Below are positions 1 through 64,000 of a stretch of 64,000 nucleotides of DNA, in pieces; positions within the stretch are counted from its first letter, which is position 1, and every line of letters starts with the position of its first letter. The stretch lies in contig JAISJR010000018.1 of NCBI GenBank assembly GCA_031261425.1, positions 1 to 64,000 on the forward strand. Reading direction: 5' to 3'. The DNA is from Planctomycetota bacterium. GTDB lineage: Bacteria; Planctomycetota; SZUA-567. A program made the position numbers and the translations under genes. The notes under the pieces were generated by a model that was given only the letters and a program-made list of their open reading frames with translations, did no database searches and was not told where the DNA came from.

Positions 1-465
1 CGTCAATTGCACATCGAATTCGCTTTGCAGGCGTTGTCCGTCAGGCAGGCGACGAATACGTTCGCGATTGCGTTGCACCGAATCAAAATGTATGCCGCCG
101 AAGGTCTGTTTTGCCGCTAAAGCATTAAAAAAATACTCTTCCGCAAACATTCCGTTGCTTTTGGCAATACCGTTGACGTTTTCGGTCGTGGCTTTAATCG
201 CTTTCCACACGTCAGCCATTTCGATTTTTCCGCCGTTGACGTTTTCGGTCGTGGCTTGAATCGCCTTTTTCAAGTCCTCAATTTCAACTTTACCGCCATT
301 GACATTCTCGGTCGTGGCTTGAATTTTCTTGCCGAGTTCTTGCAATTCGCGGGCGGTCTCTTGCAGTATCCGGTCGGTCTCTTTTTGGCTTTCGCGGAGT
401 TCGTGGATTAGGCGCATTTCTTGCGAAAACAGGTCGTTGGCAGAAGTTGTCGTTTGGGTAACCAT
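1..465 (-). CDS. Coiled-coil protein, N-terminal 155 residues (runs off left edge)
   Basis: The frame is open from an ATG at 465 to the window edge and has a good AAGGA ribosome site upstream. The first ~50 residues are Gln/Glu/Lys-rich. Then comes a 21-residue (63-bp) tandem repeat built on ATTENVNG, seen two and a half times, which fits three heptads of a coiled coil. The last part (around MFAEEYFFNAL and FDVQL) resembles, from memory, DUF3782-type proteins in which a coiled coil precedes a PD-(D/E)XK nuclease-like domain. That domain would lie outside the window, so nuclease activity is not shown. The gene is probably alone; the next gene upstream is a pseudopilin ending in its own terminator. 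Confidence 0.75.
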   Translation of the reverse strand, partial: MVTQTTTSANDLFSQEMRLIHELRESQKETDRILQETARELQELGKKIQATTENVNGGKVEIEDLKKAIQATTENVNGGKIEMADVWKAIKATTENVNGIAKSNGMFAEEYFFNALAAKQTFGGIHFDSVQRNRERIRRLPDGQRLQSEFDVQLT

Positions 466-554
466 CGTTTTTTTCCTTGTCGCAAAAAATAGGCATACGG
501 AATGTTAGCCGGTTCGCGGTAAAACCGCAATAACAAGGGCGGAAGTTGCCTCCG

Positions 555-587
555 CAAAAAAAATCCCCGCGCCTTTCGGCGCGGGGG
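555..587 (-). terminator. Intrinsic terminator of the pseudopilin gene
   Basis: A perfect 9-bp GC stem (565-573 with 578-586, 4-base loop) is followed on the minus strand by a run of eight T. It lies 25 bp after the pseudopilin stop codon and separates it from the coiled-coil gene. Confidence 0.85.
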
Positions 588-611
588 AAAATTAAACACA
601 CGATTTCAATC

Positions 612-1205
612 TTAATAACTGTATTCTCCGGATTTCAGTGAAGCATCGCTACCAACAACCAACGTATCAGTATGAGCAACAGCGCCTGCGCTGTCAGCGT
701 CGGTAACAGTAAGACCGTCAATAGTCGCACCACTCTTTTCGTCTCCATATTTCGTCCCAGTTTGCGGTGGCGCTGCACGGCGCACTTCATTGCCGCCAAA
801 TAAAAGTGATACGCTACCGTCGAGAGTGTGCTTACCTGCATCTGCCGCCGCAATTCTCACCGCAGACATTTCCATAACATTCAAATTAGGATTCCATCCA
901 TACTTATTGCCCTCCTCATTGCCAGCCGGACAAAAGAAAATACCGTCTTGTACATTCGTGTCGCTTTTGAAAAAAGCATAAACATCCACCATTGATGGAA
1001 ATTTAGCACTCTCGACGTATCCCTGCGAGGAGTAAGTCGCGACAGCCAAGCCGATTTGGTGCAAGTTGTTGGTGCAACCGGCTAATTTCGCCGTATTTCG
1101 CGCCCGAATTAGCGGACCACTCAACAACGCCGCCAAAATTCCGATAATCGCCACGACGATTAACAACTCAATCAGCGTGAAACCGCTTTTCTTTTGCGTC
1201 TTCAT
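612..1205 (-). CDS. Type IV pseudopilin / prepilin-type N-terminal cleavage-methylation protein
   Basis: The 197-residue product opens with a short basic leader (MKTQKKSG) and the class III signal FTLIELLIVVAIIGILAALL, so it would be cut before Phe9 by a prepilin peptidase and N-methylated. Glu13 (E5 of the mature form) is present. The rest is a variable extracytoplasmic domain with cysteines around CTNN and FFCPAGN. Such single pseudopilins with unrelated tails are numerous in PVC bacteria and are placed in type II secretion-like or pilus systems. No other secretion gene is adjacent. A GAAAGGC ribosome site precedes the ATG. Confidence 0.9.
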   Translation of the reverse strand: MKTQKKSGFTLIELLIVVAIIGILAALLSGPLIRARNTAKLAGCTNNLHQIGLAVATYSSQGYVESAKFPSMVDVYAFFKSDTNVQDGIFFCPAGNEEGNKYGWNPNLNVMEMSAVRIAAADAGKHTLDGSVSLLFGGNEVRRAAPPQTGTKYGDEKSGATIDGLTVTDADSAGAVAHTDTLVVGSDASLKSGEYSY

Positions 1206-1542
1206 GGTATTGCCTTTCGATTTTTAGGGGACCGGGCGGGCAGAAAACGAATCTGCCAAGAAGTGCTTCCTGCCTGTCCGGTTCCCGCCTAATTTGTCCG
1301 CGCTCACCGTTGAGTGCGGACGCGCTGAAGCCAAATTTCACCACGCGCGAACGACCTATTTCTGATATTACCATTACGCTTTTTTTTTCGCGTGAACGTC
1401 ATTCAGCTCCGGTAACCCTCCGCTATCGCGCCCCTCTATCGCCAATAACGGCACCGCTGTTTGCGTGTCGCACACCTCCTTTCGATAAAAAAAACGATTA
1501 AAGCGCCGTCGGCTTTTCCGGCGACAACACTCTCTTACGCCG
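1206..1542. other. Intergenic leader region with hairpins
   Basis: No credible gene. A 10-bp hairpin with one G/A mismatch lies at 1297-1306/1311-1320, and a looser inverted repeat near 1230-1290 would fold in the 5' leader of the pseudopilin mRNA. No clear sigma70 promoter was found. Confidence 0.4.
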
Positions 1543-1570
1543 TAACAGTTACAGTATTGTAACCTGTTTA
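1543..1570. promoter_or_regulatory. Palindromic candidate operator upstream of XRE gene
   Basis: The 28 bp have two nested dyads: outer TAACAG/CTGTTTA and inner TTACA-GTAT-TGTAA. The site is centred about 70 bp before the XRE regulator start, a usual place for autoregulation. Binding is inferred, not shown. Confidence 0.45.
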
Positions 1571-1628
1571 GCGTTGAAAGTCAAGGTAGTAAAATGATTG
1601 AAATTTTTGATTAGTTGGGATTGGCAAG

Positions 1629-2033
1629 ATGGCGAGCGTTGGAGAAAAACTTAAGAATTTACGTAATGCCAAAAAAATGACGCAAATGTCGTTGGCAAAA
1701 AAATCCGGCGTGGTGCAACAAGTAATTTCACAATACGAATCGGGAAGAAACGCGATTGGCATCCGTAATCTGGCAAAATTGGCGGCGGCGCTTGAATGCT
1801 CGGTTAGCGATATTGACGCCAGGATAACCCCGAATATCACCGCCGAAAAAATCAACGAGCCGTATGAAAAACGCCGGCTCTACATCCACGACGATATGCT
1901 GTTATACATTTGCAATAATTGGCAGAAATTACCGCTGAACCGGCGGGCTGAAATAATGGCGGAAATAACGACGGAGGTGAAAAATACGCATCCCGTATTA
2001 AAAACCGTAGAGGCGAATTCGCCCCTACGGTAA
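1629..2033 (+). CDS. XRE/Cro-CI family transcriptional regulator
   Basis: 134 residues. Residues ~6-60 form a classic helix-turn-helix of the lambda Cro/CI type (GEKLKNLRNAKKMTQMSLAKK, then a recognition helix around QQVISQYESGRNAIG). The rest is a short alpha-helical tail with no recognised domain. The gene stands alone between a candidate operator and the convergent rny gene. Its last residues (about EANSPLR) are encoded by a palindromic repeat at 2005-2030, so the native C-terminus may have been altered by repeat insertion. The ribosome site is weak (GGGA). Confidence 0.85.
   Translation: MASVGEKLKNLRNAKKMTQMSLAKKSGVVQQVISQYESGRNAIGIRNLAKLAAALECSVSDIDARITPNITAEKINEPYEKRRLYIHDDMLLYICNNWQKLPLNRRAEIMAEITTEVKNTHPVLKTVEANSPLR
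2005..2030. repeat. 26-bp palindrome at the 3' end of the XRE gene
   Basis: CCGTAG, one mismatch, GGCG, AATT, then the complement. This GTAGGGGCGAATTCGCCCCTAC-type palindrome is one I know from dispersed repeats in other bacteria. Here it overlaps the last codons of the reading frame. Confidence 0.6.
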
Positions 2034-2071
2034 GATTTGTGCCGTCTCCTCATTCAACGCTCAACTTCCCC

Positions 2072-3613
2072 TTACCGCGCATACTCGACAAACCGGTTTT
2101 CGCGAATCATCGTTACTTTGACTTCGCCCGGATAGGTCAATTCGTCCTCGATTTGTTTGGCGATTTTGCGGCAGAGTTGCTGGCAGTCGGCGTCGCCGAT
2201 GTTTTGCGCGTTGGCGATGACGCGCAACTCCCGCCCCGCCTGCACCGCGAACGCCTTATCGACTTCGGGATAATTCGTCGCCACGAGTTCCAAGCGTTCA
2301 AGCCGCTTGACGTAATTTTCAAACGTCTCGCGCCGCGCGCCGGGGCGCGCCGCGCTAATCGCGTCCGCCGCCTGCACCACCGTCGCGTAAAGATTATCCG
2401 CCGCGCCGGGTTCGTGGTGATACAAAATCGCCGCGATTACGTCGGCGTTTTCGCCGCACATTTTCGCCACGTCCGCGCCGAGTTGCGGATGCGTGCCTTC
2501 GTGTTCGTGGTCAATCGCTTTGCCGAGGTCGTGCAACAAGCCGCACCGCCGCGCCAACTGCTCGTCCAAGCCCAATTCCGCCGCCAACATACCGGCGAGC
2601 CAACTGACATCGCGCGAATGGTTCAACACGTTTTGCCCGTAACTGGTGCGGTATTTCAGCCGCCCCAGCAACATAATTTCCCGCGGACGCAAACCGCGCA
2701 CGTCAACTTCGAGCGCCGCTTGTTTGCCGTTTTCTTCCAGCACTTTGTCCATTTCCTCGCGGACTTTGGCGGCGACTTCCTCAATGCGCGCCGGATGAAT
2801 CCGCCCGTCGGCGACGAGCCGCGTCAGCGTCCGCGCCGCGATTTCCCGCCGCACCGGCTCAAAGCCCGACAACACCACGACGCCGGGCGTGTCGTCGATA
2901 ATCACGTCCACGCCGGTCGCGTTCTCAAAGGCGCGGATATTGCGCCCTTCGCGCCCGATGATGCGTCCTTTCATTTCTTCGGACGGCAATTCAATCGTGC
3001 TGACGACGTATTCGGCGGTGCAGTCCGACGCCAACCGCGCAATCGCGTTGGCGATGTAATGGCGGGCTTTTTCGTCGGCGATTTCTTTGGCGCGGGCGTT
3101 GGCGCGGTCCACCAAGACGACGATTTCGTGTTCCATTTCGTCCTCGACCCGCCGCCGGATTTCGTCGCGGGCTTGCTCGACCGACATCTTGCCGATTTCG
3201 TGCAGACGCGCGTGTTGCTGGTCGATGATTTTGGCGATTTCGACATCGCGGGCTTGCATCGCGCGCTCGCGTTTGAGCAACGCCTCGTCCTGCTCGCGCT
3301 GTTGTTGTTCTTTTTTGTCGAGCGAGTTACTTTTTTGGTCGAGATTGTCTTCGCGTTTGGACAAGCGGCGCTCGGTTTGTTTCAGTTCGTTGCGCTCGTC
3401 GCGAATTTCTTTTTCGAGGCGTTCGCGCTCGGCTAAAACCTCGGCTTTGCCGCGCAAAGCCAATTCGTCCGTCCGCCGTTTGGCGTCGCGGTCGGCGGCG
3501 GCGAGAATTTCGCGGGCTTGCAATTCGGCGGCGTTTTTGCGATAGATGCTGAACAAGTGCCGCGCCGCCCAACCGACAACCAGCGCGACGACGGCGATAA
3601 TGGCGTATTCCAT
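2072..3613 (-). CDS. rny: Ribonuclease Y
   Basis: 513 residues, close to the usual ~520. Order: N-terminal membrane anchor (residues 3-22), long charged coiled coil (about 30-180), KH domain with GRIIGREGRN (217-226), HD domain with H361-D362 in LLHDLG, and the family ending VTMIRENRFVEYAR. RNase Y is the membrane-bound endonuclease that starts mRNA decay in many bacteria lacking RNase E. I chose the ATG at 3613 because it begins directly at the membrane anchor and follows a GGGA ribosome site; a longer frame upstream adds only repeat-derived basic residues. Confidence 0.96.
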   Translation of the reverse strand: MEYAIIAVVALVVGWAARHLFSIYRKNAAELQAREILAAADRDAKRRTDELALRGKAEVLAERERLEKEIRDERNELKQTERRLSKREDNLDQKSNSLDKKEQQQREQDEALLKRERAMQARDVEIAKIIDQQHARLHEIGKMSVEQARDEIRRRVEDEMEHEIVVLVDRANARAKEIADEKARHYIANAIARLASDCTAEYVVSTIELPSEEMKGRIIGREGRNIRAFENATGVDVIIDDTPGVVVLSGFEPVRREIAARTLTRLVADGRIHPARIEEVAAKVREEMDKVLEENGKQAALEVDVRGLRPREIMLLGRLKYRTSYGQNVLNHSRDVSWLAGMLAAELGLDEQLARRCGLLHDLGKAIDHEHEGTHPQLGADVAKMCGENADVIAAILYHHEPGAADNLYATVVQAADAISAARPGARRETFENYVKRLERLELVATNYPEVDKAFAVQAGRELRVIANAQNIGDADCQQLCRKIAKQIEDELTYPGEVKVTMIRENRFVEYAR

Positions 3614-3665
3614 CGGATATTCCCTTTCTATATGCAAACGACGCCGGCGCATCCGGGGTCGGGTA

Positions 3666-3718
3666 GAGCAATTCACAATTCACAATTAACAATTAAAAAT
3701 GGCGGCGGTCGATTTAAT
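3666..3718. repeat. Single arm of the AT-rich heptamer repeat
   Basis: Reiterated AATTCAC/AATTAAC units upstream of rny, next to the composite element. The matching opposite arm is not obvious here. Confidence 0.5.
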
Positions 3719-3729
3719 AACTTCCGCTT

Positions 3730-4144
3730 AATTCCCCTCTACGGAGGGGCTGGCATCGCGACGCTCTTTCTCTCTGTCGCGATGACGGGGTGGTTGATTT
3801 TTAATCAATCATTCTGCTAAAAACGCGCCGCGAAGCGGCAAGGCGTAACAGCCCAGCGCAACGCGCTAGGTAAAAAGTCGCCAATAAATTATGCGCCCTG
3901 TTAAGGGCAATGCAAAAATTTCCATTGCTCTTACAGAGCGCCGACGTTTTTTCGGCAACGCTAACCCAGCCCGCCGGAAAATCGATACCACCGATTTTCC
4001 TTTGGGCTGGGCTGTTACGCTCTGCCGCTTCGCGGCGACGGTCGGAATGATTTATAAAATCACCACCCCGTCATCGCGACATAAAAAGAGAGCGTCGCGA
4101 CGCCGGCGGATAGTCCGCCTCAACCCCTCCCGTAGGGGGGAATT
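3730..4144. repeat. Composite nested inverted-repeat element, copy 1
   Basis: About 415 bp with no gene. The outer arms begin AATTCCCCTCTACGGAGGGG and end with its near complement; inside each lies a GTCGCGATGACGGGGTGGT-type segment. A second inverted element sits in the middle, bounded by CCGCGAAGCGGC-like ends and carrying CCCAGC, ACGCGCTGGG and GGGCTGGGCTG blocks. The same nesting recurs at 55222-55607; the inner part alone is at 35392-35598 and the outer part alone at 12959-13125. Confidence 0.8.
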
Positions 4145-4154
4145 TTATCCCGCC

Positions 4155-4193
4155 TAAAAAACATCGGAGACGCATTTTTGCCCACGTCTCCGA
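4155..4193 (-). terminator. Intrinsic terminator of fusA
   Basis: A 9-bp stem (4164-4172 with 4185-4193) is followed on the minus strand by GTTTTTT, 22 bp after the fusA stop codon. Confidence 0.85.
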
Positions 4194-4215
4194 CTCCGCT
4201 TCATTCGACCGCCCC

Positions 4216-6309
4216 CTATTTATTCTTCGCTTCCTGCCGCTTCTTTTTCGCTTCGATGACTTCTTCGGCAATCGAGAACGGCACGGCTTCGTAATGCTCA
4301 AACTGCATCGTGAAATTGGCGCGTCCCGACGACACGTTGCGCAGTTCCGTCGCGTAGCCGAACATACTCGCCAGCGGCACCGTGCCGCGAATGATTTTCG
4401 CGTTGCCGAGCGCGTCCATACCGGTTACTTTGCCGCGCTTGGCGCAGATGTTGCCGGTAATCGTTCCCGCGAAATCCTCCGGCGTCGTTACCGCCACGCT
4501 CATAATCGGCTCCAACAATTGCGGATTGGCTTTCAGGAACGCTTCCTTGAACGCCATCGAGCCGCAAATGCGGAACGCCTGTTCGCTGGAGTCAACCTCG
4601 TGATATTTGCCGTCGATGAGCCGCACCCGCATATCGACCACCGGATAGCCCGCCCAGACGCCTTTGCTCATCGCGTCGATGATGCCCTTTTCGATTGCCG
4701 GAATGTATTCTTTCGGAATCACGCCGCCGACGATTTCGTTGACAAACTCAAAGCCCTCGCCCGGTCCGCGGCTTTCCAACACGATGGTCGCTTCCGCGAA
4801 CTGCCCGCGTCCGCCGGATTGTTTCGCGTAACGCAAGCGGTGTTCGATCTGCGGCGCGCGCGCCGTTTCGCGATACGCCACTTGCGGCGCGCCGGTGTCC
4901 ACGTTCACGCCGTATTCGCGTTTCAGCCGGTCAACGATGATTTCCAAGTGCAATTCGCCCATACCGGAAATCAGCGTCTCTTCCGTTTCGGGGTCGGAGC
5001 CGACGATGAACGTCGGGTCTTCTTCGGCGAGACGCGCCAAGCCCTTCGACAGTTTGTCGCGGTCGGCGCGCTCGTGCGGCGAGACCGCAATCGACAACAC
5101 CGGCGACGGAAATTCAATCGCTTCCAAAATCAAATTGTCGTCCTCGCCGCAAATCGTGTCGCCCGTAATCGTGTCCGCCAAACCGACGACCGCGCCGATT
5201 TCGCCGGCGCAAAGTTCGTCCACCATTTCCTGCCGGTTGGCGTGCATTTTCACGAGTCGCCCGACGCGCTGTTTTTTGTCTTTGGTCGAATTGAGGACGT
5301 AAGTGCCGGCGCGCAACACGCCCGCATAGACGCGCGTGAACACCAATTTGCCGATATGTTTGTCCGCCATAATTTTGAACGCCAGCGCCGTCAGCGGCGC
5401 GTCGTCCGCGGCGGGCTGTTCGATTTCCACGCCGTCGCGCATCCCCTTGGTCGGCGGCAAATCGAGCGGACTGGGCAGATAGTAAATCACGCCGTCGAGC
5501 AATCGCTGAATCCCTTTGTTCTTAAACGCGCTCCCGCAAAAAACCGGACAGATTTTGTGCTGGAAGGTCGCGTTGCGAATCGCGGCGCGCAATTCCTCGA
5601 CGGTAATCGGCTCGTCGGCGCAGAATTTGTCGAGGAGTTTCTCGTCGGTTTCGCTGACTTTTTCGAGCAGATTTTTCCGCCATTTATTGGCTTCTTCCTG
5701 CAATTCCGGCGGCACGTCTTTGACGGTTTGAATCATTCCGTCGTCCTGGTCGTAAAAAATCGCCTGATTTTCCACAAGGTCGATGATGCCGCGAAATTCT
5801 TTTTCACAGCCAATCGGAATGACCAGCGGCACGGCGTTGGAGCCGAGTTCGTGGGCAATCGATTCGACGACGCCGTAAAAATTCGCGCCGGCGCGGTCCA
5901 TTTTGTTGATGAACGCGACGCGCGGCACCGAGTATTTTTCGGCTTGCCGCCAGACGGTTTCGGATTGCGGCTCGACGCCGCCGACGGCGCAAAACAAGCC
6001 GATGGCGCCGTCGAGAATTCGCAACGAGCGCTCGACTTCGACGGTGAAATCCACGTGTCCGGGCGTGTCGATGATGTTGATTTCGTAGTCGCGCCAGAAA
6101 CACGTCGTCGCGGCGGAGGTGATGGTGATGCCGCGCTCCTGTTCCTGTTCCATCCAGTCCATCGTGGCGGCGCCGTCGTGGACTTCGCCGATTTTATGGT
6201 TGCGACCGGTATAATAGAGGATGCGTTCGGTGGTGGTGGTTTTGCCGGCGTCGATGTGCGCCATAATGCCGATGTTGCGCATCCGTTCCAGCGGGGTGCT
6301 CCGAGCCAT
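4216..6309 (-). CDS. fusA: Translation elongation factor G
   Basis: 697 residues, full length. The GTPase domain has G1 AHIDAGKTT (17-25), DTPGHVDF (81-88) and NKMD (135-138). The later domains end in the usual lysine-rich tail. EF-G drives ribosomal translocation and recycling with RRF. A strong AAGGAG ribosome site lies just upstream. The gene is not next to rpsL, rpsG or tuf as in the str operon, so it is either a relocated main copy or a paralogue; motifs look fully functional. A hairpin followed by six T lies in the leader (6383-6405). Confidence 0.97.
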
Positions 6310-6382
6310 TTTTTCTCCTTCTTTTTGATGGTTTGACGAAAATTATCGCTTGACAAATCGCCGCGCGAAGTTGACGCGCGAT

Positions 6383-6405
6383 AAAAAACGGCGGCTCTCC
6401 CGCCG
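6383..6405 (-). terminator. Hairpin plus T-run in the fusA leader (attenuator candidate)
   Basis: A perfect 6-bp stem CGGCGG/CCGCCG with a 5-base loop is followed on the minus strand by TTTTTT, about 75 bp before the fusA start. No gene upstream on this strand would need it, so control of fusA by early termination is possible. Confidence 0.45.
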
Positions 6406-6415
6406 AATTTGGCAA

Positions 6416-6443
6416 AATATACCGCCCGCCATAGCGATTGCAA
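6416..6443 (-). promoter_or_regulatory. Possible fusA promoter
   Basis: TTGCAA, 16 bp, TATATT on the minus strand. The predicted transcript would start almost at the leader hairpin, which makes the assignment uncertain. On the plus strand the palindromic TTGCAA could also serve the divergent GT41 gene with TGTAAT 18 bp on. Confidence 0.3.
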
Positions 6444-6544
6444 GACGCGGCGAGCGCGGCTTGTAATGGGCGGGGGAATTTTTAACATCAATTCCTCTCG
6501 TGTGGCTCGCCCGCCGGTTCGGTCTTACGACAAAGCGAAAAAAA

Positions 6545-8902
6545 ATGGCAAAAAAAATCCCCGTCGCCAGCGTCAAGAAAAATAAGAAGCCCGACGCCTC
6601 GCCGGCGCAGATTGACCGGCTCGTCAAGCAGGGCGACCTGAACGGCGCGTTAGCCCTCGCGCAAACCGCCGTGCTGTCCGCGCCGAACAGCGCCACCGCC
6701 AACAACAATCTCGGTTTCGTCCTCGCCCAATGCGGACGCGCCGCCGAAGGATTGAGTTATTACGAACGCGCCGCGCAACTCGACCCGTCCGACCCCGAAA
6801 CGCTAAATTCGATTCTCCGCCTGCGCTTCGACCTGAAAACGCTCACCGACGCCGTCGTCGCGTCGGCGCTCGCCCGCTTTCCGCGCCACGTTAAATTGCT
6901 CACGCTCGCCGCCTCGCATTACGGGCGCGAAGGCGACCGCGAAAAATCCGAGCAATACTTCAAACAGGCGCTCGCCGTCAACGAAAAATCCGCCGAAACG
7001 CATTACCATTACGGACAACTGTTGCGCCTGCGCAAAAGCAACGCCGCCGCCGCCGAGCAATTTTTACGCGCCCACGAACTCGAACCGCAAACGCCGCGCT
7101 ATCTTTTAGAAACCGCGCTCGCCTATTCGCTCTGCGGCAATACGCAACTTGCCGACGATTACGCGCAAAAAGCCGCGAAATTGGCGCCGAAAGATTATCA
7201 CTGCTACGCGGTGTTGGGACACATCTGGGCGAAAGCCGACGTAACCAAGGCGCTGTTTTATTTCGACCACGCGCTCGAACTCGCGCCGGACACGGCGAAC
7301 GAAATTTACGGCTTCAAGGCGCTGGCGCTGGAAACGGCGGGCAAATTTGAAGAAGCCGAGGCGTGCTTTCGTCAGTCGATTGCCCGCGACCCGACCGGCG
7401 CCGCCAACCACACGATGAATTTGGCGAACGTGTTGGTCAAACAGGCGCGTATTCCCGAAGTGATGGAAGCGCTGGCGCAAACGTTGCGGCTCGACCCGCA
7501 ACATTCGCTCGCGATGAACAACATTTTGCTTTACGCGCATTACGCGCCGACGGCGTCGCGAGAAGATTTGTGGACGCTGTTTCGCGATTACGACCGCAAA
7601 TTCGCCGCGCCGCTGTGGAATAAAAATCGGGTTTTCCCGAACGTCCGCGACCCGCGCCGCAAGTTGCGCGTCGGCTTTATGTCGGCGGATTTGCGCACCC
7701 ATTCGGTCGCGTTTTTCACCGAGCCGGTTTTGCGCGCGCACGACCGCGAGCAATTTGAATTTTTCGCTTACGCCAATCAGGCGCGTAATGACCAATACAC
7801 CGAATTGTTAAAAACCTACGTCGAGAATTGGCGCGATATTTTCAGTATCTCCGACGCCGAAGCGGAAAAGTTAATTCGCGACGACCAAATCGATATTTTA
7901 ATCGACCTGACCGGACACACGGCGAACAACCGGATTTTACTGTTCGCGCGCAAACCGGCGCCGGTGCAGGTCGAATGGTTGGGATTTCCCGACACCACGG
8001 GCTTGTCGGCGATGGACTACCGGATTGCCGACGAATTTACCGACCCGCCGCGGTGCGACCGGTTTTCGTCGGAAAAAGTCGTGCGCCTGCCGGGCGGCTT
8101 TCACTGCTATTGCCCGTTCCCGAACGCGCCCGGCATCGTGCCGTTGCCCAAACTCAAAAACGGCTACTTAACGTTCGGTTCGTTCAACAACTACGCCAAA
8201 ACCAGCACGGAAATCGCCGCGCTGTGGGTGGAGATTTTGAACGCCGTGCCGGACAGCAAATTGTATTTGAAGTCGCACGGACTTGACGACGCGGCGGTGC
8301 AGGCGCGGGTGCGCGAGCGTTTCGCGAAACTCGGCTTGGCGCCGGAGCGGTTGTTAATTGAAACGCGCAAATCGTCGATTTACGCGCATTATATGTGCTA
8401 CAATCAGATTGACGTGGCGCTCGACACCTGGCCCTACAACGGTACGACGACGACGTTTGAGGCGCTGTGGATGGGCGCGCCGGTCGTCACGCTGACCGGC
8501 GAAACGCACGCGTCGCGCGTCGGCGCGTCGCTGTTGGTCAACTGCGGCTTGGAGGCGTTGATTGCGCAAAGTCCGGCGGAATACGCGCAAAAAGCGGTGG
8601 GTTTGGCGAACAACGACCTTGAGCGGGCGAAACTGCGGGCGACGATGCGCGAGCGGCTGTGGTGTTCGCCGCTGTTGTCGGAAAGTTGGTTCGTGAAAAA
8701 ATTTGAGACGGCGTTGCGGGCGATGTGGCGGGAATACTGCGGCGAAACCGGCGCGACCGACCAAGCGAATCTCTACGCGGCGATTACGAATGAGGTCGGG
8801 GCGTATCAAGTCCCCGACGCCCGCCGCCGCGACTTGGAAGCCGCGTATCAGCGCATCAATGAAATGATTGCGCAAGCGGTAGAACCGGCGGGACAGAGTT
8901 GA
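6545..8902 (+). CDS. TPR protein with GT41 (O-GlcNAc transferase/SPINDLY-type) domain
   Basis: 785 residues. A lysine-rich start is followed by ~10 tetratricopeptide repeats (about 20-360, such as NNLGFVLAQCGRAAEGLSYY) and a C-terminal GT-B glycosyltransferase half. Family marks are VRLPGGFHCY, FGSFNNYAKTS, the HYMCYNQIDVALDTWPYNG stretch and GAPVVTLTGETHASRVG. Bacterial relatives transfer sugars to Ser/Thr of proteins or act in glycan assembly; donor and target cannot be read here. The ATG at 6545 starts the lysine-rich segment; the frame extends upstream without better signals. The stop codon lies in a GAGTTGA heptamer of the repeat family. Confidence 0.9.
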   Translation: MAKKIPVASVKKNKKPDASPAQIDRLVKQGDLNGALALAQTAVLSAPNSATANNNLGFVLAQCGRAAEGLSYYERAAQLDPSDPETLNSILRLRFDLKTLTDAVVASALARFPRHVKLLTLAASHYGREGDREKSEQYFKQALAVNEKSAETHYHYGQLLRLRKSNAAAAEQFLRAHELEPQTPRYLLETALAYSLCGNTQLADDYAQKAAKLAPKDYHCYAVLGHIWAKADVTKALFYFDHALELAPDTANEIYGFKALALETAGKFEEAEACFRQSIARDPTGAANHTMNLANVLVKQARIPEVMEALAQTLRLDPQHSLAMNNILLYAHYAPTASREDLWTLFRDYDRKFAAPLWNKNRVFPNVRDPRRKLRVGFMSADLRTHSVAFFTEPVLRAHDREQFEFFAYANQARNDQYTELLKTYVENWRDIFSISDAEAEKLIRDDQIDILIDLTGHTANNRILLFARKPAPVQVEWLGFPDTTGLSAMDYRIADEFTDPPRCDRFSSEKVVRLPGGFHCYCPFPNAPGIVPLPKLKNGYLTFGSFNNYAKTSTEIAALWVEILNAVPDSKLYLKSHGLDDAAVQARVRERFAKLGLAPERLLIETRKSSIYAHYMCYNQIDVALDTWPYNGTTTTFEALWMGAPVVTLTGETHASRVGASLLVNCGLEALIAQSPAEYAQKAVGLANNDLERAKLRATMRERLWCSPLLSESWFVKKFETALRAMWREYCGETGATDQANLYAAITNEVGAYQVPDARRRDLEAAYQRINEMIAQAVEPAGQS

Positions 8903-9232
8903 AAATTGCGCTTTTTGGCGGTTCTTAAACCTCCTTAAATTATTAGCCCCCCTCTTAACTCATTGAATCGAGCCGCCAAGAAAAAATCCCCGCACCTTGC
9001 GGCGGTGGATTTATTGGGTTTGCTCTATTCAAACCGAGCGAAGCGAAGGTTAGTGTGCTTTCCAAATTGCCACGCGCTTTAGCGCGTGGTTAGCGGTTCT
9101 CTTAAAAGCAGAGTTGAGAGTTAAAAGTTGAGAGTTGAGAAAAAAGTGGATTTGTTTTTTTTAAGACGCGCGAAGCGCCACCGCCCTTCTCAACTTTTAA
9201 CTCTCAACTTCCAACTTTTCTTTTTTGCCCGT
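8903..9232. other. Non-coding gap with hairpin and repeats
   Basis: No credible gene. It holds a degenerate repeat core, a perfect 9-bp hairpin at 9070-9089, the dispersed segment AACCGAGCGAAGCGAAGG near 9035, and a heptamer-armed repeat (listed separately). Confidence 0.5.
9111..9219. repeat. Heptamer-armed repeat, GAGTTGA arms
   Basis: Left arm units GAGTTGA/GAGTTAA and right arm units TCAACTT/TAACTCT enclose the core GTGGATTT...GCGCGAAGCGCC. Part of the modular family described in the findings. Confidence 0.75.
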
Positions 9233-9325
9233 TCACCACGCCCAAATAAACAAACCAGCCACAATCAAAATGGCGCAAATAATTGCTATCCGTTTGAACG
9301 CAGAATGGTTATCTTTTGGGAGCAT
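9233..9325 (-). CDS. Tiny one-pass membrane peptide (30 aa)
   Basis: ATG at 9325 to TGA. After a polar head (MLPKDNHSAFKR) the remainder is one hydrophobic helix (IAIICAILIVAGLFIWAW). It overlaps the end of the 57-residue ORF by 17 bp in another frame. I see no ribosome site, so expression would depend on coupling to the upstream ORF. No family recognised. Confidence 0.35.
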   Translation of the reverse strand: MLPKDNHSAFKRIAIICAILIVAGLFIWAW

Positions 9326-9482
9326 CTTTGGGCGTGAATATACATTTGATAACCCCACCAACGGCAAAGAGGATGGTAGTTATTAAAGCCCCTTCCCGCC
9401 TTCCTTCCCGCCTTCCTTCCCACCATCCTTTCCCAAAAACGTCTCGGAATTTCTGTTGTAGCGTTTTAGGTTCGTTGCCCAT
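9309..9482 (-). CDS. Small membrane protein (57 aa) with REG repeat
   Basis: ATG at 9482 follows a strong GGAGGG ribosome site at good spacing. The product has an amphipathic head, a GWWEGRREGRREG segment encoded by a 12-bp tandem repeat, a hydrophobic helix (ALITTILFAVGGVIKCIF) and a basic tail. It is the best-supported of the tiny ORFs here. It could be a holin-like, toxin-like or regulatory membrane peptide; nothing in the sequence decides. Confidence 0.5.
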   Translation of the reverse strand: MGNEPKTLQQKFRDVFGKGWWEGRREGRREGALITTILFAVGGVIKCIFTPKDAPKR

Positions 9483-9572
9483 GAGATACCCTCCGATAAG
9501 TGAAAAATACGAATGAAATTTTTAGTTAAAAACTCTGGTTTTTAATGCAATCATCTAGATAATCCCACAAAC

Positions 9573-9761
9573 CTATAAAACCGGAAGTAAAACAATAAGC
9601 GCCGAAATGCCTATGTAAGCGCACAGTTTAACAGTGCCTACCCATTTTTCTCTTTTTCGTTTTTTTGCTAATTCCTCCGGTAGTGGAATGCATTTATCCG
9701 AATATTCGCCACCATTTTTTTCTTTTTCGTTTTTCTCCTCTTTTAATCCACCACTTGCCAA
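9573..9761 (-). CDS. Small membrane protein, TTG start or downstream half of a frameshifted gene (62 aa)
   Basis: A highly charged head (Lys/Glu-rich) is followed by a C-terminal hydrophobic helix (LCAYIGISALIVLLPVL). The only in-frame start is TTG. It overlaps the 47-residue ORF at an A-rich stretch. A +1 shift in the A7 run near 9720 would fuse the two into one protein of about 88 residues, so either a true frameshift, a sequencing error or two overlapping genes is possible. Confidence 0.35.
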   Translation of the reverse strand: MASGGLKEEKNEKEKNGGEYSDKCIPLPEELAKKRKREKWVGTVKLCAYIGISALIVLLPVL

Positions 9762-9837
9762 CGGCTACTACCCCGTTAAATATATCAAATTTGTGTTTCC
9801 ATATAGTAGCACCGATAGTCGCCCATGGAATCCCCAT
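9694..9837 (-). CDS. Small basic aromatic protein (47 aa)
   Basis: ATG at 9837 with AAGGGAG nine bases upstream, ending in TAA at 9694. The sequence is rich in Trp, Lys and Arg (starts MGIPWATIGATIWKHKFDIF, ends KKWWRIFG). No family recognised. A further GTG-started 23-residue ORF with a good AAGGAG site lies just upstream (9898-9969). Base use is AT-rich compared with core genes around it. Confidence 0.4.
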   Translation of the reverse strand: MGIPWATIGATIWKHKFDIFNGVVAVGKWWIKRGEKRKRKKWWRIFG

Positions 9838-9919
9838 CTTTCTATTCTCCCTTGTTTAGAAAAACATTACAAAAAAAAACGAATAAATAGCCGATTCTTA
9901 AATATGGTTAATCAACACC

Positions 9920-9945
9920 AAGCAATCGGCCCGCACCGATTGCTT
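9920..9945. repeat. 10-bp perfect hairpin
   Basis: AAGCAATCGG, a six-base loop, CCGATTGCTT. No T-run follows on either strand, so it is not a normal terminator; it sits between the terminator at 10008-10040 and the tiny ORFs. Confidence 0.5.
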
Positions 9946-10007
9946 TCCCCAACGACAAATCGCTGTCACCTACTCCTTTCCTCGCCGCGTATTGGCGATT
10001 TTGCCAC

Positions 10008-10040
10008 AAAAAAAGCCCGAATCCACACGGATTCGGGCTT
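10008..10040 (-). terminator. Strong intrinsic terminator
   Basis: A perfect 12-bp stem (10013-10024 with 10029-10040, loop ACAC) is followed on the minus strand by seven T. Confidence 0.9.
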
Positions 10041-10306
10041 ATCCAAATTTCTTTGATGCGAAAATGGCATAAAAAAGGGGACGCCATTTATCGCATCCCA
10101 CACAAGGTCTGCCACGACCCATATCCACGACGCAACCAATAGCGCCCAACGGCGCGTGGTTCGTGAATATGGGAAGTTTGAAAACGTGGCAGTTTTGTGT
10201 GGTTCCCATTTGTGACGCCGATTCCGCAAATACCGGAACCGGCGTGTATGTCTGTAAATTTAATCCTGCAACGAATAAAATAAAAAAATAATCCGACCGA
10301 AAACGG
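10008..10306 (-). ncRNA. Candidate structured non-coding RNA or leader RNA
   Basis: Minus-strand transcript of about 300 nt between a promoter-like motif and a strong terminator. It would fold into a 31-nt hairpin (10215-10245, 11 bp plus one G-U) and then a 105-nt, almost fully paired hairpin (10098-10202). Paired blocks of the long hairpin are CCACACAA/TTGTGTGG, CTGCCACG/CGTGGCAG, CCCATAT/ATATGGG, CACGA/TCGTG, ACCA/TGGT and GCGCC/GGCGC, with one 11-nt bulge. Reading frames crossing it (a TTG-started 98-codon frame and an ATG-started 73-codon frame) compete and show no domain. It does not match tmRNA, RNase P or SRP RNA landmarks; a 6S-like RNA is conceivable but unproven. It may also act as leader to the tiny ORFs downstream. 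Confidence 0.5.
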
Positions 10307-10312
10307 CATGAA

Positions 10313-10340
10313 ACGGTAAAATGAATTTTTGTCAAGTCAA
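10313..10340 (-). promoter_or_regulatory. Promoter-like motif for the structured RNA
   Basis: TTGACT, 16 bp, TACCGT on the minus strand; a second TTGACA overlaps five bases further on. The -35 box is good, the -10 box is poor. Confidence 0.4.
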
Positions 10341-10513
10341 GAGGATTCTTTTCACCGGTTTAATTTTAGCACTCCCTTTTCGTATTTTTTGCGCTAAATT
10401 TGATTTGTTCAATACTTGCTGAATTTGGCGGCGCTCTATTCAATAATTTTAAGGGTTTTAAGAAACGCAAGAACGCAACTTTCAACTCTCAACTCTCCCG
10501 AAAGGACGCGCCG

Positions 10514-12073
10514 ATGAAATTACGTCTATTTTTTTTGCTGATGAGTGTCGGTCTGACGGCGGGAATTTCCGGCGCGGAGGCGCCGACAAATACGCCGACC
10601 GGCAGTCAATCGCCGGTCAATCGCGACTGGGAAAATAAAACGGTCGTCATTCCGCTCCACGGCACGATTTTGCCGGTCAAATACGGCGGGCAGGCGGAGG
10701 AATTTATCGCCGCCGTGCAAGCCGCGCAAAACGCGCAACGCATCGTCGTGGACCTCGACAGCCCCGGCGGCGCGGTGGACAGTTGCGACGACATCGCCAA
10801 CGCTCTGTTGCGCAGTAAAGTCCCGACGGTCGCGGTCGTGCGGCATCAAGCCGTCAGCGGCGGAGCGATGGCGGCGACGGCGTGCGCCCAAATTTTTATG
10901 GTCAAGGGCGCGCGCATCGGCGACGTGCAACCGATGAACGTCGTCGGCGACGCGCCGGACGAGCGCACGGCGGAAAAAATCGAAGCCGACGTGCGCGCCA
11001 TTATGGCGGTCAACGCCACGCAAAACGGCTATCCGAAATTGTTGTTGGAAGCGATGGTGTCGCGCAGTTTCGAGGTCTATGAAGTGCGCTTCACCGACGG
11101 GAGCCGCGAATTTATGACGGCGGAAGAATTTGCGTTACGGCAGAAAAACAATCCGCAAAAAGTAATCGCCGGCGCGCCGCGCATCATCTCGCATAAAGAT
11201 AAATTGTTGTCGCTGGCGGCGAACGAAGCGGTCGAATTGGGAATAGCGACGAAAGTGTTGGACGACTTCGACGATATTTTCGCCGAGTTGGCAATTGCGC
11301 CGGCAACCGTCGCGCGGGCGACCGTCGCGACCGGCAGTTTTGACCCGCGCAAATTGCTCGACAGTTTTTCGTTGGGGCGCGGTTTGACGCTGGCGCTGGC
11401 GGTGTTTTTATTGCTCGGCGTCGCGGGGACGCTCGTGGAGTTTCACACGCCCGGCTTCGGTCTGCCCGGCGCGCTCGGCATTATCGGGTTCGCCTGTTTT
11501 TTTTATTTGCTTTACAGCCACGACCGCGCCGAGTGGTATGAAATGGCGATTTTCGTCACCGGCATAATTTTGCTCATCGTCGAAATCGCCGTCCTGCCCG
11601 GCTTCGGCGTCGCGGGCATTACGGGCGCGGCGTGTTTGGTCGTCGGTTTGACGCTGGCGTTCGTGCCGGATTTGTCGAGCGATTATATGAAGCAAAATTT
11701 CTGGTCGGAAATTACGACGGCGTTGGTGATGACGTTCGGCGGACTCGCGGCGGCGGGCTTGTTGTTTATCGCGCTCGTCGGCGACGGCGATAAATTGCCG
11801 TTCAGCAAACGCGCGTTTTCGTCAAACGTTTTGCCGGACTATCCGACCGCGCTCCATTCGCAACCGGCGCAACCGGCGGCGGACGCGGCGACCGAGGCCG
11901 ATTTTGCGCCGGCGGCGGCGACCGCCGTCACCGATTTGCGTCCGGCGGGCAAGGCGCAATTGGCGGACGGCAAAGTGGTCGATGTCATCAGCGACGGCAG
12001 TTTTATCGAGAAAGGGCGCGCGGTGGAAATTTTCGCGCTCACCGGCGGGCAACCGGTGGTGCGGGCGGTCTAA
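10514..12073 (+). CDS. NfeD-family membrane serine protease
   Basis: 519 residues. Signal peptide (1-22), then a ClpP-class protease domain with DLDSPGGAVDS (81-90) and the presumed nucleophile Ser115 in AVSGGAMA, then four or five membrane helices (about 275-420), and a C-terminal OB-fold NfeD domain. Long NfeD proteins cut membrane-associated substrates and usually pair with a SPFH/stomatin (slipin) protein; no such gene is adjacent, which is unusual. The ATG at 10514 is preceded by AAAGGA and begins exactly at the signal peptide. Confidence 0.9.
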   Translation: MKLRLFFLLMSVGLTAGISGAEAPTNTPTGSQSPVNRDWENKTVVIPLHGTILPVKYGGQAEEFIAAVQAAQNAQRIVVDLDSPGGAVDSCDDIANALLRSKVPTVAVVRHQAVSGGAMAATACAQIFMVKGARIGDVQPMNVVGDAPDERTAEKIEADVRAIMAVNATQNGYPKLLLEAMVSRSFEVYEVRFTDGSREFMTAEEFALRQKNNPQKVIAGAPRIISHKDKLLSLAANEAVELGIATKVLDDFDDIFAELAIAPATVARATVATGSFDPRKLLDSFSLGRGLTLALAVFLLLGVAGTLVEFHTPGFGLPGALGIIGFACFFYLLYSHDRAEWYEMAIFVTGIILLIVEIAVLPGFGVAGITGAACLVVGLTLAFVPDLSSDYMKQNFWSEITTALVMTFGGLAAAGLLFIALVGDGDKLPFSKRAFSSNVLPDYPTALHSQPAQPAADAATEADFAPAAATAVTDLRPAGKAQLADGKVVDVISDGSFIEKGRAVEIFALTGGQPVVRAV

Positions 12074-12074
12074 A

Positions 12075-12158
12075 CAGTGAGCAGTAAGCAGTGAGCGCTC
12101 GCGAATTATGAAAATCAAACTCCATAACTGCCCACCGTCCACTGCCCACTGCTCACTT
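12075..12158. repeat. Heptamer-armed repeat, CAGTGAG arms
   Basis: Left arm CAGTGAG-CAGTAAG-CAGTGAG and right arm of CTGCCCA/CTGCTCA units surround the core CGCTCGCGAATTATGAAAA with TCAAACTCCA. The core matches that of the AT-armed copies. Confidence 0.8.
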
Positions 12159-12260
12159 CATTTCCAATTAAGGTTGACGCCTAATTGTTGCGCGAAAAAT
12201 CCGACGGCATTACAATTCCCCGCACGTTAGCGGACACGGCGGACGGCGGGGAATTATTGA

Positions 12261-12941
12261 ATGAGCGGATTGCATAAAACATTATTTATTTTTGCCGGCG
12301 GGCTGTTTTGCCTGCTGTTGGTGCGCGTCGCCGAACGTCCGGCGTCCGGCAAAACCGCGCCTATCGGTTTGGCGATGGTCGCCGACCGCGCGAACTTTGC
12401 GCCGGAGTCGCGCAACGACAAGCCGCGCAACGGCGAGGCACTTCGCAACGAGTTGCTCCGCGACGAGTCGCCTTTTGTCGCCGATTTTAGCCGCGTGTTG
12501 GCGAACCCGAAACTTTCCGCGTTGCCGTGGCGCGCGCCGTCGCCGACTTCGCGGTTGCCGTCGCCTTACCCGACTCCCAATCCGTCCAATCCGTCCAATC
12601 CGCCCGATGCCGCCGCGCCGGCGAAGTATCACGAGGTCTGGGCGGTGGTTACGGCGTATTGTCCGTGCGCCCGTTGTTGCGGGGCGCGGGCGCACGGGCG
12701 GACCTCGCTCGGCAATACCGCGTGGGTGTCGGGCATCGCCGCCGACCCGCGCGCGTTGCCTTATGGCACGCGCCTCGCCGTGCCGGGCTACGGCGAGGCG
12801 GTGGTTGACGACACCGGCGGCGCGATGCGTCGCCACTGGGACCGGCGCGGCGAAATCCACGTTGACGTGCGAATGAAATGGCACCACGAAGCCCGCGACT
12901 GGGGGCGGAAGTGGATGAAAATTCGGATTTATGACGAGTAA
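12261..12941 (+). CDS. Membrane-anchored 3D-domain protein
   Basis: 226 residues. An N-terminal hydrophobic anchor (7-23) and a Pro/Ser-rich linker (about 95-120) lead to a 3D (three-aspartate) double-psi barrel domain. The domain marks are VTAYCPCARCCG, GIAADPRALPYGTRLAVPGYG, VDDTGG and IHVDVR. Such domains occur in cell-wall lytic enzymes of the MltA, RpfB and YabE groups, so a peptidoglycan-cleaving role at the envelope is likely. The four clustered cysteines could form disulfides or bind metal. Confidence 0.85.
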   Translation: MSGLHKTLFIFAGGLFCLLLVRVAERPASGKTAPIGLAMVADRANFAPESRNDKPRNGEALRNELLRDESPFVADFSRVLANPKLSALPWRAPSPTSRLPSPYPTPNPSNPSNPPDAAAPAKYHEVWAVVTAYCPCARCCGARAHGRTSLGNTAWVSGIAADPRALPYGTRLAVPGYGEAVVDDTGGAMRRHWDRRGEIHVDVRMKWHHEARDWGRKWMKIRIYDE

Positions 12942-12958
12942 GCAATTGACCGGCTCTT

Positions 12959-13125
12959 ATTCCCCTCTACGGAGGGGTGGCAGGCGAAACGCTCTATCTC
13001 GCCTGACGGGGTGGTTGTTTGTGTTGCCCCGTATTTCGGTAGTGCGATTTTGGGGTATAACGGCAACCACCCCGTCATCGCGACGATACCGCAGTCGCGA
13101 TGCCACCCCTCCGTAGAGGGGAATT
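12959..13125. repeat. Outer inverted-repeat element alone
   Basis: Starts ATTCCCCTCTACGGAGGGG, ends with its complement CCCCTCCGTAGAGGGGAATT, and has internal GACGGGGTGGTTG and CAACCACCCCGTC arms. It is the outer shell of the composite elements without the inner insert, supporting a nested origin. Confidence 0.8.
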
Positions 13126-13139
13126 AAAAGGAAACGGCG

Positions 13140-13913
13140 ATGATTGATTTCACCGGTCCCGTGGCGGTCTTATCCGACGTGCATGGCAATTTAGAAGCGT
13201 TGGACGCCGTGTTGACCGACATTCGCCACGCCGGCGTCAGCGACATCATCAACCTCGGCGACTGCGTCGGCTACGGTCCCAATCCGTGCGAATGTATCGA
13301 TTTATTGCAAGCGTCCTGCCGCATCAATTTGCGCGGCAACCACGACTACGCCACGCTTTACCGAAGCGACAATTTCAATCCGGCGGCGCAAGCGGCAATC
13401 ATTTTCGTCCGCCAACAACTGCAACCCGCCGACAACGCGGACGCCGCGCGACGGCGTTGGCTCTTTCTGCAACAACTCCTGCCGATGTATGAAAACGCCG
13501 ACTTTGAGTTTATGCACGGCTCGCCGCGCCGCCCGATTACCGAATACATTTTGCCGTCCGACCCGCTCTGCGACCCGTTCAAAATCGACGATATTTTCGC
13601 CGCGATGGGGCATCGCTACGCTTTCGTCGGGCATACGCACTATCCGGGCGTGATTGAAGAACATCAGGAATCGTTTGTCCGCCCCGACGAATTGCACGGG
13701 AAATATCGGATGACGGAAAAACGCGCCATCATCAACGTCGGGAGCGTCGGGCAACCGCGCGACTCCGACCGGCGCGCCGCCTACGTCGTCATTCACCGGC
13801 ACCAGGTCGAATGGCGGCGCGTCCCGTATAAAATTTTGGAAACCGTCGCGAAAATCGAAGCGCAAAATTTATTGGACGACCAACTCGCCCGCCGGTTGTT
13901 GGTGGGGCAATAG
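13140..13913 (+). CDS. Metallophosphoesterase (calcineurin-like)
   Basis: 257 residues with all metal-site blocks: SDVHGN (13-18), GDCVGYGP, LRGNHD, FVGHTH and the INVGSVGQPRD ending typical of YfcE/MJ0936-like phosphodiesterases. The substrate cannot be told; diadenosine polyphosphatase-like or cyclic nucleotide activity are family possibilities. It starts 15 bp after the repeat element, with only a weak GGAAACG ribosome site. Confidence 0.9.
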   Translation: MIDFTGPVAVLSDVHGNLEALDAVLTDIRHAGVSDIINLGDCVGYGPNPCECIDLLQASCRINLRGNHDYATLYRSDNFNPAAQAAIIFVRQQLQPADNADAARRRWLFLQQLLPMYENADFEFMHGSPRRPITEYILPSDPLCDPFKIDDIFAAMGHRYAFVGHTHYPGVIEEHQESFVRPDELHGKYRMTEKRAIINVGSVGQPRDSDRRAAYVVIHRHQVEWRRVPYKILETVAKIEAQNLLDDQLARRLLVGQ

Positions 13914-13918
13914 ATGAG

Positions 13919-14040
13919 AATTACGAATTAAAAATTACAAATTAAAAATTAAAAATCGTGGAGTTTGGCGGTCAAAATCGCTTCGCGTAATTTGATAATT
14001 AAATCCTCAATTTTTAATTTGTAATTTGTAATTTTTAATT
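13919..14040. repeat. Heptamer-armed repeat, AATTAAA arms (direct pair, copy 1)
   Basis: Arms of AATTAAA/AATTACA units around the core CGTGGAGTTTGGCGGTCAAA and ATCGCTTCGCG. About 90 bp are identical, in the same orientation, to 14661-14764 on the other side of the small membrane-protein gene. Confidence 0.85.
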
Positions 14041-14115
14041 CCTTGAACAGGTCGGCAAGCAAGTCAAATGAAGACAAAATAATATGGGATTCTGCTTTTC
14101 TCCGCCACGTGGAAT

Positions 14116-14649
14116 TTACGGTTCGGCGCGGCAATTTACCACTTGCCAAAGCGCGTTTTTGCGGTAATCGAGATACACGCGGTTGTTTTGCGGGCGAATG
14201 TAGGACAGCACTCGTTGGATGGGCTCGTTGCCGCCGACCGTCGCCGTTACCCGCGCCGTTTTGCCGTCGGCGGCGATTTCAATGTTGATGTCCGTCAGGT
14301 CAAATTCGACTTTGCGCGTCAAGTTGAGCGCCATCCAATCGCGGGCGCGGTCGTATAAAACGGCGTAATTATTGCCGTAACGGTCGGCGTAGTCGGCGGC
14401 GACTTGCCCCATCAACATCCGCGTCTGCCGCGCTTCGACCGCCAATTCAATCGTCGCGAGCGAATGACGAATCCGTTCCTCGTCGGTTACGCCGTAGCGA
14501 CTGTAAAGCCACAGCCCCGCCGAAACCAAGCCGCTTAAAACCAACGCGACGGCGAACACCACCAACCAGCGCGGATATTCGAGCGGCGGTTTTTTATTTT
14601 TGGGCGGCGGCGGGCGGCGCGGCGCGGGAAATTTTTTCGGGGGCGGCAT
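14116..14649 (-). CDS. Hypothetical single-pass membrane protein
   Basis: 177 residues. Pro/Lys-rich cytoplasmic head (1-27), one membrane helix (WLVVFAVALVLSGLVSAGLWLY, about 28-49), and a periplasmic domain of ~120 residues with alternating strands (VEFDLTDINIEIAADGKTA). No family recognised; the domain size and layout recall small NTF2-like or DUF4440-type folds, only loosely. It is enclosed by two direct copies of the same repeat. Confidence 0.8.
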   Translation of the reverse strand: MPPPKKFPAPRRPPPPKNKKPPLEYPRWLVVFAVALVLSGLVSAGLWLYSRYGVTDEERIRHSLATIELAVEARQTRMLMGQVAADYADRYGNNYAVLYDRARDWMALNLTRKVEFDLTDINIEIAADGKTARVTATVGGNEPIQRVLSYIRPQNNRVYLDYRKNALWQVVNCRAEP

Positions 14650-14660
14650 AGGGCGACTCC

Positions 14661-14764
14661 AAATTAAAAATTAGAAATTAAAAATTAAAAATCGTGGAGT
14701 TTGGCGGTCAAAATCGCTTCGCGTAATTTGATAATTAAATCCTCAATTTTTAATTTGTAATTTG
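14661..14764. repeat. Heptamer-armed repeat, AATTAAA arms (direct pair, copy 2)
   Basis: Same core and orientation as 13919-14040; together they bracket the 177-residue membrane-protein gene. Confidence 0.85.
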
Positions 14765-14766
14765 TT

Positions 14767-15405
14767 CTACTGAGAAAATTCCGGTTTATCTTTCATATCA
14801 ATAATTAGATGCACTTCGGCGAGCGAAATTTGCAGGCGCCGCGCGATTTCCGACGCTTCCGCGCCGTCGCGATGCAACGCCGCCACCCGGCGGCGCGCCG
14901 ACATTCGCACGCCGTCGCTCTTGCGGTTTGCCGGCGGGGGGACGGCGGCGGCGGCAAATTCTTTGATTATTCGCTGGGCTTCGTCCTGACCGACCGGCTC
15001 TTGATTGACCGTTTTTGGCGCCGCCGGCGCGGTCGGCACGGGAGTCGCGCCGGTCGCCGGATTGTTCTCGCCCGCCGCCCGTTCTAATTTTTGGCTGACT
15101 TCTTCGGCTTCGCGAATTAGTCGATTGAGCATACGGATTTTCGTGTCGATTTGAGCGTTGATTTCGCGGCTGGCTTCCGCCAAGTCCAGCATTATCCGGT
15201 CGGCGCCGCTTTTGACTGCCAACGCGTCGTCCATTTCCCGTTGTATTTTTTTTTCGCGTTGCCGCCGCGCGTTGAAATTGCGGCGCGTCAACCGCGGCAG
15301 GACGAACATCAGCATCACGATGCCGAGACACACCAAGCCAAACCGCCAGTCGAAACCGGTAGCGGCGGCGGTAACTTCGGCGGTCTCGGCGGCAAGTAAA
15401 AACAT
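14767..15405 (-). CDS. Hypothetical membrane-anchored protein with C-terminal HTH-like segment
   Basis: 212 residues. An N-terminal membrane helix (about 20-38) is followed by a charged coiled coil (40-110), a Pro/Ala linker, and a C-terminal segment (VAALHRDGAEASEIARRLQISLAEVHLIIDM) that reads like a helix-turn-helix. The layout recalls the DUF6115/DUF2802 group of uncharacterised anchored proteins; this is from memory. I chose ATG 15405; the frame continues to a TTG at 15471 but gains nothing recognisable. Confidence 0.75.
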   Translation of the reverse strand: MFLLAAETAEVTAAATGFDWRFGLVCLGIVMLMFVLPRLTRRNFNARRQREKKIQREMDDALAVKSGADRIMLDLAEASREINAQIDTKIRMLNRLIREAEEVSQKLERAAGENNPATGATPVPTAPAAPKTVNQEPVGQDEAQRIIKEFAAAAVPPPANRKSDGVRMSARRRVAALHRDGAEASEIARRLQISLAEVHLIIDMKDKPEFSQ

Positions 15406-15538
15406 TGGGCGTAACGTCGGATAGGGACGGCAAGAGTTGACGGATTTTAGAAAATGGGCTTTCAAAGCCAAATTTTTTCTGAAAGATATTTGCCGGATTC
15501 GGTAATTGGAGGTTGAAGGCGGGGATTTTTCAATTACG

Positions 15539-15875
15539 AACTCACGTTACGCGCCAAAAAAGAGAAGCCACGAATGAACACGAAAAGAACTTAACACGAA
15601 TTTTCACGAATTAGACGAATTAACACGAATTTAAGAACAAGAAATTTCTCACCGAGCCACAGAGGCACGGAGAGTGAAAAGAGAAAAAATAAAAAGTTAA
15701 ATAATTCGTTTTCTCTGTGAAACTCTATGCCTCTATGAGAAACAAAAACTTTGGAAAGCACACTAACCTTCGCGTTGTTCGGTTTCGTGAAAATTCGTGT
15801 AATTCGTGGACAAAAAAATCTCTCTTTTTTATGCGTAAAAATTCGCGTCTTTTTGTTGACCGCGTAACACGAGTT
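15539..15875. repeat. Long inverted-repeat element (AACTC-CGTTACGCG ends), copy 1
   Basis: Ends are AACTCACGTTACGCG and CGCGTAACACGAGTT. Inside are mirrored blocks built on AATTCGTG/CACGAATT, a pair around CACAGAGGCACGGAG, and AGCACACTAACCTTCGC. Copies lie at 30321-30555 (short form) and 53219-53513. No protein-coding potential. Confidence 0.8.
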
Positions 15876-15923
15876 CTTAATTTTCAATTGTTAATTGTTA
15901 ATTGTTCTTTCAAGGTTTCAACA

Positions 15924-18686
15924 ATGAAAAAATTCCTAACTCTATTGGTTGCCGTTTTGGCGGGTTTTTCCGGCGCGGCGACTGCCGCCGACGAATGGGG
16001 CGGCGACGGCGAGGATTATCGCGTCGCCAATGCCGCCGCGTCCGCCGTCAAAAAATTTAACGCGGCGGCGTTGGCGCCGGACGCCGAGCCGCGCGCCGTG
16101 ATTGCCGACGCTTTCGCCCATTCCGACGAGTGGGGCGGCGACGGCGACGACTACCGGCAAGCGTCCGGCGACGGGCGCGCGGTCTTTAATCAAATGTTCG
16201 GTTCCGATTTCAAGGTGGACGGCGGCTCGTTGCGGTATGCGCCGGACCGTCGCGCGGTCATTATCCGCGACTACGCGACCGTTACCTTGCAGGGGCGAAA
16301 AATCAGCGCCCGCAACATTGTTTATTTTGTCGAGGTCGCGCGAATTTACGCCGAGGGCGATGTCAAATTTGAAGACCGCAACGGCTCGTTTTTGACTTGC
16401 GAGCAAGTTTATTTTGACGTTCGCGATTGGCGCGGGCGCGCGCTCGGCGTCAAAATGCGCGGCGTCAAAGGACGGCAGGAAGGTCCGATTACCGAAATCG
16501 ACGTAACCGGCAAACTGCTCGACGACCTCGGCGCGGAGCGCAATTCGCTTCTCGGCGATTCCGCCGCCGCCGCCGACGATAAAATCGTCAACGGACGCAT
16601 CAACATCGCCGCCGACGATATGCGCGTCATTTCCCGCAATCACTTTGAGGCGACGCGGGCGTGGGCGTCGCCGTCGAATTACGCCGAGCCGCACTGGCGC
16701 ATCAGTTCCGGCGCCGCGCACGTCCGCCCCGACGAAAAAGTCGAAGCGTGGGACAACTGGTTCAAAATCGGCAAAGTGCCGGTGTTTTATCTGCCGTATT
16801 TGGTCTATGACTTGCGCTACAACTGGCCCTATTACCGTCCGTCTTACGGTAGCAACAACAAGCAGGGGCTTTACGGCTTGAACCGTTTCGGCTGGAATTT
16901 TTCCAATCCGACCGACGCCGACGGACGCGCGGTGGACGAAAACGGCGACCGCGTCAAACGCTATTTTCAACTCGACCAAATTTTTATCGACGGCGATTAT
17001 CGCTCGTTGCGCGGTTGGGGCGTCGGCGGCGAAACCGATTATTCGATGGACTTTCTCGGCAAGGGCAAAGGCAATCTGAAACTCTACGAAATCAGCGAAA
17101 TTTACACGATGGGCAAAGAAGACCGGCGGCGCGCCGAAGAAGACGTCGAATTTCGGAGCGACTACTGGAGCGGACATAAAGGGTTTTCGCCGGCGTTGTA
17201 TGCCAACGACGCGCGGTATTTGATTGAGTGGCAACACGCGCATCAGTTGGATTACGGTCTTGATTTGCGGGCGAATCTGCACCGCTTTTCCGACCGCGAT
17301 TTTTACAAGGAGTATTTTCCCGATTACTGGGCGCGGTCGGAGCAAAAGTTGACCAATGTCGATTTGCGCTATTTAGGCGACGTGTTTTCGTCCGACCTGG
17401 CGGTGCAAATGCGGCTGAACGAATATCGCTCCGAAACCGAATATCTGCCGCGCTGGCAGTTAAACCTGCCCGGTTTTCAGTTGATTGACGGCTTGCCGGT
17501 GTATTTTGAGAGTAAGACGGAAGCGGCTTTCGCGCGGCGGCGGACGGACGAAATGTTGCGTCGGCTGGATTTGCTGACGCCGACCGACCGCACGCGGCAG
17601 AGCGGCGACACGCCGTGGATTGGACGGCTCAACGAAGACGCAACGCTTTCCGCGCCGTTAGACATAAAAACGCTGACGGTGCGCCCGTGGGTCGGCGGTT
17701 TTATGACCGGCTACAGCGAGGGTTACAATGCGGCGACGCAAAATTCCACCGGCGGCGAATTTAACGCGGCGGCGAAATGGGGCGTGGATTTATCGACGCG
17801 CTTTTTCGGCTATTTCGACAATTTCACGCATCTGATAGAACCGCAAATTGCGTGGCTCAATCACGAGTCGCCGGTGCGCGACCGCGAAAAATTGTATGAA
17901 CTCGACGCGATTGACAATTATCGCCAATCGCGAATGTTGATGTTCAATCTGCACCAAGACCTGTTGAAAAATAAAGCCGGCGGCGGCGAGCGCGTGTTGG
18001 CGTCGGCGAATTTGCGCACCGGTATGGTGTTGGACGACAACGAAGCGAAAAAATACAACAATAATCACCTGCTCGCGGACGTGGCGTTGGACGCCTCGCT
18101 GTATCCGACGGAAACGTGGTCGCTGTGGGGCAACACGGTGTATAGTCCGGCGGCGGACGCGGTAACCTCGGCGGCGGCCGGCACGGATTTTTGGTTCAGC
18201 AAGCGCCTCCGTTTTTTCCTCAAGCATTACTACAACGCGGGTTACGACGCGAACACGTATGAAAAAAAATACAACGTGTCGAACACCACGTCGTTCGCGG
18301 TGCGGACGCAGTTGTGGGACAAGTTAAGCCATTACGCGGTCGAGTATGGTTTGAGTTATCAGTGGAACGAATCGGCGGGCGACGTGATGAGCGACGACCA
18401 CTATCTCACGGGCAAGGTGCAACAGGGCTTGCAACGCCAGCGGATTTCGCTCATTCGCGATTTGGACACGTTTGACTTGGGGCTGACTTACGCGCACGAC
18501 CACGTGGACAACGACTGGACGGTGTATGTGAGTTTGACGCCGAAGAATTGGGCGGAAGTCAAGCGCGCGCCGGACACCGGCACGTCGGTGAAACTCGACC
18601 AGGACTGGAACCGCTATTCGCACCCCGTGCCGGAAAAACAAGCCGCCAATTACGCCTACGACACCTCGACGCCGGCGTGGAAATAG
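15924..18686 (+). CDS. lptD: LPS-assembly outer-membrane protein, LptD/OstA type
   Basis: 920 residues. Signal peptide (1-22), an OstA/LptA-like beta-jellyroll (about 90-260: SLRYAPDRRAVIIRDYATVT, ARIYAEGDVKFEDRNG), then a large beta-barrel rich in alternating aromatic strands ending ...KLDQDWNRYSH. LptD inserts lipopolysaccharide into the outer leaflet, so this argues for a diderm cell. The mature start holds a duplicated DEWGGDGEDYR motif (23-33 and 68-78) that I do not know from characterised LptD. The ATG at 15924 fits the signal peptide; the open frame upstream is repeat sequence. Confidence 0.85.
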   Translation: MKKFLTLLVAVLAGFSGAATAADEWGGDGEDYRVANAAASAVKKFNAAALAPDAEPRAVIADAFAHSDEWGGDGDDYRQASGDGRAVFNQMFGSDFKVDGGSLRYAPDRRAVIIRDYATVTLQGRKISARNIVYFVEVARIYAEGDVKFEDRNGSFLTCEQVYFDVRDWRGRALGVKMRGVKGRQEGPITEIDVTGKLLDDLGAERNSLLGDSAAAADDKIVNGRINIAADDMRVISRNHFEATRAWASPSNYAEPHWRISSGAAHVRPDEKVEAWDNWFKIGKVPVFYLPYLVYDLRYNWPYYRPSYGSNNKQGLYGLNRFGWNFSNPTDADGRAVDENGDRVKRYFQLDQIFIDGDYRSLRGWGVGGETDYSMDFLGKGKGNLKLYEISEIYTMGKEDRRRAEEDVEFRSDYWSGHKGFSPALYANDARYLIEWQHAHQLDYGLDLRANLHRFSDRDFYKEYFPDYWARSEQKLTNVDLRYLGDVFSSDLAVQMRLNEYRSETEYLPRWQLNLPGFQLIDGLPVYFESKTEAAFARRRTDEMLRRLDLLTPTDRTRQSGDTPWIGRLNEDATLSAPLDIKTLTVRPWVGGFMTGYSEGYNAATQNSTGGEFNAAAKWGVDLSTRFFGYFDNFTHLIEPQIAWLNHESPVRDREKLYELDAIDNYRQSRMLMFNLHQDLLKNKAGGGERVLASANLRTGMVLDDNEAKKYNNNHLLADVALDASLYPTETWSLWGNTVYSPAADAVTSAAAGTDFWFSKRLRFFLKHYYNAGYDANTYEKKYNVSNTTSFAVRTQLWDKLSHYAVEYGLSYQWNESAGDVMSDDHYLTGKVQQGLQRQRISLIRDLDTFDLGLTYAHDHVDNDWTVYVSLTPKNWAEVKRAPDTGTSVKLDQDWNRYSHPVPEKQAANYAYDTSTPAWK

Positions 18687-18692
18687 GGTAGG

Positions 18693-18720
18693 TTGACGAG
18701 AATAAAAATGACGGCACAAT
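18693..18720 (+). promoter_or_regulatory. Possible promoter of the toxin-antitoxin pair
   Basis: TTGACG, 16 bp, CACAAT, starting just after lptD and 30 bp before the toxin start. Confidence 0.4.
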
Positions 18721-18749
18721 GCCGGTGTAATCGGCAAGGGGGTGGGGCG

Positions 18750-19001
18750 ATGAAAGTGCGCTTGTCAAATCGGGCGAATAAAGCCCTGTGGCGCTTGCCC
18801 GATGCCATCCAATTACGGGTGCACTTAGCGTTGCAAAATCTCGAAAAAGACCCGCCGCAAGGCGACATCAAACGATTGCAGGGAAGTAATCTTTCGCGGG
18901 TGAGAGTGGGCGATTATCGCATACTGTTTGGCGTAGATGAAGGCGAAATTATCATCACCGATTTGGGCGTTCGCGGGCAAATCTATAAACGAAGGAACTA
19001 A
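18750..19001 (+). CDS. RelE/ParE-superfamily toxin
   Basis: 83 residues. The fold signature is clear: KVRLSNRANKALWRLP, then LKDPP-like EKDPPQGDIKRLQGS, then SRVRVGDYRILFGVDEGEIII and a C-terminal GQIYKRR. RelE members cleave mRNA on the ribosome; ParE members poison gyrase. This sequence does not tell which. It precedes its presumed antitoxin by 3 bp, the reversed (HigBA-like) order. ATG 18750 follows a GGGGGTGGGG stretch. Confidence 0.88.
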   Translation: MKVRLSNRANKALWRLPDAIQLRVHLALQNLEKDPPQGDIKRLQGSNLSRVRVGDYRILFGVDEGEIIITDLGVRGQIYKRRN

Positions 19002-19004
19002 ACT

Positions 19005-19406
19005 ATGTTGGCTCTATCCAGAACGTTACCTCGACGCGAACGTCTCCACGCTTACATCGACGCGCTTGATGAGGTCAAATTACGGGCGTTGCCGCCACTG
19101 CCGGAAATGCCGGTTGATGAATTTGAAGCCGTTATTGAGACCGATTTGACCGCCAAAGAAATCGCGTGTATCGAAAAAGGCGTTGCCGAATATCGCGAAC
19201 ATCCCGAAAATTTTGTGGCGTTAGACGACATTATTGCCCAGAAATACCCGAACGGAATGCCGCCGGCAATCTGTCATCTTCGCTACGCCGACACGCCCGC
19301 TAAACCCGCCCGCGTGTCTCGTCAACGCCACATAGCCGTGTCCCAAGAAACCGCGTCAATCGCGACCGGCAAAAAAGAACGGTGTCGAGCGAAAAAGGGA
19401 CGTTGA
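19005..19406 (+). CDS. Probable antitoxin partner
   Basis: 133 residues, translated from a GAAGGA site overlapping the toxin end. The middle (FEAVIETDLTAKEIACIEKGVAEYREHPENFVALDDI) has the ...EKGxAEYxxHPE... form common to antitoxins of RelE/ParE pairs. No DNA-binding domain is evident at the N-terminus. The C-terminal ~45 residues are Arg/Lys-rich and look like an extension beyond the usual ~85 residues. It ends 3 bp before the convergent cobA-hemD stop. Confidence 0.75.
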   Translation: MLALSRTLPRRERLHAYIDALDEVKLRALPPLPEMPVDEFEAVIETDLTAKEIACIEKGVAEYREHPENFVALDDIIAQKYPNGMPPAICHLRYADTPAKPARVSRQRHIAVSQETASIATGKKERCRAKKGR

Positions 19407-19409
19407 TTT

Positions 19410-20945
19410 TTAACCGCTAACTTCTTTCGCTTGTCTCAAGGGTCGCATCAACTCTGCCGCCAAGCGGCACAGTCCGGCGAGGGAGGTCTCCGGCGCGGCG
19501 TGGGCGGTCATACCGGTTTCCCGCGCCGCCGCCGCCGTTGTTTCGCCAATACATAAGGCGGTGATGGCGGAAAAATCGGTCGCGTTTTTTTGCCGGCGGT
19601 CGGTGAAAATTTTTACCGCTAACGGACTGGCGAAAAAAACAAAAGCAAAATTCCGCTCGGCGATAATCCGCCGCGTCGTGTCGTTTTCCGCGAGCGGCAC
19701 ATTTTCATAAACCGCGAGTTCGTCGTAAATCAGACCGCGTTCCCGCAACGCCTCGTCCAACCCCGCCGCCGTCGGTTTGCCGCGAATCAGCAAGATTTTC
19801 TCCGCCGCCGTCGCCGGCAAATGTTCGCCTAAATCGCGTCCGTTCGCGCGTTCCGCCACATAGTCGGCAATAAAACCCCGCCCGCGTAACGCCGCGGCGG
19901 TAGTCGCGCCGACTGCCGCGAAACGGCAATTCGCCAACCGCCGAATATCTCCGGCGCGAAAATAAGCCGCGAAAAAATAAGCCACTCCGGCGGCGGCGGT
20001 AAAGACCAGCCACGCATAATTTGCCGCCGCGAGTAGCGTTTGCCCATCGACGGGCAACGGGACGCGGCGCGACAGCGGCAGAGGAATGGCGATGCCGCCG
20101 CGCGCGCGAATTTCCCGGCAGGCGGCGGCGTTTTGCGGTTCGGGGCGCGTTACGACAATCCGCGCGCCGGCAAGACGATTTTCGCCGCGCCGCGCCTCGT
20201 CAGACGAATTTTGGACGGTCGAGCGGGCGTCTAATTGGCAGACCTCGCCGACCGCCACCAACGCCGGTGATTGCGGCGGGTCATTTTCCATCGCGCGCGA
20301 AAAATCCGCCAAAGTTAAACGGCGCGTCCGCATTAGCAGTGTCGTGCCGTTTTCGATAATCGCCGCCGGCGTGTCCGGCGCGAAACCGGCGCGGATTAAC
20401 AAGTCGCCGATATTTTTCCCCGCCGCCGCCATCAAAATAACCACCGTCCCGCCGGCGTTCACCAATCCGCGCAGGCGTTCGAGGTCCGGCGCGTTGCCGT
20501 CTTGATGATGCCAAGTGATGATGTGGAGCGACGAACTGACGCCGCGATGCGTTACCGGAATACCGGCGGCGGCGGGCGCCGCGAGCGCGGAACTGACGCC
20601 GGGGACGACTTCGCAAAAAATTCCGGCGGTGTTCAGCGCGAAAAATTCCTCCGCCCCGCGCCCGAAAAGAAACGGGTCGCCGCCTTTGAGACGCACGACT
20701 TTTTTTCCGGCGGACGCTTCGGCGATTAAGAGGCGGTTGATTTCGTCTTGTTGCGGATGACCGCCGGATTTGCCGGCGTCAATCAATTTGACGGCGGGCG
20801 GCAACGCGGCGAGCAACGCCGGCGAGACGAGCCGGTCATAGACCACCGTGTCGGCGGCGGCGAGGAGTTCCGCCCCTTTCACGGTCAACAGTCCGGCGTC
20901 GCCCGGTCCCGCGCCGACCAACCAAACTTTGCCGGTTGCGCTCAT
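19410..20945 (-). CDS. cobA-hemD: Uroporphyrinogen-III C-methyltransferase / uroporphyrinogen-III synthase fusion
   Basis: 511 residues. The first half is a SUMT methylase (VWLVGAGPGDAGLLTVKG, DAGKSGGH, VRLKGGDPFLFGRG, VVPGVSSALAAPAAAGIPVTH) making precorrin-2. The second half (from about 255, IVVTRPEPQN...) is HemD, which closes the tetrapyrrole ring. Such fusions occur in Firmicutes, Planctomycetes and others. With the next two genes it makes the route from porphobilinogen to sirohydrochlorin. ATG 20945 was chosen over an in-frame TTG three codons upstream; neither has a good ribosome site. Confidence 0.93.
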   Translation of the reverse strand: MSATGKVWLVGAGPGDAGLLTVKGAELLAAADTVVYDRLVSPALLAALPPAVKLIDAGKSGGHPQQDEINRLLIAEASAGKKVVRLKGGDPFLFGRGAEEFFALNTAGIFCEVVPGVSSALAAPAAAGIPVTHRGVSSSLHIITWHHQDGNAPDLERLRGLVNAGGTVVILMAAAGKNIGDLLIRAGFAPDTPAAIIENGTTLLMRTRRLTLADFSRAMENDPPQSPALVAVGEVCQLDARSTVQNSSDEARRGENRLAGARIVVTRPEPQNAAACREIRARGGIAIPLPLSRRVPLPVDGQTLLAAANYAWLVFTAAAGVAYFFAAYFRAGDIRRLANCRFAAVGATTAAALRGRGFIADYVAERANGRDLGEHLPATAAEKILLIRGKPTAAGLDEALRERGLIYDELAVYENVPLAENDTTRRIIAERNFAFVFFASPLAVKIFTDRRQKNATDFSAITALCIGETTAAAARETGMTAHAAPETSLAGLCRLAAELMRPLRQAKEVSG

Positions 20946-21002
20946 TTTTGCCAATTAAACTCCGCCATTCGTAATTTTTTAATTCGTAATTCGTAATTGC
21001 TT

Positions 21003-21962
21003 TTAACCGCTCGCCAACCGCCGCGCCAGCGTGTCGGCGAGTTCCGCGGCGCGGCGGCGGTCGCCGGAAATTTCGTCGCGGACAATTGAACGCGGGTTGT
21101 CGGCGGCGGCGAACATCGCGACGATATTTATTTCATTGCCGCGAATTCGCGCCAACGCGCCGGTCGGCAAGCCGCAACCGCCGCCGAGCGCGCGAATAAT
21201 CCGGCGTTCAATTGCCGCGACTTCCTCCGTCAACGCCGAACGCGCCGCGTCGAGAAAATGATAGTTTTCGCCGCGCCGCCCCTGCATCGCCAGAATTCCC
21301 TGACCGGCGGCCGGCACCATTTCCCGCGCCGAAAAATAATAGCCCGCGCGTTGAAGGTTGAGGCGTTGCAAGCCCGCCGCCGCTAAAATAATCGCGCCGT
21401 ATTCGCCGCGGTCTAATTTGGCGAGTCGGGTCGGGACGTTGCCGCGAATCGGGGCAACTTGCAAACCGCTCGCGATACGGTCGAAAAAACGCGGCGCGAA
21501 GCGGTCGGCGAGCGCTTGCAGTTGCAGAGTCCGTCGCTTGCTCCCGCAACCAATCGGCAATGCGGCGTTTAATTTTTTTTCGCCCGCCTTGGAAAAATCA
21601 ACCAATTTTTCGTCGCCGCCGGCGTCGCCGTTTTGCGGTAAAATCAGCGCGTCGCGCGGGTCGGCGCGTTTGGTCAGCCCGACAATCGGCAGTTCGGGAT
21701 TATCCGCAATCGCCATATCTTTGAGCGAATGCACGCCGACATCGATTTCGCCGCCGGTCAGCGCGCGTTCCAGCGCGTCGGTGAAAAATCCTTTGCCGCC
21801 GAGTTCCAACGGCGCGTCCGGCGCGAGGTCGCCGCGGGTTTTCATCGTGATGAGTTGCAAGTCGAGTTCGGGATGCGCCGCGGCAACGTCCGCCATCACC
21901 GACCGCGTTTGCGCGGCGGCGAGCGCGCTTTCCCGGCAACCGAAGCGGACGGTTCGTTTCAC
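21003..21962 (-). CDS. hemC: Porphobilinogen deaminase (hydroxymethylbilane synthase)
   Basis: 319 residues. FGCRESALAAAQT start, catalytic Asp82 in HSLKDM, arginine-rich substrate site, and Cys263 in GGGCGLPTGAL, which holds the dipyrromethane cofactor. It joins four porphobilinogens to give hydroxymethylbilane, the HemD substrate. The start overlaps the precorrin-2 dehydrogenase stop by 4 bp (ATGA), so the genes are translationally coupled. Confidence 0.96.
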   Translation of the reverse strand: MKRTVRFGCRESALAAAQTRSVMADVAAAHPELDLQLITMKTRGDLAPDAPLELGGKGFFTDALERALTGGEIDVGVHSLKDMAIADNPELPIVGLTKRADPRDALILPQNGDAGGDEKLVDFSKAGEKKLNAALPIGCGSKRRTLQLQALADRFAPRFFDRIASGLQVAPIRGNVPTRLAKLDRGEYGAIILAAAGLQRLNLQRAGYYFSAREMVPAAGQGILAMQGRRGENYHFLDAARSALTEEVAAIERRIIRALGGGCGLPTGALARIRGNEINIVAMFAAADNPRSIVRDEISGDRRRAAELADTLARRLASG

Positions 21963-22471
21963 GGCAAATTTTCCTCGCGTTTTCGCGCTAAACGTTGCGC
22001 TTCTAATTTTTCGCCGAGGTCGGCAGACCAGCGCGCGTCAAGTTCGCGGCGAATTTGCGCGGCAAAAGCGGGCGCGTCGCCGGCAGTGGAAATTCCCGCC
22101 ACCAAATTGCCGCGCCGCACGAGCGCGGGAAAATAAAAATCGCAGAGTTCGGGCGCGTCCGCGACATTGACCAAAATTCCCGCCGTCCGCGCCTCGGCGG
22201 CAATCGTGCGGCTGACGGCGCGGTCGTTGACGGCGGCGAAAACCAAAAACGCGCCGGTCAAATCGTCGGCGCCGCCGTAAGGACGGGTGGCGAGCGCGAT
22301 GCGCCCGTCGGCGGCAAGTTGACGAATAGGCGCCGCCGGCGTAATCGCGATAACCCGCAATTTCGCGCCGAACGCCAGCAACGCGGCGGCGCGTTTTTCC
22401 GCGACCGCGCCGCCGCCGACAAGCACGCATAATTTCTCGGCAAGCGAAACGAAAAGGGGGAAGTGAGGCAT
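21959..22471 (-). CDS. Precorrin-2 dehydrogenase (siroheme synthase N-domain)
   Basis: 170 residues. Rossmann start VLVGGGAVAEKRAAALL, then VFAAVNDRAVS and VNVADAPELCDFYFPALVRRGNL, all as in the CysG N-terminal domain, Met8p and SirC. It oxidises precorrin-2 to sirohydrochlorin; it is too short to have the full CysG dimer/ferrochelatase region, so a separate chelatase may be needed. First gene of the siroheme operon. Confidence 0.92.
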   Translation of the reverse strand: MPHFPLFVSLAEKLCVLVGGGAVAEKRAAALLAFGAKLRVIAITPAAPIRQLAADGRIALATRPYGGADDLTGAFLVFAAVNDRAVSRTIAAEARTAGILVNVADAPELCDFYFPALVRRGNLVAGISTAGDAPAFAAQIRRELDARWSADLGEKLEAQRLARKREENLP

Positions 22472-22584
22472 GGGCGGGAGTTTATAATAGAGGGGGGCTT
22501 GATAACCTTAACCTTTGAATAGAACATTTATGGCTCCGTATTCTCCGTGAACTACTCATTTTTATGACGGATTTGAAAATAATT

Positions 22585-23655
22585 CTATTTCAGCAATTTC
22601 CGGTAACGCGCCGCTAATTTGTAGGCGCGGGTTTTGTTGGCTTCGCTGGCTATCGTCAAAAAGCCCTGTTCAACCAGCGTTTGGCATAGCAACCGCGCCG
22701 AACGTTCGCCGAACTTGAAAATTTTCTCGACTTCTTTCGCGGTCAAAACGTCTTGTCGGGCGAAGCGGGATAAAATTTTCCGTTGTTTGGGCGGCAACGA
22801 CCGCAATTTCCGCGTCTGGTCTTTCGCGCCGATAGCGGCGGTCGCCCGTTCTTTGACTTTCGCGAAAGCGTCCGCCATTCCGGCGATAAAGTATTCCGCC
22901 CACGCGGTCGTGTCGGCGGTCGCCCGTCCGAAATAATAATTGTGATGCGGGTGAACGTTGAGCGCCCGATAATACGCCGGCAAATCGCGGGCGTAATACT
23001 CTTCCAACGAAAACAAGCCCTTTAAGCCGTAGCCGCCCTGATGTAAAACCAACGTCGTCAGCAAGCGCGCCGTCCGTCCGTTGCCGTCGTAATAAGGATG
23101 AATCGTCGCAAATTGATAATGCGTCAGCGCGGCAATCAGCGGACACGGCAACGCCGCCGTTTTAATCCATTCGACCAAGTCCGTCATTAACGCGGGCACG
23201 TCCGGCGCTTCCGGCGGCAAATACACCATCGCCCCGTCGGCGCTGTTGCGAATCACGTTTTGCCCGTCGCGATACGGCGTCGGCTTAACCCGTTTTTTGC
23301 CGCCGCCCTCGACGAGCGCGTGCAAGGTCTTGACGGTCGTCTCGGTGAGTTCCCGCTCGACGTTTTGTTCCATCCATTCCAACGCCTGATAATATCCTTT
23401 GATTTCGCTCTCGTCCCGTTGCCGCCCGACCACCGTCGCCCGTTCTTTAAGCACCTGTTCGACTTCCGGTTGCGTCAGCCGGTTGCCTTCAATCTGCGTC
23501 GAATAATGCACCGATTGCAACCGCGCCGACTCGTAAAGCGAATGCAACACCGTAGCCGTAATCGGCAGACCTTTGACGTTTTCTTTCAACAGTTCGATGG
23601 CGGATAACGCGGTCGCCAACGTTGGCGTAATCGTAAAATTCGGGATGAACGCCAT
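22585..23655 (-). CDS. Fic-domain protein (probable AMP-transferase)
   Basis: 356 residues. N-terminal Fic_N-like part with the inhibitory motif STQIEGN (62-68), Fic core with HPYYDGNGRTAR (His186), and a C-terminal winged-helix (about 285-350, LTAKEVEKIFKFGERSARLL). This is the common bacterial class II layout in which the N-terminal Glu blocks ATP. Such proteins modify targets with AMP, or carry the reverse activity; the wHTH suggests DNA binding and self-control. GGAGGG precedes the ATG. Five 11-bp direct repeats lie just upstream. Confidence 0.93.
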   Translation of the reverse strand: MAFIPNFTITPTLATALSAIELLKENVKGLPITATVLHSLYESARLQSVHYSTQIEGNRLTQPEVEQVLKERATVVGRQRDESEIKGYYQALEWMEQNVERELTETTVKTLHALVEGGGKKRVKPTPYRDGQNVIRNSADGAMVYLPPEAPDVPALMTDLVEWIKTAALPCPLIAALTHYQFATIHPYYDGNGRTARLLTTLVLHQGGYGLKGLFSLEEYYARDLPAYYRALNVHPHHNYYFGRATADTTAWAEYFIAGMADAFAKVKERATAAIGAKDQTRKLRSLPPKQRKILSRFARQDVLTAKEVEKIFKFGERSARLLCQTLVEQGFLTIASEANKTRAYKLAARYRKLLK

Positions 23656-23679
23656 AATTTTCGCCCTCCGCTCTTGCCG

Positions 23680-23734
23680 ATAAATTGCCGATAAATTGCC
23701 GACATTTTACCGATAAATTGCCGACAAACAACCG
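23680..23734. repeat. Five tandem 11-bp repeats upstream of the Fic gene
   Basis: On the minus strand the units read CGGTTGTTTGT, CGGCAATTTAT, CGGTAAAATGT, CGGCAATTTAT, CGGCAATTTAT. They end 25 bp before the fic start codon. An 11-bp period is about one DNA turn, so a protein could bind all units on one face. Confidence 0.85.
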
Positions 23735-23842
23735 GCTTTGCGGGGCGAGGGCGGCGGGGCTTAAAAATTAACCGACGTTGCGCGATTGGCTGGATAATTT
23801 ATTTCGCCGGTCCGCGCGGAAGCGGTTATCGAACAACTTTAG

Positions 23843-25201
23843 TCAAAACCGGTGCGGGAAATATTTTTTCAAGAGCGCAAACAATTCTTCCTCAAAGCCG
23901 CCCTGATTGACGCCGGCGAAACTGTCGAAGGATTCCCGCGCGGATTGGTCGATGACGACTTCCTGCACGATGCCGCCGCCGACCGCGTCGTAGTTGTCAA
24001 CGATGACGAAACGCCCGAGCGTTTGGTTGTCGGCGAAGGCGGTAAGCGCGAGCGGGCGGGATAAACTCAACACCACCGCGCCGCAGTCGTGGCGGCGGAG
24101 TTCCGCCGGCGAGTTGGAATTTTCGCCTAACAAGCGCTCAATGCCGTCAAGCCGCGCTTCGACTTTTGCCGCGCCGAGTTTGAGCAAAAATTTCTTCTGA
24201 AAAGTCAACGGCGCCGCGCCCAGCCAAATCACGTTCGCGCGGATTTTTTGCGCGACCGCGACCGGCGCGGACTCGTTCGCTTTAATCATCACCTCGCCGC
24301 GCTTGACGTAAATTTCTTCGCTCAGCGTTAAGCCGACGGCTTCGCCCGCGCCGACCGATTTTTTTTCCGGCGCGTTCCAGACCTCGACCGATTTCACGCG
24401 CGACGTTTTGCCCGACGGCAAAAAAGTTATCGCTTCGCCGGTCGTGATTTTTCCGCCGACAATCGTGCCGGCAAAAATGCGGCGATTGTCGCCGTCGTTG
24501 CTGAAACGATAAATATCCTGCACCGGCAACGCGAAAAATTCCGCGTCGTTCGCCGCGCGATTTTGAAAACCGTCCAAAATTTCCAACACCGTTTTGCCGC
24601 GATACCACGGCATTTCGTCCGGCGCCGGCGCGCTTAAATTTTTCCCCTCGCGCGCGCTTGCCGGCACGAACGCCGCCGGCGTGATTTTCAATTCCGCGAG
24701 ATACGCCGCGTATTCGTCTTTAATGCGCGTGAAAACCGCTTCGTCGTAACGCATCGCGTCGAGTTTATTGACCACGACGACGACTTGCGAAATGCCGAGG
24801 AGCGACAGCAACAAGCCGTGCCGCCGCGAATTTTCCGCCACGCCTTCGACCGCGTCGATGACCAGCACCGCCGCCTCGGCGCGCGACGCGCCGCTCAACA
24901 TATTGCGCAGAAATTCGATGTGTCCGGGCGCGTCGATGATGATATATTCGCGCCGCGCGCTCTTGAAAAAAATGCGGGCGCTGTCGATGGTGATGCCTTG
25001 TTTCTGCTCGTCGTCGAGCGCGTCGAGTAAAAAAGCGTATTCAAACACGCGCCCGTTTTTTTTGCACATTTCGCGCACGGCGTCGAGTTTGCCTTCGGGC
25101 AACGAATGGGTGTCGGCGAGCAACCGCCCGACCAACGTGCTCTTGCCGTGGTCAACGTGTCCCGTGATGACGATGTTCATCCGTTCAGGCGCGGTTGGCA
25201 T
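23843..25201 (-). CDS. cysN: Sulfate adenylyltransferase, large GTPase subunit
   Basis: 452 residues. EF-Tu-like GTPase with GHVDHGKST (14-22), DAPGHIEF and [10 protein letters not shown], followed by two beta-barrels. It has no C-terminal APS kinase domain, so it is CysN rather than CysNC/NodQ. With CysD it makes APS from sulfate and ATP, the GTPase driving the reaction. AAGGAG lies 6-10 bp before the ATG. Last gene of the sulfate cluster. Confidence 0.95.
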
Positions 25202-25238
25202 TTTTTCTCCTTGTGGCGCTTTTAAGAAATTTAAGCGT

Positions 25239-25280
25239 TTTAAGATTTTTAAGAATCTTAAGATTCTTAAAAATCTTAAA
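25239..25280. repeat. 42-bp perfect palindrome between cysD and cysN
   Basis: TTTAAGATTTTTAAGAATC followed without spacer by its complement. In RNA it would form a long AU-rich hairpin between the two genes, possibly tuning cysD/cysN levels. Confidence 0.75.
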
Positions 25281-25295
25281 GCCCGCTATCTCAAA

Positions 25296-26174
25296 CTACA
25301 TATACCCTTCTTTGCGCAAAATTTCGAGCGTGCCGCCGCCGTCGAGGTCTTGGGCGCGTCCCGAGCGTTCGGCGATATTGCGGAATTTCCCGCTAATCAA
25401 CTCGGCGATGATTTCTTGCGGATTGCGCGCGTCCGATTCGACGGGCGTGGTGCAGGGATAGCAACCGAGCGAGCGATAGCGTTTGCCGTCGCCTTGATTG
25501 TAGTAGATGTCGATGGTCGGGATTTTTTCGCGCTCGATGTATTCCCAGATGTTCAGTTCCGTCCAGTCGAGAAGCGGATGCACGCGGACGTGCGTGCCGG
25601 GCGCGAATTCGGTTTTATAGAGGTTCCATAATTCGGGCGGCTGAGCGCCGGCGTCCCACTCGCTCTTTTGGTCGCGAGCCGAAAACACGCGCTCTTTCGA
25701 GCGGCTTCCTTCCTCGTCGCTCCGCACGCCGACAATCACCGCGTTGAACGGTTCGCCGCGTTCGACTTCTTCCCACGCGCCGCGGTGCGGGTCGTAAATA
25801 CGGCGCGCGCCGGTGCCGTCGAGAGTGTTTTTCAGCGCGACGGTTTTGAGTTCTTTGCAACAGGCGAGGCGGTCGAGACCGTCGGCGAAGGTGCGTTTTT
25901 CGGCGAGGGCTTGTTTATTTTGTCCGACGACGAGCCGGATTTTCAAGTCGCGCGCGAGTTGGTCGCGATAGGCAATCATCGCGGGAATTTTGTAGCCCGT
26001 GTCCACGTGAATCAGTTCAAACGGCACGTGTCCGAAAAAACTTTTTTTCGCGAGCCACAACAACACCGTGCTGTCCTTGCCGATAGACCACAACATTCCG
26101 AGGTTCTTAAACGATTTATACGCCTCGCGAATAATGAAAATGCTCTGGGCTTCGAGTTGGTCGAGTTTGGTCAT
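25296..26174 (-). CDS. cysD: Sulfate adenylyltransferase, small (PP-loop) subunit
   Basis: 292 residues. PP-loop SIGKDS (30-35), then [12 protein letters not shown], and the C-terminal [10 protein letters not shown] block of CysD. It catalyses APS formation with CysN. The AAAGGAAAC ribosome site is good. It lies between cysH and cysN on the same strand. Confidence 0.95.
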
Positions 26175-26185
26175 TGTTTCCTTTC

Positions 26186-26258
26186 CAGTGGTCAGTGGAC
26201 AGTGAGCAGTAAGTAACCGCTTGCGACTGCCCCCTGCTCACTGCCCACTAATCACTGC
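26186..26258. repeat. Heptamer-armed repeat, CAGTGRN arms
   Basis: CAGTGGT-CAGTGGA-CAGTGAG-CAGTAAG on the left, CTGCTCA-CTGCCCA-CTAATCA-CTG on the right, core reduced to TAACCGCTTGCGACTGCC. It overlaps the last codons and the stop of cysH. Confidence 0.8.
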
Positions 26259-26945
26259 GGTTTTCAAATGTAGTCCGCATTCTTTATGTTCGGGATTTTC
26301 CCACCACCACCGTCCCGCGCGGAGGTCTTCGCCGGCGCGGACGGGGCGCGTGCAGGGGGCGCAACCGATACTCTTAAAGCCCTGCGCGTAGAGCGGATTT
26401 TCGGGGAGCGAAAATTTCTCGCGATATTCGGCGAGGTCGGCGTCGCTCCAAGCAATCAGCGGATTGATTTTGATGAGATGATTTTTTTCGTCGTATTCCA
26501 AAACGCCGAGATTTTGCCGCGTTACCGCTTGCGCGGCGCGCAGTCCCGTCAGCCACGCATTTTTACCGGAGAGGGCGCGGGCGAGCGGACGGACTTTACG
26601 CACTTCGCAACAGCGGTGGCGATGGTCCAAACTTGCCCGCATACCGAATTCGCCGAGGTCCGCGAGTTCTTTTTCCTCCGCGCCGTCAGGATAATACGAC
26701 GTGATTTCAACGCCGAAAAATTTTTCGACTTCGCAATGATAGCCGGCGATTGCGGGAAATAATTTGCCGGTGTTCAGCGTGAAAATTTCCACGCCGTCCA
26801 CGCCTAATTGTTTCAGCAAATGGAGCGCCGCCACGTCCTCGGTTTGATAACTGAACGCCAGCGCCAACGGCGGACGAATCGCATCGAGAAGGCGCGGTAA
26901 AATTTCGACGGTGCGCGCGCAGGCGGCGGGGAGAGTAGCGGACAT
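26238..26945 (-). CDS. cysH: Adenylylsulfate (APS) reductase, assimilatory
   Basis: 235 residues. The 4Fe-4S ligands are present: Cys112-Cys113 (RHRCCEVRK) and Cys195/Cys198 (GCAPCTR). The catalytic Cys is at 223 in ECGLH. The cluster cysteines mark it as an APS rather than PAPS reductase, which agrees with the absence of an APS kinase. Thioredoxin is the usual reductant. The final residues (AVISGQ) and TGA are encoded by a repeat arm. Confidence 0.94.
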   Translation of the reverse strand: MSATLPAACARTVEILPRLLDAIRPPLALAFSYQTEDVAALHLLKQLGVDGVEIFTLNTGKLFPAIAGYHCEVEKFFGVEITSYYPDGAEEKELADLGEFGMRASLDHRHRCCEVRKVRPLARALSGKNAWLTGLRAAQAVTRQNLGVLEYDEKNHLIKINPLIAWSDADLAEYREKFSLPENPLYAQGFKSIGCAPCTRPVRAGEDLRAGRWWWENPEHKECGLHLKTAVISGQ

Positions 26946-26983
26946 ATTTGCCTGAAATTTAGTTTAAGAGATTCGTGAATAAG

Positions 26984-27982
26984 TCAGCGTTCGGTTATCG
27001 GGTCAAGCACGCCGCCGGGCAAGTCGAACGCGAAACTCGTTGATTTCAGATGTTCCACGTCGAAGTCCTCCGCGATGACGCCGATGGCGCGCAATTCTTG
27101 GGTCAGCGCGGCAAACGCCGTGTAAGCGCCCTGCGCCGAGGGAATAAAATTATACGTTTTCAGCACGGCGGCGTTTAACTCCGCGTCGCCGGGGACGTAT
27201 TTTTTCTCGACCTGAATTGCCGCCGTTTCGTCCTGATGGCTTTGAATCCACAACGACGCCTGTTGCATCGCGCGGGTGAATTTCGCGGCGACTTCCGGCG
27301 ATTTTTCATACAGCGCGTTGGAAACGTAGGCGGCGCAACAGTATTGTTCGTTATACGGCGGCAAGGTCGCGCTGTCAAAAAGAACGGTCAAATTATTTTT
27401 CTTTGCCGCTATCGCGGCAATCGGGTCGCCGCCGGCGATGGCGTCAATCGCGCCGCGTTCAAGCGCCAACGGCAATTCCGCCTCGCTATACACGATAAAT
27501 TCCACTTCCATATTGGTCGCGCTGACGCCGACGCCGCTCGCCGCGAGAACGCGCTTGGCAAAAGTAATCGGGCTACTGACCAAACTCGGCACCCCGACTT
27601 TTTTACCGCGAAAATCGGCGGCGGTTTTTATCGGCGAGTTCGCCGGCACCAAGACCTTGTTGCAACCGGTATGCAAACCGGTGGTAATTTTAATCGGCAA
27701 CCCGTGCACCAACGGGGCAAGCAAGGTCGCCAATAAACCGTTGGTCGCGTCAATTTTTCCCGCCGCAATCGCCTCAAACGCCGTTCCGGGCGCGAGTTTG
27801 AAGGTTTCGACCCGCAGTCCCTCGGCGGTGAAAAAGCCCTTTTCAATCCCGATGTGAATCGGTCCCTCGCACAACCCGCCGCCGTCGCCGATGCGAATTA
27901 ACGGCAACTCTTCAGCGACCGCCGCCGAAATAAACAGACCGACCGCGACGCCGAGAAGCAGGAGCGATTTTAGCGATTTCAT
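26984..27982 (-). CDS. NMT1/THI5-SsuA-type ABC substrate-binding protein
   Basis: 332 residues with signal peptide (1-22) and two-lobe periplasmic binding features (GPIHIGIEKGFFTAEGLRVE, ADFRGKKVGVP). The family binds sulfonates, taurine, nitrate or thiamin precursors. No matching SsuC-type permease or ATPase is here. Placed between cysA and cysH it probably takes an organosulfur ligand, by context only. Confidence 0.85.
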   Translation of the reverse strand: MKSLKSLLLLGVAVGLFISAAVAEELPLIRIGDGGGLCEGPIHIGIEKGFFTAEGLRVETFKLAPGTAFEAIAAGKIDATNGLLATLLAPLVHGLPIKITTGLHTGCNKVLVPANSPIKTAADFRGKKVGVPSLVSSPITFAKRVLAASGVGVSATNMEVEFIVYSEAELPLALERGAIDAIAGGDPIAAIAAKKNNLTVLFDSATLPPYNEQYCCAAYVSNALYEKSPEVAAKFTRAMQQASLWIQSHQDETAAIQVEKKYVPGDAELNAAVLKTYNFIPSAQGAYTAFAALTQELRAIGVIAEDFDVEHLKSTSFAFDLPGGVLDPITER

Positions 27983-28030
27983 TTTTATCTCCTCGAAAGA
28001 GTTTTAGCGAACAGTGGGCAATGAAAGAGC

Positions 28031-28150
28031 AATTAAAAATTAGAAATTAAAAATTAAAAATGGTGGAGTTTGATTCTTAGAATTCGCTTCGCGCAACTTT
28101 TAATAAACTCCGACAATCGCGCCCTTGCAGGGCGACTGTCGGAATAAATT
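28031..28150. repeat. Heptamer-armed repeat plus hairpin
   Basis: AATTAAA arms, core GGTGGAGTTTGATTC and ATTCGCTTCGCGC, then a separate hairpin at 28109-28143 (CCGACA/TGTCGG with GCCC/GGGC). Confidence 0.75.
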
Positions 28151-28190
28151 AGCAAAACAATCAATCGCGTAACCTCAGTTCGTAATTGAA

Positions 28191-29255
28191 CTAAATAACA
28201 TAATCGCTCCACGTTTGGTCGGCGGCGGTGTAAATTTTCGCGTCGCGGAACAAGAGATAGACCTGCTCGCGGTTGGCGTCGCGAATCGCCTGCCACTGTT
28301 TTTTCTCGATGTCGGCTTCGATTTCTTTGCCGCCGACGAGCGTTTGCAGTTCGACGCGCACCCGCCCGCCGAGCACGCGATACGCCTTGATTTTCGCGTC
28401 CACGCCTTTGCCGCCGTCGTTGGTCAAACTTAACGCCACGTCTTGCGGACGCACGAAAAAATCCACGCCGCCCGTTTGTTTTTCGTGATGGTCAAGGTTC
28501 AGCACGCCGCGGTCGAGCCGCGCGCGGAACAAATTAACGTTGCCCAAAAAGCCATAGACAAACGGATTGGCGGGATGGTCATAGACCTCCTCGGGACTGC
28601 CGATTTGTTCGACTTTGCCGTGATTCAGAATCACGATGTTGTCGGAGACCTCAAGCGCTTCTTCTTGGTCGTGCGTAACGAAAACGCTGGTGAGGTGAAT
28701 CTCGTCGTGCAAGAAACGGAGCCAGCGTCGCAGTTCTTGGCGGACTTTCGCGTCGAGCGCGCCGAACGGTTCGTCGAGCAATAACACTTTCGGTTCGACC
28801 GCGAGCGCTCGCGCCAACGCGACGCGCTGTTTTTGTCCGCCGCTGAGTTCGGTCGGCAAACGGTTCGCCATTGATTCGAGTTGCACCATTTGCAACAAGT
28901 GATAGACCTTGTCGCGGATGACGGCTTTGCTCGGTCGCGCGCGGCGCGGGCGGATTTTCAAGCCGAACGCGACGTTGTCAAAAACGCTCATATGTTTGAA
29001 CAGCGCGTAATGCTGAAAAACAAAACCGACGTGGCGGTCTTTGGTCGGTTGGCGCGAAGCGTCCTCGCCGAACAAACTAATCGCGCCGGCGTCGGCGCCT
29101 TCCAAACCCGCGATGATGCGAAGCAACGTCGTTTTGCCGGAGCCGGAGGGACCGAGCAACGCGGTGATTTCGCCGGTCGGGAGCGACAGGTTCACGTTGT
29201 CCAAAGCGACGAAGTCGCCGAATTTTTTGCTGATGTCGGTGATGGCGATGCTCAT
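28191..29255 (-). CDS. cysA: Sulfate/thiosulfate ABC transporter ATPase
   Basis: 354 residues. Walker [10 protein letters not shown]-loop, signature LSGGQKQR, Walker [12 protein letters not shown] and H-loop THD, then the TOBE-type regulatory tail of CysA/PotA. It powers sulfate uptake through CysT and CysW. ATG 29255 follows AAGGAAAC; the upstream in-frame codons belong to repeat sequence. Confidence 0.95.
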
Positions 29256-29267
29256 AGTTTCCTTATT

Positions 29268-29412
29268 GATAATTAACAATTAACAATTAACAATTAACAA
29301 TAATTATCGAGATGGTGCGAGACAAATTTGAAAATCAAATTCCAAAATTTTTAATTTTTAATTTCTAATTTTTAATTGCTCTAATTGTAAATTGTAAATT
29401 GTTAATTGTTAA
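29268..29412. repeat. Heptamer-armed repeat, AATTAAC arms
   Basis: Long runs of AATTAAC/AATTGTA units on both sides with a degraded core (GAGATGGTGCGAG, ATTTGAAAATCAAATTCCA). The arm supplies the cysW stop codon. Confidence 0.75.
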
Positions 29413-30248
29413 TTTTTTATACGCCTCTGCGCGGCGATGAATCGTTCCAAAATCGCTTTCACGGTCAGCGTAACCAACGCGAGCAACGTCAACAGCGACG
29501 CCACCGCGAACGCGGCGCTGAACATATATTCGTTATACAAAATTTCGATGTAGAGCGGCATCGTCGTGGTTACGCCGCGAATAAGCCCGGACACCACCGC
29601 CACGGCGCCGAATTCGCCGATGGCGCGGGCGTTGGTCAAAATTATGCCGTAGAGCAAACCCCATTTGATATTCGGCAAAGTTACGCGGAAAAACGTCTGC
29701 AAGCCGCCGGCGCCGAGCGTCATCGCGGCTTCCTCGTCGTCCTTGCCCAATTCCTGCATCAGCGGAATCAGTTCCCGCGCCACGAACGGAAAAGTTACGA
29801 ACGCCGTCGCGAGCACAATCCCCGGCACGGCGAAGACGATTTTCAGATTATGCTCAATCAGCCAACTGCCGACCCAGCCGAACGAGCCGAATAAAAAGAT
29901 GAACAGCAAGCCCGCGATTACGGGCGAAATCGCGAAGGGAATTTCAATCATCGTAATCAAAACGTTCTTGCCGCGAAATTCAAATTTCGTAACGCACCAC
30001 GCCGTTAGCACGCCGAAAAAAGTATTGACCGGCACGCAAATCAGCGCGGTCAGCAACGTCAATTTAATCGCGTTGAAAATTTCGGGGTCGCGAAAATAAC
30101 CGAAATACGCGAACACGCCGGCGGCCAGCGCCTCGTGAAAAATCGTATAGACGGGCAGGAAAATGAAGACCGCGAGAAACGTCAGCGCGATGGTCATCAA
30201 CGTCGGCTTCAGCCACCGCGGTTCACGGTTGAGTTTAGCGGTTCTCAA
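29409..30248 (-). CDS. cysW: Sulfate ABC transporter permease CysW
   Basis: 279 residues, six membrane helices, with the EAA-type loop FVARELIPLMQELGKDDEEAAMTLGAG. Together with CysT it forms the inner-membrane channel. The start appears to be TTG at 30248, directly after GGAGAAAAAT; no ATG is nearby and the start of the protein matches family length. The stop lies in a repeat arm. Confidence 0.93.
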   Translation of the reverse strand: MRTAKLNREPRWLKPTLMTIALTFLAVFIFLPVYTIFHEALAAGVFAYFGYFRDPEIFNAIKLTLLTALICVPVNTFFGVLTAWCVTKFEFRGKNVLITMIEIPFAISPVIAGLLFIFLFGSFGWVGSWLIEHNLKIVFAVPGIVLATAFVTFPFVARELIPLMQELGKDDEEAAMTLGAGGLQTFFRVTLPNIKWGLLYGIILTNARAIGEFGAVAVVSGLIRGVTTTMPLYIEILYNEYMFSAAFAVASLLTLLALVTLTVKAILERFIAAQRRIKN

Positions 30249-30320
30249 ATTTTTCTCCGAAAAATGAATTAAAAATGAAAAATTAAAAATTGCGGTTTGA
30301 GCAATTCATTTTTAATTTGT

Positions 30321-30555
30321 AACTGATGTTACGCGGTCAACGAAAAGACGCGAATTTTTACAAATAAAAAAAAGAGATTTTTTGTCCACGAATTACACGA
30401 ATTAAAGAGCCGGAAAACGGATAAAAAATTTGGAAAGCACACTAACCTTCGCTTCGCTCGGTTTCGTGTTAATTCGTCTAATTCGTGAAAATTCGTGTTA
30501 AGTTCTTTTCGTGTCATTCGTGGCTTCTCTTTTTTTTTGCGCGTAACGTGAGTTT
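30321..30555. repeat. Long inverted-repeat element (CGTTACGCG ends), copy 2
   Basis: AACTGATGTTACGCGGTCAAC at one end, GCGCGTAACGTGAGTT at the other; inside, AATTCGTG blocks and AGCACACTAACCTTCGCTTC. It lacks the CACAGAGGCACGGAG pair of the other two copies. Together with AT-rich arms it fills the cysW-cysT gap. Confidence 0.8.
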
Positions 30556-30579
30556 GTAATTTCTAATTTTTAATTTCGC

Positions 30580-31407
30580 TTAATTTTTACTTCGCCGCTT
30601 GGCATAGACCTGTAAAAAGTTAATCAGCAACAACAGCACAAACGCGCAAACCAACATCGTAACGCCGATGGCGCTGGCGCCCGCGTAGTTAAATTGCGCG
30701 AGTTTTTTGACGATGAGAAGCGGGACGATTTCCGTTTGGTAGGGCATATTGCTGGAAATGAAAATGATGGCGCCGTATTCGCCGAGTCCGCGCGCGAACG
30801 CCAGCGCGAAACCGGTGAGCAATGACGGAAGCAACGACGGGAAAATCACTTTGACAAAAATTTGATAAAAATTGGCGCCGAGCGACGCGGCGGCTTCTTC
30901 GAGTTCGGCGTCCAATTCCTCAATCACCGGTTGCACCGTGCGCACCACAAACGGCAGTCCGATGAAAATGAGCGCGACCACGATGCCGGCGCGGGAAAAG
31001 GAAATATCAATCCCGAACACGCCGAGGATTTTCCCCATAATTCCTTGGCTCGAAAAAATCGTCGAAAGCGAAATTCCCGCCACCGCCGTCGGAATCGCGA
31101 ACGGCAAATCAATCAGCGCGTCGATGATTCTTTTGCCGAAAAATTGATACCGCGCCAACACCCACGCGATAATCAAGCCGAGAAAAAAATTCACCGCCGC
31201 CGCGTAAAACGTCGAGAGAAACGATATTTTGAACGCCGACTTAACGCGCTCATCGACGATAATCTCCCAAAAATCCGCCGCCGGCAGTTTCGCCGCGTAA
31301 AGAATCAGCGCGATGAGCGGGATAAAAATCAGCAGGGACATATACGACAAGGACAGTCCGAGCGTGAGTCCGAATCCGGGCAACTGAGATTTTTTGGGCT
31401 TGGACAT
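30580..31407 (-). CDS. cysT: Sulfate ABC transporter permease CysT
   Basis: 275 residues, six membrane helices, EAA loop around VVRTVQPVIEELDAELEEAAASLGAN. Family partner of CysW. ATG 31407 was chosen; an in-frame TTG lies four codons upstream, and neither has a clear ribosome site. The ending KN-stop is made by a repeat arm. Confidence 0.93.
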   Translation of the reverse strand: MSKPKKSQLPGFGLTLGLSLSYMSLLIFIPLIALILYAAKLPAADFWEIIVDERVKSAFKISFLSTFYAAAVNFFLGLIIAWVLARYQFFGKRIIDALIDLPFAIPTAVAGISLSTIFSSQGIMGKILGVFGIDISFSRAGIVVALIFIGLPFVVRTVQPVIEELDAELEEAAASLGANFYQIFVKVIFPSLLPSLLTGFALAFARGLGEYGAIIFISSNMPYQTEIVPLLIVKKLAQFNYAGASAIGVTMLVCAFVLLLLINFLQVYAKRRSKN

Positions 31408-31474
31408 TGTTCGCAACAATTAAAAAATGAGGTTACGCGGTTGATGGGGTTTGGCTAATTTATACCGCTAGCCG

Positions 31475-32308
31475 CTATTTCGCAAAAATCGTTTTCACTT
31501 TCTCGGCGACAAATTTTCCTAATTTGATGTTGTCTTCCGCCGTGAGATGAATGCCGTCGGCGCTGTTCACGACGGGGAATAATTCCGCCGCGTCCAAGAA
31601 ATAGACCTCCTCTTGTTCGGCGATTTCTTTATACGCTTTCCCCAATTGCGATGCCAACTCATAACTGCCCGCAAAAACTTTATTGAATCTTTCCGCTTGC
31701 GCCGGTTGTCCCGGCGGCGGCGCCATCAACAAAATTTTCGGCTCGCGCCCCTTAAACGCGCCGACTTTCGTAATCTTGATGAGCGTGGCAATCGACGCGC
31801 GGATGTCGGCTAAACTTTGTTTATTATAGACCCGCGTGTCATTCGTGCCTAAAAATATCACCACTAAATCTAAGGGGTCATGCGTGCGGAGTAGCGGCAA
31901 CAAAGCGAGTTTGCCGTTGAGATTCGCATATTCCTTGATGGAAGCGTCAACTCCGGCTACATAATCATCGGCGCCGGCGGTGCGGGCATTCAAGCCCTCT
32001 TCGACAATCGTGAACGAATCTCCTAAGGCGTCTTGCAAGGCGCCGGACCACCGCTGATGAAAATGATACCGTTCCGTCGTTCCCTGCGGCGAAGGGATAT
32101 AGCCCCAAGTAATCGAATCGCCGAAGAGCAAAATCCGCGGTTTGTCGGCGGCGGCTTTATCGGCGGCCGATTGCGGTTGGACGCTCGTTGGCGCCGCGGC
32201 GCTTGCGGCAGGAGCGTCGGCGAACGCCAAACCGCCCCCTAACCCTAACCCGATAACCAAACCGATGACGGATAATGCTAAAAATTTGCGGGGTGATGCT
32301 GATGCCAT
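31475..32308 (-). CDS. Secreted SGNH/GDSL hydrolase
   Basis: 277 residues. Signal/anchor helix (about 8-30), Ala-rich linker, then SGNH blocks GDSITWGY (nucleophile Ser), the Gly-containing block II, GTND (block III) and DGIHLT (block V). Such enzymes are esterases or acyl/sulfate-ester hydrolases of lipids or glycans. It sits between sbp and cysT, interrupting the usual transport order; release of a sulfur-bearing or acyl group for uptake is possible, but this is only context. AGGA precedes the ATG. Confidence 0.88.
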   Translation of the reverse strand: MASASPRKFLALSVIGLVIGLGLGGGLAFADAPAASAAAPTSVQPQSAADKAAADKPRILLFGDSITWGYIPSPQGTTERYHFHQRWSGALQDALGDSFTIVEEGLNARTAGADDYVAGVDASIKEYANLNGKLALLPLLRTHDPLDLVVIFLGTNDTRVYNKQSLADIRASIATLIKITKVGAFKGREPKILLMAPPPGQPAQAERFNKVFAGSYELASQLGKAYKEIAEQEEVYFLDAAELFPVVNSADGIHLTAEDNIKLGKFVAEKVKTIFAK

Positions 32309-32351
32309 AGTATTTATCCTGATGAATAATGACAAGCCGAGAAATAAAACG

Positions 32352-32437
32352 CCTTAAAACCCCTTGTTTCCCCCTGAAATCCCTTAAGCGCCCAATAAGG
32401 TCTTTAAGGAAGTTAAGGGGGGGAATGGGTTTTAAGG
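32352..32437. repeat. Imperfect inverted repeat
   Basis: CCTTAAAACCCC near 32352 and GGGTTTTAAGG at 32427-32437, with further TTAAG/CTTAA steps between. It lies between sbp and the SGNH gene and could act as a processing or partial termination hairpin. Confidence 0.55.
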
Positions 32438-32465
32438 AAGGTTACTGACCACTGACTACCGGCAA

Positions 32466-33521
32466 CTATTTTTTGTGCAACTCCGTGATGATTTTGTCGA
32501 ACTCGGCGCCGTCGGCGAAGTGCCGCGCATACGCTTTCGCCCAGCCGCCGAAATCGCCGTCGATGGTAACGAGTTTCAGTTCCGGCAACGTGTCGGTGAA
32601 TTCTTTACCGACTTCGGGGTCGCTCGGACGGTAATAATTCTTGCCCGCAATCCGCTGACCTTCTTTCGAGTAGAGATAGTTCAGATACTCTTTCGCCACT
32701 TCGGCGGTGCCGTGCCGTTCCACATTTTTGTCCACCCACGCCACCGTCGGTTCGGCGAGGATGCTCAAACTCGGCACCACAATTTCGACTTTGCCTTTGG
32801 CGACGTCGTTAATCGACAGATACGCCTCGTTTTCCCACGCCAACAACACGTCGCCTTGACCTTTTTGCACAAAAGTATTGGTGGCGCCGCGAGCGCCGGA
32901 ATCGAGCACCGGCACGTTGGCGTAAATTTGTTTGACAAATTCCCGCGCTTTCGCGTCGTCGTTGCCGTTATTGGCGAGCGCATACGCCCACGCCGCGAGA
33001 TAATTCCACCGCGCGCCGCCGGAGGTCTTCGGGTCGGGCGTGATGGTTTTGACGTCGCTTCGCGTCAGGTCGTTCCAATCCTTAATGTTCTTCGGATTGC
33101 CCACGCGCACCAAAAAGACGATGGTCGAAGTGTAAGGCGCGCTGTTTTTCGGCAAGCGCGTCTGCCAATTTTCCGGCAACAATTGATTGCCGTTCGCCTT
33201 GGTTTTGCTGACGACTTCGTCGATGTCGTAAGCGAGCGCCAAGGTCAACACGTCGGCTTCGTTGCCTTGGATGACGGCATTCGCCTGCGCGGTGCTTCCG
33301 GCGTGCGATTGCGTTACCGTAACCGTGTTGCCGGTTTTTTCCTGGTAATACTTGGCGAACGCTTCGTTGAACTCTTTGTAGAGTTCACGCGTCGGGTCGT
33401 AAGAAACATTCAGCAACTTAAATTCCTCGCCGGCGCGCGCTACCGGCGTCGCCAAAAAGCCAAACCCCGCCGCCGCCGCGAGCGCGAACAAAATCGCCCG
33501 CCCCAAGAATTGCATACGCAT
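32466..33521 (-). CDS. sbp: Periplasmic sulfate-binding protein
   Basis: 351 residues. Signal peptide (1-30), then the Sbp/CysP signatures LLNVSYDPTRELYKEFN, SHAGSTAQANAV, TPDPKTSGGARWNYLAAW and KGQGDVLLAWENEAYL. It delivers sulfate to CysTWA. It is the first gene of the cluster, with AAGGAG before the ATG and a near-consensus promoter. Confidence 0.96.
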   Translation of the reverse strand: MRMQFLGRAILFALAAAAGFGFLATPVARAGEEFKLLNVSYDPTRELYKEFNEAFAKYYQEKTGNTVTVTQSHAGSTAQANAVIQGNEADVLTLALAYDIDEVVSKTKANGNQLLPENWQTRLPKNSAPYTSTIVFLVRVGNPKNIKDWNDLTRSDVKTITPDPKTSGGARWNYLAAWAYALANNGNDDAKAREFVKQIYANVPVLDSGARGATNTFVQKGQGDVLLAWENEAYLSINDVAKGKVEIVVPSLSILAEPTVAWVDKNVERHGTAEVAKEYLNYLYSKEGQRIAGKNYYRPSDPEVGKEFTDTLPELKLVTIDGDFGGWAKAYARHFADGAEFDKIITELHKK

Positions 33522-33562
33522 TTTTTTCTCCTTGAAAAAATAAATATCACCAACAACGTAAC

Positions 33563-33591
33563 ATTATGATAAATCGGCGCGGGATTGTCAA
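33563..33591 (-). promoter_or_regulatory. Near-consensus sigma70 promoter of the sulfate cluster
   Basis: TTGACA, exactly 17 bp, CATAAT on the minus strand, about 40 bp before the sbp start. No CysB-type site was recognised. Confidence 0.8.
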
Positions 33592-33602
33592 GCGGAAAAA
33601 AA

Positions 33603-33689
33603 GTTTAGAGTTGAAAGTTGGGCAATGGTTGCGCTTCGCGCGTCCTAAAAATAAAATCCTCCGCTTTCTCAACTCTCAATTCTCAACGC
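33603..33689. repeat. Heptamer-armed repeat, GAGTTTA/GAGTTGA arms
   Basis: Arms GTTTAGAGTTGAAAGTT and TCAACTC-TCAATTC-TCAAC around a core with GGTTGCGCTTCGCGCGTC and AAAATAAAATCC. It lies directly before the ABC ATPase start. Confidence 0.75.
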
Positions 33690-33691
33690 TG

Positions 33692-34363
33692 ATGAAAACC
33701 ATCCTCGCCGTGCGCGACCTGACGAAAATTTATCAAATGGGGCAGACGGAAGTCCGCGCCCTGAACGGCGTGTCGCTGACCGTCGGCGCGGGCGAATTGA
33801 CGGCGATTATCGGCGCGTCGGGGAGCGGCAAGTCAACGCTGATGCACATCTTGGGCTGTCTCGACACGCCGACGAGCGGACAATACTTTTTGGCGGACAA
33901 GGACGTTTCGACGTTGAGCGGCGACGAACAGGCGGCGATTCGCAACCGCGAAATCGGCTTTGTTTTTCAGACGTTTAATTTATTGCCGCGGCTTAGCGCG
34001 CTCGAAAACGTCGAATTGCCGTTGCTCTACGCCGGCAACCGGCAGGCGCGCGAAAAGGCGCTCGCGGCGCTGGCGCTCGTCGGTTTAGCCGACCGCGCCG
34101 AACACGAGCCGAATCAAATGTCCGGCGGGCAACGGCAACGGGTGGCGATTGCCCGCGCGCTGATTAACGACCCGCAGGTGATTTTCGCCGACGAGCCGAC
34201 CGGCAATCTCGACAGCCAAACCGGCGTCGAAATTTTGGCGATGTTCAAACAATTAAACGACGCCGGACGCACGATTATTATGGTTACGCACGACCCGAAA
34301 ATCGCCGGCTTCTGCCGCCGCCGCATCCACATCGCCGACGGAAAAATCGTGAGCGACGGTTGA
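33692..34363 (+). CDS. ABC transporter ATPase, LolD/MacB type
   Basis: 223 residues. Walker A GASGSGKST, signature MSGGQRQR, Walker B VIFADEPTGNLDSQT as in LolD, MacB and FtsE-like exporters. No permease is adjacent, so its partner is elsewhere. ATG 33692 begins at MKTILAVRDLTKIY and abuts a repeat; there is no clear ribosome site. Confidence 0.9.
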   Translation: MKTILAVRDLTKIYQMGQTEVRALNGVSLTVGAGELTAIIGASGSGKSTLMHILGCLDTPTSGQYFLADKDVSTLSGDEQAAIRNREIGFVFQTFNLLPRLSALENVELPLLYAGNRQAREKALAALALVGLADRAEHEPNQMSGGQRQRVAIARALINDPQVIFADEPTGNLDSQTGVEILAMFKQLNDAGRTIIMVTHDPKIAGFCRRRIHIADGKIVSDG

Positions 34364-34369
34364 GAGGGC

Positions 34370-34487
34370 AATTAACAATTGACAATTAACAATTAAAAAT
34401 TGTGGAGTTTTATTTTTCAAATTCGCTTCGCGAAATTTTGACAACTAACGCCACAATTGTTAATTTTTAATTGTTAATTGTTAATTG
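34370..34487. repeat. Heptamer-armed repeat, AATTAAC arms
   Basis: Perfect 7-bp arms on both sides and the clearest core: TTGTGGAGTTTTATTTTTCA then AATTCGCTTCGCG. Confidence 0.85.
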
Positions 34488-34564
34488 AAAACCGCTCTGC
34501 TTGACGCTCGCCGGTTATTGCTTAAAAACTGCCGAAATTTGCGTTTTGACTGCGAGGAATCCTT

Positions 34565-35347
34565 ATGGCTACGCCCACCGCGCTGGTTCTTCGCGCCGCC
34601 GGCACCAATTGCGACCGCGAAACGGTTTTCGCGTTGGAACAAGCCGGCGCGCAATGCGAGTGTTGGCACGTCAATCAATTAACCGCCGACCCCGCGCCGT
34701 TTGCCCGCGCGCAAATTATCGCCTTGCCCGGCGGCTTCACTTACGGCGACGACGTGGCGTCCGGCAAAGTTCTCGCCGTCGAATTGGCGCAGACGCTCGG
34801 CGACCGGTTGCGCGAATTTGTCGAACGCGGCGGCTTGGTCATCGGCATCTGCAACGGTTTTCAAGTGTTGGTCAAAACCGGCTTGTTGCCGTCCGCGGCG
34901 TTCCAAGCCGCCGCCGACCGCGTCGCGACTTTGACGCATAACTCCTCGCATAAATTTGAATGCCGCTGGGTGAAACTCCGCGCCGAGGCGAACACCGTTT
35001 GCGTGTTCGCGCAAAAAGACGAAATCATCGAAATACCGGCGGCGCACGGCGAGGGCAAATTGGTCGCCCGCTCGCCGGAAGTCGTGGCGGAATGGGAGCG
35101 GCAGGGGCAGGTGGTTTATCGTTATGTCGTGCCGGCGGGCGGCGACTATCCCGCCGACCCGAACGGTTCGGTCGGGCATATCGCCGGACTGTGCGACCGG
35201 ACGGGGCGGATTTTCGGTTTGATGCCGCATCCTGAACGCCACATTTTCCCGTATCAACATCCGCGCTGGACGCGCGACCCCGCCGCCGCCAACGCCGCCG
35301 GCGCCAAGATTTTTCGCCGCGCGGTGCAATTTTTGTTGAGCAATTAA
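34565..35347 (+). CDS. purQ: Phosphoribosylformylglycinamidine synthase, glutaminase subunit
   Basis: 260 residues, a class I amidotransferase with nucleophile elbow GICNGFQVLVK, LPGGFTYGDDV and the catalytic His/Glu in MPHPERH. It feeds ammonia to PurL in purine synthesis; purL and purS are not in the window. GAGGAATCC precedes the ATG. The TAA stop comes from a repeat arm (AGC AAT TAA). Confidence 0.95.
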   Translation: MATPTALVLRAAGTNCDRETVFALEQAGAQCECWHVNQLTADPAPFARAQIIALPGGFTYGDDVASGKVLAVELAQTLGDRLREFVERGGLVIGICNGFQVLVKTGLLPSAAFQAAADRVATLTHNSSHKFECRWVKLRAEANTVCVFAQKDEIIEIPAAHGEGKLVARSPEVVAEWERQGQVVYRYVVPAGGDYPADPNGSVGHIAGLCDRTGRIFGLMPHPERHIFPYQHPRWTRDPAAANAAGAKIFRRAVQFLLSN

Positions 35348-35380
35348 AAATTACAAATTACGAATTACGAATGGTGGAGC
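35342..35380. repeat. AT-rich heptamer arm
   Basis: AATTAAA-AATTACA-AATTACG-AATTACG followed by ATGGTGGAGCG, a half-element joined to the inner composite repeat. The matching arm lies at 35605-35630. Confidence 0.7.
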
Positions 35381-35391
35381 GTTAGCAGATT

Positions 35392-35598
35392 CGCCGCGAA
35401 GCGGCAGAGCGTAACAGCCCAGCCCAAAGGAAAATCGGCTCTATCGATTTTCCGGCGGGCTGGGTTAGCGTTGCCGGAAAATACGCCCTGCAAGGGCAGT
35501 GGGAATTTTTTGCCTTGCCCTTACAGGGCGCGTAATTTATGGGCGACTTTTTGCCCAGCGCGTTGCGCTGGGTTGTTACGCGCCGCCCCTGCGGGGCG
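35392..35598. repeat. Inner inverted-repeat element alone
   Basis: CGCCGCGAAGCGGCAGAGCG at one end and a GCGCCGCCCCTGCGGGGCG end at the other. Between them are CCCAGC/GCTGGG pairs and a CGCCCTGCAAGGGC/GCCCTTACAGGGCG pair. Same inner module as at 3730-4144 and 55222-55607, here in the opposite orientation. Confidence 0.8.
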
Positions 35599-35642
35599 TT
35601 TTTAATTCGTAATTTGTAATTTTTAATTGAATGGAGATGGTT

Positions 35643-36518
35643 ATGGCTCAACCGGAACGCCTGAACACCGACGACCTGACCGGACGGCAGTTTGACGGCT
35701 ATCGGTTGCTTAACCGTGTTTCCCTCGGCGGCTCCGGCGCGGTGTATCGGGCGCAACACCGGAAATATCCGGCGCCGGTGGCGATGAAACTGATGCACTA
35801 CGACCGGAGCAAACGCGAAACCGCCGCTTTCCGCCGCGAATTTGCGCTGGGGAAAATGCTCTCCGTCAATAAATTCTTTTTGCATTATTACGACAAAGGC
35901 AGTTATCAAAATCGTCCTTACGTGGTGATGGAGTATTTCTCCGGCAAGCCGCTCGGTCTGGTCTGGCGCGAGAGCGAAGTCAAAGCGCGAATCGAAAATC
36001 GGTTAAGCGGTTTTTGGGTCGAATTGGCGCAGGCGGTTGAGTGCCTGCACCGTCATAAAATTGTGCATTGGGATTTGAAGCCGAATAATTTTTTGTATGA
36101 CGGGCGCTTGCTGAAACTGATTGATTTTTCCATTTCGGAAGTCGAATTGAAATGGTGGCAACTGTGGTTGCCCGGCGAGCGCAAAGGGACGCCGGGGTAT
36201 ATGTCGCCGGAACAAATTCAGCAGAAAAAACCGGCGGCGGTGATGGATGTTTACGGCTTCGGCGCGATGATGTTCGAGTATTTCGCCGGACGTCTGCCGT
36301 TTGTCGCCGAAGACAGCAACACGGTGTTGAATATGACGCTGAAAACGCCGACGCCGCCGAAATTGAGCAAGTTCAACCCGCGCGTGTCGAACGACTTGGA
36401 AAAACTCGTCGGGCGGATGCTCGCGAAAGACCCGAAAATGCGCCCGCGGAATATGCAACAAATTATCGCGGCGCTGAAAGTGATGGATTTTTACGTGGGG
36501 GAAATTAGTCCGCAATGA
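35643..36518 (+). CDS. Ser/Thr protein kinase with atypical catalytic motifs
   Basis: 291 residues, a single Hanks-type kinase domain without membrane helix or sensor. Gly-loop SLGGSGAVY, VAMK Lys49, Glu in the C-helix region, HWDLKPNN (142-149) instead of HRDLKPxN, and DFS (161-163) instead of DFG. GTPGYMSPEQ and the later D-x-YGFG are normal. The catalytic Asp144, Asn149 and Asp161 remain, so activity is possible. It overlaps queE by 4 bp. ATG 35643 follows GGAG. Confidence 0.9.
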   Translation: MAQPERLNTDDLTGRQFDGYRLLNRVSLGGSGAVYRAQHRKYPAPVAMKLMHYDRSKRETAAFRREFALGKMLSVNKFFLHYYDKGSYQNRPYVVMEYFSGKPLGLVWRESEVKARIENRLSGFWVELAQAVECLHRHKIVHWDLKPNNFLYDGRLLKLIDFSISEVELKWWQLWLPGERKGTPGYMSPEQIQQKKPAAVMDVYGFGAMMFEYFAGRLPFVAEDSNTVLNMTLKTPTPPKLSKFNPRVSNDLEKLVGRMLAKDPKMRPRNMQQIIAALKVMDFYVGEISPQ

Positions 36519-37183
36519 AACTTGCCGAGGAATTGACGTTACAGGTTTATGAGATTTATCGCGCGATTCAGGGCGAAACGTCGCGGGCGGGCTTGCCTTG
36601 CGTCATCGTCCGGCTGGCGGGGTGCGACTTGCGGTGCGCGTGGTGCGACACGCTCGAAGCCGCGAACGCCGGCGCCGGCAAGGAAATGACCGTCGCGGAC
36701 ATCGCGCGCGCGGTCGAGCCGTTAGGCACGCGCCTGATTTGTCTCACCGGCGGCGAGCCGCTGTTGCAGAAAAACACGCCGGCGTTAGCCGCTTATTTCG
36801 CGGGGGCGGGTTACACGGTGCAGGTCGAGACCAACGGCGCGAAGCCGATTGCGCCGTTGCGCGCGCCGATTATTCGGATTATGGACATTAAATGTCCGGC
36901 GTCGGGAATGAGCCGCCAATGCGATTTTAACAATCTGGCGGATTTGCGCCCGACCGACGAGGTCAAATTTGTCATCGCCACGCGGGACGACTACGAATAC
37001 GCGCGGCAGGTGATTGAGAATTATAATTTGCGCGCGGGCGTTTTAATGAGTCCGCTGACCGGACCGCAAAGCGAAATCGCGCCGGCGCTCCTCGCCGAAT
37101 GGATGCTCTACGACGACCTCGACGCGCGCCTGCAACTGCAACTGCACAAAATTATTTGGGATAAGGGCGAGCCGAAAAAATGA
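36515..37183 (+). CDS. queE: 7-carboxy-7-deazaguanine synthase
   Basis: 222 residues. Radical SAM start with Cys37/Cys41/Cys44 (CDLRCAWC), preceded by IQGETSRAGLPCVIVRLAG as in QueE. Further marks are LTGGEPLLQ and VETNGA. It makes CDG for queuosine or deazaguanine DNA modifications; other que genes are not in the window. The start overlaps the kinase stop (ATGA), indicating one transcript. Confidence 0.94.
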   Translation: MKLAEELTLQVYEIYRAIQGETSRAGLPCVIVRLAGCDLRCAWCDTLEAANAGAGKEMTVADIARAVEPLGTRLICLTGGEPLLQKNTPALAAYFAGAGYTVQVETNGAKPIAPLRAPIIRIMDIKCPASGMSRQCDFNNLADLRPTDEVKFVIATRDDYEYARQVIENYNLRAGVLMSPLTGPQSEIAPALLAEWMLYDDLDARLQLQLHKIIWDKGEPKK

Positions 37184-37254
37184 GGCGCGCTCCGCAATAA
37201 ACCGGATTTTCAATTGTTTTTTTTCGCTTACTCAAATGACAGGAGGACAGAACC

Positions 37255-37368
37255 ATGGCGCATTCACGTCGCAAACCGTCGGCAACCCGTCGCGGAATGC
37301 CGCGCAAAAACCGCTGGCTCAACAAAGGCGGTTCGATGCCGAAAATCAAAACCACCGCGCGCGGTTAA
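37255..37368 (+). CDS. Very small basic protein (37 aa)
   Basis: The ATG at 37255 is preceded by a perfect AGGAGG site and the frame ends just before a strong terminator. The product is rich in Arg/Lys with few acidic residues (MAHSRRKPSATRRGMPRKNR, then WLNKGGSMPKIKTTARG). It looks like a nucleic-acid or ribosome-binding peptide. PVC bacteria have a known family of tiny basic proteins, but I could not match this sequence to it. Likely its own transcript or co-transcribed with queE. Confidence 0.7.
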   Translation: MAHSRRKPSATRRGMPRKNRWLNKGGSMPKIKTTARG

Positions 37369-37376
37369 TCGTGGTT

Positions 37377-37419
37377 AATTCAAACGGGCAAGCCATTTTG
37401 GGGCTTGCCCGTTTGAATT
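37377..37419. terminator. Bidirectional hairpin terminator
   Basis: An 18-bp perfect stem (37377-37394 with 37402-37419, loop ATTTTGG) follows the 37-residue gene. The arm ends are AATT, so the T-run is short. Confidence 0.75.
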
Positions 37420-37535
37420 TATCCGGCGCCGGTTGCGCGCCGTTGGCGCGACTGCCGGCAAGCCGCAAAAAAGAGATTAATAATTTTAAGAATCTTAAAA
37501 TTCTTAACCCTCTTTTTACGCCGCAAGGCGGCGCG

Positions 37536-38342
37536 TCAGTTCGCCGCGCCGTTTTTCAGCAATTCTTGCACGAACTTCGCGTAGCCCGCCATGCCCGCGA
37601 TATTCAGCGCCGTTTGTCCGGCGTTATTCTTTACGTTGATGACCGTCGTGAAGAATTTAATCGCGTCGGCGCGGTCGTTGCGCGCCGCGTAGTGCAACGC
37701 GGTGTTGCCGGCGGCGTCAACGGCGGCGACGGCGGCGCCGCTCCCGATAAGCGTTTGCGCCGATTTTTCATTGCCGGTTTCCGCCGCCCACATCAGCGCC
37801 GTTTTGCCGGCTTGGTCCGCCGCGTTCGGGTCGGCTTTCGCCATCAGCAAATCGCGAAGCATATTCGGCTTGCCTTTCGCCGCCGAAATTTGCAACGGCG
37901 TAACGCCGTTCGCGTCGGCGATATTGACATCCGCGCCGTAAGCGATGAGCAAGTCCATATTTTCTTGTTTCGACCATTCGCAGGCGTTGAAAATCGGCGT
38001 GTGTCCGTTTTTGTCGAGCGCGTTGATTTCCGGTTTCGCCGCCAATACGGCTTTCAAGACGTTCAACGAGCCGCCCGCCGCGTAATGCAACGGCGTCGCG
38101 CCGGCGGCGTCGGCGACGTTGACCAATTTCGGATTCGCCGCCAACATCGCTTGCACCGTGTCCAATTGTTTCCATTGCAAACGGTCTTTGATATTCTGAT
38201 TCAAAATTTCCACCGCCGCCTGCAACTGCGGGTCGCGCAACGACGGGTCGCGCAACGACGGGTCGGCGGATGCTTCCGCCGCCACGGTCGCGAACGTCAA
38301 ACAAGCCGCCAATAATCCCGCGCCGAGAATTTGGTTTTTCAT
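37536..38342 (-). CDS. Secreted ankyrin-repeat protein
   Basis: 268 residues. Signal peptide (1-22), a DPSLRDPSLRDPQLQ segment from a 15-bp DNA tandem repeat, then five or six ankyrin repeats (GATPLHYAAGG, GHTPIFNACEW, GVTPLQISAAKG, GKTALMWAAETG, GNTALHYAARN, GQTALNIAGMAG). A periplasmic protein-binding role is likely; partner unknown. GGAGGG precedes the ATG at 38342. Confidence 0.9.
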   Translation of the reverse strand: MKNQILGAGLLAACLTFATVAAEASADPSLRDPSLRDPQLQAAVEILNQNIKDRLQWKQLDTVQAMLAANPKLVNVADAAGATPLHYAAGGSLNVLKAVLAAKPEINALDKNGHTPIFNACEWSKQENMDLLIAYGADVNIADANGVTPLQISAAKGKPNMLRDLLMAKADPNAADQAGKTALMWAAETGNEKSAQTLIGSGAAVAAVDAAGNTALHYAARNDRADAIKFFTTVINVKNNAGQTALNIAGMAGYAKFVQELLKNGAAN

Positions 38343-38479
38343 CGTGAACCCTCCAATGGTTGAGAAATGAGCGATAAATAAACGGCGGATTGTAACCGCC
38401 GGCGCGTCAATCGACAATTAAAAATTAGCGATTAACAAGCGGGGCGGCGGCGGATAAAATGGAGCGAAGAGGGATTAGG

Positions 38480-38575
38480 GGAAAAGGGAAAAGGGAAAAG
38501 TTGAAAGTTCAGATTGCGCTTTCGGCGTTTCTTAAACTCTTAAAATCCTTACTCCCCTTAAAATCCTTTGCTCTA
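38480..38575. repeat. Degenerate repeat with AAAAGGG/AAAGTTG arms
   Basis: GGGAAAAGGGAAAAGTTGAAAG then ATTGCGCTTTCGGCGTTTC and TTAAACTCTTAAAATCC. The central part matches 8905-8945 after the GT41 gene, showing another core variant. Confidence 0.55.
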
Positions 38576-38606
38576 AATTTTCCCTAAACCGGAGGCGCGA
38601 AAGAAA

Positions 38607-39872
38607 ATGGAAAACTTACATTTGCAGGCGATGCGGATTGCGACGGCGGCGCGGGAAGCGGCGGGCGGCATCGCCGGCGCCGGCGGCGGCGAAAAAAACG
38701 CGGCGCTCGCGGCGCTGACCCAAGCATTGCGGTCGCGGCGAAAAAAAATTATCGCCGCCAATAAAAAAGACGTCGCGGCGGCGCAACGCGCCGGACAACC
38801 GGACGCCTTTATCGACCGCCTGACCGTTACGCCCGCCGGCGTCGAGAAAATGATTGCCGGCGTGCAACAAATTACGGCGTTGCCCGACCCCGTCGGACAA
38901 GTCCTCGACGGCTGGACGCGCCCCAACGGTTTGCGGTTGGAGCGCGTCCGCGTGCCGCTCGGCGTGTTGCTGATTATTTTTGAGTCGCGCCCGAACGTGG
39001 CAATCGACGCGGCGGCGCTGGCAATCAAAAGCGGCAACGCGGCGATTTTGCGCGGCGGCAAAGAGGCGCTGAACACCAATCTCGAATTGGGCGAATGTTG
39101 GCGCGACGCGCTCTCCGCGGCGCAATTGCCGCCCGACGCGGCGCAAATTCTCGCCACGCCCGACCGCGAACTGCTCAACGAATTGCTGAAATTATCGACG
39201 CTTATCGACGTGGCGATTCCGCGCGGCGGCAAGGAACTTATCCGCGCTCTGCTGGAAAACAGCCGCCTGCCGATGTTGAAACATTTGGACGGCGTCTGCC
39301 ACGTGTATGTCGATAGCGCGGCGGATTTGGCGATGGCGCAGGACGTGGTGTTCAACGCCAAAGTTCAGCGCCCCGGCGTGTGCAACGCGGCGGAAACGTT
39401 GCTCGTTCATCAGGACCTCGCGGCGAAATTTTTGCCGCCGTGCTTGGCGGCGCTGTCCGGCGCGGGGGTGCAATTTTTCGGCGACCACGCGGCGATGAAG
39501 TATGGAAAAAACGTCGCCATCACGCACGCGACGCCGGAAAGTTGGCGCACCGAATACTCGGCGCTGACGCTCAACGTGGCGGTGGTGAAAAGTTTGAGCG
39601 CGGCGATTCAGCACATCAACAACTACGGCTCGCATCACACCGACGCGATTGTAACTCGCGACCTCGACGCGGCGACGCGCTTCCAAAAAGAAGTCGATTC
39701 GGCGGCGGTGATGGTCAATTGCTCGACGCGCTTCAACGACGGTTTTGAGTTCGGCTTGGGGGCGGAAATCGGCATCAGCACCGACAAACTGCACGCCCGC
39801 GGTCCGGTCGGCTTGGAAGGTCTGACCACCTACAAATGGTTGGTGCACGGCACGGGGCAGGTGAGGACGTAG
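38607..39872 (+). CDS. proA: Gamma-glutamyl phosphate reductase
   Basis: 421 residues, full length. Aldehyde-dehydrogenase fold with catalytic Cys in RPGVCNAAETLL and the ProA markers ESRPNVAIDAAALAIKSGNAAILRGGKEA and GRFGLGAEIG-like EFGLGAEIGISTDKLHARGPVGLEGLTTYKW. Second step of proline synthesis; proB is not adjacent. GGAGGC lies upstream of the ATG. Confidence 0.96.
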   Translation: MENLHLQAMRIATAAREAAGGIAGAGGGEKNAALAALTQALRSRRKKIIAANKKDVAAAQRAGQPDAFIDRLTVTPAGVEKMIAGVQQITALPDPVGQVLDGWTRPNGLRLERVRVPLGVLLIIFESRPNVAIDAAALAIKSGNAAILRGGKEALNTNLELGECWRDALSAAQLPPDAAQILATPDRELLNELLKLSTLIDVAIPRGGKELIRALLENSRLPMLKHLDGVCHVYVDSAADLAMAQDVVFNAKVQRPGVCNAAETLLVHQDLAAKFLPPCLAALSGAGVQFFGDHAAMKYGKNVAITHATPESWRTEYSALTLNVAVVKSLSAAIQHINNYGSHHTDAIVTRDLDAATRFQKEVDSAAVMVNCSTRFNDGFEFGLGAEIGISTDKLHARGPVGLEGLTTYKWLVHGTGQVRT

Positions 39873-39875
39873 GGC

Positions 39876-39970
39876 AATTCAATTAACAATTAACAATTAA
39901 CAATTAAAAATTACGCGAAGCGAATTTGAAAAATAAAACTCCACAATTGTTAATTGTTAATTGTTAATTG
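39876..39970. repeat. Heptamer-armed repeat, AATTAAC arms
   Basis: Core in reverse orientation: CGCGAAGCGAATTTGAAAAA then TAAAACTCCACAATTG. The arm provides the dnaA stop (ATA TTC AAT TAA). Confidence 0.85.
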
Positions 39971-41364
39971 AATATCCCGCTTTCCGTCCGGCAAAAATCC
40001 TCGCATTTCACCGGATTGCCGAGCCGGTTTAATAGCGCGGCGAATTTTTGTTTGCTCAGAACCGCATCCGGCGTGAACGGCGGGGTTTTGAGCAACGCCA
40101 GCACCGTCGCGTGACTGCGCTTGCCGAGCGCCGCGCCGATTTCGGCTAAACTGCCGCCGGTAACCGCGCGCGCCGCGTGCGCCGCCGCGCGCCGCGCCGC
40201 CGCCACCGCTTGCTGGCGCTTGCGGCTTAAAATGTCCGCCACGCTCACGCCATACGCCGCCGCCGCCGCTTCCCAGACCTCCTGCATCGGCAAACGCGAC
40301 GGTTTCGCCGGCACGGCGCTGGTCGCTTCTTGCGCCTGCGCCAAGGTCAGCGGTTGACCGGTCATTCCCGCCAGCAAGCGCAAGCGATTTAAGACGCCTT
40401 CGATTTCCCGCGCGTCGCCGGTCAGCGCCGCGCCGAGATAATCGACGATTGCCGGCGTCAGCGTCAACGCGCCGGCTTTGGCGACCAACAACGCGCGCCG
40501 CGCGGTTTCGTCGAGCGGCTCCAACCGCGCCATCAAACCCTGCCGCAAGCGGAGGACTAACGGGCGGTGTAAATTTTCGACTTCCGCCGGCGAAATTAGC
40601 GAGGTCAGCACGACCGGCGCGCCGCGTTGGTGCAACTGCTCGATGATTTGCATCAGTTCTTTTTGCGACGCCAATTTATTGCCGTCGCCGAGCGTGTGAA
40701 AATCGTCGATTGCCAAGAGGTCGCAATTTTCCAAGCGCTCGCGGAACGCGACGGCGCGTTTTTCGACGGTGGCGCGGGCAAAGGCGCGGACAAAATGTTC
40801 CGCGCTTTGGCAGATGATTTTCGCGGCGGGTTTGGCGACGCTGACGGCGTGGCAAATGGCGTGGAGCAAATGCGTTTTGCCGAGACCTTGCTCGCCGAAA
40901 AAACAGAGCGGCGAAAATTGCGCCGGTTTGTCGATGATTTCCTGCGCGGCGGCGAAAGCGAACCGGTTGCCCGCGCCGAGGATAAAATTGGCGAAGGTCT
41001 GCTTACTGTGGACAAACAACGGTGGCGCCTTTTCGACCGGCGCGGGGATTTCGGCAGTGGCGATTTTCCGGCGATGCTCGCGATATAAATCCGGCGCCAC
41101 GACGATTTTCACGGTCGCGGCGGCGCCGAAAAATTGCTTGACCGTCGCGGTCAGCAAATCCCAGTGATTGCTTTCGATATGCGTTTTGACGATGACGTTG
41201 GCGGCGCCGATTTGCAGACAATCGTCCGTCAATGCCAACGCTTTGACGTTGCCGAAAGCGGTGTTGTAACTTGCCGCGGACAACTCGCCGCGCAAAACGT
41301 CAAGCGCTTGTTGCCAAAGGGTTTGCCAAGCGAGCGCGACGGTCGGTTCTGCTGTATAAGTCAT
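39964..41364 (-). CDS. dnaA: Chromosomal replication initiator DnaA
   Basis: 466 residues. Domain I (WQTLWQQALDVLRGELSAASYNTAF), AAA+ domain III starting NFILGAGNRFAFAAAQE with Walker A GEQGLGKT and Walker B LLAIDDFH, and domain IV with GGSLAEIGAALGKRSHATVLALL. The usual DnaA-box signature ends GGRDHSTV or similar; here it is GKRSHATV, so the DNA-contact loop differs. No cluster of TTATCCACA boxes and no dnaN are next to it. It may be the main DnaA of a divergent lineage. A TATAAT -10 lies upstream at 41402-41407. Confidence 0.88.
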   Translation of the reverse strand: MTYTAEPTVALAWQTLWQQALDVLRGELSAASYNTAFGNVKALALTDDCLQIGAANVIVKTHIESNHWDLLTATVKQFFGAAATVKIVVAPDLYREHRRKIATAEIPAPVEKAPPLFVHSKQTFANFILGAGNRFAFAAAQEIIDKPAQFSPLCFFGEQGLGKTHLLHAICHAVSVAKPAAKIICQSAEHFVRAFARATVEKRAVAFRERLENCDLLAIDDFHTLGDGNKLASQKELMQIIEQLHQRGAPVVLTSLISPAEVENLHRPLVLRLRQGLMARLEPLDETARRALLVAKAGALTLTPAIVDYLGAALTGDAREIEGVLNRLRLLAGMTGQPLTLAQAQEATSAVPAKPSRLPMQEVWEAAAAAYGVSVADILSRKRQQAVAAARRAAAHAARAVTGGSLAEIGAALGKRSHATVLALLKTPPFTPDAVLSKQKFAALLNRLGNPVKCEDFCRTESGIFN

Positions 41365-41401
41365 TTTATATAAATATGTTATGTTGGAGAGAAAGCCCGT
41401 A

Positions 41402-41407
41402 ATTATA
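41402..41407 (-). promoter_or_regulatory. -10 box of dnaA
   Basis: TATAAT on the minus strand about 40 bp before the start codon; no good -35 box at the proper distance. Confidence 0.35.
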
Positions 41408-41639
41408 GCGTCGCGCGGGCAAGGAAGCGATGGCGCGATACTAATTCCCGCGGGGCGGAGTGTCAATTACGGTCGGCAAAAAAACCGTCCGTCCGAAGTT
41501 GAAAATGCGACAAATTCAAGTTTGGCAAACGGTAACGACCGCCAAAATTTTTGCCGGTTTCGGTGTAAGTTGCGACGGCGGGGAGCAAATGCGGAAAGAG
41601 CAATTACGAATTACGAAATCGTAGCGAAGCGAAGGTTCG

Positions 41640-41733
41640 TGTGCTTTCAATAATGGTGGAGATTTGATTCGCCAATTCGTTTCGCGCAATTTTTAATAAT
41701 TTCCGACAGCCGCGCCGCAGGCGCGAAATTATG
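41640..41733. repeat. Repeat core without arms and adjoining hairpin
   Basis: ATGGTGGAGATTTGATTCGC with ATTCGTTTCGCGC matches the core of the armed elements. CGCGCCGCAGGCGCG follows as a hairpin. The preceding 41408-41580 holds nothing recognisable. Confidence 0.6.
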
Positions 41734-41788
41734 AATAACCGGCGGTGAAGTGAGCGACGTTCTATCGCGAACGAAACCGCCGGTTATT
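41734..41788. repeat. Inverted repeat directly before the relaxase gene; left island boundary
   Basis: Perfect 13-bp arms AATAACCGGCGGT (41734-41746) and ACCGCCGGTTATT (41776-41788), ending 8 bp before the relaxase ATG. The 20 bp ATGAATAACCGGCGGTGAAG here recur inverted at 49319-49338. Confidence 0.8.
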
Positions 41789-41796
41789 TGATACTA

Positions 41797-43266
41797 ATGG
41801 CTATCTATCATTTGCACTTGCAAATTATTAGTCGCGGAAAAGGCAAATCCGCTGTTGGTAAGGCGGCATATCGTTCCAGCGAAACGCTCACTAACGATTA
41901 CGACTGTGATTACTCACGATTATACAAAAAAGCGGGTATCGTTCATACTGAAATCTTATTGCCGAAAAACGCGCCCGCCGAGTATGCTGACCGCTCCACG
42001 CTTTGGAACGCAGTTGAAAAATCAGAGCGGTATAAAACAGCGCAGATTGCGCGGGAATTGGAAATCGCGCTCCCAGTTGAATTATCACGTGAACAGCAGA
42101 TTTCTCTTGCCCGCAGGTACGTTAAAGAAACTTTCGTTTCGGCGGGAATGTGCGCGGATATTTGCGTTCACGATACGGGAAAAGGCAATCCTCACGCGCA
42201 TATTATGCTCACTATGCGACCAATTGAAAAAGACGGCTCTTTCGGTGCGAAATCTCGAACGGTAAACGGACGAAAAATCAACACTACCGATTGGAGCGAC
42301 CGCAATAAAGCGGAGGAATGGCGCAGGGCTTGGGCGGCGTATGCTAACGGCGCAATGCGTCTCGCGGGTGTGTTGTCCGACGATAACGTACTCGACCATC
42401 GTAGCTTCGAGCGTCAGGGCATCGACCAAACTCCGACCGTGCATATGGGCGTTGCCGCAAGTCAGATGGAGCGCAACGGCATACGCACGGATAAGGGCGA
42501 TTACAACCGCCGCGTGACCGACCTTAATAGGCAGTTGAAGCAGTCCAAAGCGCGGATTACCAAACTCCAAGATTGGCTGAAAGCGGCGAGAGACGAAACG
42601 CCGACGCTAATGTTTGACACGCTTCAAGCGATGATGAAGCGCGAGGCAAACGACAGCGATTACGCTCAAAATCGCAAAACCCAAATGGCGGCAAAGGCAC
42701 TTATCTTTATGCAGGAAAACAAGGTTTCAGACCTAGCCGAATTCGCGGACGCGGTGGGCGATATGCAGGTTGAACGTATGGAAATCAGCGATAAGCTAAA
42801 GCCCGTTCAGCGGCGAATCGACACGCTCCGTGAGCATTTGCGGCACAGCGAAAACTTCAAGAATAATCAGAAGTTTGCAACCAAACGCACCGCGCTGTAC
42901 GCCGAGTATCGCAAGCTCGAAAGTCAAGGCTTGTTCGCAAAGGGTAAAGCTAAAAAAGCTCTCGAAGCCGCCGAAGCCTACGATTGGAAACACCTTAATG
43001 AGTTGCAGGACTTCGACAGAGCCGAGAAGTATCTGCGCGGCGTTTTGCAATCGCGGTTCGACCCGAAGAAGCTACCGCCGATTACGGCGTGGAAACGTGA
43101 TCTTGACGGTTTGCTTGCCGAAAAGCATAACATTCAGATTGAGTATGACTCGCTGAATGAGCGGGTTAAAAGCGCGGAAGCCATTCGGCGGTTCGCCGAG
43201 CAGTCTATGCGCGGGGAGAGCGATAGGGAGCGGACGAAAACGCGGTCGCACGGGCAGGAATTGTAA
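41797..43266 (+). CDS. MobA/MobL-family relaxase
   Basis: 489 residues. N-terminal relaxase with AIYHLHLQIISRGKGKSAVGKAAYRSSE (Tyr25 in the AYRS motif), the metal-binding HAH at 133-135 in GNPHAHIMLTMRP, then a long coiled-coil C-terminal half (about 240-480). Such proteins nick plasmid or ICE oriT and lead the strand in transfer. No T4SS, coupling protein or replication gene is present, so the element would be mobilisable only in trans, or is a remnant. ATG 41797 was chosen over a TTG three codons upstream. Confidence 0.92.
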   Translation: MAIYHLHLQIISRGKGKSAVGKAAYRSSETLTNDYDCDYSRLYKKAGIVHTEILLPKNAPAEYADRSTLWNAVEKSERYKTAQIARELEIALPVELSREQQISLARRYVKETFVSAGMCADICVHDTGKGNPHAHIMLTMRPIEKDGSFGAKSRTVNGRKINTTDWSDRNKAEEWRRAWAAYANGAMRLAGVLSDDNVLDHRSFERQGIDQTPTVHMGVAASQMERNGIRTDKGDYNRRVTDLNRQLKQSKARITKLQDWLKAARDETPTLMFDTLQAMMKREANDSDYAQNRKTQMAAKALIFMQENKVSDLAEFADAVGDMQVERMEISDKLKPVQRRIDTLREHLRHSENFKNNQKFATKRTALYAEYRKLESQGLFAKGKAKKALEAAEAYDWKHLNELQDFDRAEKYLRGVLQSRFDPKKLPPITAWKRDLDGLLAEKHNIQIEYDSLNERVKSAEAIRRFAEQSMRGESDRERTKTRSHGQEL

Positions 43267-43330
43267 GATTGGGCTTGCGTGAAAATTGCAGTAGCGGGGA
43301 GAGTTGGTTCTCTCCCCGCATAACCATTTT

Positions 43331-45196
43331 TCAGTTTCGTTTCCGTGTGATTTTTGGCTTTGCAATAAAATTTCCAAATAGCAATACCCATTTACTGACA
43401 ACGGCATCGGGAATTTCGATTTTTCCTTTCATCAGTTGTGCCTTCACGTTTTTGGCAAGCACAACCTTCCAACCCGTTGGTAATTCAAAGCTGTTATCCC
43501 GCGCAAATGCTTCAATTTGAGGAACGACTGGCTTGGTTTCGTCCGGCACAAAATCATCATCAGACGAACCAAACCATTTGTTCAGTTGAACCGATAGCAA
43601 TTCTACTGGAATCAAATCTTCCACTTCGCTTCCGTCAAACCCAACAAAGGTCGCAACGCTAAGCAACTTCTCCTTGCAGTCGGAGTATAACTTGCCCTCC
43701 AACTCTTTTTTAGCTGAGTTGCCCGTGTTGTCGGAGTCCAAGATAATGAACGGCAACTCTTCATTTCGCCCACTAACCAAAGAGGTAATCGCTGATACCC
43801 CCTTACTCTTGCACCCGCCAGAAGGCATAAAGATGAGTTCATTACTCGGCTTTAGCTTGCCCTCTTTTATAAGGTGAAGCTTAATCGCGTTGAGATAAAA
43901 CTGGTCTGAAGTGCCCTCGACGATTATTGGCTGACAACCGTTGAGCAATATATCCGAAACACTCAGCCCGAGCGCGGCGTGAACCGCATACACGGATTTC
44001 TCGTTCAGATTATCGTCTGCTTCCCTCAAGTTATCAGATACAACAGTGTACCCCTCTTTATCAACGAACACGGCTTTAACTCTGTCGATATTGCTCGTGT
44101 CAACAAGAAATGGCGAGTGGGTCGTATGGATAATCTGATTGTTATGCGACAGGTTTTCAAAAAATGCAACAAGGTCTTTTTGTGCCATAGGGTGAAGCGT
44201 CAAGCCTGCCTCATCAAGCAACAAAATTGTTCCCTTGTGAGCAGACTGGCTCTCGACAAGAAAGACCAAAAAGAAACTCAAGAACCACTGTAGCCCTGTG
44301 CTACGGCGTTCAAGTTCAATCTCTTCTTTACGGACGGAATCCGACACCCAAATTTTGAAAAAGTCTCCGTCCGCTTGTAAGCGGAATGTATAATCTCCCT
44401 GTTTCCACCAACTTGCAAATTGCTCCGTCAACTTGAAAGATGCAGAGTTAAGTAGCGTAGTCCGTTCTTCTTTCTTTTTTGTAATTTGAGTAATGTCATC
44501 TTGCGAAAGAGTTTTCGTTTGTTGAGGCATACCGTTTTTTATGACCTGCGTTGTTGCGGCAGGGTCTTTCCCCAATTCAAGAATTTCCTCAGCTTTGAGG
44601 TTGACAAACTCAAATAACACTCGCAATGTCCGTACCTTAGCGGGATTATCGAAGCCGGGCAGTTTTTCGCCTTTAAGCAGTTTGACCGTATGCGGCAAAT
44701 AGATTTGAGCGTCAAGGTTACCATAGTTCGAGTAATAAACAAATGAGGGCATCTCGTTAACGGCAAGTTGCCGTGCATCTGCATTATCCGAAAATTTTGC
44801 CGAGTGCCCCTCTGCTGTGGTCAGAAATGAAACGGTGTAGCCACCGTTAAAATTACGAGTGATTTCCGTATAATGAACCTCGGATATGTCGTACTCGCAC
44901 ATTGCAGACAGCTTGTCCTTTATGTCGTTGTCCAATTCAAAACGCACCGAAATAAACGTGTGCTTTTCAGGCTCGTTTCGCCATTCGGCATAATACTTAT
45001 TGGGCATATCGTGAAGCGGCTCTATTTTGCCTTCGTCGCTTTCACGTGCCGGGTGAAGTTTCCATAAGGCAATAATGACGTTGGACTTACCCGCTTCGTT
45101 CATACCAACAAGCGTAGTTACATCATCACAATCTATCCAGCCGCTATCGTTGATTGAACGAAAGCCTGTCACGCGAAACTTTTTAAGAGTCATCAT
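43331..45196 (-). CDS. OLD-family ATPase with TOPRIM nuclease domain
   Basis: 621 residues. ABC-type ATPase split by a coiled region: Walker A GMNEAGKSNV, signature STGLQWFLSF, Walker B LLLDEAGLTLHP, H-loop HTTHSPFLVD. The C-terminal TOPRIM domain has Glu in PIIVEGTSDQFYL and the DSD of FIILDSDNTG. This is the layout of OLD and GajA phage-defence nucleases. No UvrD-like GajB partner is next to it, so it is a class 1-like stand-alone. It is convergent with the relaxase and in line with the restriction genes. ATG 45196 has AGGGGG at proper spacing. Confidence 0.92.
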   Translation of the reverse strand: MMTLKKFRVTGFRSINDSGWIDCDDVTTLVGMNEAGKSNVIIALWKLHPARESDEGKIEPLHDMPNKYYAEWRNEPEKHTFISVRFELDNDIKDKLSAMCEYDISEVHYTEITRNFNGGYTVSFLTTAEGHSAKFSDNADARQLAVNEMPSFVYYSNYGNLDAQIYLPHTVKLLKGEKLPGFDNPAKVRTLRVLFEFVNLKAEEILELGKDPAATTQVIKNGMPQQTKTLSQDDITQITKKKEERTTLLNSASFKLTEQFASWWKQGDYTFRLQADGDFFKIWVSDSVRKEEIELERRSTGLQWFLSFFLVFLVESQSAHKGTILLLDEAGLTLHPMAQKDLVAFFENLSHNNQIIHTTHSPFLVDTSNIDRVKAVFVDKEGYTVVSDNLREADDNLNEKSVYAVHAALGLSVSDILLNGCQPIIVEGTSDQFYLNAIKLHLIKEGKLKPSNELIFMPSGGCKSKGVSAITSLVSGRNEELPFIILDSDNTGNSAKKELEGKLYSDCKEKLLSVATFVGFDGSEVEDLIPVELLSVQLNKWFGSSDDDFVPDETKPVVPQIEAFARDNSFELPTGWKVVLAKNVKAQLMKGKIEIPDAVVSKWVLLFGNFIAKPKITRKRN

Positions 45197-45237
45197 TATC
45201 ATGTCCCCCTGATTGTTAAAGTTTTACCCGGTGGCGT

Positions 45238-46794
45238 TTAGCCAATATCCCCCAACAACACCTGCCTGTCCACCGAAAACAAATCGCGTAGCGCGGCGTG
45301 TGAGTATGCCGTTTCGCCGTGACGCTCGACGAGTCGTATCACGTTGTGGACGCTGACCGCGCTACCGTGTACGCTTGTTTCACGGGATATATCGGCGATT
45401 TGCGCATCGATGTTCGCGCCGAACCCGCCCGCGATATACGCGAAAAACGACAGCGGAAACGCGCCGTCGTAATAGTTCCGCAAGCCGCCGATGTAGTTGG
45501 TAATCATACGGTTGCGGTGGTCGTTGCTTATCGTGTATTTGGAATACGCCTTGTTGTCGATAATACCGCAATAACCACTTTCGTCCGACAGTAACAGCAC
45601 GTCCGGCGTAAGACCAATCGGCCCGACGTGACGCGTCTCAAACCCGAACACCCCGCTGAACAATTCGGCGGTTGCCTTTTCAAAGTCAACGGCATTATCG
45701 CGCCCGCGAAACGCCATCTCGTAATACTCCGTCATAAACGAGCCGATTGCGCCGTGCGGGTAAAACTTGCGCAACGTTTGCTCAACGTTTGCCGCCTTTA
45801 TCCCGGTCAATTCGGCGATACGGTCAACGAGCGCGGCGGTGATTTTCGCAACGGGAGCGCGTAACGCCTCGCCGATAAACGCTTGCCGCACCTTATGCTC
45901 TGTAATCATACGGTCGGTGATGGTTTGCGTTTTGTCAAGACTGCGCGTGTCCTTTTGATGTTTGGGGTCAACGCCGTACTTCCGTTGAAAATACTCGTGC
46001 CTGTCGGGTTGGTCAATAAGCGGCGCGTTGTCCGCAAGTATGGCGGCGACTTCCTCCGCCTTTTCGGGGATAATCCGTAGCTTACCGTCCTCGTCGCGTA
46101 GGGCGAGTTGGGTAAACTCTATCCAGTTTTGAATCGTGTTCGCCACGTCAAGCGGATTATCAAACGGCTTGGATTCGTTCACGCCTTTGCTTGACGGGTA
46201 TTTCCACACAAAGTCCTTATCAAGAACAGCGTCACCGTCCTGACGGTACGCCAAAATACGTTCGACGACGTGCTTATAACACCGTTCGGTTTCGTTCTCA
46301 GATTCAACGATTACGACCTTGCCTATTTCGGCTTTAGTGAGATGCTCAATCCGCGAATCCGACAGCAGACGGAGCAAGAAACGAAACGGGCGAATTTTGA
46401 ATCGCTCGCTGACTTTAACGCCCTGCGAGAGCGAGTAGGACGACGGAAACTGGTAGCGCAAAATCTGATGTTTAAGGACAGCGACAGGCGGCTCGCCCGC
46501 CATTATCGCCTCTCCCGCAAGTGTCAAGCGGAGTTTGCCGTTTGATTCCTGCCTAAACAGCAAACCCAAACTCGCCAACCACGCGACGTATGTACGTCCG
46601 CCACCGCCCCGTTGGTCGCGACGCTCGCCCACACGCTTAATCTGTGACGCTTCAAGCGCGGCTTCAAAATCAAGGTGAACGCCGCGCTGTCTTTGCCATT
46701 CTTGGTTAAGCGAAACGTCCGCGATTGCCGCCAACGTTTCGGGAATAAGGTTCAGTTTGCGCTTCGGGCGCGTAACCCACCAGTTATTTATCAT
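45238..46794 (-). CDS. AlwI-family type II restriction endonuclease
   Basis: 518 residues. N-terminal WWVTRPKRKLNLIPETL and a winged-helix-rich DNA-reading half are followed by a PD-(D/E)XK nuclease with PD at 407-408 and DNK at 423-425 in TPDVLLLSDESGYCGIIDNKAY. AlwI relatives are FokI-like type IIS enzymes (AlwI itself cuts beside GGATC). Target here is unknown. It starts 3 bp after the stop of the gene before it, with GGGAG upstream. Confidence 0.88.
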   Translation of the reverse strand: MINNWWVTRPKRKLNLIPETLAAIADVSLNQEWQRQRGVHLDFEAALEASQIKRVGERRDQRGGGGRTYVAWLASLGLLFRQESNGKLRLTLAGEAIMAGEPPVAVLKHQILRYQFPSSYSLSQGVKVSERFKIRPFRFLLRLLSDSRIEHLTKAEIGKVVIVESENETERCYKHVVERILAYRQDGDAVLDKDFVWKYPSSKGVNESKPFDNPLDVANTIQNWIEFTQLALRDEDGKLRIIPEKAEEVAAILADNAPLIDQPDRHEYFQRKYGVDPKHQKDTRSLDKTQTITDRMITEHKVRQAFIGEALRAPVAKITAALVDRIAELTGIKAANVEQTLRKFYPHGAIGSFMTEYYEMAFRGRDNAVDFEKATAELFSGVFGFETRHVGPIGLTPDVLLLSDESGYCGIIDNKAYSKYTISNDHRNRMITNYIGGLRNYYDGAFPLSFFAYIAGGFGANIDAQIADISRETSVHGSAVSVHNVIRLVERHGETAYSHAALRDLFSVDRQVLLGDIG

Positions 46795-46797
46795 CGT

Positions 46798-47802
46798 TTA
46801 TCTCCCATCTCCTAATTCCACGTGATTCAGTATGACGTGTTGCTCGCCTTCCCAGTATCCGTTGTCGCCCAAACTTTGTTCGACATTGACAAAGCCATCG
46901 CCAAAATAGTAACCGAACGCTTTCTTGAGCGTATGAGCAGAAAAGTCAAAAAGATTTCGATTCACAACCCGCGAAAAGACGTTTGACGGTTCGCCAATGT
47001 TAAAATATGTCAATTGTCGCACTATTTCATAAACATCCAAAGCAAACTTATAGTTTCCGAAAAACGGCAGACCAAATCCTCCGCCAAAAATCGGCAGAAA
47101 ACTACGTTTGAAATCCGAATGTTCCCAAACATCAATCAAAATTTCCGCACAATCGCAAAAACCAAATTTTGTACAGGGAAATTCAGGGATAACCGACAAA
47201 CTATCTCGCTTAATATCATCAAAATCAATTCGCCCATTATTTTGCTGTTCGCAAAATACGTTTTGTGCTGTCAAAAAGGTCATATCGCCGGTAGAAGTAA
47301 ACAACCCAAAATTTCCAAGCGTATTCGAATGATTGAGCATAGACAAAGTCTGCTCGCGAAAAATACCTGAAACGCCTGTAAAAGTCGGAAAGTTTTTGAG
47401 CAAGAAAAGTTGCTCTTGGTCAATGTTCCAAATGTCTGAAGCCGTAGTCCTCTTGTCCGCTTTCTTGTTTTGAATAAAAGCAGTTTTCAAAAAAACTATC
47501 TGCCGATTATATGTAACGAGCGAGAATATAACCATATCCCCTAACTCGCGACGTTGGTTTCCGTTGTGTTCAAATTCCACAACAGAAGTACGACCGTGAG
47601 TTTTTAGGCTGTCAATCCGCAATCCAAGATACCGCTTGTTAGACATAGCGGTGCAGAGGTCTGTCACAGTTCTCACCTCAGCATTAGGAAGATTCTGCGT
47701 GAGAACCGCATATATTTCACAAGCAAACTCATTCTGCCAAGCACGAAACTCGTCAGAAACAAAGTAATCTTGATAAAATCTACGAATAGCGTCCCTAATC
47801 AT
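46798..47802 (-). CDS. Unrecognised protein inside the restriction-modification operon
   Basis: 334 residues. No family recognised. Visible traits are a helical start (MIRDAIRRFYQDYF), a possible nuclease-like stretch (RTSVVEFEHNGNQRRELGDMVIFSLV...IVFLKTAF) and a C-terminal half rich in Phe and Asn. GGAGG at nine bases supports ATG 47802, overlapping the methyltransferase stop by 8 bp. Position between methyltransferase and endonuclease suggests a second restriction subunit or a specificity/regulatory factor; this is inference. Confidence 0.8.
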   Translation of the reverse strand: MIRDAIRRFYQDYFVSDEFRAWQNEFACEIYAVLTQNLPNAEVRTVTDLCTAMSNKRYLGLRIDSLKTHGRTSVVEFEHNGNQRRELGDMVIFSLVTYNRQIVFLKTAFIQNKKADKRTTASDIWNIDQEQLFLLKNFPTFTGVSGIFREQTLSMLNHSNTLGNFGLFTSTGDMTFLTAQNVFCEQQNNGRIDFDDIKRDSLSVIPEFPCTKFGFCDCAEILIDVWEHSDFKRSFLPIFGGGFGLPFFGNYKFALDVYEIVRQLTYFNIGEPSNVFSRVVNRNLFDFSAHTLKKAFGYYFGDGFVNVEQSLGDNGYWEGEQHVILNHVELGDGR

Positions 47803-48856
47803 TGATGTTAGCCTCCATCCATTCATATTTCACACCCGCGAACGTCTTCAATATAGCCTCGAAGATTATCCTCGCCCCATCGCACGGCACCGCCATACCG
47901 ATTTGACGGCGAACGCTCTCTTTCGAGCCGTTGAACACATAAGTGTCGGGGAAGGTTTGCAAACGTGCGCGTTCACGGTTGGTCAACGCTCGCGGTTCGC
48001 TCCAGTGGTAAATATGAGTACCGCCGCCACCGCTTCCTGTTACAGTATAGGCGGGCTTGTTCGGGTCAAGGCGTTTATATATCTGACTGATTTTAGTTGC
48101 CGTCTTAATTTGAAGTTCCTCCGGCAGATTCGCCGTAAACGCATTCTCACCGGGCTTGATACACTCCAAACGCCGCACGACATTTGCAGACTGCTTTGTC
48201 AGCTCATTGTTAGGCGCATCAGGCGCAATCGGCGGCTTTTCAATCGCTACGCGGCAACTGTTATCAATGCCTTTATACGGCGCGGTGGACGGAACGTGAA
48301 ACTCCGCGCTTTCGTTTTTGTGTATGCCAACAATGATAACGCGGTGACGCGCTTGAGGAACGCCGTATTGCTCAAATTTATAAAGGTGCGGAGTGACTAC
48401 ATACCCCGCCGCTCTCATATCGTCAAGAATACGCGCAAACGCCTTGCCGTCATTCGCGGTTTGCAATCCACCGACATTTTCAGCGAGAAACCAACGCGGC
48501 TGAAAAATAGTCAACGCCTTAACGCCGTAAGAATACAGCGGACCGTAGACACCATCAAGCCCTTTTTGCTCGCCGACAACGCTGTAATCATTGCAAGGAA
48601 ATCCGAACGCGAGTGCGTCAATATCGCCTTGTTGTCCCAGTGATTTTTCAATATCCATCTGCCGAATGTCGCCCCACACGACGCTACCCGGATTATTGCG
48701 GCAGATGTTATATGCGTAAGTAGCGCAAGTATCACTGTCATAGTCGGTAGCCCATTGGTGAACTATTCCGTAATCATCTGTGACTTTGGCGGTCATTGCG
48801 CCGTGGGCAATTCCACCGGGACCGCAAAACAGCTCGCCTAATCTAAATTTGCTCAT
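47795..48856 (-). CDS. DNA (cytosine-5) methyltransferase
   Basis: 353 residues. Motif I GELFCGPGGIAHG, motif IV GFPCNDYS with catalytic Cys88 (PCN in place of the usual PCQ), motif VI ENVGG (126-130), motif VIII QARHRVIIVG, motif IX RARLQTFPD and motif X QIGMAVPC. It protects host DNA from the linked endonuclease. GAGG lies about 10 bp before the ATG. Confidence 0.95.
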   Translation of the reverse strand: MSKFRLGELFCGPGGIAHGAMTAKVTDDYGIVHQWATDYDSDTCATYAYNICRNNPGSVVWGDIRQMDIEKSLGQQGDIDALAFGFPCNDYSVVGEQKGLDGVYGPLYSYGVKALTIFQPRWFLAENVGGLQTANDGKAFARILDDMRAAGYVVTPHLYKFEQYGVPQARHRVIIVGIHKNESAEFHVPSTAPYKGIDNSCRVAIEKPPIAPDAPNNELTKQSANVVRRLECIKPGENAFTANLPEELQIKTATKISQIYKRLDPNKPAYTVTGSGGGGTHIYHWSEPRALTNRERARLQTFPDTYVFNGSKESVRRQIGMAVPCDGARIIFEAILKTFAGVKYEWMEANIND

Positions 48857-48875
48857 AGACGCACCTCGCTTTCAT

Positions 48876-49088
48876 TTATATCCTTTCGTCATTTGGTAGC
48901 ACGAACGCTCTTTCAAATTTCGCGCCAACGGCTTGGGCTAATTTGTCTAACTCATCTATCGTAAAGATCTGCCGCTCTAACTTAGCACTAAACGCTTGCG
49001 GAGATTGCCCCGTCCTACGCGCCAATTCTGCCTTACTGATATTGAGCCGAGCGCACAACAATCGTATTTGGTCTGAAATACTCATCAT
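48876..49088 (-). CDS. XRE-type regulator (controller-like) of the restriction operon
   Basis: 70 residues, almost wholly a helix-turn-helix (IRLLCARLNISKAELARRTGQ, SPQAFSAKLERQIFTIDELDKLAQAVGAKFERAF). It begins the operon, 19 bp before the methyltransferase, and is thus placed like a C protein. The start could be GTG 49091 or ATG 49088/49085. A perfect consensus promoter precedes it. Confidence 0.9.
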   Translation of the reverse strand: MMSISDQIRLLCARLNISKAELARRTGQSPQAFSAKLERQIFTIDELDKLAQAVGAKFERAFVLPNDERI

Positions 49089-49120
49089 CACCGCCCCAAT
49101 CTTTCTCCATATTACTCATC

Positions 49121-49149
49121 ATTATACATCAAAATGCTTGGCTTGTCAA
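49121..49149 (-). promoter_or_regulatory. Perfect consensus sigma70 promoter of the restriction operon
   Basis: TTGACA, exactly 17 bp, TATAAT on the minus strand, about 33 bp before the regulator start. The 9-bp palindrome CTTGTCAAG covers the -35 box and could be an operator. Confidence 0.9.
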
Positions 49150-49233
49150 GTGATAATTTTAGCTTTCGAGATTAAAAAATAGTAAAACGAGGGATTAATT
49201 TTGAACAAATTGTAAATTCATACTTGTTTGCAA

Positions 49234-49380
49234 CAAACCTCCTTGATAAACCGTCCCCGGCGGGGCTAATTTCTTTTTCGCGCTATCCGGCGGTTACGCG
49301 CACGGCTTCGCCGTTTCGCTTCACCGCCGGTTATTCATCATTACGCCCCTGCGGGGCGATTAGTGGAATGATTTATCAAA
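49234..49380. repeat. Inverted-repeat element at the right island boundary
   Basis: TTGATAAACC and GATTTATCAA ends with CCCCGGCGGGG and CCCCTGCGGGG hairpins, and an inner CCGGCGGTTA/ACCGCCGG pair. It holds the 20-bp sequence of the left boundary in inverted orientation (49319-49338). The rest of 49150-49539 shows no gene. Confidence 0.75.
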
Positions 49381-49539
49381 GCATTTCCTCGCCCCGTTAC
49401 ATCGCCGTCGCGGGTTGGCGCTTTTTTTGGGGGGCGGTGGCAGTTTGATTTAATTTTTGTTCCAATTTCTAGAAAAGAGTTTATGTATAACGGTTACCTG
49501 TAAATAGAAAAATACATCAATAACTTTCTACCGCCGGTT

Positions 49540-52500
49540 TCACGCCGCGTCGTCTCTGGGCGCGGCGGTGAATTGCAACGAGTAGCGGGTGCTGACGCCG
49601 GGTTGTTCTTGCGTTACGCCGTAAATGGTGTCCACCATGCTCATCGTTCGCTTCGAGTGTGAGATGATAATGAATTGCGTGTCGGCGGTGAATTTCCGCA
49701 CCGCTTCCATAAACCGGTCGATGTTCGACTCGTCGAGCGGTCCGTCAACCTCGTCGAGAATACAGAACGGGCTGGGCTTACAGCGGAAAATCGCGAACAG
49801 CAACGCCACCGCGCACAACGCCTTTTCGCCGCCCGACAAAAGCGAAATGCTTTTCGGCGATTTGCCCGGCGGACGCGCGATAATTTCAATGCCGCGCTCG
49901 CCCTCGTTTGCAAGCGGTTCGGCGAGGACTAATTCCGCCTGTCCGCCGCCGAATAAATAGGTGAACATTTCCTGAAAATTCACTTTCACTTTCTCAAACG
50001 TTTCCGCGAATTTCCGGTCGCACTCGCGGTTAAATTTCTCAATCATCGATAGCAAATCATCGGCGGCGGCTTGAATGTCCTCGCGCTCGACCTGATAAAA
50101 TTCCGCCCGCGCCTCCAACTCCGCCAACTCCTCAATCGCATACATATTCACCGGACCGAGCCGCGCGATTTTGTCGGACAGCGCCTGCACCAAATCGGCG
50201 AGCGCCGCGTCGTCGAGCGTGTTGATGTCGGTGTCCTCAATCATTATCGGCGTCTGCGGTTCGATTAGCGCCTCGCCCGTCGCCGCCGAAAACACCGGCT
50301 CGCGCCAATGTTCCCGTGCGACCGCCGCCAAATCTTCGAGCCCCAATTCGGCGCGCGCTTTTTCCGCCACCGTTTCGAGGCGGACGTTTAATTCGCTGAT
50401 TTTCACTTGCGCCGCGTTGACGGTCTGATACGCCGCGTTCGCCGCGCTTTGCGCTTCTTTTTCTTCGCCGCGCAACCGCTCAAGCCGCTCGCGCAAATCG
50501 CGCAATTGCTCTTTGTCGCCGGCGTCTCCCGTCGCGTCGCGCTTCGCCAATAATTCGACTTCCTGCGCTTTCAGCGCCGACAGGCGCGTTTGCACCGCGG
50601 CGTGGTCGCTCGCCGCCGCGCCCGCCGCCGCCTCGCGCGCCGTCAGTTCCGCCGCGATTTCGCGCTGATTAGTCGCGCACTCTTGCAACCGGCGCGACCA
50701 TTCGTTGACCGCGCCGGACGCCGCGCCGCGCCGCTCGCGCCCGCCCGCCAAAGAATTGCCGAGCGCGTCTAAATTTTCCCGCGCCGACTTTTGCGCCGTC
50801 AACGTCGCCTGTATTTCCGTCGTCGTCGCCTGCTCCCGCGCCGCCAACGATGCTTTTTCTGCGGCGAAATTTTCGCGGTCGTTCGCGAACGCCGCGCTTG
50901 CATTTTCGAGCCGGATTTTCACCGCGTCGAAATTCGCGACATCGGCGATGGCGCGTTGATGTTCGCTGTTTTTTACCGACAACTCGCGCTCCAACGCTCC
51001 GCCGGTTTGGATTTCGCGCGTCAGTTCGGCTTCGAGTTCGGCGCGTTCCCGCTCGCTGGTCGCGACTTTTTCCGCGTAACTTTGCCGCGTCGCTTCGCCC
51101 GCCGCGAGTTGCGCGGCGAGGTCGGCGATTTGCCGCGCCAGCGCGTCTTTTTCGGCGTTGCGGGCGATAAGTCCGCCGCGCTGTTGATTGCCCTGTCCGC
51201 CGGTCATCGCGCCGTGCGGACTGATGACTTCGCCGTCGAGCGTTACGAGGCGCACGCCCCGCGCCGCGCCGCCGGCGAGTTCCCGCGCCGTCGTCAAGTC
51301 CCGCACGATAAGCACGCCGTTTAATAAATACGCGACGGCGCGTTCGTATTCGTCGGCGAAATCGACGAGGTCAAACGCTTCGCCGACGACGCCGGCTTGC
51401 CGCAAGACCTCGTCGCGGAGCGGCGGGCGGGGCGAGATGCGGTCGAGCGGCAAAAACGTGGCGCGACCGGCGCGATTTTGTTTGAGATATTGGATGCACT
51501 CCTGCGCGCCCGCCGCCGTGCGCGTGATTAAATCCTGCGCCGCGCCGCCGAGCGCGGTTTCGATGGCGGTCGCGTATTCCGGCGGGACTTGCAGGATGTC
51601 GGCGACCATTCCGAGCAAGTCGCCGATTTGTCCGCGCTCTTTCGCCAGCAACGCCGCTTTGACGCCGCCGAACGCGCCGTCGTGCGCGTCGGCGAGTTCC
51701 TGCAACGTCGCGTGGCGACTGCGGAGCGCCGATAATTTTTGTTGCCGCTCGGCGAGGGCGGCGACCTCGCGTTCCGCCGCGAGCCGCGCCTGTTTTTCGT
51801 TTTCCCGCGCCGCCGTTACGCGCTCGTTCAACGCCGTGAAATTATTTTTCGCGGCGTCGTATTTTTGTTGCCATTCGGATTTTTCCGCGCCAAGTTCCCG
51901 TTCGCGGCGGCGCAACGCTTCTTCATTTAATAGATGTTCGCGCAGACGCGCCGCGCCGTCGGCGGCGCGGGCGGACGCTTGCGCTTCGGCGGCGCGGATT
52001 TCACTGCGGCGCTCGGCAATCGTCAACGCCGCGTCGCGGAGGGCGGCGATTTTTTGTTCACATTCGTCAAGTTGCCGCTGACGCTCATTCCGTTCGCTGT
52101 CCTGTTCGTCGAGAATTTTTTGATACTCGGCAAGTTCCGCTTCTGCGGCGGCGAGCGCGGTCTGCGCGGCGGTTTCCGCGGCGGCGAGCGCCGTTAATTT
52201 TTCGCGCAACGCGGCGGCGCGTTGCGTGGCTTCTTGTTGCGTCGCCGTCAGATTTTCGCGTTTTTCGGCGGCGGTGGCGAGTTCGATTTGAATCTGATTA
52301 AGCGCGGTTTGCAGGGCGCGATATTCACGCTCGCCCTGTTCGACCTTTTCCTGTAATGCCAATTCTTCGCCGGTCAGTCCGGTAATCATTTGCGCGAGTT
52401 CGGTCTGGCGCGAATTTTTTTGCGCGAATAAATTTTCGCCGGACGCTTTTTCTTTTTCGCCCGCGGACAGTTGCGCGAGATAAGTCGTGGCGAGGCGCGT

Positions 52501-53190
52501 GTAATGCAACGTTTTGCCGGCGCGCAAATCGGCGGCGAGTTGTTGATGACGCTTGGCGTTGCCCGCCTGACGGCTGACGCGCTTGATGTTTTTTTCCAAT
52601 TCTTCGACGAGGTCGTTGACGCGCAACAACGATTGGTTAGTTCGCTCCAAACGGGCGAGCGATTCTTTGCGGCGGACTTTGTATTTGCTGACGCCGGCGG
52701 CTTCTTCGAGGACGAGGCGGCGCTCTTCGGGCTTGGCTTGGAGCAGGGCTTCGACGCGCCCTTGTTCGATGAACGAATAGGCGGACATCCCGACGCCGGT
52801 GTCGAGAAAGAGGTCGCGAATATCGCGGCGGCGGCAGGGCTGTTTGTTGATTTCGTATTCGGAATCGCCGGAGCGGTATAAGCGGCGGGTAACGGCGATT
52901 TCGCCGAAAGCGAGCGGCAGGGCGTTGTCGGCGTTGTCGAAAACGAGCGACACTTCCGCCATGCCGAGCGGCTTGCGCCCCTGGGCGCCGGCGAAAATGA
53001 CATCCTGCATTTGCGTTCCGCGCAAATTTTTGGCGCTCGACTCGCCCAACACCCATTTTATCGCGTCAACGACGTTGGACTTGCCGCACCCGTTCGGACC
53101 GAGAACGGCGGTGATGCCCGCCGCCATATCAAAAGACGTGCGGTCGGCGAAGGATTTGAAACCGTAAAGTTCGACCCGTTTGAGATACAT
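49540..53190 (-). CDS. smc: Chromosome segregation protein SMC
   Basis: 1216 residues. Walker A GPNGCGKSN (31-39), two long coiled-coil arms rich in Ala/Glu/Arg, a hinge at about 505-650 (GGVKAALLAKERGQIGDLLGM, GEVISPHGAMTGG), and the C-terminal LSGGEKALCAVALLFAIF signature with FCILDEVDGPLDESN. SMC with ScpA/ScpB loops and organises the chromosome; scp genes are not in the window. ATG 53190 starts MYLKRVELYGFKSF; upstream in-frame sequence is repeat. Confidence 0.96.
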   Translation of the reverse strand: MYLKRVELYGFKSFADRTSFDMAAGITAVLGPNGCGKSNVVDAIKWVLGESSAKNLRGTQMQDVIFAGAQGRKPLGMAEVSLVFDNADNALPLAFGEIAVTRRLYRSGDSEYEINKQPCRRRDIRDLFLDTGVGMSAYSFIEQGRVEALLQAKPEERRLVLEEAAGVSKYKVRRKESLARLERTNQSLLRVNDLVEELEKNIKRVSRQAGNAKRHQQLAADLRAGKTLHYTRLATTYLAQLSAGEKEKASGENLFAQKNSRQTELAQMITGLTGEELALQEKVEQGEREYRALQTALNQIQIELATAAEKRENLTATQQEATQRAAALREKLTALAAAETAAQTALAAAEAELAEYQKILDEQDSERNERQRQLDECEQKIAALRDAALTIAERRSEIRAAEAQASARAADGAARLREHLLNEEALRRRERELGAEKSEWQQKYDAAKNNFTALNERVTAARENEKQARLAAEREVAALAERQQKLSALRSRHATLQELADAHDGAFGGVKAALLAKERGQIGDLLGMVADILQVPPEYATAIETALGGAAQDLITRTAAGAQECIQYLKQNRAGRATFLPLDRISPRPPLRDEVLRQAGVVGEAFDLVDFADEYERAVAYLLNGVLIVRDLTTARELAGGAARGVRLVTLDGEVISPHGAMTGGQGNQQRGGLIARNAEKDALARQIADLAAQLAAGEATRQSYAEKVATSERERAELEAELTREIQTGGALERELSVKNSEHQRAIADVANFDAVKIRLENASAAFANDRENFAAEKASLAAREQATTTEIQATLTAQKSARENLDALGNSLAGGRERRGAASGAVNEWSRRLQECATNQREIAAELTAREAAAGAAASDHAAVQTRLSALKAQEVELLAKRDATGDAGDKEQLRDLRERLERLRGEEKEAQSAANAAYQTVNAAQVKISELNVRLETVAEKARAELGLEDLAAVAREHWREPVFSAATGEALIEPQTPIMIEDTDINTLDDAALADLVQALSDKIARLGPVNMYAIEELAELEARAEFYQVEREDIQAAADDLLSMIEKFNRECDRKFAETFEKVKVNFQEMFTYLFGGGQAELVLAEPLANEGERGIEIIARPPGKSPKSISLLSGGEKALCAVALLFAIFRCKPSPFCILDEVDGPLDESNIDRFMEAVRKFTADTQFIIISHSKRTMSMVDTIYGVTQEQPGVSTRYSLQFTAAPRDDAA

Positions 53191-53218
53191 CGGCGCGTAG
53201 TTCCATTGAAAAGAACGT

Positions 53219-53513
53219 ATCCACGAATTTTCACGAATTAGACGAATTAAAACGAAACCGAGCGAAGCGAAGGTTAGTGGGCTTTCCAAATTTTTTGTTT
53301 CTCACAGAGGCACGGAGACACAGAGTTCCACAGAGAAAAAATGAATTTGTTTAATTCTTTTTTTCTCTTTTCTCTCTCCGCGCCTCTGTGGCTCTGTGAG
53401 AAATCTCTTGCTCTCAATTCGTGTTAATTCGTGTAATTCGTGGACAAAAAATCTCTCTTTTTTATTCGTAAAAATTCGCGTCTTGGGGTTGACTGCGTAA
53501 CACGAGTTATAAA
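53219..53513. repeat. Long inverted-repeat element, copy 3
   Basis: AATTTTCACGAATTAGACGA, AACCGAGCGAAGCGAAGG, two mirrored blocks of the CACAGAGGCACGGAG type, AATTCGTGTAATTCGTGG and the CTGCGTAACACGAGTT end. Same plan as 15539-15875, but the smc-side end is truncated near 53219. It fills the smc-serA gap. Confidence 0.8.
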
Positions 53514-53531
53514 TTTTCCCCGTGCCCCGCC

Positions 53532-55121
53532 TTACAACTTGCAGTAAAACACTTTTTCGACGCCGCCGACGCCGAGGAGTTTTTTCAGCAAGTCGTCGGT
53601 CGCCGGCTGGTCGATGGCGATGGTCATACTCGCCCGTTGGCGGCTGGTGAGCGCGCCGACTTCCATATGTTCGATGTTGACGCCCGCTTCGCCGATGAGC
53701 GTCCCGAATTTGCCGACGTAACCCGGCGTGTCGGGATAGCGCAAAAAGAGCAAGTGTTTTCCCAGCCGCATATCAATGTCGGCGTCGTCAAGCCGAATCA
53801 GCCGGAAAATTTGGTCGCCCGAAACCGTGCCGCCCACCACCGTCGTTACCTCGGCGCTCCGCAACGTTACGTCCACGCGATTGTGATAAACCGGTCCCGC
53901 CGCCTGCGCGCCGCTGGCGACCGCCAACCCGCGCTCTTTGGCGAGCGACAAGGCGTTGACTATGTTTAAGCCGCCGAGTCCCGATTTTTCCAACACGCCA
54001 ATCACCGCCGCCGCGCTGACTTCGCCGGTGTCTTTGCCGTCAAAGACCTCGCCGCGGCAGTTGACCTCGACCGCCACCGGCGCGCCGCGCAACAGCGTCG
54101 CCGCGATTTTCGCCAACTTTTCCGCCAACTCGACGTAAGCCGTCAAACTTTTTTCGTGCGTAATCGACAAATTCACCGCGTTGATAATTTCGCCGCGCCG
54201 GAAATACGCGACGACTTGTTCCGCCATTTGCAGACCGCAACGCTCTTCGGCTTCTTCGGTCGAAGCGCCGAGATGCGGCGTCAGCAAAATGTTTTTGACG
54301 CCAATCAGCGGACTGTCGGCGAGCGGCTCTTGGGCGAAAACGTCGAGTCCCGCGCCGGCGAGATGTCCCGCCTTGACCGCCTCGGCTAACGCGGCTTCGT
54401 CGATGATGCCGCCGCGCGCGCAGTTGACAATCCGCGCGCCTTTTTTCATTTTGGCGATGAAGGCGGCGTTGACCAAGTTGCGCGTTTCGTCCGTCAGCGG
54501 CGTGTGAATGGTGATGAAATCGGCGAGCGCGGCGAGTTCGTCGAGCGTTACCAAACGCACGCCGATTTGTCGCGCGCGGTCGGCGGATAAAAACGGGTCG
54601 TTGGCGACGATTTTCATACCGGCGGCGGTCATCACTTTGGCGACGTGCGAGCCGATGCGTCCCATCCCGATTAAGCCGAGCGTTTTTTCATAGACCTCGG
54701 CGCCGACCAAATCCTTCTTTTCCCATTTGCCCTCGTGCATCAGCCGGTCGGCGCGCGCCGTGTTGCGGGCGCAGGCGAAGATGAGGGCGAGCGCTTGCTC
54801 GGCGGCGGACGTGGTGTTGCCGAACGGCGTGTTCATCACGACGATGCCTTTTTCCGTCGCCGCTTTTTTGTCGATGTTGTCGGTGCCGACGCCGGCGCGT
54901 CCGATAAGTTTTAGCCGCGCGCCCGCTTTTTCGACGGCGGCGCGGGTAACGGTCGTGCCGCTACGAATCAGCAGGGCGTCGAGGTCGCCGATTTTTTCGA
55001 GCAACTCGTCGGGCGCGTATTTGCCGCGCACTTCGACGGCGTCCGCGCCGAATTCTTTTTTCAACAGTTCCAAACCGCTACCCTTGATGTTGTCGGCGGC
55101 GGCGATGCGCAAAGTCGTCAT
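53532..55121 (-). CDS. serA: D-3-phosphoglycerate dehydrogenase, long form
   Basis: 529 residues. NAD site LGLIGMGRIGSHVAKV, active-site Arg/Glu/His in NCARGGIIDEAAL and LTPHLGASTEEA, an intervening ASB domain and C-terminal ACT domain (LFLRYPDTPGYVGKFGTLIGEAGVNIEHMEVG). It starts serine synthesis; the ACT domain allows serine feedback. AAAGGAATC precedes the ATG. Confidence 0.97.
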   Translation of the reverse strand: MTTLRIAAADNIKGSGLELLKKEFGADAVEVRGKYAPDELLEKIGDLDALLIRSGTTVTRAAVEKAGARLKLIGRAGVGTDNIDKKAATEKGIVVMNTPFGNTTSAAEQALALIFACARNTARADRLMHEGKWEKKDLVGAEVYEKTLGLIGMGRIGSHVAKVMTAAGMKIVANDPFLSADRARQIGVRLVTLDELAALADFITIHTPLTDETRNLVNAAFIAKMKKGARIVNCARGGIIDEAALAEAVKAGHLAGAGLDVFAQEPLADSPLIGVKNILLTPHLGASTEEAEERCGLQMAEQVVAYFRRGEIINAVNLSITHEKSLTAYVELAEKLAKIAATLLRGAPVAVEVNCRGEVFDGKDTGEVSAAAVIGVLEKSGLGGLNIVNALSLAKERGLAVASGAQAAGPVYHNRVDVTLRSAEVTTVVGGTVSGDQIFRLIRLDDADIDMRLGKHLLFLRYPDTPGYVGKFGTLIGEAGVNIEHMEVGALTSRQRASMTIAIDQPATDDLLKKLLGVGGVEKVFYCKL

Positions 55122-55137
55122 AAGCGATTCCTTTCGG

Positions 55138-55210
55138 GTTAGAGTTTAGAGCGCAAAGTTTAGAGTTTAGAGTTGAGCGGTGGAGTCATTTTTAATAATG
55201 CGCGAAGCGC
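55138..55210. repeat. Heptamer arm (GAGTTTA) with repeat core
   Basis: GTTAGAGTTTAGAGC, GTTTAGAGTTGAGCGGTGG and GCGCGAAGCGC. It adjoins composite element copy 2; the opposite arm is near 55635-55672. Confidence 0.7.
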
Positions 55211-55221
55211 AATCCGATTTT

Positions 55222-55607
55222 ATTCCCCTCTACGGAGGGGCTGGGGCGGACTATCCGCTGGCATCGCAACGCTCTGTTTTATATGTCGCGATGACGGGGT
55301 GGTGATAAATTTATTCCGCTAATCGCCCCGCAGGGGCGGCGCGTAACAGCCCAGCGCAACGCGCTGGGTAAAAAGTCACCCATAAAAATACGCGCCCTGC
55401 AAGGGCAATGCAAAAAACTCCACTGCCCTTACAGGGCGCATTTTTCGGCAACGCTAACCCAGCCCGCCGGAAAATCAAAGAGCCGATTTTCCTCTGGGCT
55501 GGGCTGTTACACTCTGCCGCTTCGCGGCGATTGGCGGAATAATTTATCCACCACCCCGTCAATTGGCGATAGAACCGCCAATTGCCACCCCTCCATAGAG
55601 GGGAATT
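55222..55607. repeat. Composite nested inverted-repeat element, copy 2
   Basis: ATTCCCCTCTACGGAGGGG outer start, GACGGGGTGGTGAT, inner element from CGCCCCGCAGGGGCGGCGCG to CCGCTTCGCGGCG, then CCACCCCGTC and the outer end CCCCTCCATAGAGGGGAATT. Same order of parts as 3730-4144. No gene. Confidence 0.8.
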
Positions 55608-55635
55608 AAATTTGCCGCGCTTCGCGCTCATTCTT

Positions 55636-56316
55636 TCAACTCTCAACTCTCAACTCTAAACTCTCCCTTTGTAGCCAGTCCAAATTTTGGTTAATCGCGT
55701 CGAAAGCGTCGATGCGCCAATCGGCGAGCGACAAGTCCTGATTGCCGGAGGTCGGGTTGCGATAGGCGACGCAGAACATCGCCGCGCGTTTCGCCGCCAA
55801 CACGCCGGTCGCCGCGTCTTCGATGACCGCGCACTCCGCCGGCTCGCTTCGCACCGCCGCCGCCGCGCGTAAAAAAATGTCCGGCGCCGGTTTGCTGTGC
55901 GGCAAATCCTCGCCGGAAACCAGCGCGTCGAAAAATTCGGCGATTTGCAACTTGCCCAAAATCAAACGAATCAAATCCCACGACGAAGACGACGCCACGG
56001 CGGTTTTGACGCGCCGGTCTTTGAGCAACGCGAGCAACGCCGGAACGCCCGCCACCGGTCGCAAGTCGGCGGCGCGAAACATCGGCAACAACAGCGCGTC
56101 GTGCGCCGCGCGGAGTTCGTCCACCGATTGGCGCAAATTAAATTTCCGCCGGTAATGCGCCCACGAGTCCGGCGTGCTTAACCCGACGCAATGCTCGACA
56201 TCCGCGAGCGTCGCCGTTACGCCCGCCGTCCGCAACGTCGCGAGGTCCACTTCAAAATGCAACGGCTGACTGTTCACTAACACGCCGTCCATATCAAAAA
56301 TTACGGTGTTACGCAT
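55636..56316 (-). CDS. HAD-superfamily phosphatase/phosphomutase (beta-PGM-like)
   Basis: 226 residues. Motif I FDMDGVLVNS, helical cap, motif II ASSSS, HSKPAPDIFL (motif III Lys) and EDAATGVLAAKRA (motif IV). Typical of beta-phosphoglucomutase or small sugar-phosphate phosphatases. AGGAG lies upstream. The last residues (about ESLELRVES) and TGA are encoded by GAGTTTA/GAGTTGA repeat arms. Confidence 0.9.
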   Translation of the reverse strand: MRNTVIFDMDGVLVNSQPLHFEVDLATLRTAGVTATLADVEHCVGLSTPDSWAHYRRKFNLRQSVDELRAAHDALLLPMFRAADLRPVAGVPALLALLKDRRVKTAVASSSSWDLIRLILGKLQIAEFFDALVSGEDLPHSKPAPDIFLRAAAAVRSEPAECAVIEDAATGVLAAKRAAMFCVAYRNPTSGNQDLSLADWRIDAFDAINQNLDWLQRESLELRVES

Positions 56317-56336
56317 TGGGGGAACTCCTGTTAATC

Positions 56337-56440
56337 AATTAAAAATTACAAATTAAAAATGTCGGATTGAACTTGAAAGATGCGCGAAGCGAATTTGAAA
56401 AATAAAAACTCCACAATTTTTAATTTTTAATTGTGAATTG
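56337..56440. repeat. Heptamer-armed repeat, AATTAAA arms
   Basis: Core GCGCGAAGCGAATTTGAAAAA then TAAAAACTCCACAA, reverse orientation. Confidence 0.8.
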
Positions 56441-56441
56441 C

Positions 56442-57794
56442 TCACTCCATTCCATACCGGTTGGCGATGGAAATACCGCTGAGCAACGCGCCGACGATGC
56501 CCAAAAAACCTTGGTCGGTGCCGATTAAATACAGGTTGGCGAGCGCCGTTTTGCCGTCGCGGCGTTTGACCGGCGAGCCGTAAATCGCGCCGCGATAATG
56601 ACCGGTGAAACGCGCCACCGTGCGCGGCGTGAATAAATCAGACCAGACAATTTTTTCGCGCAACGCCGGATAAAATTTTTCCGCCGCGCGGAGCAGACGC
56701 TCGGCGGCGTCTTTTTTCTGCGCGAGATACGCGGCGCGGTCGAGATTTTTCCACCGGTCGAAATTCGCGCGCGCGGTAACCCGCAAACTCGGCTCCGTCG
56801 TAAAATTAAAATTGTTCGGACAACAAATCACGCCGGAATTGTCGTCGATGAAATCCGCCGGCTCGTTGAAAATAAAATTATCGGTCTGCGAGAAAAAAGT
56901 AATCGCCGCGCCGTCGCCGCGCGCGGGTTCGCTTAAAGATAAAACCAATTCCGCGAAGCCCAATTTGCCGCCGGATTCTTCATTATTGACGCCGCACAGC
57001 GCCGCCGTTTCGACCGCGCCCGCCGAGGAAAAAATCAGCGGCGCGGCGATTGCTTCGCCCGTGGTCAATTCGACTTTTTCCGCGCGGCTCGCGCTCGCGA
57101 CAATCCGCGCCACTTTCGCGCCGTAGCGCAACTCGCCGCCGTTGGCGATAAATTGCGTAATTAGCAGTTCGATGATTTTTTTCATTCCGGCGCGCGGGCG
57201 GCAGAAGCCGCCGCGGAAAACCGCTTTCCACATCGTCGCGAATTGCGTCCAGTCCATATCGTTTTCGGCGGCGTTGCCGTAATACATCAACGGACAGAGC
57301 AACATTTCGCGCAACGTTTCGTCGGGAATAAACGCCGCTAATTTCTCGCGCGTTGACGCCGGAACGGCGGTCAGAGTAGTGTCGTCGTAATCGTTCAGCG
57401 CCGCCGTCAGCGCGTCGAAACCGGCGAGCGAGCGCGGAAAATCGGCGGCGACGCCGGCGCGAAAATCGGCGAAGTTGTTGGTGAAACGCAAGCGGCGCGC
57501 TGGAAAAACAATCGCGGAAAAATTTTGTTCGACCAAATCCAGGTCGGCGTGGCGCAGGCGCAATTGGCGCGACAGTTTGGTCAGCGGTTCGCCGCGCGCG
57601 CCGGCGCGCGCGAAATTGGTCATCGCGTGCAGACCGACATCAATCACGCGCTCGCCGCGCCGGTAATAAGAATTGAGTCCGCCGGCGACGGCGTGCGCTT
57701 CGAGTAGGAGCGCTTTTTTGCCGGACAAACCCAGCCGGATGCCGGTCGCCAGCCCCGATAATCCCGCACCGATGATGATGGCGTCGTAATTCAT
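56442..57794 (-). CDS. FAD-dependent oxidoreductase, phytoene desaturase/CrtISO-like
   Basis: 450 residues. Dinucleotide-binding IIGAGLSGLATGIRLGLSGKKALLLEAHAVAGGLNS at the start and the C-terminal LYLIGTDQGFLGIVGALLSGISIANR block of the CrtI/CrtISO amine-oxidase-like family. Substrate could be a carotenoid, a retinol-like or another polyene lipid. No other carotenoid gene is in the window. Confidence 0.87.
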   Translation of the reverse strand: MNYDAIIIGAGLSGLATGIRLGLSGKKALLLEAHAVAGGLNSYYRRGERVIDVGLHAMTNFARAGARGEPLTKLSRQLRLRHADLDLVEQNFSAIVFPARRLRFTNNFADFRAGVAADFPRSLAGFDALTAALNDYDDTTLTAVPASTREKLAAFIPDETLREMLLCPLMYYGNAAENDMDWTQFATMWKAVFRGGFCRPRAGMKKIIELLITQFIANGGELRYGAKVARIVASASRAEKVELTTGEAIAAPLIFSSAGAVETAALCGVNNEESGGKLGFAELVLSLSEPARGDGAAITFFSQTDNFIFNEPADFIDDNSGVICCPNNFNFTTEPSLRVTARANFDRWKNLDRAAYLAQKKDAAERLLRAAEKFYPALREKIVWSDLFTPRTVARFTGHYRGAIYGSPVKRRDGKTALANLYLIGTDQGFLGIVGALLSGISIANRYGME

Positions 57795-57815
57795 TTCTTT
57801 TCCAAATCCGGCGAA

Positions 57816-57922
57816 GTTTAGAGTTTAGAGTTGAGAGTTTAGAGTTGAGCAGAGGTTGCGCTTCGCGCGTCTTAAAAATAAAACCCCACTCTCTCCACTC
57901 TCAACTCTAAACTCTCAACTCT
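57816..57922. repeat. Heptamer-armed repeat, GAGTTTA arms
   Basis: GTTTAGAGTTTAGAGTTGAG on one side and TCAACTCTAAACTCTCAACT on the other; core GAGGTTGCGCTTCGCGCGTC then TTAAAAATAAAACCCCAC, the closest GC-armed match to 33603-33689. Confidence 0.85.
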
Positions 57923-57923
57923 G

Positions 57924-59126
57924 TTACTTCCGCAACCTTGGGTCCATCGCGTCGCGGAGTCCTTCGCCGATTAAATTGTAGGCGGTCATTGCCGCGAAAA
58001 TGGCGAGACCGGGGAAAATGCTGAGCCACCAATTCGGCAACGGGCTGTCGCGTCCTTCCATCAATAATTCGCCCCACGTCGCCGTCGGCGACGCCACGCC
58101 GATGCCCAAAAACGACAAGCCGCTTTCCATCGCAATCGCGCCGGCGATGCTGAACGAGATGCCCACCAACACCGGCGCGAGCGCGTTCGGCAAAATATGG
58201 CGAAACACGACGCGCGCTCGACTCGCCCCCAACGCCCGCGCCGCCGCGACGTAATCGAGCGACCGCTGTTTGAAAATTTCGCCGCGAATCACCATTGCCG
58301 TGCCGGTCCAGCCGGTCAGCCCGATGATGAGCATAATGTTAAGAATCGACCGTTGGTCGAGAAAGGCAATCACCGTCAAAATCAAAAAAAACGTCGGAAA
58401 GCACATCAAAATTTCGATGGCGCGTGAAATCAAAATGTCCACCCAGCCGCCGCAATAACCGGCAATCGCCCCGACCAACAAGCCAATCGCCGTCGCAATC
58501 GCCACCGAAATAAAACCGACCGTCAGCGACACCCGCGAGCCGTAAGCCAGCCGCGCCAACACGTCGCGCCCGACTTCGTCCGAGCCGAGATACGAATAAC
58601 GCTCGCCGGTCGCGGCGCCGGTCGCCGTTGCGCGACTCGTCACTGCGTGACTCCAACTCGGCGGCGTTTTCGGGCGGAACATTCCCTGCTCATACGGACC
58701 GTAAGGCGCGAGCGGAAACAGTCCGCGTCCGGCGTGTTGTTCGGCGGCGAGATAATAATTTTGCGGCTGATTGCGGCTCGACGTGAAAATGAACGGCAAC
58801 AATAACAACGTCCCGCCGACGAGAAGCGGACGGCGGCGGCGGCGAAAAAGAACGGCGCAAACGCCCGCCCAAACGGCAAAGAGAAAGAGGTAGTTGAAGG
58901 CGACATCGAGCAGATATTCGCGCGTATCGACCGGCGCGAAAAATTCGCGCCAGAAAGGAAACGTCAACGCGCCGTCGGCGGCGAGCCAATAAAACGGCAG
59001 GCGTCCGGCGATAAACGGCGCGGCGAGGGCGACGGCGAAAAAGAGCGCCGCCGCGCCGAGTCCCGCGACCGCGAGGCGGTTTTTCTTGAACTGCGTCCAG
59101 ACGATTTGCCAATAACTGTGCGACAT
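57924..59126 (-). CDS. Oligopeptide-type ABC transporter permease (OppC/YejE-like)
   Basis: 400 residues, longer than typical OppC (~300). After the first helix (about 20-38) there is an insertion of ~120 residues with two extra hydrophobic stretches. The conserved part follows: YSYLGSDEVGRDVLARLAYGSRVSL and the EAA-type loop DYVAAARALGASRARVVFRHILPNALAP, with about five helices in total. It forms the channel for a peptide or other solute; the second permease, ATPases and binding protein are not here, unless they lie beyond the window. Confidence 0.9.
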   Translation of the reverse strand: MSHSYWQIVWTQFKKNRLAVAGLGAAALFFAVALAAPFIAGRLPFYWLAADGALTFPFWREFFAPVDTREYLLDVAFNYLFLFAVWAGVCAVLFRRRRRPLLVGGTLLLLPFIFTSSRNQPQNYYLAAEQHAGRGLFPLAPYGPYEQGMFRPKTPPSWSHAVTSRATATGAATGERYSYLGSDEVGRDVLARLAYGSRVSLTVGFISVAIATAIGLLVGAIAGYCGGWVDILISRAIEILMCFPTFFLILTVIAFLDQRSILNIMLIIGLTGWTGTAMVIRGEIFKQRSLDYVAAARALGASRARVVFRHILPNALAPVLVGISFSIAGAIAMESGLSFLGIGVASPTATWGELLMEGRDSPLPNWWLSIFPGLAIFAAMTAYNLIGEGLRDAMDPRLRK

Positions 59127-59130
59127 AATG

Positions 59131-59255
59131 AGCAGTGGGCAGTGGTCAGTGAGCAGTGAACAGTAAGCAATGGGCAGTTGACGGTGAAAAGTGGACGGTG
59201 AACAACTTGCGACGAACTCTCTTACTGCTCACTGCCCACTGACCACCGCTCACTT
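59131..59255. repeat. Heptamer-armed repeat, CAGTGRG arms (longest copy)
   Basis: At least ten left units (GCAGTGG, TCAGTGA, ACAGTAA, ACGGTGA and similar) and five right units around AACAACTTGCGACGAACTC. It overlaps the ppk stop codon. Confidence 0.8.
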
Positions 59256-61367
59256 TTTCCGCGTTCTTGCCACGAAAATGCCGCGTTCCGGCGCTTTCGG
59301 CGGTTGCGCTTCGCGGACGGCGTCGGCGTATAACTCGGCTTGACTGCGCATCGGTTTTTCGCGGTCGGGTTTCACCCGCGCGTAACCGCCGTCCGGACGC
59401 ATTTCCCACGCCTTCACGTTGTCGGTTAAACCGGCGTTTAAGACGCGCAAGACCTTTTTGCGGCAGTCGGCGTCCAGTATCGGAAACAGCAATTCCAGTC
59501 GGTCGTCGAAATTCCGCTCCATCCAGTCCGCGCTCGCGACATACACTTCTTCCTCGCCGCCGTTGTGAAAATGGAAAATGCGCGAGTGCTCCAAAAAGCG
59601 GTCGATGACGCCGGTTACGCGAATGTTTTCCGACAATCCTTTCACGCCGGCGCGCAAGCGGCACATTCCGCGCACCAACAGTTCGATTTTCACGCCGGCG
59701 GCGGACGCTGCGTAAAGCGCGGCGATGATTTCCGGGTCGGTCAACGAATTCATTTTGGCGCGAATGAAGCCGCGCGTCTGCGGCGAATGTTTGCCGATTT
59801 CGCGCCGAATCAATTGCAACACGCGCGGGCGCAAATTCGTCGGCGCCATCGTGATGCGGTTCCACTGCGGCGGCAACGAGTAACCGGTAATCACGTTGAA
59901 AAAACTGCCGATGTCGCGCCCGAACGCCGGGTCGCAAGTGAACAAGCCGATGTCGGTGTAGAGCCGCGCCGTTTTGTCGTTGTAATTGCCGGTCGCCAAA
60001 TGGACGTAGCGCCGAATGCCGTCGTCTTCGTGGCGGACAATCAACATCACTTTGCTGTGGGTTTTGTAGCCGACCACGCCGTAAATCACGTGCGCGCCGG
60101 CGGCGTCGAGCGCCCGCGCCCACGCGATATTGTTATGCTCGTCGAACCGCGCCCGCAATTCGACCAACGCCGTAACCTGTTTGCCGAGACGCGCCGCGTT
60201 GATGAGCGCCTTAATCAGCGGACTGTCGCCGGCGACGCGATACAACGTGATTTTTATCGCCAGCGCCTGCGGGTCGTTCGCCGCTTTTTTGACCATCTCG
60301 GTAATGGGGTCGAACTTCTGATAAGGCAGAGTCAGAATGTGGTCTTGGGCGCGAATGGCGGCGAAAATATCGTCGCCGGCAAGTTGCGGGTGCGGTTGCG
60401 GCGGAAACGCCGGATTCGACAAATCGGCGCGTTTGACTTTGCTCGCCAACTCAAAAAATCCTTTGCGGTTAAGCGGCAGGGGCAAGCGGTAAATTTGCTG
60501 GTCGTCCGGCAGATGCAAACTGCCGCGCAAAAAATTCAGCACGTCGTCGGGCATGCGTTCGGAGGCGTGAATGGCGACGGGCTCGCCCCAGCGCCGTCCG
60601 CGCACCGCTTCGTCCACCGCGCCGAGCAGGTCCTTCGCGGCATCGTCGTCGATGACGGTTTCGGCGTCGCGCAGGACGCGAAACAAATACGAGTCGGTGA
60701 TTTCGTAGCCGCTCAACACGCTGGTCGCGAATATCCGAATAATGTCTTCCAACATCACGAAGCGGACGGTTTTGGGGTCGGGCGAGGGCAGTTGATAAAA
60801 GCGGTCGAGCCCGCCGGGGATTTGCATCAAAATCGTCGTCGTCCGGCGGAACAATTTATTTTCGGCTTCCGGCAACGAGGCGACGGTGAAGAGCAAATAC
60901 AACGCGCCGCTGGTCAACAACGGGAACGGATGACCGGGGTCGATGGCGAGCGGCGTCAGCACCGGCGCGATGGCATTTTCATAAATGGTCAGCAGATATT
61001 CGCGGTCGGCGGCGGTGAAAGCGGCGCGCTCGACCAATTGGACGCCTTGCGCGGACAGTTGCGGCAGGAGGTCGCGGACGAGCGTCGTCTGTTGCCGCTT
61101 TTGCATTTCGTCGAAGCGCTCGCGGATGGCGCGCAGGACGGGGCGCGGCGCGTTGTCGCCGTCGCGGAGTTTGCGGAGCAAACCGGCGACGCGGACTTGC
61201 GTGAACTCGTCCAAATTCGACGACACGATGGCGATGAATTTGAGCCGCTCCAACAACGGCACGTCGGGATTTTCGGCTTCGGCAAGCACGCGGAAATTGA
61301 AGTCAACCCAACTGAGTTCGCGGTCGATGAGCGGCGCGTCCGGCATAGGCGGCGGGGATTTTTTCAT
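59250..61367 (-). CDS. ppk: Polyphosphate kinase 1
   Basis: 705 residues. N-terminal FxxREL-type start (LIDRELSWVDFNFRVL), phosphorylated-His region YKTHSKVMLIVR, HLATGNYND, and the second His in FLEHSRIFHF. PPK1 makes long-chain polyphosphate from ATP at the membrane. GGAG lies before the ATG. No ppx is adjacent. The stop TGA is part of a repeat arm. Confidence 0.96.
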   Translation of the reverse strand: MKKSPPPMPDAPLIDRELSWVDFNFRVLAEAENPDVPLLERLKFIAIVSSNLDEFTQVRVAGLLRKLRDGDNAPRPVLRAIRERFDEMQKRQQTTLVRDLLPQLSAQGVQLVERAAFTAADREYLLTIYENAIAPVLTPLAIDPGHPFPLLTSGALYLLFTVASLPEAENKLFRRTTTILMQIPGGLDRFYQLPSPDPKTVRFVMLEDIIRIFATSVLSGYEITDSYLFRVLRDAETVIDDDAAKDLLGAVDEAVRGRRWGEPVAIHASERMPDDVLNFLRGSLHLPDDQQIYRLPLPLNRKGFFELASKVKRADLSNPAFPPQPHPQLAGDDIFAAIRAQDHILTLPYQKFDPITEMVKKAANDPQALAIKITLYRVAGDSPLIKALINAARLGKQVTALVELRARFDEHNNIAWARALDAAGAHVIYGVVGYKTHSKVMLIVRHEDDGIRRYVHLATGNYNDKTARLYTDIGLFTCDPAFGRDIGSFFNVITGYSLPPQWNRITMAPTNLRPRVLQLIRREIGKHSPQTRGFIRAKMNSLTDPEIIAALYAASAAGVKIELLVRGMCRLRAGVKGLSENIRVTGVIDRFLEHSRIFHFHNGGEEEVYVASADWMERNFDDRLELLFPILDADCRKKVLRVLNAGLTDNVKAWEMRPDGGYARVKPDREKPMRSQAELYADAVREAQPPKAPERGIFVARTRKK

Positions 61368-61394
61368 AAAAGTAACTCCTTTGATTTTTAATTT

Positions 61395-63023
61395 TCAATT
61401 CTCGATTTTTAATTGTCTTTCATATCGCTCCCGCAACCATTCGCGGTTGATTTTCGCGTTATGGCGAATATCGACCGGCAGGGCGCGGCGAAAAAACAGG
61501 CGCGTAATCGCGCGGGTAATCTCGTGTTTTTGCGCCGCCGCCAATAATTCCGCCGTCAATTTTTCTTGTTCGCCGGCGGACAATCGCCCGACCGGTTCGA
61601 TGACGATTGCCGGCGTTTGGCGCGGCGCGGCGCCAAGCCCGATAAGCGCCGAGCGGCGGACTAACGGATGTTCGTTGAAAATCGCTTCGCAACAGACCGA
61701 ATACAAAATCCCGTCCGCCGTTTCAACGCGGTGCGCCGCGCGTCCGCAATACCAAACCCGCCCGCGCTCGTCAAAATAGCCGACATCGCCCAACCGGTGC
61801 CAAAACGTGGCGCCGTCGCGGATTTTCGCGCGCGCCGTCGCGTCCGGCAAGCGGTGATACGCCCGCGTTACGTTTTCGCCGCGCGCCATAATTTCGCCGA
61901 CGGCGCCGACCGGCAGAATTTTAGCGTCCGCGATTTCGCCGATGACGCCGTCGCGCCATTCGATAATTTTTAGTTCAACGCCGCCGACCGGCGCGCCGAC
62001 GCAGTAGCCCCGTCCTTGCCGCGTCGCGGCGGCGGTTTCGTTGAGCGCGACGCTACCCGCCAAATCGGCAACCGGCAAACTCTCGGTGGCGCCGTAGGGC
62101 GCGTGCGTTTCCGCGCCGGCGGACAGAACTTGCCGCAATAAAATTTCGTGCGTGCGCGGCGGCACCGGACAGCCGGACATCAGCACTTGCCGCAACGACG
62201 GCAACCGGGTCTTTTTCGCCGCGGCATATGCGGCGACCTTGCGCCAGAGCGTCGGCGAGCCGAAAGAAAACGTGCATTGTTCCGCGTTAATCGCCGCGAC
62301 AAGTTCGCGCGGGTTCGCCGCCGCCGGTCGCGCCGCATTCATTTTCGGGATTACCGCCGTCATTCCGAGTCCGACCGAAAACAGCGCGAACAGCGGGTAA
62401 CAAGCGAGGTCAACGTCGTTTTCGGTTACGCCGTAAATCTCGCCAATCATCGCGCATTGGCGCCGGAAAATCCGGTGCGTGTATTCGACGCCTTTGGCGG
62501 GACCGGTGCTACCGGTGGTGAACAGCACGGCGGCGAGTTCGTCGGGCGCGGCGTCCACCGGCGGCAACGGGTCGGGCGCGGACGCGCGATGCAACGCGGA
62601 CAGCGTCGCGCCGCGCCAGAAAAATTTTCGCCCGACGGTAACGTTGATTTTGACGCTCGCGAAAAAACGCGGGCGCAGGACGCGCGTCAAATGGGCGAGC
62701 GGAACGCCGACGAGCGCGGTCGGCGCGGCTTGTTGAATGCAGTGAAGCAAGCGCGCGACGCCCATGCCGGGGTCAAGCATCACCGGCGGGGCGCCGATTT
62801 TGAACAGCGCGAAAACCAACGCGAAAAAGTCCGGCGACGGCTTGACCATTAAGAGCGTCTTGTCGCCGCGCCGCAGACCGTAATCGTTCAGCGCCCGCGC
62901 GTATTCGCCGCTCAACCGGTCGAGTTGCTGAAACGTCAGCGTCCGCCCGCTCCGCCGGTCAACGACGGCGCGTTTGGTCGGCAGACGTTGCGCGAGGGTT
63001 TGGAGTTGGAAGGCGATATTCAT
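61395..63023 (-). CDS. OleC-like AMP-dependent fatty acid ligase
   Basis: 542 residues. AMP-binding core LFTTGSTGPAKGVEYTH, DLACYPLFALFSVGLGMTAVIP, FGSPTLWRKVA and PYGATESLPVA closely recall OleC, the beta-lactone synthetase of long-chain olefin and beta-lactone pathways. OleA, OleB and OleD are not in the window, so the pathway is not proven; a generic acyl-CoA/acyl-AMP ligase is the alternative. The end LKIEN and stop are from an AT-rich arm. Confidence 0.88.
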   Translation of the reverse strand: MNIAFQLQTLAQRLPTKRAVVDRRSGRTLTFQQLDRLSGEYARALNDYGLRRGDKTLLMVKPSPDFFALVFALFKIGAPPVMLDPGMGVARLLHCIQQAAPTALVGVPLAHLTRVLRPRFFASVKINVTVGRKFFWRGATLSALHRASAPDPLPPVDAAPDELAAVLFTTGSTGPAKGVEYTHRIFRRQCAMIGEIYGVTENDVDLACYPLFALFSVGLGMTAVIPKMNAARPAAANPRELVAAINAEQCTFSFGSPTLWRKVAAYAAAKKTRLPSLRQVLMSGCPVPPRTHEILLRQVLSAGAETHAPYGATESLPVADLAGSVALNETAAATRQGRGYCVGAPVGGVELKIIEWRDGVIGEIADAKILPVGAVGEIMARGENVTRAYHRLPDATARAKIRDGATFWHRLGDVGYFDERGRVWYCGRAAHRVETADGILYSVCCEAIFNEHPLVRRSALIGLGAAPRQTPAIVIEPVGRLSAGEQEKLTAELLAAAQKHEITRAITRLFFRRALPVDIRHNAKINREWLRERYERQLKIEN

Positions 63024-63057
63024 CGAAATAGCCCGAAATTTTTACGCGGGGAAACAC

Positions 63058-63174
63058 GCAATTACGAATTAGAAATTACAAATTAAAAATTAAAAATTTT
63101 GGAGTTTGATTTTCAAATTCGCTTCGCGCACATCAATCCAAAATTCGTAATTTTTAATTTGTAATTTTTAATTG
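63058..63174. repeat. Heptamer-armed repeat, AATTAAA/AATTACA arms
   Basis: Core TTTTGGAGTTTGATTTTCAA then ATTCGCTTCGCGC, arms on both sides. Confidence 0.85.
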
Positions 63175-63210
63175 TCGGGCGGTGTTTTCCGCCGACATCG
63201 CCATTTGCAG

Positions 63211-63678
63211 TTAGGCAACGGCGTCCGTCGCGGTGGTGTTTAGCAGGTTGAAGAGCGCCATCAGCGTATTGGCGGTCAACGGTTTTTTCAGCAGGGCGGC
63301 GCGACCGAAGAGTTGCGTCAGCGTGCGCTCGCGGACAAAACGCGCCGGTTCGTGTCCCGATAAAATGACGACCGGCATTTGGCTGTGGGCGGGGTCGCGG
63401 CGCAGAATTTCGAGCAGGTCGATGCCGGTCATCGGGCGGAGGTCGAGTTCAAAAATGCACACGTCGAAAAAGCCGTTGTCGATTTGCGTTAGAGCGTTCA
63501 TCGGCGAATCCGCCATCGTGCAATTGAAGCCGTTGCGCCCCAAATACGCGGCGATTGCCGCCGCGCCGGGCGTGTCGCGGTCGAGCCACAACACGTCGCG
63601 GTAGGTCGTCGGCACCGGGTCGTTGGGATACAGCGTGTCATACAGCCGATTGACTTCGTCGAGCGTCCATTTCGCCAT
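63211..63678 (-). CDS. Receiver-domain (CheY-like) protein with altered phosphosite
   Basis: 155 residues. After ~30 residues comes a receiver: acidic pocket LDRD, phosphosite strand CIFELDLRPMTGIDLLE, SGHE and Lys in LLKKPL. Counting back eight positions from the conserved Gly, the phosphoacceptor position is Glu, not Asp; the nearest Asp is two residues on. It may thus be locked or shifted. No output domain. GGAGA precedes ATG 63678. Confidence 0.85.
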   Translation of the reverse strand: MAKWTLDEVNRLYDTLYPNDPVPTTYRDVLWLDRDTPGAAAIAAYLGRNGFNCTMADSPMNALTQIDNGFFDVCIFELDLRPMTGIDLLEILRRDPAHSQMPVVILSGHEPARFVRERTLTQLFGRAALLKKPLTANTLMALFNLLNTTATDAVA

Positions 63679-63695
63679 CGCGGTCTCCGTTGATG

Positions 63696-63727
63696 AAAAA
63701 TCCCCGCCGGCGCGCGGGGCGGGGATT
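63696..63727 (-). terminator. Intrinsic terminator between the peptidoglycan-binding gene and the receiver gene
   Basis: A 10-bp stem AATCCCCGCC/GGCGGGGATT (63699-63708 with 63718-63727) is followed by a T run on the minus strand, ending 18 bp before the receiver start. Confidence 0.75.
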
Positions 63728-63730
63728 ACG

Positions 63731-63842
63731 ACAATTAACAATTAAAAATTAACAATTAACAATTGTGGAATTTGACGGTCAAAACCGCTTTGCGAAATTT
63801 CAATAATTAACTCCGAAATTTTTAATTGTTAATTGTTAATTG
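63731..63842. repeat. Heptamer-armed repeat, AATTAAC arms
   Basis: Core TTGTGGAATTTGACGGTCAA then ACCGCTTTGCG; perfect AATTAAC units on both sides. Confidence 0.85.
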
Positions 63843-63845
63843 TGT

Positions 63846-64000
63846 TTAGAACGTGAAATCCGACGCCGGCACGAAATCGGATTTGCCCGCGGTCGAGTCG
63901 GACGCGGCGGAGGCGCCGTTTAAGTGGACGCTCAACCGTTCCCACGTTTTGCGACCGACCACGCCGTCGGCGGACAATCCTTCCACCCGTTGGAAATTCT
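63846..64000 (-). CDS. C-terminal end of a peptidoglycan-binding domain protein
   Basis: The open frame enters from the right edge and ends at TAA (63846-63848), giving 50 residues. FQRVEGLSADGVVGRKTWERL is the second half of a PG_binding_1 domain; a short Ser/Ala/Asp tail follows. The protein probably acts at the cell wall; its main domain is outside the window. Confidence 0.75.
   Translation of the reverse strand, partial: NFQRVEGLSADGVVGRKTWERLSVHLNGASAASDSTAGKSDFVPASDFTF

Follow-up and report, generated by a model that had tools for sequence, protein, structure and literature searches.

What kind of element occupies positions 10008-10340 on the minus strand of the window, the whole 64,000-nt stretch of planctomycete DNA analyzed here, and is it a self-contained transcript or the leader of a gene? 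A preliminary description of the locus had proposed a new structured RNA furnished with a promoter motif and a terminator of its own. Folding of the minus strand between 10000 and 10345 gave an energy of −138.3 kcal/mol, compared with −92.9 ± 5.3 kcal/mol for 100 dinucleotide shuffles, none of which folded equally well (0/100; z = −8.7). It also recovered the two hairpins named in that description, one of 11 bp at 10214-10246 and one of 105 nt with an 11-nt bulge at 10098-10202 (feature coordinates refer to the minus strand throughout), and the 12-bp terminator, with its run of seven T, was likewise located at 10008-10040; terminator-like sites numbered five, compared with 0.9 expected from shuffles. 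The multicopy nature of the unit and two extra pseudoknotted partners of the long hairpin (10203-10208 and 10079-10088) had gone unnoticed.

The overlapping reading frames had been considered poor, and protein-level conservation, the sign named in advance as speaking against an RNA, was absent over 15 same-genus copies: every frame contains 19-26 stops, no frame is open throughout, and the copies differ in length by numbers not divisible by three. A protein-coding reading was rejected on these grounds; Pfam returned no hit for the three overlapping ORFs. In agreement with the remark that no common RNA landmark was recognizable, the comparison of the whole window with Rfam 15 gave nothing above the gathering threshold; the only matches from a permissive scan of 9900-10500 were to sRNAs, below threshold and resting mostly on the 12-bp terminator (T2), and the scan of 21 loci from relatives found only tRNAs and two weak matches off the element. 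6S RNA, singled out earlier as a candidate, was rejected, as neither the strict nor the permissive scan matched the 6S covariance models.

A blastn search against 60 related genomes detected matching pieces at several other sites in the same genome and in one congener. The first covariance model (R1) gave eight hits in the window's own genome and ten in the congener, with weaker ones elsewhere in their taxonomic family, in other genera, and two further rounds (R2 and R3) added members from further families and classes. Two loci that were not used in building the next model improved markedly in E-value, from 0.025 to 1.2e-8 (G006:C60) and from 0.029 to 1.3e-6 (G007:C73). The R3 model, built on stems A and B only (see below), had hits in 30 of 294 genomes sampled across the phylum, of which 29 were credible and represented 11 families, the other (L093) being set aside as likely false; a class-level search added a twelfth family. 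The search models contain columns for the U-tract, which biases these counts towards hits that possess one. L061, L073 and L093 were judged false, being short or devoid of the second pseudoknot described below, and viral carriage was rejected, as one pattern hit (L095) lies inside a phage coding sequence and is not recovered by the model. Judged from these searches, the RNA is a widespread family in planctomycete bacteria and not a lone sRNA. Some individual loci deserve mention. A single gene for a surface protein is preceded by two identical RNA cores in tandem, spaced 303 bp (G001:C39; L042:1282-1419 and 1585-1722), and the copy ahead of a BspA-like leucine-rich repeat protein (L014; G000:C81:6837-6916) is partial, keeping part of the P3 hairpin and T2 and having lost stems A-C. 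A near relative whose nfeD is 93% identical has wholly different DNA 5′ of that gene, with the RNA absent (L051:4700-6010), and the RNA is thus not linked to nfeD.

The covariance models permitted the search for compensatory stem changes that had been suggested at the outset, and such changes were found across the phylum. The long hairpin consists of three stems. Stem A pairs CCACACAA (10195-10202) with TTGTGTGG (10098-10105), and stem B pairs CTGCCACG (10185-10192) with CGTGGCAG (10109-10116); across 61 distinct copies these stems are 96% and 95% paired, respectively, with double changes in 8/8 pairs of each. Over both stems (16 pairs) pairing reaches 95.4%, double-change cells number 373, compared with 99 after shuffling, and the covariation score is 1.01, compared with 0.22, while controls with the register slid were only 34-42% paired. 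Between the two stems lies an internal loop in which AA is opposed to NCC, a near-invariant arrangement represented in the window by the AA at 10193-10194 (AA in 37 of 47 divergent copies) and by ACC at 10106-10108. Stem C (10161-10173 with 10118-10130) was defined by folding and covariation and carries a conserved GGG at the end of its 3′ strand, just before stem B. Apart from these few invariant bases (AA/NCC, GGG), the stems are very variable. Preceding the long hairpin is P1, the 11-bp hairpin, with AGACATA just before it, as found by folding and by upstream comparison by eye; AGACAUA or AGACAAA followed by a hairpin was seen, also by eye, at the same position in most copies of the taxonomic family.

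Two additional helices were first suspected by inspecting divergent copies. In the first (PK1), strand X, 5′ of stem A (UGGGAA, 10203-10208), pairs with strand X′ at the junction of the bulge and stem C (UUCCCA, 10170-10175), the CCCA being common to X′ and the 5′ strand of stem C; in G009 the corresponding pair is CUGUGUA/UACACAG. It follows that the apparent bulge of the long hairpin is a pseudoknot strand. In the second (PK2), the apical strand Y (GGGCGCUAUU, 10138-10147) pairs with Y′ (AAUGGCGUCC, 10079-10088), the strand just before the U-tract, as do GGGGUGUUGUC with GGCAGCGCCCC in G002 and GGGAGCGUCG with UGGCGCUCCC in G019; this helix is GC-rich and mostly comprises 8-13 continuous pairs. 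When the duplex energies of native partners were compared with those of partners swapped between copies, none of 20000 permutations was on average as good as the native pairing for PK1, and for PK2 the native energy was −19.6 kcal/mol, compared with −13.9 kcal/mol across copies (0/50000 permutations; 47 divergent copies). Both signals were reproduced on 24 loci that had not been used in spotting either helix; these loci came from a model with neither PK1 nor PK2 as pairs, and both helices are absent from the structure of every model used. Since PK1 and PK2 both cross stems A and B, they constitute pseudoknots, and by the pattern of compensatory change the RNA is an interlocked double pseudoknot. 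From this covariation follows a secondary-structure model concrete enough for experimental testing.

The position of Y′ bears on what the fold might do. In the window, a U-tract (10071-10076) begins two bases past Y′, and among 47 divergent copies TTTT directly follows Y′ in 31, compared with a background of 1.1% at nearby positions. T1 (10078-10099), a terminator-like hairpin whose 3′ arm is Y′ itself, is good in the same genus only and showed no covariation across the phylum (4468/20000 permutations), and was therefore rejected as a conserved switch. P3 (10055-10097), recognized by folding, uses Y′, holds the U-tract in its loop and is exclusive with both T1 and PK2, and its covariation is weak (125/20000 permutations). 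T2 (10008-10040) ends in U7 and is typical of same-genus copies, in most of which it follows the RNA structure as a strong terminator. The lack of covariation in T1 and its weakness in P3 favor the fold itself as the terminator, and the abutment of a GC-rich helix on a U-tract points the same way, so that PK2 and the U-tract most likely make up a riboswitch-like terminator built into the fold. The U-tract is absent from a few copies (L079, L080, L086 and L088), and termination is thus not universal; these copies would need another output, for example at the level of translation.

Gene context bears on whether the element acts on its own or in cis. The next co-directional gene, furnished with a ribosome-binding site, usually begins 25-240 nt from the RNA. 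In 48 of 60 copies the longest downstream ORF is on the same strand, with ten on the opposite strand and two too short; among the ten are response-regulator genes from G002 and G006, and there a gene with a good ribosome-binding site runs in the direction of the RNA too. Upstream ORFs, in contrast, are randomly oriented (25 same, 32 opposite), and this difference between the two sides argues for a cis-acting leader. With start codons chosen by a simple score of ORF length and Shine-Dalgarno match, the distance from the U-tract to the start is mostly 24-90 nt outside the window's genus; within it, up to about 240 nt separate the two, with T2 intervening. The gap falls to about 18 nt after the U-tract of T2 in L019 and to 24-26 nt after the U-tract in L063 and L066, distances too short to hold a separate promoter. 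In the window, the nearest downstream ATG ORF of at least 40 codons with a ribosome-binding site encodes 47 aa (9696-9839), and a second small ORF (9573-9761), 62 codons long and in a different frame, ends in what looks like a membrane segment. The two overlap in A-rich sequence (9573-9839) and may represent a single small membrane protein split by a frameshift; the ORF downstream of the RNA in the window is very small and may be decayed. A second GC-rich inverted repeat, AAGCAATCGG..CCGATTGCTT, with a weak T-rich tail, is found at 9919-9945, soon after the RNA unit.

These distances bear directly on the original proposal, of which the new structured RNA is upheld by compensatory change and by the absence of an Rfam match, whereas the stand-alone unit has become less likely, as copies abut co-directional genes. 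A trans-acting small RNA, transcribed from its own promoter to its own terminator and standing before genes by chance, could draw on the strong T2 that follows the structure in most same-genus copies and on the roughly 170 nt that separate the window unit from its next credible ORF; it accounts poorly for the consistent orientation of the downstream genes, for the 18-26 nt gaps and for the many divergent copies per genome, each ahead of a different gene, and we consider it unlikely. The position of the other copies directly 5′ of co-directional genes is best read as that of a 5′ leader with conditional terminators.

The proposed promoter stood up only in part. The hexamers TTGACT-N16-TACCGT are present at 10313-10340, but they did not pass a sigma-70 consensus scan, which found no promoter where 1.2 were expected, and the promoter is accordingly treated as putative and weak by consensus. 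The block surrounding it (10276-10401) recurs 5′ of other RNA copies (L017 and L018) and also 5′ of two genes that lack the RNA (L015 and L023). Further 5′ lies a 34-bp dyad, TTTAGCGC-N16-GAGTGCTAAA (10365-10398), near-identical at six sites (the window; G000 C3, C44 and C85; G001 C6, twice), with four exact copies in the own genome and two in the congener and none for a reversed control pattern. Some copies of the dyad stand 5′ of promoter-like blocks, whether or not the RNA is present. It is possibly an operator for a shared regulator; its half-sites are similar to those of CIRCE, but its longer spacing speaks against a CIRCE/HrcA reading. In many copies (L035, L055, L063 and L037 among them), an AGGAG-like purine box followed by a TATCGA-like sequence, without a start codon, was observed about 60-100 nt 5′ of the RNA.

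Multicopy palindromes of this kind may also matter as DNA, in the manner of MITE-like mobile repeats or attC-like recombination hairpins. The proximity of several copies to contig ends, the tandem pair in G001 and the absence of the element 5′ of nfeD in the near relative would agree with such a nature. Compensatory change in crossing helices, the U-tract and the gene-directed orientation all favor an RNA instead, plasmids gave no match at the DNA level, and no common ends or target duplications were noticed, so that we regard this origin as very improbable.

Taken together, we assign a probability of about 0.6 to the reading that the window RNA belongs to a new class of cis-acting leader RNAs found across the phylum, with a fold that doubles as a signal-controlled terminator. 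Such an RNA probably decides if the gene behind it gets made. The promoter-proximal hairpin P1 is followed by the long hairpin with stems A, B and C and the AA/NCC loop, locked by PK1 and PK2. With Y′ ending at, or a few bases from, the U-tract, we infer that the completed fold would bring about intrinsic termination, and a signal that stabilizes or undoes it would govern whether RNA polymerase reaches the gene behind. Where the U-tract is missing, the fold would control access of the ribosome instead, and T2 would add a second checkpoint in the window's genus. The long-range pseudoknot would then be an unusual expression platform.

As to the signal, the downstream genes, named by eye from their sequences and not from family scans, encode lipoproteins and other signal-peptide proteins, autotransporter-like and ankyrin surface proteins, response regulators (three times each in G002 and G006), three HTH regulators, MCP-like receptors (G000 and G011), glycosyltransferase-like proteins and one sigma-factor-like protein. 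Such a mixture suggests a general signal, for example a second messenger or an RNA-binding protein, and not the metabolite of one pathway. Under the former, the family would be a new riboswitch class, widespread in planctomycetes, whose double-pseudoknot aptamer would serve as the intrinsic terminator and sense a general signaling molecule controlling surface, signaling and regulatory genes. The conserved complex fold in a 5′ leader looked for in a riboswitch is found here as a covarying double pseudoknot placed before genes, and the distribution over many families, with as many as ten copies in one genome, ahead of unrelated genes, resembles that of second-messenger riboswitches; we put this identity forward tentatively, as one possibility.

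Structured RNAs with a regulatory role are known in only small number from planctomycetes. Riboswitches for c-di-GMP are scattered before very different genes, often for surface, chemotaxis and signaling functions, and the present RNA is likewise scattered before diverse surface and signaling genes; GGDEF proteins are encoded in the taxonomic family of the window genome. It differs from these riboswitches in its architecture and in having no Rfam hit. In processive antitermination of the LoaP/RfaH or put type, surface genes are preceded by a structured leader and then by terminators, a layout that the present RNA shares. In the same taxonomic family, NusG-domain matches amounted to one in each of 13 of 16 genomes and none in three incomplete ones, and no specialized NusG paralog was found among the 16, so that RfaH/LoaP antitermination was rejected: with at most one NusG-domain protein per genome, such a paralog is not the partner. 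The same count weighs against control of the leader by a dedicated protein that binds RNA, be it an autoregulator or a global regulator, in place of a small molecule; no candidate for such a protein was found. Variable stems with few invariant bases would suit recognition by shape, and the diversity of downstream genes would fit as well; we view such a protein as somewhat doubtful.

The leader of the class proposed here shares the concept of a terminator-embedded aptamer with the HMP-PP (thiS) riboswitch, whose ligand-binding fold is described as part of the intrinsic terminator itself (PMC6478431), and departs from it in having no Rfam match, no thiamin genes downstream and a putative terminator helix that is a long-range pseudoknot. 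The one lead from the literature is the Rhodopirellula-1 motif, a 2010 candidate from Planctomycetes and Proteobacteria listed as ambiguous as an RNA (Weinberg et al. 2010, PMC2864571, Table 1), where it is rated probably cis-regulatory, with riboswitch status unknown and no Rfam accession. The two share the phylum and a probable cis-regulatory assignment, as compared by table entry. The present RNA matches no Rfam 15 family and would be new unless it equals Rhodopirellula-1. Were the two identical, what is contributed here would be the double-pseudoknot fold, the occurrence across the phylum and a proposed mechanism; otherwise, a new class is described.
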